Positions 1-26,842 of a DNA stretch of 26,842 nt are shown piece by piece; position 1 is the first letter of the stretch, and the number at the start of each line of letters is the position of its first letter. The translations under genes and the position numbers were made by a program. The DNA comes from a virus, in IMG/VR virus record IMGVR_UViG_3300021142_000152, positions 1 through 26,842 of that record; one strand, 5' to 3'. The notes beneath the pieces were generated by a model, which saw nothing but the letters and a program-made list of their open reading frames with translations, did not search any database and was not told the DNA's origin.

Positions 1-375
1 GCCGTCGCCCGCGACATCTCTGGCTACTACGCATTCGGGGCCATCACCACCAGCCGTAAAGGGGTCACCCTCGACGTCGTGCGGGACGACCGCGCCTCGC
101 TCTACGCGGGGATGCTGGCCGAGGGATGGGCGTTCGCTACCACGCCCGAGCTGCTCCGGGTGACTGGAGCCGACTACGCTGCCGAGGTGCGCACCAACAC
201 CGCCATTCGGTTCCGCAACGGCAAGCATCTCCTGACCGAGAGCTTCCTGCCTCAGCGTGGTCCGCTGAGCGAGGAGACCGAGCGTCGTGCCTCCCGCGCC
301 TTCGGGACTAAGGCCATCTCCGCGAAAGACTACCTATTCGAGACCGAGGCTGCGGCCGAGTCCGCCATCCTCTAA
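1..375 (+). CDS. Unknown protein, 5'-truncated by window edge
   Basis: An open frame runs from base 1 to the TAA at 373-375 (124 codons visible), so the true start lies upstream of the window. The visible protein has mixed charged and hydrophobic character, with an arginine/glutamate-rich C-terminal half and an alanine-rich end. I see no signal peptide, membrane segment or family motif. It is followed by about 98 non-coding bases holding the first CTTTAC promoter candidate, so it probably ends an upstream transcription unit. Function is unknown. I am fairly confident that it is coding because the frame stays open through the whole interval with codon use like the neighbours. Confidence 0.6.
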   Translation, partial: AVARDISGYYAFGAITTSRKGVTLDVVRDDRASLYAGMLAEGWAFATTPELLRVTGADYAAEVRTNTAIRFRNGKHLLTESFLPQRGPLSEETERRASRAFGTKAISAKDYLFETEAAAESAIL

Positions 376-430
376 CCCACCCCACCCACATGAATCCCGC
401 TAACCTCACCCGCAGTGAACGTCAGCTTTA

Positions 431-450
431 GTTTTTGCTTTACATACCCA
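431..450 (+). promoter_or_regulatory. Candidate phage promoter, CTTTAC copy 1
   Basis: The CTTTAC core is at 438-443, 30 bases before the ATG at 474. The same hexamer, usually preceded by an A-rich stretch and followed by a pyrimidine-rich one, occurs upstream of four other transcription-unit heads (1288, 3943, 11031 and minus strand 17580). A TTTAC block could act as a -35-like element, but no convincing -10 is visible 17 bases downstream. The promoter role is inferred from recurrence and position. Confidence 0.5.
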
Positions 451-452
451 AG

Positions 453-467
453 AAACCTTAACAGTTT
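453..467 (+). promoter_or_regulatory. AAAC-N7-GTTT dyad, copy 1
   Basis: AAAC at 453-456 and GTTT at 464-467 are separated by 7 bases. The left arm begins 10 bases after the CTTTAC core. The same arrangement recurs at 3959-3973 and 11049-11063. It lies where a -10 or transcription start would fall, so it may be an operator or a hairpin at the 5' end of the transcript. Only 4 bp pair perfectly here, making this the weakest of the three copies. Confidence 0.35.
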
Positions 468-473
468 ACTGCT

Positions 474-887
474 ATGCAAACGTTCCTACCGTTTCGCTCC
501 TACACCGCTTCGGCTGAGTGCTTAGACTATCGCCGTCTCGGCAAGCAGCGCGTGGAGACCAAGCAAATCCTCCTCGCTCTAACCGACCCCACCTATGGCT
601 GGCAACACCACCCTGCCGTGCGCATGTGGCGTGGGCACGAGACCGCGCTCGCCCTCTATGGCGTGACCATCTGCCGTGAGTGGCGCAAACGTGGCTTCAA
701 GGATACACTCCTGCCTTGGTTCGAGGACCGCATGACCAACCTGACGCCAGCGAATAGCGAACCGAGCTGGCTTACCGAAGAATTCTGCCGCAGCCACCAG
801 TCCAATCTGCTCCGCAAAGACCCCACCCACTACGCCCAACACTTCTTCGGCGTGCCCGATACACTGCCTTACATTTGGCCCGTATGA
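474..887 (+). CDS. MSMEG_6728-family protein (pyrimidine-dimer-glycosylase-like)
   Basis: The 137-aa product starts MQTFLPFRSY and carries the block LDYRRLGKQRVETKQIL, then GWQHHPAVRMWRG, and ends near LPYIWPV. These blocks are characteristic of the small MSMEG_6728 family, often annotated as pyrimidine dimer DNA glycosylase/endonuclease V-like. The length matches the family. The biochemical role is not well established, so DNA repair, or processing of modified bases in this phage, is inference. It is the first gene after promoter copy 1 and its TGA overlaps the ATG of the next gene (ATGA at 884-887), so the two are co-transcribed. No Shine-Dalgarno sequence is visible before the ATG. Confidence 0.7.
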   Translation: MQTFLPFRSYTASAECLDYRRLGKQRVETKQILLALTDPTYGWQHHPAVRMWRGHETALALYGVTICREWRKRGFKDTLLPWFEDRMTNLTPANSEPSWLTEEFCRSHQSNLLRKDPTHYAQHFFGVPDTLPYIWPV

Positions 888-1279
888 AATACCAACGTCT
901 CAACAAAGTTCTGGCCGACGCAGGCTTCGCTAGAGGCTATTGCTCTCGGCTGGCTCACCGCCTCATCGCAGACAAACAGGTGACCATCGCATGGACGGAC
1001 GCCACCGAGCGTGGGGACTCCCACTTCGTATCCGAGGAGGAGGAGGCGGAGCGTATCCGCCGCGCCTATGCCCGCCCCACCGTTGCCCCCGCACCTGAAG
1101 GAGCCGAGGAGACTCCCGCGCAGCTGCATCTGGGCGCACTCGAGACCAAGCTCGACCGCCTAGAGCAGCGAGTACTAGGACTGGAGCAGGCTCTTAACGT
1201 GCTCATCAAGGGTAGCAATGTAATCGCGGACCGCCTTGCCCGCACACTGGAGGCTCTCGGCGAGACACCGGGCCGCTGA
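884..1279 (+). CDS. Unknown protein with C-terminal coiled coil
   Basis: The 131-aa product is started at the ATG that overlaps the preceding stop (ATGA). An alternative TTG lies three codons upstream. The N-terminal 40 residues (LNKVLADAGFARG, then LIADKQVTI) faintly resemble an S4-type RNA-binding fold, which I do not claim as a hit. A glutamate-rich stretch and a Pro/Ala linker follow. Residues from about 83 to the end (LETKLDRLEQRVLGLEQALN) show heptad spacing typical of a coiled coil, suggesting oligomerisation. It sits between the glycosylase-like gene and the primase-helicase, so a role in early DNA metabolism is possible. No firm function can be given. Confidence 0.6.
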   Translation: MKYQRLNKVLADAGFARGYCSRLAHRLIADKQVTIAWTDATERGDSHFVSEEEEAERIRRAYARPTVAPAPEGAEETPAQLHLGALETKLDRLEQRVLGLEQALNVLIKGSNVIADRLARTLEALGETPGR

Positions 1280-1280
1280 A

Positions 1281-1300
1281 ATAAAGACTTTACTTCTTGC
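1281..1300 (+). promoter_or_regulatory. Candidate phage promoter, CTTTAC copy 2
   Basis: AAAGACTTTACTTCT spans the core at 1288-1293, just after the stop of the previous gene and 50 bases before the ATG at 1344 of the primase-helicase. It is nearly identical to copy 5 on the minus strand (AAAGACTTTACATTCT). Seventeen bases after TTTACT a TAGCTC occurs, and copy 5 has TACCTC at the same distance, which may be the -10 region. No AAAC-N7-GTTT dyad is present here. Confidence 0.5.
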
Positions 1301-1343
1301 GCCAGTAACTGTAGCTCTCCCTTCCCGCCCTACCATCCTACCC

Positions 1344-3935
1344 ATGTCTGTCGCGCCTGCACCCTACTACGGAGGCACCGGAGCCGACCTCGGCACTGTC
1401 TCCGCCCTATCCCAAACCAACTTCTCCGCCTTCGTCAAGGAGGTGCTCGGCAATCCTGCCTTGGTCACCACCCATAGCCGGGCCGAGTATCAGGCTCTCC
1501 CCAAGGAGCAGCGTCACGCTAGCAAGCGCGTCCCCTACTTTACCCCCGCTGCCTTCAAGACCATCCGCAGCAAGCGCAACTACGAGAGCGCGGTTCATTG
1601 CAATCTACTCTGCCTCGACATCGACGATAGCGACCAAGCCGCCCCACTCGTGGCCCGACCCCAGTCGCTGGTAGAGAGGCTTTCGCCCTACGCCTTCGCC
1701 GCCTACACCACTGCCTCCAGCACCAAGGATAGACCCCGGCTGCGCGTAGTAGTGAGTGCGAGTGCGGTCTCGCTGGAACGCTACGGGGAGGCAGTGCGCT
1801 GGGTAGGCGAGGTGCTGCTGGGACTCAGCAACGTAACCGGGGAGAGCAAAGTGGCAGTGCAGCCCATGTACCTGCCTACACTATTTCGCGGTGACGACCC
1901 GGTGGACAACCACCCGCTCATCGCTGCGGTTCCGGAGGGTGCGGCAGTCACGGCGGCAGCTGTGGTAGGAGCTGCTGCGCCCTCCGGCAACTTCACTTCC
2001 GCGCCCGACACAGCCAACGATACCGAGGCGCTCAACTTCCTCCGCCCTTCGGTCGAGGGTATTACGCTGGAGGACGTAGCCAACGCGCTGGAGCACCTAG
2101 ACCCGGACTGCACGTATGTGGAGTGGATTGAGGTAGCCGCCGCCCTCCGGCACCAGTTCCCGGTTGAGCCAGAGGCGACGCAGGCCTACGATCTATTCAA
2201 CAAGTGGTCCTCTAAGGGCGATAAGTATCCCGGTGAGGAGGAGGTCGCAGCCAAGTGGAGCTCGTTCAAGTCGAACCCTCGCGGGCGGCTCCCCGTCACG
2301 ATGCGCTCCGTTTTCCGCCGCGCTGCCTCTGCGGGCTGGCGGCAGGCCGAGCAGATTGCCACTCGCTGCTACGACCAGATTGCAGGGTGGATGCAGAGCT
2401 CCGAGCGCACCGGCAACGAGCTGCTCGAGCAGGGTGTGGCCCGAATCGTGGCGGCTCCGCTGCTCTCTTCGCTCCAGAAGGGCACTCTCCTCAGCACTCT
2501 GCACGAGGCTCTCTCCAGCCGTCACCTCCGGGTCACCCGGACAGAGCTGAAGCATGCGATGCACCGCATTGAGCGGGCTGCAGCCAAGCACGACATGGGG
2601 GCCGCTACCGCTACACCCGACGCTCAGCTCCCCCAGTGGGCAAGGGGAATCTGCTATGTAGCCGGACAGGACGAGTTCTTTCAGCGGCACACCGGGCGCA
2701 ACTTCAAGCCTCAGGTGTTGGATGCGTATTACTCGGTGCAGCTAATGACGCCCACGGATGTGGATAGTGGCCAGCCCGTGCTCCGTCCCCGGGACTATCT
2801 CCTGAACGTGCTGAAGTGCCCTCGCGTGGACGACTACATGTACGACCCTGCGCATCCCGAGATGTTCATCGGCAACGGCAAGAAGCGGGCCGTCAATCTC
2901 TACATCCCCACCCACCCTGAACCGGACGCAACCGATGCCGATGCCGCAGGTGAGGTGTTCTATGACCATATTCACCACCTGATTGAAGAGCCCGAGTACC
3001 AGCAGCTGCTGCTGGACTTCCTTGCCTACCATGTGCAGTGCCCCGGTGGGAAGATCCGCTGGGCCACTCTGGTGCAGGGTGCCCAAGGCTGCGGCAAGAC
3101 CGTTATCGCCGAGGCGATGCGGGCCGTGCTGGGCCGGGAACATGTGCGCTCGATTGGTGCCGAGCTGATCTTCACTGGGTTCAACGGCTGGGCCATGGGT
3201 GCGCAGCTGGTGGCTATCGAGGAGATTCGCGTCGTGGGCCACAACCGCTACGAGGTGATGAACTCCCTAAAGCCCTGTATCAGCAACGACTACATCTCCA
3301 TCAACGACAAGAACATCCGCGCTTTCCAGACCAAGAACGTCAGCAACTACCTGATGTTTACCAACCACCACGACTCCCTCGCGGTTAGTCCCGGCGACCG
3401 CCGCTACTTCGTGCTGAACTCCCCGCTGCAAAGTGCCTTGGAGGTATCGGAATTGCCCTCCGGCTACTTCGACCGCCTTTGGGATGTCGTGCGGAACCGG
3501 GCTGCGGGCCTGCGTGCATGGCTAGAACAGTGGGAATTGAGCACCAACTTCAATCCGCATGGCCATGCTCCGGTTACAAAGTACCTAAAGGAACTAAGCG
3601 AGGCTTCCGCCAGTCCACTGACCGCTGCCTTCGTGGACATTCTCAAAGATAACCTCCATCCTCTCGTGCAGGAGGATTTGATTTCGGTGCAGTGTCTCAA
3701 GCAGCTGCTCGACACCCGCCACCTTCCCCACTTCACCGACCAGACGCTGGCTATGCTCCTGCGCGAGCAGGGTTACATCCTGCTCCACCGGATGACAATT
3801 GAGGGTGAGCGGCACCGTATTTGGGCCAAGATGAATTCGAAGTTCGTGACCCGTGAGAAGAGCGTGCCCGGCGAAGTGATGATGCGGCTGCAGGGTCGCA
3901 CCGCTGAGGTGCTCGATTTCTCCGTTCTCGACTAA
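1344..3935 (+). CDS. Primase-helicase: AEP-like primase, PriCT_2 and SF3 helicase
   Basis: An 863-aa replication protein. The N-terminal part has an archaeo-eukaryotic-primase-like core: LCLDIDD gives a D92-x-D94 metal pair, and a TTASSTKDRPRLRVVV stretch lies at about 122-137. Residues about 241-333 match PriCT_2 (LDPDCTYVEW, the WSSKGDKYPGEEE region, ending ASAGW). The C-terminal half is a DUF5906/VirE-like superfamily 3 helicase with Walker A GAQGCGKT at 579-586, a Walker B-type LVAIEEI ending near 627, and sensor LMFTN at 670-674. Together these would prime synthesis and unwind DNA at the phage origin or fork. The ATG at 1344 is chosen because the frame upstream contains the promoter candidate; an in-frame ATG at 1236 lies inside the preceding gene. 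No Shine-Dalgarno sequence is visible. Confidence 0.88.
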   Translation: MSVAPAPYYGGTGADLGTVSALSQTNFSAFVKEVLGNPALVTTHSRAEYQALPKEQRHASKRVPYFTPAAFKTIRSKRNYESAVHCNLLCLDIDDSDQAAPLVARPQSLVERLSPYAFAAYTTASSTKDRPRLRVVVSASAVSLERYGEAVRWVGEVLLGLSNVTGESKVAVQPMYLPTLFRGDDPVDNHPLIAAVPEGAAVTAAAVVGAAAPSGNFTSAPDTANDTEALNFLRPSVEGITLEDVANALEHLDPDCTYVEWIEVAAALRHQFPVEPEATQAYDLFNKWSSKGDKYPGEEEVAAKWSSFKSNPRGRLPVTMRSVFRRAASAGWRQAEQIATRCYDQIAGWMQSSERTGNELLEQGVARIVAAPLLSSLQKGTLLSTLHEALSSRHLRVTRTELKHAMHRIERAAAKHDMGAATATPDAQLPQWARGICYVAGQDEFFQRHTGRNFKPQVLDAYYSVQLMTPTDVDSGQPVLRPRDYLLNVLKCPRVDDYMYDPAHPEMFIGNGKKRAVNLYIPTHPEPDATDADAAGEVFYDHIHHLIEEPEYQQLLLDFLAYHVQCPGGKIRWATLVQGAQGCGKTVIAEAMRAVLGREHVRSIGAELIFTGFNGWAMGAQLVAIEEIRVVGHNRYEVMNSLKPCISNDYISINDKNIRAFQTKNVSNYLMFTNHHDSLAVSPGDRRYFVLNSPLQSALEVSELPSGYFDRLWDVVRNRAAGLRAWLEQWELSTNFNPHGHAPVTKYLKELSEASASPLTAAFVDILKDNLHPLVQEDLISVQCLKQLLDTRHLPHFTDQTLAMLLREQGYILLHRMTIEGERHRIWAKMNSKFVTREKSVPGEVMMRLQGRTAEVLDFSVLD

Positions 3936-3955
3936 AATAGTGCTTTACTTCTCCT
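3936..3955 (+). promoter_or_regulatory. Candidate phage promoter, CTTTAC copy 3
   Basis: AAATAGTGCTTTACTTCTCC has its core at 3943-3948, immediately after the primase-helicase stop and ahead of the block from 4005 to about 11028. It is followed 10 bases later by an AAAC-N7-GTTT dyad. Copy 2 has the same CTTTACTTCT string. Confidence 0.5.
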
Positions 3956-3957
3956 AG

Positions 3958-3975
3958 CAAACCTCACAAGTTTGT
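3958..3975 (+). promoter_or_regulatory. AAAC-N7-GTTT dyad, copy 2
   Basis: CAAAC, 7 bases, then GTTTG gives a perfect 5-bp inverted repeat. The flanking C/G and T would allow a further wobble pair in RNA. The loop length is the same as in copies 1 and 3, which argues for a protein-binding operator or a defined 5' hairpin. Confidence 0.4.
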
Positions 3976-4004
3976 CTCATAAACCCGCCTCGTTTATTCC
4001 TACC

Positions 4005-4319
4005 GTGCAAATCAACACGAACTCCCCGCTGGTCACCGAGCATCAGGTAGCTGATGCCTTCCGGGTGGATGCCGCTGGCATCAAGCACCCCGTAATCGAA
4101 GTTCTGCTCAAGTCCGAGAGCGGCACTTGGCTCCACTGCTGCATCAGCCAGAGGGCCGCTGCTAAACTCGCCCGCGACCTTGCTCCGGTGGTATTCAACA
4201 CCCTCGTGCACTCCGCCAACAACCTGCCCTCGGACTGCGCGGTTACTCTTAACGAGTCGTGCGCTATCCGCGACATCAAGACCGTGGCCGAGCACATCGA
4301 GGCTCTCGCTAAGGACTAA
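4005..4319 (+). CDS. Unknown early protein, 104 aa
   Basis: The product from GTG 4005 starts MQINTNSPLVTEHQV and contains EVLLKSESGTWLHCC, RAAAKLARDLAPVV and a C-terminal VAEHIEALAKD helix. I do not recognise a family. A TTG at 3972 is in frame, but it would fall in the dyad right behind the CTTTAC core, so the GTG at 4005 is preferred; it also follows a CCTACC leader like the one before the ATG at 1344. It is the first gene of the unit encoding the nuclease, ssDNA-binding-like protein and polymerase, so it may be a small replication or takeover protein. Confidence 0.6.
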   Translation: MQINTNSPLVTEHQVADAFRVDAAGIKHPVIEVLLKSESGTWLHCCISQRAAAKLARDLAPVVFNTLVHSANNLPSDCAVTLNESCAIRDIKTVAEHIEALAKD

Positions 4320-4355
4320 CTTTCTCGTCAGTCAACCCATAACCCACCACATCAT

Positions 4356-4730
4356 ATGTCACTCGAACGTAACATTGAACGTATCGCCGATGCTCTCGAA
4401 GCCCTCGTCCGTCTGAAGCCTGCCTCCTTCCTCGCTGCTCCCGCCGCGACGGAGGAAGCTGCCCCCGCTCCCGCTCCCAAGGCGGAGAAGAAGTCCACCA
4501 ATTCCCAGCCGAAGCCCGAGGCTGCTGCCCCGGCTGCTGCGGCCCCGACCGACACCGCCGCCAAAGTCACCATCGAACAGCTGCGAGCCGTCGGCACCCA
4601 GCTCATCTCCGCTGGCAAGGCGGAGAAGATGAAGGCTCTCCTCTCCGAGTACAAAGTCGAGAAGCTCTCCGCTCTCCCTGAAACCGCCTACGTCGATGTC
4701 CTCGCCAAGCTCCAAGCCCTCGCCGCTTAA
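4356..4730 (+). CDS. Ala/Pro-linker phage protein, replication-associated
   Basis: The 124-aa product has three parts. An N-terminal amphipathic helix (NIERIADALEALVRL, residues about 6-20) is followed by a low-complexity Ala/Pro/Lys/Glu linker (about 25-70). The C-terminal globular segment (TIEQLRAVGTQLISAGKAE then MKALLSEYKVEKLSALPE) resembles the small C-terminal domain of phage proteins encoded beside recombination and ssDNA-binding genes. The layout suggests a flexible adaptor joining two partners. Its 3' end overlaps the DUF2800 gene by 35 bases in another frame, so expression is coupled. Exact function is unknown. Confidence 0.6.
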   Translation: MSLERNIERIADALEALVRLKPASFLAAPAATEEAAPAPAPKAEKKSTNSQPKPEAAAPAAAAPTDTAAKVTIEQLRAVGTQLISAGKAEKMKALLSEYKVEKLSALPETAYVDVLAKLQALAA

Positions 4731-5901
4731 CCTCTCGCCCTCTGCGGCGAGTCGTTGGCTGGCCTGCAAAGGCTCTCCGGGCTTTATCGCCGCTCACGCG
4801 GACGAGCTGCCTCAGGAGAGTTCTGAGTGGGCTGACGAGGGTACGCAGGCCCATGCAGTCGCGGCCAATCTGCTGAACAATCAGCCAGTGGCCGACGCCC
4901 CGCTGGAGATGCTCTCCTACGCCAAGAGCTATGCGGAGTTCGTCCGAGAACACTTGGACGGAGGTGCTCTGATTGTGGAGCAGAAAGTCCCCCTGTTCTA
5001 CATGGCTGGGCGCAACGGCCAGATTGATGCAGGCATCGTCAACCCGAAGGGCATCTTCATCGGTGACCTGAAGTACGGTGCAGGCATCTCGGTTGAAGCT
5101 CAGAACAATCCCCAGCTGGGGATCTACGGTCTGAGCTTTGTCCGCTGGCTGGAGCAGAGTGGTCTCTACGACCAGTTCCCCGGCGATACTCTCGTCACGC
5201 TGGCCATCTACCAGCCCCGTGCCCGCGATAAGAGGGTAGTGCGCCTCTGGGCTCTCCGGCTCTTCGAGCTGGTGGAGTTCTGTGCGACCATCGGTGAGAC
5301 TGCTGCGGCTATCCAAGCCGACCCGGACAATCAGCCATTCGCTCCGTCGGACGATGTTTGCCGGTTCTGCCCCGCCGCCAGCATCTGCTCTCACCGGACT
5401 CAGTCGTTGCTGAAGGATCTGCCTCCAGCGGTGACCGAGCCGATCAAGGCGGTGATCGAGCTGCCCGACATCGGGACTCTCAGCCCCGAACAGGTCGGCA
5501 AGATCATCGCTGCGGCTGGCCCGCTGAAGAAGTTCTTGGACGACGTCCGCGAGCACGGCTACAAGATGGCCGTCAACGGACTTACCGTTCCGGGCTGTAA
5601 GCTGGTCGCCGGGCGCAGCAGCCGCAAGTGGGTGAACGAGGAGGAGGCCGAACGGATTCTCCGCCAGAAGTTCCCCATCGATGCGGTTATGCCCCGGTCG
5701 CTGCTCAGCGTGGCTCAGACCGAGAAGCTCCTCAAGAGTATTGAGGTCGGCACTCGGTTCACGAACCTGCTCGAAGCCAACATCACCAAGCCCGAGGGTG
5801 CCCCCACCCTTGTTTCCGAGGACGACCCCCGTCCTGCTCTCGATTCCAACCCTGTCAGTGAACTCACCAACCTCGATTCCCAAGACACCCTGTTACATTA
5901 A
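4696..5901 (+). CDS. DUF2800-family PD-(D/E)XK nuclease, Fe-S cysteines
   Basis: A 401-aa protein of the phage DUF2800 family (Cas4/RecB-like nuclease fold). The N-terminal LSPSAASRWLACKGSP and DEGTQAH (His53) are followed by the nuclease core NGQIDAGI (Asp111), FIGDLKYGAG (Asp124, Lys126) and a Gln140 helix (NNPQLGIYG). Cysteines 24, 222, 225 and 231 (the last three in CRFCPAASIC) match the one-upstream, CxxC-x5-C-downstream layout of Fe-S nucleases such as Cas4 and AddB. It probably processes DNA ends during phage recombination or replication together with the DUF2815 protein directly downstream. The C-terminal 100 residues look flexible and charged. The ATG start lies within the preceding gene. 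Confidence 0.8.
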   Translation: MSSPSSKPSPLNLSPSAASRWLACKGSPGFIAAHADELPQESSEWADEGTQAHAVAANLLNNQPVADAPLEMLSYAKSYAEFVREHLDGGALIVEQKVPLFYMAGRNGQIDAGIVNPKGIFIGDLKYGAGISVEAQNNPQLGIYGLSFVRWLEQSGLYDQFPGDTLVTLAIYQPRARDKRVVRLWALRLFELVEFCATIGETAAAIQADPDNQPFAPSDDVCRFCPAASICSHRTQSLLKDLPPAVTEPIKAVIELPDIGTLSPEQVGKIIAAAGPLKKFLDDVREHGYKMAVNGLTVPGCKLVAGRSSRKWVNEEEAERILRQKFPIDAVMPRSLLSVAQTEKLLKSIEVGTRFTNLLEANITKPEGAPTLVSEDDPRPALDSNPVSELTNLDSQDTLLH

Positions 5902-5906
5902 GTCCC

Positions 5907-6452
5907 ATGAATATCCAACTCAATAACGTTCGTCTCTCGTTCCCCGCCTTGTTCAAGGCGCGTTCCTTCCAGAAGGATCAGGAACCCAAGTTCTCCGCCA
6001 CTGTCCTGCTCTCCAACGAGGCCGATGCCAAGCAGATCGAAAAGATCAAGGCGGGCATCAAGGCCGTCGCCGAGGAGAAGTGGGGCGCGGGCAAGGTGCC
6101 GAAGGCCATGAAGCCCTGCCTCCGCGACGGTGCGGAAAAGGAGGAGCTGGAAGGCTACGGCTCCGATGTCGTGTTCCTCTCCGCGTCCAACGCCAAGCGC
6201 GTCCCGGTGGTCAATCGCGATCTCACGCCGCTCACCGAGGAAGATGGCAAGCCATATGCGGGTAGCTACGTCAATGTTTCCATCCGCCTCTGGGCGCAGG
6301 ATAACGAGTACGGCAAGCGAGTCAATGCCCAGCTCCGCGCTGTCCAGTTTGTTAAGGATGGCGAGGCCTTCGGCGATAAGCCCGCTGATCCGACCAAGGA
6401 GTTCGCTCCCCTCGCCGACGAGGAAGGCTCCGACAGCTCCAGCCTGATGTAA
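5907..6452 (+). CDS. DUF2815-family ssDNA-binding-like protein
   Basis: The 181-aa product starts MNIQLNNVRLSFPALFKA and contains PKFSATVLL, SYVNVSIRLWAQDN and an NAQLRAVQFVKDGEAFG strand, the pattern of DUF2815 proteins regarded as phage ssDNA-binding (OB-fold) proteins. The C-terminus is acidic and serine-rich (ADEEGSDSSSLM), like the protein-interaction tails of other SSBs. It lies 5 bases after the DUF2800 nuclease and before the polymerase, the usual order of this replication module. Its TAA overlaps an ATG (TAATG at 6450-6454) that opens the split frame described next. Confidence 0.8.
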   Translation: MNIQLNNVRLSFPALFKARSFQKDQEPKFSATVLLSNEADAKQIEKIKAGIKAVAEEKWGAGKVPKAMKPCLRDGAEKEELEGYGSDVVFLSASNAKRVPVVNRDLTPLTEEDGKPYAGSYVNVSIRLWAQDNEYGKRVNAQLRAVQFVKDGEAFGDKPADPTKEFAPLADEEGSDSSSLM

Positions 6453-6544
6453 TGCTTACCGTAGCTAGCTGGAATTGAACCGAACGACTAGCTAACCGAG
6501 ACTGGGCAACCGAGCGTCAGTGGTGGCCCACACTTTCTCCCCTC
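6452..6544 (+). other. In-frame 5' extension of the 6545 gene, broken by TGA
   Basis: An ATG at 6452 overlaps the stop of the DUF2815 gene (TAATG). It reads MLTVASWN and then meets TGA at 6476-6478. The same frame continues open from 6479 through TERLANRDWATERQWWPTLS into the 6545 gene. The Trp- and charge-rich continuation looks like real coding sequence, and no ATG, GTG or TTG exists between the TGA and 6545. This suggests a nonsense mutation, stop readthrough or a sequencing error. A 7-bp inverted repeat (TAGCTAG 6462-6468, CTAGCTA 6488-6494) brackets the TGA. Confidence 0.45.
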
Positions 6545-6865
6545 GTGACCGAGGCTTTTCAACAGATGCTCGAAGAACTGGAATCCCACTCCCTCGTTGT
6601 AGTGTTAGCTCCCTCGAAGCGGGCTGACCGTCGAGACTGGGACCATATCCGCGTGTGTGCGGATGTTCCTCCGCGCTGGTACCGTCGGCTCTGCGGCCAC
6701 CACCCCTCCAGCCGAGGCGTGCGTCGGGGCAAGTTCGATACCTGCGTGCGTCGGCAGAACATTCTGCGCGTGCTGCGGCGGCTAGCGGAGGGCAAGCCGA
6801 GCAAGAGCAAGTATGTTGAAGACCTCTCCGCCGTGGCTCGGAAGATCGAGGCCACACCCTTTTAA
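6545..6865 (+). CDS. Unknown basic protein upstream of DNA polymerase
   Basis: From GTG 6545 the product is 106 aa and arginine-rich, with WDHIRVCADVPPRWYRRLC and a region RRGKFDTCVRRQNILRVLRR that could bind nucleic acid. I do not recognise the family. The reading frame is open upstream as far as an in-frame TGA at 6476, and the natural gene may originally have begun at the ATG at 6452. It ends 8 bases before the polymerase ATG and belongs to the same operon. Confidence 0.6.
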   Translation: MTEAFQQMLEELESHSLVVVLAPSKRADRRDWDHIRVCADVPPRWYRRLCGHHPSSRGVRRGKFDTCVRRQNILRVLRRLAEGKPSKSKYVEDLSAVARKIEATPF

Positions 6866-6873
6866 CCTCCCCC

Positions 6874-8871
6874 ATGTCCACCTATCACCTCGATTATGAG
6901 ACCCGCAGCCGGGCCGACTTGAAAAAGGTTGGAGCCTATCGCTATGCTGCCGACCCGAGCACTCGCATTCTGATGTTCGCTATCGCCCGGGACGAAGGTG
7001 AGCCGCTGCTGTGGGACTGCTTGAACGGTGGCAAAGCAGCACTGGCGATGCTGCAAGAGGCTCTGGCCGATAATGAGGCTCTGTTTTGGGCACATAATGC
7101 CGAGTTCGAGCGGGCCATTTCCAAGTACCGCATGAAAGCCGATCTGGGGCTGGACCCACCCCCGGTAGAGAAGTGGCGGTGCACGGCAGCTCTGGCTCGC
7201 AAGGCGGGGCTGCGCTCGAGCCTCGCCAACGTGGGCGAAGACCTCAATCTCGGCCAGAAGAAATTCGGCGAGGGCTACCAGCTCATCCGCCTGTTCAGCA
7301 TCCCGCAGAAGGCCACCGGGGAGTTTATCGAGCCTCACGACCAGCCGGACAAGTTCCTGCGTTTCGGCGAATACTGCCTACAGGATGTCCGCAGCGAGCG
7401 CGAGGTACATGCCGCCCTAAAGCCATTCGAGCTGAAGAGTACACCGCTGGAGACCTTCCTGTTCGATGCCCGGATGAACGATCGAGGCATCCCGGTGAAC
7501 GTGGCCGCGCTGCGACACGCCAAGAAGATCATCGAAGAAGTGCAAACCTCTGTAAGCAAGGAATTTGTAGAACTCACGGGTCTCCAGCCCACCCAGCGGG
7601 ACAAGGTCAAAAACCTGCTGGAATCGATCTACGGCGTGAAGCTGACCAACATGCAGTCCAAGACGCTGGACGAGGCGATTGCCTACCACGAGGAGGCCGA
7701 GGAAGAGGAATGGGAGGCTGAGGCCGAGCCGGATAACGCGATTGCACGCCGAATCCTGTTCCTCTACAAGCAGGTCAGCTTCGCCGCCGTCAAGAAGGTA
7801 CAGACCATGCTCGATTGCGTCTGTGACGATGGGTTCATCCGAGGCATGTTCCTCTACCACGGTGCCGGCACAGGCCGCTGGACGGGTCAGAAGGTTCAAC
7901 CCCAGAATTTCCGCCGTCCGACTATCAAGGATGCCGATGGAGTGTATGCCCTGCTCTGTCGGGGTGCCTCCGCCGAGGAGCTGGAGATGGTGTACGGCAA
8001 CCCGCTCGAGGCGATTGCCAACTGCATCCGCAACTTCATCCACGATATCACCTGCCCGATGTTCGATGTAGACTATGCCGCTATCGAGGCCCGCATCATT
8101 TGCTGGCTAGCCGGGCAGGAGGACGCTCTCGAGCGGTTCCGCAAGGGCATTGATAGCTACTGCTACATGGCCAGCATAATTTACAACCGCTCGATGGACC
8201 AGATCAAGAATCCATCCCCGGAGCGCGAGCTGGGAAAGCGCACCGTGCTAGGGTGCGGCTTCGGCATGTGGTGGCCCAAATTCCAGAAGACCGCTTGGGA
8301 CCAAGGTCGGGTGCGGCTCCCCGATGAACTTGCCGAGCGAGCGGTGCTGGCCTATCGAGATTCCCATAGCGAGGTTGTCCAGTTCTGGGACGACTGCGAT
8401 GCGGCGGCTCGGCTAGCGATCGCTACGCCCAACCGAGTGTTCAAGGCAGGCCGGGTCACCTTCCGCACCATCCGGGTGGGCCAAATTCCGTACATGTTGA
8501 TGGCCTTGCCCTCGGGCCGCAACCTCGCCTATCCTCACCCCCGAATCGAGAAGCTGGAAGGCGATGATCGCCACTCCATCACCTACTACGGTCAGCTCCC
8601 CGGCACCACCAAGTACGGTCGCGTGAAGCTCTACGGCGGAAAGCTCGCCGAGAATGCTACGCAGGCCACCGCTGCCGACCTCATGGCCCATGGGGCCGTA
8701 ACCGCCGAGAAGCGGGGCCACACTATTTGGGGACTGGTGCACGACCAAGCCCTTGGCCGAGCCTACGGCCCGCTCGAGTCTTTCGTCTCCTCGCTCACTG
8801 ATTTGCCTTCGTGGGCGGAGGGACTCCCTATCAAAGCTGAAGGCAAAATCGTCCCCTACTACAAGAAATGA
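6874..8871 (+). CDS. Family A DNA polymerase with 3'-5' exonuclease
   Basis: The 665-aa product is a phage polymerase I-type replicase. The exonuclease begins at the N-terminus with HLDYETRS (Asp7, Glu9) and continues with AHNAEFER. Polymerase motif A is MFDVDYAAIEAR (catalytic Asp400). Motif B is RELGKRTVLGCGFGM (Arg451, Lys455). Motif C is LVHDQ (His623, Asp624), where the usual Glu is Gln, a variant I believe is common among phage polymerases of this type. It ends with LPIKAEGKIVPYYKK. It would synthesise the phage genome together with the primase-helicase. The stop overlaps the next ATG (ATGA at 8868-8871). Confidence 0.92.
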   Translation: MSTYHLDYETRSRADLKKVGAYRYAADPSTRILMFAIARDEGEPLLWDCLNGGKAALAMLQEALADNEALFWAHNAEFERAISKYRMKADLGLDPPPVEKWRCTAALARKAGLRSSLANVGEDLNLGQKKFGEGYQLIRLFSIPQKATGEFIEPHDQPDKFLRFGEYCLQDVRSEREVHAALKPFELKSTPLETFLFDARMNDRGIPVNVAALRHAKKIIEEVQTSVSKEFVELTGLQPTQRDKVKNLLESIYGVKLTNMQSKTLDEAIAYHEEAEEEEWEAEAEPDNAIARRILFLYKQVSFAAVKKVQTMLDCVCDDGFIRGMFLYHGAGTGRWTGQKVQPQNFRRPTIKDADGVYALLCRGASAEELEMVYGNPLEAIANCIRNFIHDITCPMFDVDYAAIEARIICWLAGQEDALERFRKGIDSYCYMASIIYNRSMDQIKNPSPERELGKRTVLGCGFGMWWPKFQKTAWDQGRVRLPDELAERAVLAYRDSHSEVVQFWDDCDAAARLAIATPNRVFKAGRVTFRTIRVGQIPYMLMALPSGRNLAYPHPRIEKLEGDDRHSITYYGQLPGTTKYGRVKLYGGKLAENATQATAADLMAHGAVTAEKRGHTIWGLVHDQALGRAYGPLESFVSSLTDLPSWAEGLPIKAEGKIVPYYKK

Positions 8872-9140
8872 AAAAGTACATCCTCGTTGTTCTCCTCTCG
8901 CTCACCTCTGCGGCGTTTGCGGCAGACCCGGCTCCGGTGGCCCCAATCAAGTCCGAAAAAGACCAGATCGCCGAGCTGACGGCTCGCAACACCGAACTGG
9001 CTATCCGCAATGCCGCGCTGGAAGCGGTCATCAAAGATCTCCGGGCGCAGCGTGACACCGTCACCCAGCAGATGCTGGACGCCCAGCTCCAGATGTCCGA
9101 GATGGTGCGGGCGGTGCAGAAATCCCAGAAGAAGGAATAA
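8868..9140 (+). CDS. Secreted coiled-coil protein with signal peptide
   Basis: A 90-aa product with a clear Sec signal peptide: MKKYILVVLLSLTSAAFA, predicted cut before ADPAP. No lipobox cysteine is present, so the mature protein should be soluble in the periplasm. The remainder is a nearly continuous helix with heptads (IAELTARNTELAIRNAAL, then VIKDLRAQRD), hence a coiled coil. An exported protein in the middle of the replication operon is unexpected. It could act on the envelope, for example in superinfection exclusion or as a spanin-like part, but no family is recognised. Its start overlaps the polymerase stop. Confidence 0.75.
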   Translation: MKKYILVVLLSLTSAAFAADPAPVAPIKSEKDQIAELTARNTELAIRNAALEAVIKDLRAQRDTVTQQMLDAQLQMSEMVRAVQKSQKKE

Positions 9141-9146
9141 CCCACC

Positions 9147-9419
9147 GTGAGCCCCATCCAAGAGCTCAGTCACACTCTCAAAACGACTGTCGGCAGCGAC
9201 GATCTCAAGCGGCTCAAGCCCCACCTCGGGGGCTGGAACCACCTTAATGAAATCCTCCTGTTGAACCAGATGTCGGCGGAGGACATCAAGAAGCTGATCC
9301 TCATCGAGATCACTAACAAGGGACGCGAGCAGATCCTCTCCAAACTGACCGCTCGGCTTAAAAGTCTCGAGCTCAAGCAACTCCGGGAGCACATCCGCAT
9401 ATGCTTGAAAAGGAACTAG
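9147..9419 (+). CDS. Unknown helical protein, 90 aa
   Basis: The frame starts at GTG 9147, 6 bases after the preceding stop, and overlaps the nuclease gene by 19 bases. The product is helical and Leu/Lys-rich (KLILIEITNKGREQILSKL, LKSLELKQLREHIRICLKR) with an N-terminal segment containing HLGGWNHLNEILLL. There is no signal peptide or catalytic motif. Position between polymerase and VRR-NUC suggests an accessory role in DNA metabolism, but the function is unknown. Confidence 0.6.
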   Translation: MSPIQELSHTLKTTVGSDDLKRLKPHLGGWNHLNEILLLNQMSAEDIKKLILIEITNKGREQILSKLTARLKSLELKQLREHIRICLKRN

Positions 9420-9676
9420 AGCGGAAGATCGTAGCGCATTGCAAACGCAATGGTGTGCTGTGCTATAAATTCGTATCGCCCGGTCGTTCGGGGGTGCCAG
9501 ATCGCATGCTGGTATTCCCGAATGGCCGGGTCGCCTTTGCGGAAATCAAGGTACCGGGTGGCAGAGTGAGCGCACTGCAGCAACACGAGCTAAAACAACT
9601 CCGGCAACGGGGTCTCCCGGCGGACGTTTTCTGGGACTTTGAATCGTTTTCCAGCTGGCTGGACTGGCATCTGTGA
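9401..9676 (+). CDS. VRR-NUC domain nuclease
   Basis: The 91-aa single-domain product has the VRR-NUC signature: N-terminal Glu7 in LEKELERKI, SGVPDRMLV (Asp34), FAEIKVPGGRVS (Glu48, Lys50) and the following Gln60/Gln61 helix. The length matches stand-alone phage VRR-NUC enzymes, which are thought to cut branched or structured DNA and are commonly encoded next to a SNF2 helicase, as here. The stop overlaps the GTG of the helicase (GTGA at 9673-9676). Confidence 0.88.
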   Translation: MLEKELERKIVAHCKRNGVLCYKFVSPGRSGVPDRMLVFPNGRVAFAEIKVPGGRVSALQQHELKQLRQRGLPADVFWDFESFSSWLDWHL

Positions 9677-11028
9677 AACTGCACCCTTACCAGCAATTAG
9701 CTGTGGAGCACTTGCTCAAACACGACCGAGCCGCTCTGTTCATGGGGCTCGGTTTGGGCAAGACGCTCTCCACGCTGACCGCCTTCGAGGGTCTCCGCAC
9801 CCTTGGGTGCGCCCGCAACATGCTGGTCGTGGCTCCGCTGCGGGTCTGCAACCTGACTTGGCCGAACGAGGTGGAGAAGTGGCCCCAGTTCTCTCACCTG
9901 AAGGTCGCCAACCTGCGCCAGAAGGAGGGTACGAAGGCATTCCTCGAAGGTACCGCGGACGTCTACCTTTGCAACTACGAGATGCTGCCCAAGGTGGCCG
10001 ACCACTTCGAGGAGCACCCAATGGATGTTGTGGTGTTCGACGAGCTAACTCGGGCCAAGAACCACCAGAGCAAACGCATCAACGGGTTCCGGCAAATGCT
10101 CCCGCCCCACGTGCGCCGCTGGGGGTTAACCGGCACCCCCACGCCGAACTCGCTGCTCGAACTGTTCGCTCAGGTGCGGCTATTGGATGACGGCCAACGG
10201 CTGGGCCGCTCTTTCGACCATTTCAAGCGGACATACTTCTATCCGACGGATTATATGGAGTACGACTGGCAACCGCTGCCCGGTGCCGAGGAGATTATCT
10301 ACGGCAAGATCGCTGATTTAGCCCTGACGCTTCTCTCCAGCGACTTCCTCAAGATTCCCGATACGGTCGTCACCGACCTCGAAGTCGGGCTGACAGACGA
10401 GGCTGCAGCTCAATACAAGGAGCTGGAGAAGGAGCTGCTCCTATCTATCGGGGATGGCGAGGACGTCATTGTGGCGGCGAACGCTGCCGTGCTGGTCAAC
10501 AAGCTGCTGCAGGTGACGAGCGGCTCTGTGTACGATGAGAACCGGAAGGTGGTGCGGCTCCACGATGCCAAGTACAAAGCTCTCACCGGCTACCTGAAGA
10601 AGCACCCGGAGCCTGTGCTGATCGCGTACAACTACCAGCACGAGCTGACTCAGCTGCGCGAGATTCCCGGCTCTGTAGCCTTTGTCGACTACAAGACCCC
10701 GAAGGCCCAGTCCGAGCTGGAGAAGCTCTGGAACGCTGGGAAGATCGCCCGGCTGCTGGTGCATCCGCAATCGGTGGGGCACGGGCTGAATCTGCAATAC
10801 GGAGGCTCGACGGTGATCTGGTACAGCCCCACGTGGAGCCGCGAGCTCTACGATCAGCTCAATGGGCGCGTCGTGCGGCAGGGTCAGACCCAGCTGACGA
10901 ACATCGTCCGGATTCTCTGTCCCGGCACCATAGACGATGCGGTAATCGAAACCCTCCGCGAAAAAGATGTGGGCCAACGCGCCTTGCTCCAAGCACTTAC
11001 AAACTTTCGGAAGCTTCTCGAAAAATAA
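9673..11028 (+). CDS. SNF2/DEAD-like phage helicase
   Basis: A 451-aa superfamily 2 ATPase. Motif Q/I: HPYQQLAVEHL and MGLGLGKT (Lys30, Thr31). Motif Ia: VVAPLRVCNLTW. Motif II: VVFDELTRAKN (Asp123, Glu124). Motif III: WGLTGTPTPN (150-159). Motif VI: QLNGRVVRQGQ (395-405). This compact form without accessory domains is typical of phage SNF2-like helicases paired with VRR-NUC. It probably remodels or branch-migrates DNA during replication and recombination. GTG start by overlap with the nuclease gene. It is the last gene before the next CTTTAC promoter candidate. Confidence 0.88.
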   Translation: MKLHPYQQLAVEHLLKHDRAALFMGLGLGKTLSTLTAFEGLRTLGCARNMLVVAPLRVCNLTWPNEVEKWPQFSHLKVANLRQKEGTKAFLEGTADVYLCNYEMLPKVADHFEEHPMDVVVFDELTRAKNHQSKRINGFRQMLPPHVRRWGLTGTPTPNSLLELFAQVRLLDDGQRLGRSFDHFKRTYFYPTDYMEYDWQPLPGAEEIIYGKIADLALTLLSSDFLKIPDTVVTDLEVGLTDEAAAQYKELEKELLLSIGDGEDVIVAANAAVLVNKLLQVTSGSVYDENRKVVRLHDAKYKALTGYLKKHPEPVLIAYNYQHELTQLREIPGSVAFVDYKTPKAQSELEKLWNAGKIARLLVHPQSVGHGLNLQYGGSTVIWYSPTWSRELYDQLNGRVVRQGQTQLTNIVRILCPGTIDDAVIETLREKDVGQRALLQALTNFRKLLEK

Positions 11029-11043
11029 AACTTTACCTTTCCC
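11024..11043 (+). promoter_or_regulatory. Candidate phage promoter, CTTTAC copy 4
   Basis: AATAAAACTTTACCTTTCCC has its core at 11031-11036, 2 bases after the helicase stop and 32 bases before the ATG at 11069. It probably drives the lysozyme and hypermodification cassette. The strongest of the three dyads follows it. Confidence 0.55.
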
Positions 11044-11044
11044 T

Positions 11045-11067
11045 GAATAAACTCCATAGGTTTATTC
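11045..11067 (+). promoter_or_regulatory. AAAC-N7-GTTT dyad, copy 3: perfect 8-bp stem
   Basis: GAATAAAC at 11045-11052 and GTTTATTC at 11060-11067 form a perfect 8-bp inverted repeat around a 7-base loop, ending 1 base before the ATG at 11069. As RNA it would place the initiation region next to a hairpin; as DNA it could be an operator. Its core matches the dyads at 453 and 3959. Confidence 0.5.
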
Positions 11068-11068
11068 G

Positions 11069-11170
11069 ATGAATACTCCTACCACAGTTCGCTCCACGGG
11101 CTATGCGTTCAAGCTGATCAAGGTCTGGCGCACGAGCACCATTCTGGACGTCGGTCCATTCTCCCAATGA
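11069..11170 (+). CDS. Small ORF, 33 aa, leading the lysozyme operon
   Basis: An ATG directly behind the hairpin opens a 33-residue frame, MNTPTTVRSTGYAFKLIKVW and on to DVGPFSQ. Its TGA overlaps the ATG of the transglycosylase gene (ATGA at 11167-11170). The tight overlap and the promoter just upstream support translation. It may be a leader peptide that couples translation to the hairpin. No family is recognised. Confidence 0.5.
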   Translation: MNTPTTVRSTGYAFKLIKVWRTSTILDVGPFSQ

Positions 11171-11526
11171 TTTCCGCCTTGTTCCTAGCCGCACTCATTC
11201 AGGTGGAATCCGGTGGCAACGACCTTGCCATCGGTGACCACCAGCAAGCTCTCGGCTGCTTGCAGATTCACCGCGAGGTCGTCCTCGACGTTAATCGTCT
11301 TACAGGCCGCAGCTACAAGCACGTAGATGCTTTCGACCGAGATAAGGCCATCCGGATTGCTACCGTGTACCTTCAGCACTATGGTGCTCAGCTCGGCCAC
11401 GAGCCGACCTTGGAGGATTACGCTCGCATTTGGAATGGCGGGCCACACGGCTGGCGCAATCCGCACACCGTGGCCTACTGGCACCGCGTCCACGCCCAAC
11501 TCCTCCGTCTTTCTCCCCACCAATGA
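11167..11526 (+). CDS. Lytic transglycosylase/lysozyme-like protein
   Basis: The 119-aa product matches the lysozyme-like SLT fold. It has LIQVESGGNDLAIGD with the catalytic Glu14, then ALGCLQIHREVVLDVNR, and a C-terminal YARIWNGGPHGW motif typical of this fold. It has neither signal peptide nor cell-wall-binding domain, so export would need a holin. It would cleave peptidoglycan glycan strands and is the best endolysin candidate here. Oddly it is on the plus strand ahead of the base-modification genes, far from the lipoprotein and holin-like genes on the minus strand at 14.9-17.5 kb. Confidence 0.78.
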   Translation: MISALFLAALIQVESGGNDLAIGDHQQALGCLQIHREVVLDVNRLTGRSYKHVDAFDRDKAIRIATVYLQHYGAQLGHEPTLEDYARIWNGGPHGWRNPHTVAYWHRVHAQLLRLSPHQ

Positions 11527-12329
11527 ACATCCCACCTGACTTCACCATCTACATCCGCACGTATAAGCGTGACAAGATCGTCACCTTTCAGTATATCCCG
11601 CCTGAATGGTACCCGTACACCCGGCTGGTCGTTCAGGAACGGGATAAAGACCGTGTCAAGGATAGCCCCGTCGAGAAGCTAGTGCTGCCGCCCGAAGTAG
11701 ATAACCTCGGCAAGACAATGGACTGGTTGATGGCGAACTGCCCCACCAAGAAGATGCTCTCCCTAGACGACGACATCACCGTCAACGTCTTGAAGAACTT
11801 CAACCAGTATAACCTGCGCGGCATCACCCCCGAGGAGATGCATGAGGCATTGGCGCGCTGTGCGTTCATGCTCGATATCTATCCCCACTTCGGGGCGGGC
11901 GATCGGCGCGAGGCCCACATCAAATACTTGCACCGCATCCTCGAATGCACCCGGTGCAATCGCTGGCATGGATTCAACGTCGAGTTCTTTCGAAAGAACT
12001 GCCCGGATTTCCGCTTCGCCTCCGTCCCGAATATTGAGGACTACAACATGATTCTGTACCTCCTGACACATGGATACCCGAACGCCATTGACTGTCAACT
12101 GTACATCGGCGACGCCTTCGGCAGCAACTCGCCCGGTGGCTGTCACGATTTGCGCGAGGAATTGGGTGATGGGTACGATGCCAAAGCTCTACAGACTCTG
12201 TACCCGGCCTTTGTTTCTCTCGAGACCAAGGAGACCAAGACCAAAGGCGGTATTTGGAATCGGACGGACGTCCGCGTACAGTGGAAGAAGGCATACGAGT
12301 ACGGCATGGCGAATTGGGGGCTGCTATGA
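11523..12329 (+). CDS. GT-A-type glycosyltransferase-like protein (TAGT-like)
   Basis: A 268-aa product starting at the ATG overlapping the preceding stop. The N-terminal IYIRTYKRDKIVTF and the LGKTMDWLM helix lead to KMLSLDDDI, with Asp82-84 as a GT-A metal/nucleotide-sugar motif. A CTRC pair (Cys142, Cys145) and GGCHDLREELGDGYD follow. This pattern resembles phage glycosyltransferases of the TET-associated (TAGT) type that decorate hydroxymethylated bases; the precise family is uncertain. It is fused by overlap to the modification gene at 12326, which supports a role in sugar addition to DNA. Alternatives are a capsid or tail glycosyltransferase. Confidence 0.5.
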   Translation: MNIPPDFTIYIRTYKRDKIVTFQYIPPEWYPYTRLVVQERDKDRVKDSPVEKLVLPPEVDNLGKTMDWLMANCPTKKMLSLDDDITVNVLKNFNQYNLRGITPEEMHEALARCAFMLDIYPHFGAGDRREAHIKYLHRILECTRCNRWHGFNVEFFRKNCPDFRFASVPNIEDYNMILYLLTHGYPNAIDCQLYIGDAFGSNSPGGCHDLREELGDGYDAKALQTLYPAFVSLETKETKTKGGIWNRTDVRVQWKKAYEYGMANWGLL

Positions 12330-13189
12330 ACGAGCTGTTTCCTTTGCTCCGTGAGGAGTTCATCGCCTTCCTCCGCGCCCGCGAGCGGATGCGGCTACAC
12401 AAGGAGGTCGTAGGTGGCCCCGGCCCCCACTCAACTGACCCCCTCCTCGCCAGCCACCACTTCTGCAACGTCAACCGCGAGGACGATGCCGTCACCCGCT
12501 GGGTGCACGAGAACGTCCGGCTGCGGTTCCAGAACAGCTCCCGCAACTTTGTCGTGACGCAGTTGACGGTGGCCCGGATTTTCAACCATCCTCCGGCTTT
12601 GAAGGTAATCATCCCAGTAGAGAACCCAACGCTGGCCGCTCGCCATCTCGAGCAGTACGAGGCTCAGGGCAACAAGGTCATGCGCGGAGCGTACATGATG
12701 CCCGTCCGGGGCGAGGGCAAGGGCCACCGCGTGGTGAGCTACTACCTCGAAACCGTTATCCCCGCCGTCCTGCGGCTCGATTTCACCTACTGCGTTTCCC
12801 TCGTCAACGTGGCCGAGAAGTTGATGACGGTCAAGAACCTCGGGGACTTCCTCGCCAACCAGATCTGCACTGACCTCCGCTATATGCCCCGGTGGGGCCG
12901 CACCTTCATCGACTGGGAGATGTTCGTACTGGCTGGCCCCGGTACCAAGCGCGGCATCAACCGATATTATGGCCTTGACCTTGAGCAGACTGCCCCCTTA
13001 CCTTGGTACACCCGGCAGCTGATGCTCATCCGCAAAGAGATGCCGGACGAGTTCGCCGAGGTTTTCCTCGACCCGAACAACCTTTCCAACTGCTTCTGCG
13101 AGTTTGATAAGTACCGTCGCGCCCAAGACCAACTCTTTGCGCAAAAGAAACCCACCCTCCGCCACTATCATGGAAATTCACTCCCGTAA
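12326..13189 (+). CDS. 5-hmdU kinase helical-domain / alpha-GPT-PPlase-like DNA hypermodification protein
   Basis: The 287-aa product has a basic N-terminal helix (EEFIAFLRARERMRLHKE) followed by DPLLASHHFCNVNREDDAVT. That block is what I recall from the helical domain of 5-hydroxymethyl-dU DNA kinase and alpha-glutamyl/putrescinyl-thymine pyrophosphorylase proteins. Those enzymes act on hmdU in phage DNA, the kinase phosphorylating it and the pyrophosphorylase replacing the activated group with an amine. No Walker A is visible, so this would be the helical enzyme alone and a separate P-loop kinase would be needed. Its place between a glycosyltransferase-like gene and a ThyA homologue fits. 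The 3' end overlaps the ThyA gene by 20 bases. Confidence 0.6.
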   Translation: MNELFPLLREEFIAFLRARERMRLHKEVVGGPGPHSTDPLLASHHFCNVNREDDAVTRWVHENVRLRFQNSSRNFVVTQLTVARIFNHPPALKVIIPVENPTLAARHLEQYEAQGNKVMRGAYMMPVRGEGKGHRVVSYYLETVIPAVLRLDFTYCVSLVNVAEKLMTVKNLGDFLANQICTDLRYMPRWGRTFIDWEMFVLAGPGTKRGINRYYGLDLEQTAPLPWYTRQLMLIRKEMPDEFAEVFLDPNNLSNCFCEFDKYRRAQDQLFAQKKPTLRHYHGNSLP

Positions 13190-14159
13190 TACCAACACGC
13201 TGATGCCCGTAGTGTACAAACGGCTCCTCAACCAAGGAGATCGTATGGCCTCCCGCAACGGCCCGGTGCTCGCTTTTCCCGAGCCCGTCTCCATCTGTCT
13301 CACCCATCCTTGGGAGCGGGTGAACTTCTCTTTCACCCGTGATGCTAACCCATTTTTCCACGTCATCGAGTCGCTGGCGATGCTCTCCAACACCAACTCG
13401 GTGCCGATCCTGAGCTATTTCGCCAAGAACATGCTCAGCTACACTGACGACGGTAAGATCTACAATGCCTTCTACGGTACTCGACTCCGGGAGACCTACG
13501 GCGACCAGCTGAGTCTGGTCATCGAAGGGCTCCGCGCCAACCCGGATAGCCGTCAGGAAGTTGCGCTCCTTTGGGACGCCCGCGATCTGCGCCGCCAGAC
13601 CAAGGACAAAGCCTGCAACCTTGCGCTCCTGTTCAGCATCCGCAAGAACGCGCTCTGCATGACCACCTTCAACCGCTCAAATGACGCCATCTGGGGTGGG
13701 GTGAGCGGAGCCAACATCGTCCACCTCTCCTTCTTTCAGGAGTATGTCGCGCTAGCTCTGGGTCGGCCCCAAGGCCCATGGTGGCATATTTCCAACAACC
13801 TGCACGTGTACCCGGAGAACCCGAAGTGGTATTCGATGTGCAACACCGTGTTCGCCCCCGACCCGTATTCGGAGAACGACCTCAACCGGGTCTCCCTCTT
13901 CGAGAACTTGGGGGTGTTCGAGGTCGAGATGTACCACTTCATGAGCGAGCTTGACGCCCTCGTAGCCGGGCGGAACGACGCTTTCCGCGACATCGGTTAC
14001 ACCGAGCCGTTCATCAAGGACGTCGCCGTCCCCATGGTCAAAGCATGGTGGCACTACAAACATGGCGAACTCGCTCATGCCCACTTCCTTGCGTTGTCCA
14101 TCCTGGCCGACGACTGGAGAAAAGCCGCCACTCAGTGGCTCAAAAGGAGAGAAAAATGA
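13170..14159 (+). CDS. Thymidylate synthase-family dUMP (hydroxy)methylase
   Basis: A 329-aa ThyA-fold enzyme. Visible signatures are RDANPFFHVIESLAML, DDGKIYNAFYGTRLRE, the nucleophile Cys149 (KDKACNLAL), phosphate-binding FNRSNDAIWGG (Arg169, Ser170, Asp172), Asn182 in GANIVH, and NNLHVY (His212, Tyr214). Asn182 matches the dUMP-selecting Asn of thymidylate synthase rather than the Asp of dCMP hydroxymethylase. The Cys is followed by Asn, not the usual His. Beside hmdU-type genes, a dUMP hydroxymethylase making 5-hmdUMP is more likely than plain dTMP synthesis, but sequence alone cannot separate these. The ATG at 13170 is chosen because the family usually starts shortly before the SRNGPV block; an ATG at 13245 has a good AAGGAG site and remains possible. 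Confidence 0.75.
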   Translation: MEIHSRNTNTLMPVVYKRLLNQGDRMASRNGPVLAFPEPVSICLTHPWERVNFSFTRDANPFFHVIESLAMLSNTNSVPILSYFAKNMLSYTDDGKIYNAFYGTRLRETYGDQLSLVIEGLRANPDSRQEVALLWDARDLRRQTKDKACNLALLFSIRKNALCMTTFNRSNDAIWGGVSGANIVHLSFFQEYVALALGRPQGPWWHISNNLHVYPENPKWYSMCNTVFAPDPYSENDLNRVSLFENLGVFEVEMYHFMSELDALVAGRNDAFRDIGYTEPFIKDVAVPMVKAWWHYKHGELAHAHFLALSILADDWRKAATQWLKRREK

Positions 14160-14677
14160 TCCAGAATCTTCGTAACACGTTGGAGGCAGGGAGAGTTATA
14201 CGCTACCATGCCGCCACTTCGGTCCAGCCGCAAACGGTGGGCCTTCATGCCTATGGGGTAGCCACCCTAGCCCTGTACCTTACCGGGGGCAAGGCGTCGT
14301 CTGCATTGCTCGTGGAGAGCCTCCTGCACGACGCTGGGGAGTATTTCACGGGCGACATCCCGTTCACCTTCAAAAAGGCTCACCCCGAGATTCGGGAAAT
14401 ACTCCATAAGTTTGAGACTGCTGCCCGCGCCGAAGAGACGATCCTCCCGGAATCCAAGCTCACCCCCGAGGAGCAGGCCGTCCTTAAGATCTGCGACACC
14501 CTTGAGGGGCTCATCTGGTGTGCGATACACGAGGAGAAATGCGGCCCGGTGTACCGCCGTTGGGTGGGGGCGTATCGGGTAGCCCGCGTCAAGTTTACGG
14601 AGGTCGTGCCTGAAGACGTCTGGCAGCGGGCCGACGCGGTCTACATGCACTACAACAACGGTCTTGCCCCACTATGA
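14156..14677 (+). CDS. HD-domain YfbR-like 5'-deoxynucleotidase
   Basis: The 173-aa HD hydrolase contains VIRYHA (Arg16), VGLHAYGVA (His31), LLHDAGEYFTGDIP (His58, Asp59, Glu62, Asp67) and a later ICDTLEG (Asp114), the metal-ligand set of YfbR/YfdR deoxynucleotidases. These remove phosphate from deoxynucleoside monophosphates. In this cassette it could deplete dTMP or dCMP so that the modified nucleotide enters DNA. An AGGAG-like site precedes the ATG, which overlaps the ThyA stop. Confidence 0.8.
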   Translation: MIQNLRNTLEAGRVIRYHAATSVQPQTVGLHAYGVATLALYLTGGKASSALLVESLLHDAGEYFTGDIPFTFKKAHPEIREILHKFETAARAEETILPESKLTPEEQAVLKICDTLEGLIWCAIHEEKCGPVYRRWVGAYRVARVKFTEVVPEDVWQRADAVYMHYNNGLAPL

Positions 14678-14931
14678 AAAACGCGCTCGAAAAACAAGTC
14701 GGAGGCACTCACTACAAGATGCCTATCCAGCACGTGGAGTTCTGCCAAAGGAACAAGCTCCTCTGGTGCGAAGCCGCTGCCATCAAGTACATCGTCCGGC
14801 ACCGCCAGAAGAACGGGCGGCAGGACATCGAGAAGGCCATCCACTACTTGGAGCTGCTTCTCGACCTCGAGTACCCTACGACGCCTTCTTCGTCTCCCGA
14901 TACGCAGTCACCCGGTTCACTCGTTTCGTGA
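14674..14931 (+). CDS. DUF3310 protein (nucleotide kinase-like)
   Basis: An 85-aa product with KQVGGTHYKMPIQHVEFCQRN, LWCEAAAIKYIVRH and a DIEKAIHYLELLLDLE helix, the canonical DUF3310/SaV-like family. The family is believed to include T7 gp1.7, a nucleotide kinase, so phosphorylation of dTMP or hmdUMP is possible here; this is family-based inference. It closes the plus-strand operon, and its last 56 bases overlap the minus-strand winged-helix gene tail to tail. The tail after residue 68 (TTPSSSPDTQSPGS) lies in that overlap. Confidence 0.75.
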   Translation: MKNALEKQVGGTHYKMPIQHVEFCQRNKLLWCEAAAIKYIVRHRQKNGRQDIEKAIHYLELLLDLEYPTTPSSSPDTQSPGSLVS

Positions 14932-15118
14932 CCTTGTCCCAGACCGGAAAGGCTCGCACCTCAACGGTGCGGGCTTTCACGGCGGGAGCCAGCAACTGGG
15001 AGACCCGCTCGGGGCTGCAACCAATCTGCTGGGCGACGGTCTCTTTGGAGTCCCAGCCTTCGGGCAGGACGTACAGTTTTTCCTGAGTCTTTTCCACGAG
15101 GTGTTTCCAGTTGGTCAT
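14876..15118 (-). CDS. Small winged-helix/HTH DNA-binding protein
   Basis: The 80-aa product has a helix-turn-helix core, DSKETVAQQIGCSPERVSQLL, followed by a basic beta-like stretch (TVEVRAFPVWDKVTKRVNRV), as in small phage HTH proteins. It is the last gene of the minus-strand block. Its ATG overlaps the stop of the metallophosphoesterase gene, a pairing I recall from other phages. It could regulate transcription or help package DNA. Its last 56 bases overlap the plus-strand DUF3310 gene. Confidence 0.65.
   Translation of the reverse strand: MTNWKHLVEKTQEKLYVLPEGWDSKETVAQQIGCSPERVSQLLAPAVKARTVEVRAFPVWDKVTKRVNRVTAYRETKKAS
14947..14978. terminator. Strong hairpin downstream of the plus operon
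   Basis: The left arm at 14947-14960 and right arm at 14966-14978 pair over about 13 bp with a one-base bulge and one wobble around the 5-base loop TCAAC; the core is CGCACC/GGTGCG. It starts 15 bases after the DUF3310 stop and ends in CTTTC on the plus strand, so it may terminate the plus-strand operon. It lies inside the minus-strand gene at 14876-15118. The U-tract is short, so intrinsic termination is uncertain. Confidence 0.4.
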
Positions 15119-16119
15119 GTTAAGGTGATGGGAGCCGTGACCGTCCGCCCCCGCTTGGAATCAAGCAGGAAGTAGGTTTGCTGCGGAGGTTCAAAGGGGG
15201 CTTTGATCTGTAACGAGAAGGCATTGTAGCCGATCAGCGAGCCGTTACTGACGACCTTCGGGGTCTGCATCTGGGTGTGCCAGTGGCCGTGGATATCGAG
15301 GTCGGCGACCATGGCCTTGTTCCATGCGGCGATGGCTTTCTCCAGCGGGATGGTCAGCCCGCCGATGCCGCCCTCGTACCGGATGGCATCGCCATGGTGA
15401 AGGCGGATTTTCTTGCCGAACACCTCGATGTAGACATGGTATCCAGTGGCGATGTGCCATTCCAGCTCTGGCAGCGCCTTCGCCAGCATGTGGTACAGGA
15501 GCCACTCAAAGGAGTTCGCGGCCCCGGTAGCATGGCGGGGCTTCTTGGTCGTGCGACCATGGTTGCCGTAACAGCAGGGCACGATGATGCGCTTGAACTC
15601 GCCCGCAGCCTGCAAGTAGCGGATTCCAGAGATGACGCGCTCCATGACCCAGAGGATCGCCTCCACGGGGGAGAGGCCGTTCGTCTCCTGCAGCTCCTCG
15701 TGGATGTACCCTGTAATCAGGTCGCCTAGAAGGGCGAGGACGAGGGTGTCAATCTGAGTGCCTGCCCGTTCGATCTCGGTGAGCCGGACGATCGAGTTGA
15801 AGAACTTCTGGATGCGGACTTCAGCGATTGCGAGGTCGAACTCGTTCAGCCCGTTGACGCTATCGGCCCGAACAGTCTCCTCGCAGTGCCAGTCGGAGGC
15901 GATGGCGAACGCCACTGCCTCGGCGCGATTAGGAGCGGCGGGCACCAATACTGGTGGATTGACCCGTTGCTTCTTCAAGGCAAGTAGCAGATCGAGCTGC
16001 CCTTGCCGTTCCTGGAGCTCCTTGGAGTACTGTTTGATCAGGGCGTCCTTAGCCCGGATCGCCTCGGCATGCGCCCGAGCACTTTCGTTTCTCTGGACCT
16101 CGCCCCAGTTGGTTTTCAT
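15115..16119 (-). CDS. Calcineurin-like metallophosphoesterase
   Basis: A 334-aa phosphoesterase with all five motif blocks: SDWH (Asp76, His78), LLGDLITG (Asp133), YGNHGR (Asn186, His187), HHGDAIRY (His242, Asp244) and DIHGHWH (His279, His281). The N-terminal 50 residues are a charged helix likely to form a coiled coil. Related phage proteins are annotated only as metallophosphatases. The substrate could be a nucleotide, cyclic nucleotide or polynucleotide end. It overlaps both neighbours by 4 bases, so it is expressed with the lysis-like genes, although nothing in it points to lysis. Confidence 0.88.
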   Translation of the reverse strand: MKTNWGEVQRNESARAHAEAIRAKDALIKQYSKELQERQGQLDLLLALKKQRVNPPVLVPAAPNRAEAVAFAIASDWHCEETVRADSVNGLNEFDLAIAEVRIQKFFNSIVRLTEIERAGTQIDTLVLALLGDLITGYIHEELQETNGLSPVEAILWVMERVISGIRYLQAAGEFKRIIVPCCYGNHGRTTKKPRHATGAANSFEWLLYHMLAKALPELEWHIATGYHVYIEVFGKKIRLHHGDAIRYEGGIGGLTIPLEKAIAAWNKAMVADLDIHGHWHTQMQTPKVVSNGSLIGYNAFSLQIKAPFEPPQQTYFLLDSKRGRTVTAPITLT

Positions 16120-16298
16120 TTTTTGTGCCGTTTGAGCCAGTCGTGGAGGGCGGTCATGCCCGCGAGAATGGCGATAATAGAGGCGATGATTCTAAAGCCC
16201 CAGTCGAGATGCTCCTGCCATGCGGTAAGAGCACTCACTCCCGATACGGAGGTCATGGCAAGGGATACGGCATTGGCGCGAAGATGGGTGAGAATCAT
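16116..16298 (-). CDS. Small one-TM protein (holin-like)
   Basis: The 60-aa product has one hydrophobic segment, FRIIASIIAILAGMTALH, followed by a basic tail WLKRHKK. The N-terminal 27 residues are moderately hydrophobic. This size and topology occur in small phage holins and antiholins, and the gene overlaps a lipoprotein gene, but sequence alone cannot assign it. Start and stop overlap both neighbours by 4 bases. Confidence 0.6.
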   Translation of the reverse strand: MILTHLRANAVSLAMTSVSGVSALTAWQEHLDWGFRIIASIIAILAGMTALHDWLKRHKK

Positions 16299-16627
16299 GG
16301 GTCGGTATTGGAGCGGTTTTTAAGGTTCATCTCCGCGAAGTACACGAGGTGCTGTGCGTCGATGTGGTAAAGACCATTCCTCGGCTCTAGACCAACGTCG
16401 GGTTGGAGCGGCGGTGTGTAGTTTTTGCCGTACTTAGCTACGAGCGCGTTGTATCGGTCGCGGGCATGGGTCGTAATCAGGGCACCGCCATCAGGGGTGA
16501 ACCCGACCAATCCGCTATTCTGCGCGTTGCCGTCGTAACTAGCCTGCGCTGCGGGTGGCAGAATATCCGGAGCGACTGTGCACCCAGATAGGCCCAAGCA
16601 GAGAAGGATGACAGCAAGTCTGGTCAT
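16295..16627 (-). CDS. Lipoprotein (lipobox LSGC), 110 aa
   Basis: The N-terminus MTRLAVILLCLGLSGC is a lipoprotein signal peptide with Cys16 as the lipidated residue. The mature part is proline-rich at first (VAPDILPPAAQ) and contains GLYHIDAQHLVYFAEMNLKN. It may be an outer-spanin-like component, but it lacks the usual short proline-rich size. It overlaps both flanking genes, in a block with a second lipoprotein. Confidence 0.7.
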   Translation of the reverse strand: MTRLAVILLCLGLSGCTVAPDILPPAAQASYDGNAQNSGLVGFTPDGGALITTHARDRYNALVAKYGKNYTPPLQPDVGLEPRNGLYHIDAQHLVYFAEMNLKNRSNTDP

Positions 16628-16812
16628 TCAGCCAGATCCTTTCGTAACCCGTCGAGATTCTGGTTCTTGACCTCGTCGGTAATCCGGGCTTCGGCGTCCG
16701 CTGCCTTTTTGGCCGAGACGTTCGCCTTTATTTCCGGGGTATTAGCCGCGTCCTGTCGGCCTCGGGCGAAGCCGAACAGGTTCGCGAAAAGATCTATCAG
16801 AGCCGAGAGCAT
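16624..16812 (-). CDS. Small amphipathic/membrane-associated protein, 62 aa
   Basis: The N-terminal MLSALIDLFANLFGFARG could insert in or lie on a membrane. The rest (AKKAADAEARITDEVKNQN) is a charged helix. This resembles a minimal inner-membrane spanin but is too short and the hydrophobic segment is only about 14 residues, so the role is unassigned. It lies between the two lipoprotein genes and overlaps the next start by 4 bases. Confidence 0.55.
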   Translation of the reverse strand: MLSALIDLFANLFGFARGRQDAANTPEIKANVSAKKAADAEARITDEVKNQNLDGLRKDLAE

Positions 16813-16817
16813 CTGGG

Positions 16818-17240
16818 TTAGCTCTTGGGCACCGCCGCTACCGCTTCATGTATGCCATTGGCGACGGCGGTAAGGAAGAGTTTCACGTCAGGCCGGACGC
16901 TGGCCGAGACTTGCTGCGCGTAACGCTTCTGGTAGGTAGCCCATGCCGCATTGATGAGGCCCGCCACAGTCTTGGCGTCCTGTTCGGAGAGCGAGGTTTT
17001 ACCGAGGAAGGCTTGAACATCGTCTGCCGTGAGGGTGTCTCCGCTGAAGGAGCCCAACCCAGCTGCTACTGCTTCCGCCGCACCAATGTAGCTGGCGTTC
17101 TTGGTAAGGACGGGCACGAGACCAACGCTGATAACATCTTCCACAGCATTGGCCACGAGCTGCTGATTGGAAGTGGGTTCAACGGGCGCAGAAGTGCACC
17201 CGGCGAGGACGAGGAGAACAAGGACTAGGAACCGTTTCAT
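16818..17240 (-). CDS. Lipoprotein (lipobox LAGC), 140 aa
   Basis: Starting at the ATG at 17240, the product begins MKRFLVLVLLVLAGC, a strong lipoprotein signal peptide with Cys15. An in-frame ATG at 17366 would bury the signal peptide, so it is rejected. The mature protein is mostly helical with Ala-rich segments (AEAVAAGLGSF, VAGLINAAWATYQKRYAQQ). It may be an outer-membrane spanin partner or an exclusion lipoprotein. Its start lies 1 base past the stop of the 101-aa membrane gene. Confidence 0.75.
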   Translation of the reverse strand: MKRFLVLVLLVLAGCTSAPVEPTSNQQLVANAVEDVISVGLVPVLTKNASYIGAAEAVAAGLGSFSGDTLTADDVQAFLGKTSLSEQDAKTVAGLINAAWATYQKRYAQQVSASVRPDVKLFLTAVANGIHEAVAAVPKS

Positions 17241-17241
17241 G

Positions 17242-17547
17242 TTAGATAGCGGGCGTTGATGTTGGAGGAGGCGGCTGCGGAGCCGCGAAGATGTTGGGAA
17301 AGGGGTTGTCCTTCTTGAAGGCGCGGACGTCGGCCAGCCCCGAGAAGAACGGAACCGCGAGCACATGAGCGACGGTGATCAAAACATGATGGTCGAAAAC
17401 CATGGTCGTGGGCAGCTGACCGTCCGCCGCCGCGATACCGGCACCCGCTGGAGCCCCCACGGGGCAACCATCAAGGAATCCATCGATGAAGGCGGAGATA
17501 GCCCCGCCAAGCCAGAGTTGAAGGGCTGTACTGTTCTTGATAATCAT
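17242..17547 (-). CDS. Membrane protein, holin candidate, 101 aa
   Basis: Two apolar regions are visible: residues about 9-35 (LQLWLGGAISAFIDGFLDG) and about 50-70 (FDHHVLITVAHVLAVPFF). A proline-rich C-terminus (PQPPPPTSTP) follows. The layout suits a two-TM class II-like holin, though the first segment is interrupted by Asp. It is the first gene after promoter copy 5 and heads the block that ends at 14876. Confidence 0.55.
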   Translation of the reverse strand: MIIKNSTALQLWLGGAISAFIDGFLDGCPVGAPAGAGIAAADGQLPTTMVFDHHVLITVAHVLAVPFFSGLADVRAFKKDNPFPNIFAAPQPPPPTSTPAI

Positions 17548-17572
17548 GGGTAGACGAGGTAGTTGGAGAAGT

Positions 17573-17592
17573 GGAGAATGTAAAGTCTTTAG
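17573..17592 (-). promoter_or_regulatory. Candidate phage promoter, CTTTAC copy 5 (minus strand)
   Basis: Read on the minus strand, CTAAAGACTTTACATTCTCC has its core at 17585-17580, 32 bases before the ATG at 17547. It matches copy 2 closely. It lies in the 95-base gap between the fibre block and the lysis-like block (17548-17642), where I see nothing else coding. The only minus-strand copy found, it suggests separate control of the lysis-like genes. Confidence 0.5.
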
Positions 17593-17642
17593 TGAATAGG
17601 GGAACGGTGAATTGCCACGTCGTTTGGGCCACTCATGGGAAA

Positions 17643-17915
17643 TTACCTGATGCGGCGCGCGCGGATCATTCCGAACGCCTTGGCGTTGCCGGGCGAGGTG
17701 GTGTAATTGCAGTAAGCCGAGAAATAAACCGTTGTCGTCGTCGCGTCCGTCCCGGCCTGGCGCGCCACGCCGTTGATCACGTTCACCACGATTGGCTGGA
17801 CGTCGTTGCGGATCCGGACCGCCAGCCAGAAAAGAAAAACCGCAAGAAGCAGCGGAATGAAAGGCCAGATTTTCTGGAGGTAATCCACGGCCGGTGTGTA
17901 GGTGGGCGTTGTCAT
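17643..17915 (-). CDS. One-TM protein after the glycine-rich gene, 90 aa
   Basis: From ATG 17915 (a GTG two codons upstream at 17921 is an alternative) the product starts MTTPTYTPAVDYLQKIW and has one clear membrane segment, FIPLLLAVFLFWLAVRI, then a segment rich in Thr, Asn and Val, and a basic end (MIRARRIR). Function is unknown. It is the last gene of the fibre block. Like the upstream glycine-rich gene, it favours GCC, GCG and CCG codons, suggesting a shared origin. Confidence 0.6.
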   Translation of the reverse strand: MTTPTYTPAVDYLQKIWPFIPLLLAVFLFWLAVRIRNDVQPIVVNVINGVARQAGTDATTTTVYFSAYCNYTTSPGNAKAFGMIRARRIR

Positions 17916-17935
17916 TGGCACAAGTCAGAAGTTTA

Positions 17936-18865
17936 TCAGGGCGTGTACGTGCCGCTGCTCGTGAAGGTGTGAAGCGTGCCGCCGTTCACCGAGGTGACCG
18001 TGCCGCCGGTCCCGCGCTGGGCGCCGGTGTACCAGATCATCACGACGCCGGATCCGCCGCCGCCGCCGTTGCCGGCTCCGCTGCCGCCCCAGAAGGCGCC
18101 GCCTCCGCCTCCGCCGCCGCCCGTGTTCGCGGTGGCATAGCCGCCATTAAGGAAGCTGCCCGCGGTGTATCCGCCCGCCCCGCCGCCGCCCTGGCCGCCG
18201 GTCCCGCCGACGCCGTTGTTGCCGCAGCCGCCGCCTCCGCCGCTGTAGTAGGTCGTGCTGCCCGTCGCGGCGTTCATGGCCTGGTAGCCGGCGCCGCCGT
18301 TCAGCTGGACCGTGGTCCCCGATTGCGAGCCCGTATAGACCGGGCTGCCGCCGCCGCCGCCGCCGGCATTGCCCGCAAAAACGGTTCCGCCCGTGTCCGA
18401 TGCGAAGCCGGGCTTGCCTTGGTTGTTCGTGCCGGCGCCGCCATTGCCCTGCGTATTGTAGTTCCAGCCGCCGCCGCCGCCTGCGCCGCCGCCCACGCCC
18501 GGGCTGCCCGTCGAGTCGTAGCCGCCTCCGCCTCCGCCCGTGGCGGTCAGGGACCCGAAGACGGAATTGCCGCCGTTGCCGCCCGTCCCGCCCACGCCCG
18601 CGGATCCGCCGCCGCCCACGGTCACGGTGATCGCGCCGGTCCCTGGCGTCACGGTGTAGGTTGAATTGACGACGATGCCGCCGCCACCACCACCTCCGCC
18701 GTTGTTGTCGTAGGGCTGGGTCGACCCGCCGCCGCCGCCTCCGCCCGCGACGACGCAGGTGTATACGGTGTAGGACTGGGGGCTCGCCCCGAGGAAGATC
18801 TGCTGCGTGGATGCACAACAAAGCGCCGCGATCGCGAGCGCGAGGAGGAGGCGTAGGGCTTTCAT
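17936..18865 (-). CDS. Glycine-rich adhesin-like protein with signal peptide
   Basis: A 309-aa product whose N-terminus MKALRLLLALAIAALCCAS is a predicted signal peptide. The rest has many Gly5-8 blocks separated by short polar/aromatic runs (GGGGGYDSTGSP, GGGGGGWNYNTQ-like), ending NGGTLHTFTSSGTYTP. Such glycine-rich regions form polyglycine-II sandwiches in phage adhesins such as S16 gp38, where they display receptor-binding loops. It sits just downstream of the long fibre gene, matching adhesin placement. GC content is visibly higher than in neighbours because Gly codons are mostly GGC. An exported tail adhesin would be unusual; see findings. Confidence 0.72.
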   Translation of the reverse strand: MKALRLLLALAIAALCCASTQQIFLGASPQSYTVYTCVVAGGGGGGGSTQPYDNNGGGGGGGGIVVNSTYTVTPGTGAITVTVGGGGSAGVGGTGGNGGNSVFGSLTATGGGGGGYDSTGSPGVGGGAGGGGGWNYNTQGNGGAGTNNQGKPGFASDTGGTVFAGNAGGGGGGSPVYTGSQSGTTVQLNGGAGYQAMNAATGSTTYYSGGGGGCGNNGVGGTGGQGGGGAGGYTAGSFLNGGYATANTGGGGGGGGAFWGGSGAGNGGGGGSGVVMIWYTGAQRGTGGTVTSVNGGTLHTFTSSGTYTP

Positions 18866-18868
18866 GGC

Positions 18869-21800
18869 TTAGTTGAGGTTCGTTCCGCTGATGATCCATT
18901 CCGTCGTGGCGATCTTCAGCGCGGTGGCGACACCGTTAGCCGCAAGGGTACGAGAACCGGTTGTGCCAGCACCCGCCAAACGCATGGTGTCCGATGTGAT
19001 GGCGATGGTGACGGTGCCCGCGCTGTTCTGGTTGACGAACGTAATGGCTGTGCCAACGGCAAAAGCCACGCTGCTGTTGGCCGGAATGGTGAACGTGCGG
19101 GCTGTCGTGTCTGCGCTGGGGTGCAGGATATGCTTGCCGGAATCAGTTGCGACCAGCGTGTAGGCTGCGCTCTGCGAGTTCTGCGGGATGATGCGGACGT
19201 TGCCGATAGAATCGCCCAGCGTCGTGAATGAACCCGCTGCGGCTGTCGTTCCACCAATTGCCGGAGGAGACGCCAAGTAAGTGCTGAAGCCCGTGCCACT
19301 CACCGTCGAACTTGCGGAAAGCGTCGTGAATGAACCCGCTGCGGCTGTCGTTCCACCAATTGCCGGAGGAGACGCAAGATAAGTTGAAAAGCCGGTTCCG
19401 CTTACCGTTGAAGAAGCCGAAAGAGTGGTAAACGCGCCCGTGCTCGGCGTAGTTCCCCCGATCGCCGGCGGGCTGGCGAGGTAGGTGGAAAAGCCCGTCC
19501 CGCTAACTGTTGAGGAGGCGCTCAGTGTCGTCGCCGCCACGGTACTTGCGATCGTGGCACCGATTGGCGTCGAATTGATACCCGTAGAAGTCAAAGTCCC
19601 AACGGTGACGCCGTTGACGGAAAATAGGTGAGACCCGCCCGTAGGAGTGTTGTAATACAAACTCACGTCGCTACCGCCTCCGCCTGATAGGGAGATCCCC
19701 GACGCAAAAACATTGGAATTGTTAAAACTCAAAACCCCATAGGTCGTTGAAGCGGAAAGATTGCTGAGCAAGATAGCGTTGGTTTGGCCTGACACTTTGG
19801 AGGTCAGCGACGTGAAAGCGCCCGTGCTCGGCGTAGTTCCCCCGATCGCCGGCGGGCTGGCGAGGTACGTCGAGAAGCCCGTCCCGCTCACCGTCGACGA
19901 CGCGCTGAGGGTCGTGAAGGCGCCCGTGTTGGCTGTCGTTGCGCCCACCGTGCCGTTAATGTTGATAGAAGCGGTGCCGGTAAGGTTGGTGACCGTGCCG
20001 CTGGAGGGCGTGCCTAGTGCGCCGCCATTCACAACAACCGAACCAGCCGTGCCAACATTTACACCTAGCGCGGTTTGGACGCCGGTGCCAAAGGTGATTG
20101 CTGATTGATAGTCCGTGCCAGCCGTAGCAATCGCCAGCGTGTTAGCCCCCGTCCGCTTAATAATGCCGGTAGAGCTTAGACCCGTGATGGTATCCTGCGT
20201 GATACTACCGCCAAGGGTCGTGCTTGTCCCGGCAATCGTGATAGACGAGTTGGACAGCGAAGCGTTGGCAATCGCCGAAATACTGAGAACGCCCGCCGAG
20301 GACATGGACATTGTTGCGCCGCTGCCCGACAGCGAAACCACGCCAAACGCCGTGCCACCCGCATTACCAACGTAAATCTGACCAGCCGAAGGAACGGTGT
20401 TGGGGACAATGCTGGCTTTGGTCTGGACGTCATTCGTGACGCTGCCCAAGCCAACCTGTGTAGCAGTAATACCTGTAAGACCAGAGCCGTTGCCGGTGGT
20501 CGTCAGATATGTGTTTGTATCAACCGAAAGGGCACCAGTCCCACCCGAGGTCTTTACAAAGCCATTGCTCGTCAGATTAGACAGCGTGCTGATGTTTTGG
20601 CTGGTATTTACTGTGACTGTATTTACCGTGCGGGTAAGGCCAGTAGAGAACGTCAACGGAACTTCGTAATCCGTGCCCGCCGTTGCAATCGCCAGCGTAT
20701 TGGCTCCGGTGCGCTTGACGAGGCCAGTCGAGGACAAGCCGGTAATCTGGTCTTGAGTGACGCTTCCGCCCAAGGCTGTGCTGTTGCCAGCGATGCCGAT
20801 GGTGCTGTTGGCGAGCATCGTGTTCGTCACCTTGCCCGCGCCAATGGCCGTGGTGATGGCCGTCGTGCCCGAGCCGCTGACATCGCCCGACAGAGTGATG
20901 GTCTGGTTGCCGGTCAGGTATGTGTTGGTGTCGAAGGCCCAAGCGGTGCCGTTGTATCGCAAGAGGCCCGCCGAAAGGACGGGAAGGACCGAACCGCGCA
21001 GCCCCGTGACCGTCAGACTGGGGGAAAGGGAAGTGGCCCCCGAGGCCGTTCCACTGGCATCGCCACTGGCCGTCCAAGTGATGCTCTGATTGCCGGTCAG
21101 GTAGGTGCTGGTGTCCAGCGCAAAGGTGCCTGCTGCCGTCATCTTGACGAAGCTCGTGGAGGCATAGGTCAGGCCGGAGAGGCTGGTCAAGTTCGTGGCG
21201 AGAGGTTGGTAAGTGCTGGCGGCTGCGCTCGTGGTCAGATAGGTGTTGGTATCGATGCTCAATGCCCCGGTGCCGCCCGAGGTCTTCACGAAGCCGTTGG
21301 TCGTGAGGTTCGACAAGGTGCCGATGTTCTGGCTGGTGTTGACCGTGACGGTGCCCGAGGTAATGGTCAGGCCGGTGGAGAAGGTCAGCGGGGTCTGGTA
21401 GTCGGTGCCCGCCGTGGCCGCGCTCAGGGCCGTCCCGTTGCCCTTGACCATGCCGGTGACGGTGGTGGAGAGGGTGATGGCCGGGGTCGTGGTGGCGGTG
21501 GCGACCGTGCCCGCGAGTCCGTTAGCACTCACCACGGAGACCGAGGTGACAGTGCCGCCCGAGCCGGTGGCCATCAGGGTGCCGCCGCTGAAGCTCAGGC
21601 CCGAGCCAACTGTGACGTTGCTGAACCCACCAGTGCCGTTGCCATAGAGGATGCTGGTGCCCGAGGTGGCCGGGGCATAGCTGCTGGCATCAAAGGCCCA
21701 AGCAGTGCCGTTGTAACGCAAAAGACCCGACGCGAGGGTCGGGAGAGCCTTGCCCAGCAGACCGCCAACCGTGGGACTGGGATAACTGCCAGAAAGGTCG

Positions 21801-22633
21801 CCGGAGGCCGTGCCCGAGGGCGGTAGGGAAGAGGGTGTCCCGGTCAGTTTGGAATAGGCCAGCGAGGTCAGCCAAGTGGGGTTGGCGTAGCTGCTGCCGG
21901 TCGAGACCCCATCAGTGATGCCATAGCCGCTCAAGGTGGTCGGGGTGCCGGTGATGGATGACCATGCCCAAGTGGTCGGTGCCCCGGTCAGCTTCGAGTA
22001 GGCCAGCGCGGTAATCCACGAGGGGTTGCTGTAGCTGCCCGAGGTGCTCACGCCATCCGTGATGCCATAGCCCGACAGCGTGGTCGGGGTGCCAGTGATG
22101 CTGCTCCAAGGCCAAGTCGAGGGCACGGTCGGCTGGACCACCCATGAGCGCACCCCGGCGGTCGTGCTGCTCAGGACATAGCCGTTCACGCTCGGGTCGC
22201 CCAGCGAAGGCTCCTTGCCGTTCAGCGCGGTCTGGAGGTCGGTCTGGTTGGACAGGGTACCGGTAATCTGCCCCCACACGGCGATAAAGGGCGGCGCACC
22301 CGTAATCTTGCTCCAAGCGAGCGAGGTAATCCATGCCGGATTAGCGTAGCTGCTCGAGGTGCTCACGCCGTCTGTGATGCCGTAACCGGAAAGAGTGGTG
22401 GGTGTGCTGGTGATCTGGCTCCACGGAACAGTGCCTCCGGGGGCGATATTCGTGGCGATAATTTGGCCGGTGCCTGTCGCGCTTAAACTTTCACCAGAGG
22501 GGACGGTCAGGGAGCTATCAATGGCGTTGGAGCCGTTGTCGGTCCGCCGCTGGACGTTCTTGTAGGAGGGATACACGGTCTGCCCCAGTACGAGCACCGG
22601 GAGCAAAAATGCAAATAGGAGAATCTTTTTCAT
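18869..22633 (-). CDS. Long repeat-rich tail fibre protein with signal peptide
   Basis: A 1254-aa product, Ser/Thr/Gly-rich with beta-type repeats, as in long tail fibres. It starts MKKILLFAFLLPVLVLG, a predicted signal peptide, then QTVYPSYKNVQRRTDNGSNA. Three TPTTLSGYGITDGVS repeats (about residues 70-270) come next, then AGTDY/TFSTGLT/NTYLTTS-type repeats, then four copies of a 34-residue STVSGTGFSTYLASPPAIGG unit. The C-terminus (HPSADTTARTFTIP, TIAITSDTMRL, ATTEWIISGTNL) is a widespread phage fibre tip domain. It probably binds the host surface and cooperates with the glycine-rich protein 3 bases downstream. Confidence 0.82.
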   Translation of the reverse strand: MKKILLFAFLLPVLVLGQTVYPSYKNVQRRTDNGSNAIDSSLTVPSGESLSATGTGQIIATNIAPGGTVPWSQITSTPTTLSGYGITDGVSTSSSYANPAWITSLAWSKITGAPPFIAVWGQITGTLSNQTDLQTALNGKEPSLGDPSVNGYVLSSTTAGVRSWVVQPTVPSTWPWSSITGTPTTLSGYGITDGVSTSGSYSNPSWITALAYSKLTGAPTTWAWSSITGTPTTLSGYGITDGVSTGSSYANPTWLTSLAYSKLTGTPSSLPPSGTASGDLSGSYPSPTVGGLLGKALPTLASGLLRYNGTAWAFDASSYAPATSGTSILYGNGTGGFSNVTVGSGLSFSGGTLMATGSGGTVTSVSVVSANGLAGTVATATTTPAITLSTTVTGMVKGNGTALSAATAGTDYQTPLTFSTGLTITSGTVTVNTSQNIGTLSNLTTNGFVKTSGGTGALSIDTNTYLTTSAAASTYQPLATNLTSLSGLTYASTSFVKMTAAGTFALDTSTYLTGNQSITWTASGDASGTASGATSLSPSLTVTGLRGSVLPVLSAGLLRYNGTAWAFDTNTYLTGNQTITLSGDVSGSGTTAITTAIGAGKVTNTMLANSTIGIAGNSTALGGSVTQDQITGLSSTGLVKRTGANTLAIATAGTDYEVPLTFSTGLTRTVNTVTVNTSQNISTLSNLTSNGFVKTSGGTGALSVDTNTYLTTTGNGSGLTGITATQVGLGSVTNDVQTKASIVPNTVPSAGQIYVGNAGGTAFGVVSLSGSGATMSMSSAGVLSISAIANASLSNSSITIAGTSTTLGGSITQDTITGLSSTGIIKRTGANTLAIATAGTDYQSAITFGTGVQTALGVNVGTAGSVVVNGGALGTPSSGTVTNLTGTASININGTVGATTANTGAFTTLSASSTVSGTGFSTYLASPPAIGGTTPSTGAFTSLTSKVSGQTNAILLSNLSASTTYGVLSFNNSNVFASGISLSGGGGSDVSLYYNTPTGGSHLFSVNGVTVGTLTSTGINSTPIGATIASTVAATTLSASSTVSGTGFSTYLASPPAIGGTTPSTGAFTTLSASSTVSGTGFSTYLASPPAIGGTTAAAGSFTTLSASSTVSGTGFSTYLASPPAIGGTTAAAGSFTTLGDSIGNVRIIPQNSQSAAYTLVATDSGKHILHPSADTTARTFTIPANSSVAFAVGTAITFVNQNSAGTVTIAITSDTMRLAGAGTTGSRTLAANGVATALKIATTEWIISGTNLN
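19221..19526 (-). repeat. Three tandem 102-bp repeats in the long fibre gene
   Basis: Three consecutive 102-bp units encode 34-residue repeats (STVSGTGFSTYLASPPAIGG plus TT-AAAG/PSTG-SF/AF-TTL). The two units nearest the protein C-terminus (19221 and 19323) share one half of about 50 identical bases, while the other half differs mainly at synonymous positions. The third unit (from about 19425) differs throughout. This implies duplication plus partial conversion. Confidence 0.75.
19809..19910 (-). repeat. Separate fourth copy of the 102-bp fibre repeat
   Basis: This unit lies nearer the protein N-terminus, separated from the array by about 280 bases of fibre sequence. It shares a block of about 50 identical bases with the third tandem unit (the SPPAIGGTTPSTGAF half) but is diverged at synonymous sites in the other half. 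Confidence 0.65.
21830..22430 (-). repeat. TPTTLSGYGITDGVS repeats in the fibre N-terminal region
   Basis: Three copies of a WSxIT-TPTTLSGYGITDGVS-xxSYxNPxW-xTxLAxSK module are visible at about 22330-22425, 22010-22113 and 21870-21971. The last two are spaced by about 140 bases. The protein blocks are strongly conserved while DNA differs mostly at third positions. Typical of modular fibre shafts. Confidence 0.65.
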
Positions 22634-22634
22634 G

Positions 22635-23378
22635 TTAATAGAGGTTGCGCCAGACTTTCTGATTGGTGTCGGAGTAGTCTAAAGGCCGCTGGTATGCACC
22701 CGCGACTGTGGGATGAGTAGAGGCCTCTAATCGCCACCCCTGCAACTGACCGGAGGTGGGGTCAACGTATTCGACGATGCAGTTGACCGGCTGATTGGTC
22801 GTCGGAATACCATCGAGGTAATTCTGCCCGCCCGCATAGCCGAGGAGCGCGAGTACGGTGACGGTGTTGAGCGGCAATAGGCCGGGCATAAGCACCGTGC
22901 CGGGATTGAGACTCAGCGGAGCATTGTAGACATTAAACGCCCCCGCGCCATAGACCAGCGCGTTACCCGCCGTTGTGATAGCCTGCACCGTCATCCAGTA
23001 TTCGGCAAGGCCGTTACTGGAGAAGGGGAAGACGTTCATGTCCACCGCACTGAAGGCGATGATGCCGTTCTGCTCCGTACCGGCCACCCAGCCAAGGGCC
23101 GAAACCAAATCTGACCAGCTGGGATCCGCCCGGGAAACCGCTCGGGCGATGAGCGGCACCGTAGCCTCCGGATCGGCTTGAAAGGCGATCATGATGTAGG
23201 CCACGTTGGAGAGGTCTACCGGGGCGTCGAATCCGTCGAAACAGCCAAGCTGGAACGATGCCGCCTGTCCGCGCCAGATCCTCGGGGCCATGCCCGTGAG
23301 GAGATCTAGCGGCGGAACTGGTGGATTGCTGAGCAACTTCAGTTGAAGCCGGATCGGGACTTGTTCGTATGTAGGCAT
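22635..23378 (-). CDS. Unknown tail/baseplate-associated protein, 247 aa
   Basis: From ATG 23378 the product starts MPTYEQVPIRLQLKLLSNPP. It contains several beta-type stretches (VAYIMIAFQADPEATVPLIA, LAEYWMTVQAI) and ends SDTNQKVWRNLY. AAAGGAG on the minus strand about 11 bases before the ATG is one of the few good ribosome binding sites in the window. It sits between the polyglycine tail protein and the long fibre, so it is probably a structural connector or fibre accessory protein. No named family is recognised. Confidence 0.65.
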   Translation of the reverse strand: MPTYEQVPIRLQLKLLSNPPVPPLDLLTGMAPRIWRGQAASFQLGCFDGFDAPVDLSNVAYIMIAFQADPEATVPLIARAVSRADPSWSDLVSALGWVAGTEQNGIIAFSAVDMNVFPFSSNGLAEYWMTVQAITTAGNALVYGAGAFNVYNAPLSLNPGTVLMPGLLPLNTVTVLALLGYAGGQNYLDGIPTTNQPVNCIVEYVDPTSGQLQGWRLEASTHPTVAGAYQRPLDYSDTNQKVWRNLY

Positions 23379-23392
23379 GGCTAGAATCTCCT

Positions 23393-24235
23393 TTAACCGA
23401 GAAGGCCGCCACCACCGCCACCACCGCCACCGCCGCCACCGCCGCCACCGCCACCAACCACATTTCCGGTCGGATCGGAAGTGCCCATGATCATGACACT
23501 GATGCAGGCCGAATCTTCCAGACCGTTGTTGAACGGGTCCACGCAGAACACAGAGAGCTGCGTAGTCGTTCGGATGGAGGTGCGCCCCGAGAAGCCGCCT
23601 GCGATTTCGTTGTCGTTGCCTGGAATAAAAGCCCCGCCGTTCGGCGTACCAGCGGAGCCCGAGAACGCATAAGCGTTGTTCGGAAGAGCCGTGTTGAAAT
23701 TGATCACGTAGCAGCCTGTGGCAGTCTTGGAAACCGAAGCCACGTTGAACTGGCTGTAGATACTGCCCGTCTGGCCGTTGAAGCAAACCCATGCTTTGGC
23801 TGAACCATCCTGTGAGCTCACCAGCGTCGAAGCCAGCGTCTGCCAGTTGTTGGTGTCGGTCAGCGGGTTGTTGTTGATGTTGCTGTCCGTTTTGCTGATG
23901 AACGGCGCACCAGACACCAGTACCCATGATCCGACATAGTAAGTCGTCTGGGAATCCCATTCCGGAATACCCGACTGGAACAAGTACGCCATCTGTCGTG
24001 TGAGCAGGTAAAACAGCGCGTTCATATCCTGTAGCGCAGGAGAGGCGTTGCCACCCGGCGCGTTGACAATCGCACCGCCCCATGCCTGCTGGAACGCAGC
24101 GAGCCCTTGGATGATGTCCGGGTCGAGGCTGTAGTTCGGGGAGCCCGCCTTTAGCGAACCGAACTGAGCGATGTTATTGGGGGCGGCGAGAGAGTTACCG
24201 AAGATCTGCTGGAACTTGCGTAGGATTTTACTCAT
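23393..24235 (-). CDS. Tail fibre/baseplate-type protein with C-terminal polyglycine
   Basis: The 280-aa product starts MSKILRKFQQIFGNSLAAPN and has NIAQFGSLKAGSPNYSLD, a QDMNALFYLLTRQMAYLFQ segment, GIPEWDSQTTYYVGSWVL and a TNNWQTLA motif. This pattern recurs in phage tail proteins that attach fibres to the baseplate. The C-terminal third has a beta domain, followed by about 17 consecutive glycines and LLG. An in-frame ATG at 24283 is unlikely because it lies inside the upstream tailspike gene. The polyglycine tail may interact with other glycine-rich parts. Confidence 0.7.
   Translation of the reverse strand: MSKILRKFQQIFGNSLAAPNNIAQFGSLKAGSPNYSLDPDIIQGLAAFQQAWGGAIVNAPGGNASPALQDMNALFYLLTRQMAYLFQSGIPEWDSQTTYYVGSWVLVSGAPFISKTDSNINNNPLTDTNNWQTLASTLVSSQDGSAKAWVCFNGQTGSIYSQFNVASVSKTATGCYVINFNTALPNNAYAFSGSAGTPNGGAFIPGNDNEIAGGFSGRTSIRTTTQLSVFCVDPFNNGLEDSACISVMIMGTSDPTGNVVGGGGGGGGGGGGGGGGGLLG
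23400..23456 (-). repeat. Glycine-codon trinucleotide tract
   Basis: A GGT/GGC codon run encodes the polyglycine C-terminus just before the stop. It mixes both codons, unlike the mainly GGC runs of the glycine-rich gene at 17936-18865. The short tract is prone to length change, so its size may vary between isolates. Confidence 0.7.
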
Positions 24236-24242
24236 GGGAGTG

Positions 24243-26504
24243 TTAGTTGTTGTTGAAGGTCGTGGGCGTCGTGCCGGTACCACCGTTGGCGATAGCCTTG
24301 CCGTTAGCCGAGATGTTGTTGCCGATTTTGCAGACGCCGCCGAGCCGGTTCGTGAAGATGTAGGTAGCAGCGGTGCCTCCGTTATCCGTGTTGCCGGTTA
24401 TCACGAGGTTGTTGATGGTCTTGCCCGTGGCGGGCACAAAGTAAAATGACTCGTTACTGGGGGCTCCGAGACTCACATTATTTGCCACTACCCAGTTGTT
24501 CCAAGTGGACGCGACATTGGTTGTACTACCGTCGTCGGTTGCCACCGTGCGCAACACAGCGTCTTTTCCGGTGTTCCCGATGAAGCTAACATTGCTGCAG
24601 TCGAGAAAAGCGTAGCAGTCCAAGCTGACCGGAGCCTCCGACCAGCAGCCCGTAACGGATAGCCCGTTGCAGAACTGAAAATTGAAGTTCGCGTACATGC
24701 CCGCCTGTTGCAAGCACTGGTAGGCCCGGAGGCCGTCTACCTTGATCCGGGTGTTGTAGGTGCTGGTCGTGTAAAACCGACCGCTGGTGATCCCCGCCTC
24801 GCAGGACTGGTAGATGGAACCCCCGGTAACATGGATGTCCGTTGCGCCGTCAAAGATGCGGATGCCTGCACCATGAGTGCCGCCGCCCGCGGGGTTTCCG
24901 GCCTGCATAGACTGGAAGCCTACCACCTCGATGCGAGTCGCCGGATAGCCGATGCCGCCGTCGTCTCCGAGCCCCACGCCGTCGTCCCCAGTGTAATAGG
25001 CAATGCAGCTGTAAAGACCGGAGTCCGTGACCGGACCGAAGTGGAACCCATCACCAAGGGTGTGGTCAGTAATGCAGTCCACCACCTGCACGTTCTTATT
25101 GTACAGGCTGCCACCGCTTCCGACATAAATACCGAAGTCGCCCGTTCCGGTGATATACATCCCGCTAATGAGCGTGTTGGGGGAATAGATGCAAAGTCCG
25201 TGATTGCCGCTCGTGCGAACCGAAGCCGACCCGAGGATCGCAAAATCGCGGATCGTGACCTTGGCGCAACTGTTCGCTACGACGAAGAACGGAGCCGATG
25301 CTGGGCTGGTGGCGGTACTGTACAGCGCGGATGACCGACCATCGCCGAGAATGGTGATGTTGGAAAGGCTGGTCAGATTCGTCAGGGATCCTGCGGTGAT
25401 CAGGTACTTACCAGCCGGAAAATATAGGGTCGAGCCGTTGGTCATCGCTGCAATAGCGGCATTGATCGCAGTGGTATCGTTAGTCGTGCCGTTGCCGGTT
25501 GCGCCGTAGGTTTTCACGTTGATGCGCCCTCCGCTCCCGCCGCCGCCTGCCACCGAATCCACATAGGTTTTGTTACAAAGATCAATGCCCGCAGTAGGAG
25601 CCGCTGGCTGCTGAGCCTTATACGTGCCTTGCATCACTAACCCAGTAGAATCGAAATATGCCGGGACATTGCTGCCGAGATAAAAAGAAATGGGAGCGTA
25701 GCTACCGGAATTGTCCGCCACGCTTCGGATAATCGCCGTGCCTGACCCATAACCGAGGTAGAGGCCACCTGTAGACGAATCAAAAACCGAAATCGGCGAA
25801 GTGAAAATGCCGTAGTTGACTTTCAATTCAGTAGTGTTTTGGAGAGCCAGTGTGCCAAGGCCAAGGTTGGTTATCGCCCCAGCAGCGGTGCTAGCCCCTG
25901 TGCCACCGTCCGTAACCGCGAGAGGCGTAATTCCTACGATAGAACCACCCGTAATCGCTACGCTGTTGGAAGTCTGCAAAGACATAGAGCCGAGACCCGT
26001 AATGTCCGAAGCCGCCACCCCCGCCTGCCCGATTGAGCCATCGGTGCCAACTGAAGTGAGGAACTGGTGGGCCACCGCCGCCTTGGAGAACACCCCGCCC
26101 AGAGTAGAAACGGTCGGTGCGGGGACGGCAAAGCTCTTAGCGATCAACCAACGGCCAGAGCCCACGGTCGGCTGGATCACATTGACGCCATCCGGCGTGG
26201 CCGTGCTGGTGGAGAGGTAGTAGTACATCGAGGCACCACCGTCGCCCGGTACCGTCGCCCCCAGCACCCAGACCACGTTATGGTCTGCCGCATTCGTCAC
26301 CGAAAGCGCAGCGAGCGCGGCCCGGCTATCCACCTGCCGGGTAACATTCAGAGCTAGACTCTTCGTCGTGCCGTTGGTGGAGCCGTCTACTAGGTGATAG
26401 TCGTTCGCGGCGGGAAGGACCGTCGTGGTGGATAGATCACGGACTTGGACGTTGGCACCCAGTGCGACTGAGGCCAAGAGAAGAAAAGACAGGAGTTTTT
26501 TCAT
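24243..26504 (-). CDS. Beta-helix tailspike/pectate-lyase-like protein with signal peptide
   Basis: A 753-aa product. MKKLLSFLLLASVALG is a predicted signal peptide, followed by ANVQVRDLSTTTVLP and a linker. The central region starts at GGRINVKTYGATGNGTTND and YFPAGKYLI, the entry to the pectate-lyase-3 type right-handed beta helix found in phage tailspikes. Repeated coils (ITILGDGRSS, VTIRDFAILG, NVQVVDCITDHTLGDGFH, GIYVGSGG) follow to about residue 700. Acidic residues around TGDDGVGLGDDGG could form a sugar-cleaving or metal site. It would depolymerise host surface polysaccharide. It lies 6 bases after the DUF2612-like gene. Confidence 0.82.
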   Translation of the reverse strand: MKKLLSFLLLASVALGANVQVRDLSTTTVLPAANDYHLVDGSTNGTTKSLALNVTRQVDSRAALAALSVTNAADHNVVWVLGATVPGDGGASMYYYLSTSTATPDGVNVIQPTVGSGRWLIAKSFAVPAPTVSTLGGVFSKAAVAHQFLTSVGTDGSIGQAGVAASDITGLGSMSLQTSNSVAITGGSIVGITPLAVTDGGTGASTAAGAITNLGLGTLALQNTTELKVNYGIFTSPISVFDSSTGGLYLGYGSGTAIIRSVADNSGSYAPISFYLGSNVPAYFDSTGLVMQGTYKAQQPAAPTAGIDLCNKTYVDSVAGGGGSGGRINVKTYGATGNGTTNDTTAINAAIAAMTNGSTLYFPAGKYLITAGSLTNLTSLSNITILGDGRSSALYSTATSPASAPFFVVANSCAKVTIRDFAILGSASVRTSGNHGLCIYSPNTLISGMYITGTGDFGIYVGSGGSLYNKNVQVVDCITDHTLGDGFHFGPVTDSGLYSCIAYYTGDDGVGLGDDGGIGYPATRIEVVGFQSMQAGNPAGGGTHGAGIRIFDGATDIHVTGGSIYQSCEAGITSGRFYTTSTYNTRIKVDGLRAYQCLQQAGMYANFNFQFCNGLSVTGCWSEAPVSLDCYAFLDCSNVSFIGNTGKDAVLRTVATDDGSTTNVASTWNNWVVANNVSLGAPSNESFYFVPATGKTINNLVITGNTDNGGTAATYIFTNRLGGVCKIGNNISANGKAIANGGTGTTPTTFNNN

Positions 26505-26510
26505 GATGGG

Positions 26511-26842
26511 TTAAAGATTTCCAGCGACAATGTTGTCACCCGAGTCGGTGACGATGTCATCGCCGCCTCCGGTGATAATGAGGTTTTCGATGATGATGTT
26601 GGCAATGCGCACTCCCATGGGCTTGGGCAAATACGGCGATAGCACCGTGACACTTACCGGCAGGTTCGATCCAACGTAGTAGGTCAGGCTCATGTCCCGG
26701 TTATCTACCACGCGGACGTTCCCACGGAGGGTCTCACTCAGCGTTTTCTGAATGGAGTAGAGAGTGTTGTCGCTCGTGTTGAGCGCGATTTTTAGAAACA
26801 GCATGAAGGCGTACGAGGTGTCCGAAAGCGCGGTAGCCGCCT
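26511..26842 (-). CDS. DUF2612-like baseplate protein, 5'-truncated by window edge
   Basis: The minus-strand frame is open to the window edge; an internal ATG at 26804 is probably not the start because the sequence before it (SDTSYAFMLFLKIALN) continues the domain. Visible residues include TLYSIQKTLSETL, VRVVDNRDMSLTYYVG and a C-terminal GGGDDIVTDSGDNIV. The helix-then-VVDNRDM pattern resembles DUF2612, a family encoded beside baseplate genes of contractile-tailed phages. It is the source of the myovirus suggestion. Its stop lies 6 bases before the tailspike ATG. Confidence 0.6.
   Translation of the reverse strand, partial: AATALSDTSYAFMLFLKIALNTSDNTLYSIQKTLSETLRGNVRVVDNRDMSLTYYVGSNLPVSVTVLSPYLPKPMGVRIANIIIENLIITGGGDDIVTDSGDNIVAGNL

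Follow-up and report, generated by a model that had tools for sequence, protein, structure and literature searches.

A viral DNA-modification cassette that probably glycosylates hmdU, with a glycosyltransferase in place of a kinase

The phage whose DNA was analyzed here (a window of 26,842 nucleotides, IMG/VR record IMGVR_UViG_3300021142_000152) most likely makes DNA with 5-hydroxymethyl-deoxyuridine (hmdU) and then glycosylates the hmdU instead of phosphorylating it, with an HMUDK_hel protein (hel) presenting the base to the transferase encoded in an exchangeable gene position, here called slot X. We build this reading on the identities of the genes, the absence of a kinase and of the amino acid:DNA transferase ADDT, the exchangeability of slot X, the mutual exclusion of its occupants, and their repeated switching; every catalytic step and the contact between hel and the transferase are what we infer. 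The features of the cassette are as follows.

11523..12329, + strand: TAGT-like GT-A glycosyltransferase (P0001), 268 aa; slot X of the block; predicted hmdU-DNA glycosyltransferase
11766..11774, + strand: DDD motif, glycosyltransferase residues 82-84; expected metal/nucleotide-sugar site
12326..13189, + strand: HMUDK_hel protein (P0002), 287 aa; helical HhH DNA-glycosylase-like module; predicted hmdU-DNA presenting subunit
13170..14159, + strand: predicted ThyA-fold pyrimidine hydroxymethylase, dUMP type (P0003), 329 aa
13614..13616, + strand: catalytic Cys149 codon of the ThyA homologue, by position and conservation
13713..13715, + strand: Asn182 codon, uracil-type base-specificity residue of the ThyA homologue, by position and conservation
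14156..14677, + strand: predicted YfbR-like HD-domain 5'-deoxynucleotidase (P0004), 173 aa; H31, HD58-59, D114
14674..14931, + strand: DUF3310 protein (P0005), 85 aa; conserved final gene of the block

Reading of the ORFs in the window confirmed the five genes at 11523-14931, with overlaps of 4 bases between the glycosyltransferase and hel genes, 20 between hel and ThyA, and 4 at each of the ThyA/YfbR and YfbR/DUF3310 junctions. The five-gene layout and the 4- to 20-base overlaps described in an earlier note on this DNA are thus borne out by ORF positions and profile matches. The gene set stands far above chance because the identical order is seen in dozens of unrelated contigs. That note's interpretation of the cassette as a whole is partly supported; its claim of an hmdU-type DNA base-modification cassette is upheld, as are the match of hel to hmdU enzymes and the Asn-type (uracil) ThyA.

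The occupant of slot X matches phrog_842 ("beta-glucosyl-HMC-alpha-glucosyltransferase") among the PHROG profiles (E 3e-25), is 40% identical to the TAGT of locus L029, whose contig matches PF20691 at 4e-13, and matches the LuckyBarnes TAGT at E 7e-10. A Pfam profile search gave no PF20691 (TAGT) match for it at E 0.1, and for that reason we call it TAGT-like, the evidence for this status being the PHROG 842 match, the fold, and links through intermediate sequences. Its predicted structure is a GT-A fold (pLDDT 89) for which Foldseek returned TarP, TarS, and GalNAc-T2 (E 1e-4 to 1e-5). The LDDDI motif pointed out previously is present at residues 81-85, with D82 and D83 invariant and D84 nearly so across 17 homologues; homology to accepted TAGTs, the GT-A fold, and the DxD motif are therefore all in place. 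By DNA pattern, the gene has close relatives at two loci only, so the family was assembled from hel neighborhoods, and a sequence search found no solved TAGT structure. The glycosyltransferase as the putative decorating enzyme is supported. Of the sugar or amine decoration once envisaged, the sugar is favored and the amine is not an equal option, no amine-pathway gene (no ADDT) having been found. The TAGT of T6 has been assigned the addition of glucose to glucosyl-hmC in DNA (PMC13216743), and 5hmU has been glucosylated in vitro by T4 beta-GT (PMC4111573).

The ThyA homologue matches PF00303 (E 3e-12) and phrog_5131 (E 6e-84) and is 41% identical to gp58 of phage M6. With the ATG start at 13170, its Cys149 and Asn182 fall exactly where the earlier note had placed them, which confirms both residues of the proposed dUMP-type pair. 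The catalytic Cys is kept in all 169 aligned ThyA sequences, 168 of which come from other hel loci, and Asn is found at the specificity position in 60 of 60 readable kinase loci, 46 of 49 TAGT loci, and 8 of 8 GT-B loci. The catalytic Cys and uracil-type Asn suggest that the enzyme is a dUMP hydroxymethylase. As to whether it would add a hydroxymethyl or a methyl group, its PDB matches are stronger to the CMP 5-hydroxymethylase 5b6d (MilA; E 9e-22) than to thymidylate synthases (E 4e-6). These same residues bear on whether the glycosyltransferase might instead target 5-hydroxymethylcytosine, the virus being an ordinary T-even-like glucosyl-hmC phage with hel as a passenger. The naming of phrog_842 after a glucosyl-hmC enzyme would agree with this, as would the fact that MilA is the best PDB match of the ThyA homologue, and the LuckyBarnes homologue was termed a dCMP-hydroxymethylase by its authors (PMC6588365). 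However, in the alignment MilA has Asp at the position of Asn182, the uracil-type Asn prevails at TAGT loci and at all readable kinase loci, and M6, with its related gp58, is a phage of hmdU-derived DNA; we consider a cytosine target improbable. In a Microbacterium clade, hel and TAGT occur alongside an Asp-type (cytosine-type) ThyA, so the role of hel may not be confined to hmdU.

The product of the gene at 12326, which had been proposed to be related to hmdU enzymes, indeed matches PF18723 HMUDK_hel ("5-hmdU DNA kinase, helical domain") at E 3e-32, with 112.6 bits against a cut-off of 25; the match spans residues 10-267 and profile positions 5-275 of 281. All 22 residues that are invariant in the hel family are kept in an alignment with about 58-59 homologues (R19, D38, F46, N48, R51, D54, R84, N87, Y123, F175, D183, D196, GPG204-206, G210, CEFDK258-262, and R265). 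The suggestion that it is a pyrophosphorylase is not supported, and "pyrophosphorylase" is no longer the Pfam name. The hel model (pLDDT 93) has an HhH DNA-glycosylase-like fold, and its best Foldseek matches, all weak (E 0.26-0.65), were EndoIII, the 5-PmdU glycinyltransferase 8z2n, and OGG1. Homology of hel to ADDT was rejected, as profile comparison was not significant (hhalign probability 1.3%); despite this, Foldseek weakly links hel to an ADDT-type enzyme structure. Sequence searches found no solved structure of hel or of the kinase.

For the fourth protein, a match to PF12917 (YfbR-like, E 1.6e-10) and the HD motifs H31, H58-D59, and D114 agree with the predicted YfbR-like deoxynucleotidase. 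The last protein matches PF11753 (E 7e-8), and DUF3310 occupies the last place in most complete blocks. Its identity as DUF3310 is sound, but its possible role as a nucleotide kinase was rejected, as its 85 aa contain no Walker A motif (G-x4-GK[ST]) and "nucleotide kinase" is merely a PHROG label.

The remainder of the phage is carried on a 48,163-base contig whose ends overlap and which is apparently the whole genome. Searches of this contig with PF18748 and a 25-sequence profile (A4) found no 5-hmdU DNA kinase, and it has no small P-loop ORF, a result that covers the PF18747 family via the Walker A motif only; its single Walker A motif lies in the primase-helicase. There was likewise no match to ADDT (PF18724) in the contig and no TET/JBP hydroxylase among ten proteins scanned by profile. 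The missing kinase had been thought either to lie outside the window or to reflect a different chemistry. Reading of the contig with its overlapping ends refutes the former, and the latter holds, because an apparently whole genome lacks both kinase and ADDT. One could still imagine a divergent or host-borne DNA kinase completing the classical phospho-hmdU pathway while the glycosyltransferase acts elsewhere, since PF18747 is a second kinase family distinct from the PF18748 that was searched. The 48-kb genome with neither a small Walker A ORF nor ADDT speaks against this, as do other TAGT loci, which have no hmdU-kinase-like ORF near hel, only the thymidylate-kinase type, and such a kinase seems very improbable.

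The block X-hel-thyA-yfbR-DUF3310 recurs, with an exchangeable X, among 198 distinct hel loci (discovery set 77, replicate set 121). A P-loop hmdU kinase fills the slot at 69 loci, a TAGT at 49, and a GT-B glycosyltransferase at 10, while 70 match none of these three models, being partly fragments and partly the second kinase family PF18747. The combination of glycosyltransferase and hel is thus a recurrent class rather than unique to this phage, and it includes the cultured phage LuckyBarnes and several Microbacterium phages. Kinase and TAGT occur together at none of the 198 loci, for which the chance is 1e-11 if the loci are independent (0 of 77, P 5e-6, in the discovery set; 0 of 121, P 2e-6, in the replicate set), P values that overstate that independence owing to kinship among the loci and the fragmentary state of many contigs. 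Searching phage records and entire contigs with sensitive profiles upheld the mutual exclusion. On the hel tree, partners switched at least 13-15 times, of which starred branches force at least 6-9; identity between the sister hel proteins L089 (TAGT) and L096 (kinase) reaches 64%, and between L037 and L082 it is 54%. The flanking order thyA-yfbR-DUF3310 is identical with each partner type.

It could be argued that these are nucleotide-pool genes only, with ThyA making dTMP, the virion DNA unmodified, and the glycosyltransferase acting on protein or host glycans, and to our knowledge there is no TAGT-class phage with measured DNA chemistry, which counts in favor. This is very improbable, because in many viruses the glycosyltransferase is consistently linked to hel and to a ThyA of the hmdU type, and because the TAGT family acts on DNA bases in T6 (PMC13216743). 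A more serious alternative, although still an unlikely one, is that hel is a separate enzyme with its own step on hmdU DNA, for instance an editing glycosylase or a transferase with base specificity, which serves both pathways and is a subunit of neither. Its fold with invariant D183, D196, and GPG, the enzymatic nature of its structural neighbor 8z2n, and the distant, nonadjacent hel and kinase genes of Det7 would all suit this. Yet the hel gene tightly overlaps the transferase gene at most kinase and many TAGT loci, the sequence has no Lys where a bifunctional glycosylase would be expected to have one, and an active glycosylase would harm the phage's own DNA.

Several known systems come close to this arrangement. 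Brevibacterium phage LuckyBarnes (NC_047851, gp38-gp41) shares a ThyA homologue, TAGT (two copies), and HMUDK_hel lying side by side after exonuclease-SSB-DNA polymerase, an Asn at the ThyA specificity position, and a genome without a kinase, but its order is thyA-TAGT-TAGT-hel; YfbR and DUF3310 were not found nearby, and its hel is only about 24% identical to ours. Pseudomonas phage M6, with its 5-NedU cluster, shares hel (gp55), ThyA (gp58), and YfbR (gp59) in the same order, whereas its slot X holds the P-loop 5-hmdU DNA kinase gp54 and it has the ADDT gp51 and no TAGT. The T6 TAGT (PF20691) shares the GT-A fold, the DDD motif, and an expected action on DNA bases, but in T6 the enzyme attaches a second glucose, with glucosyl-hmC as acceptor (PMC13216743), while the acceptor expected here is hmdU. 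Myoviridae sp. ctUhy936 (MW202897) has a similar TAGT-thyA-HD-DUF3310-like order in a record without a hel gene, so hel is not always required for the glycosyltransferase. We rejected YerA41 as a precedent for a hexose on T, as its fragment masses misfit ordinary hexoses; it is a loose parallel only (PMC9023294).

In the hmdU-glycosylation pathway that we favor, the ThyA homologue, judging by its Asn and Cys residues and its relationship to M6 gp58, would convert dUMP to hmdUMP, and the YfbR-like HD enzyme would clear competing deoxynucleotides, probably dTMP/dUMP; hmdUTP would enter DNA and replace some or all T. After replication, the TAGT-like enzyme would draw on a nucleotide sugar and place its sugar on the hydroxymethyl group. 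Rather than being a kinase-only part, hel would serve as a common HhH-fold subunit, binding or flipping hmdU and handing it to the occupant of slot X, a kinase in M6-like phages and a TAGT or GT-B elsewhere. The product would be a base-J-like glycosyl-hmdU, with no phosphorylation or amino-acid step. It would resemble base J (glucosyl-hmdU) of trypanosomatids in being a glycosylated hmdU but would arise from an hmdU nucleotide made by the ThyA homologue, whereas trypanosomatids form base J through JBP hydroxylases acting on T in DNA, followed by JGT (PMC6449724).

Glucosylated 5hmdU was unreported in phages according to a 2019 paper. We offer more tentatively the wider idea that HMUDK_hel is a general, base-flipping adaptor for hydroxymethylpyrimidine DNA that has been re-paired many times with kinases, GT-A, and GT-B enzymes, so that a one-gene swap may change DNA chemistry and yield undescribed prokaryotic genomes with base-J-like glycosyl-hmdU. 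A simple genome rule follows, in which the kinase, TAGT, or GT-B adjoining hel would predict the phage's modification, and cultured phages of the TAGT class such as LuckyBarnes allow a direct test. If the block works as its genes suggest, glycosylated hmdU would be widespread in bacterial viruses, and the "kinase helical domain" would be a misnomer for a shared adaptor in a system whose DNA chemistry is set by one slot.

The five overlapping ORFs proposed in the earlier note as a hypermodification cassette were confirmed by ORF positions and profile scans, with successive overlaps of 4, 20, 4, and 4 bases in the window:

11523-12329, + strand: TAGT-like glycosyltransferase (phrog_842, T6-type DNA glucosyltransferase, E 3e-25)
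12326-13189, + strand: hel (PF18723 HMUDK_hel, E 3e-32)
13170-14159, + strand: ThyA homologue (PF00303 thymidylate synthase fold, E 3e-12; phrog_5131, E 6e-84)
14156-14677, + strand: YfbR-like protein (PF12917, E 2e-10)
14674-14931, + strand: DUF3310 protein (PF11753, E 7e-8)

Relatives of hel, collected by tblastn and degenerate-pattern scans, were found in cultured phages (M6, YuA, Sonora, PhiW-14, Det7, LuckyBarnes, and Bordetella, Rhizobium, and Microbacterium phages) and on several hundred IMG/VR contigs. Across the 35 loci with printed blocks, the order X-hel-thyA-yfbR-DUF3310 is repeated with small variations. Gene X adjoins hel on its upstream side (on its downstream side in one TAGT group) and encodes a P-loop 5-hmdU DNA kinase or a glycosyltransferase, the latter either of the TAGT family or of GT-B type (PF00534 in L109). 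Many solitary TAGT homologues in phages have been regarded as potentially novel transferases (PMC13216743, 2026). Locus L145 has PF18747 (5-hmdU DNA kinase 2; 7207-7941) upstream of hel, so PF18748 alone under-counts kinases. At L047 (6998-7969) and L079 (7060-7983), a radical-SAM-like gene, its SPASM domain confirmed in L047, sits between the GT-B gene and hel and may point to additional chemistry on the sugar or the base. An inosine-uridine nucleoside hydrolase adjoins hel on a 463-kb viral contig (L080, 7096-8825). L113 (2611-5376) holds two hel paralogues side by side, one of them bearing an unusual extension at its N terminus. No kinase, TAGT, or GT-B gene was found at that locus or near the nearly identical solitary hel genes of L074, L087, and L090-L092 (contigs of 42 to 186 kb).

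Kinase and TAGT were never found together. Among 77 distinct hel sequences in the discovery set, 32 loci had the kinase, 19 TAGT, and none both (P for zero overlap = 5e-6 under independence, 3e-6 after 70%-identity clustering), and a replicate of 121 further distinct loci, with models frozen, gave 37, 30, and none (P = 2e-6), although these P values assume independent loci and are too optimistic. The pooled 198 loci comprise 69 with the kinase, 49 with TAGT, and none with both. Whole-contig searches of 50 records (17, 15, and none) and sensitive whole-record profiles agree, the latter placing the kinase in M6, PhiW-14, Det7, SH-Ab 15599, and Rhizobium phages and TAGT in LuckyBarnes, Nebulous, and Quartz. 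The hel tree is a better argument than these P values: partners changed at least 13 times in the 76-row tree and 15 times among 115 rows, and about 6 to 9 changes are required even when only the well-supported branches are counted. Two starred sister pairs each join a TAGT locus to a kinase locus, with hel proteins 64% identical in one (L089 TAGT, L096 kinase) and 54% in the other (L037 TAGT, L082 kinase), and the window's hel falls within a starred clade of 10 containing both kinds. Because hel keeps its neighbors yet often swaps its transferase, it is most simply read as a shared acceptor-handling component.

The AlphaFold2 model of hel is all-helical and confident (pLDDT 93). Its top Foldseek matches in the PDB were endonuclease III, the phage 5-PmdU glycinyltransferase 8z2n, and OGG1, all weak (E 0.26-0.65, probability 0.57-0.75). 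Together with a hairpin-like, G-containing segment near residue 171, an invariant GPG, and an invariant D196 some 25 residues past the hairpin, these matches suggest membership in the HhH DNA-glycosylase superfamily and hence base flipping by hel. The glycosyltransferase model is GT-A, matches TarP, TarS, and GalNAc-T2 (E 1e-4 to 1e-5), and retains the DDD motif.

The position of Asn177 in E. coli ThyA distinguishes dUMP from dCMP enzymes. Cys149 and Asn182 of the window's ThyA homologue were found at the residues first noted, and Asn occupies the specificity position in this protein and at 60 of 60 readable kinase, 46 of 49 TAGT, and 8 of 8 GT-B loci, making hmdU the most likely acceptor in the window phage. 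T4 beta-GT is able to glucosylate 5hmU in vitro (PMC4111573). In LuckyBarnes, for which a dCMP hydroxymethylase was proposed by its authors (PMC6588365), the specificity residue of the ThyA homologue is likewise Asn. The three Asp-type TAGT cases resemble Microbacterium phages, in which hel and TAGT accompany a ThyA homologue with Asp for Asn (L126, 4558-5319; L115, 5102-5887; L152; L155). The substitution suggests hydroxymethylcytosine, and hel may serve both pyrimidines.

That a kinase lies outside the window, as the earlier note allowed, can be rejected for this phage. The 26,842-base window, itself an IMG/VR record, matches a 48,163-base contig, IMGVR_UViG_3300020716_000011, almost exactly from position 21506 on (100% in most 1-kb blocks, 97% in the last one, a partial block where the contig ends). 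The window's final 184 bases continue near the beginning of that contig, at about position 100, so that the contig seems to be complete, with circular permutation. The contig's remaining ORFs, judged by eye, resemble head and contractile-tail genes; the window itself encodes a repetitive, tail-fibre-like protein of 1,254 aa (18869-22633, - strand) with recurring blocks such as ASSTVSGTGFSTYLASPPAIGGTT. Searches of the contig with PF18748 (P-loop 5-hmdU DNA kinase), with a kinase profile built here from 25 sequences, and with PF18724 (amino acid:DNA transferase) gave no match, and the sole Walker A motif among ORFs of at least 100 aa belongs to the primase-helicase.

Two natural exceptions bound these claims: the Microbacterium phages with hel, TAGT, and an Asp-type ThyA, and ctUhy936 (MW202897), which has a TAGT-thyA-HD-DUF3310-like block (5776-8466) and no hel gene in its record, making it a natural comparison that lacks hel. 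The likeliest route in the window phage would run from hmdUMP synthesis through nucleotide-pool cleaning and hmdU incorporation into DNA to post-replicative glycosylation. We consider it probable that hmdU is glycosylated and lean slightly toward hel being the shared presenting subunit.
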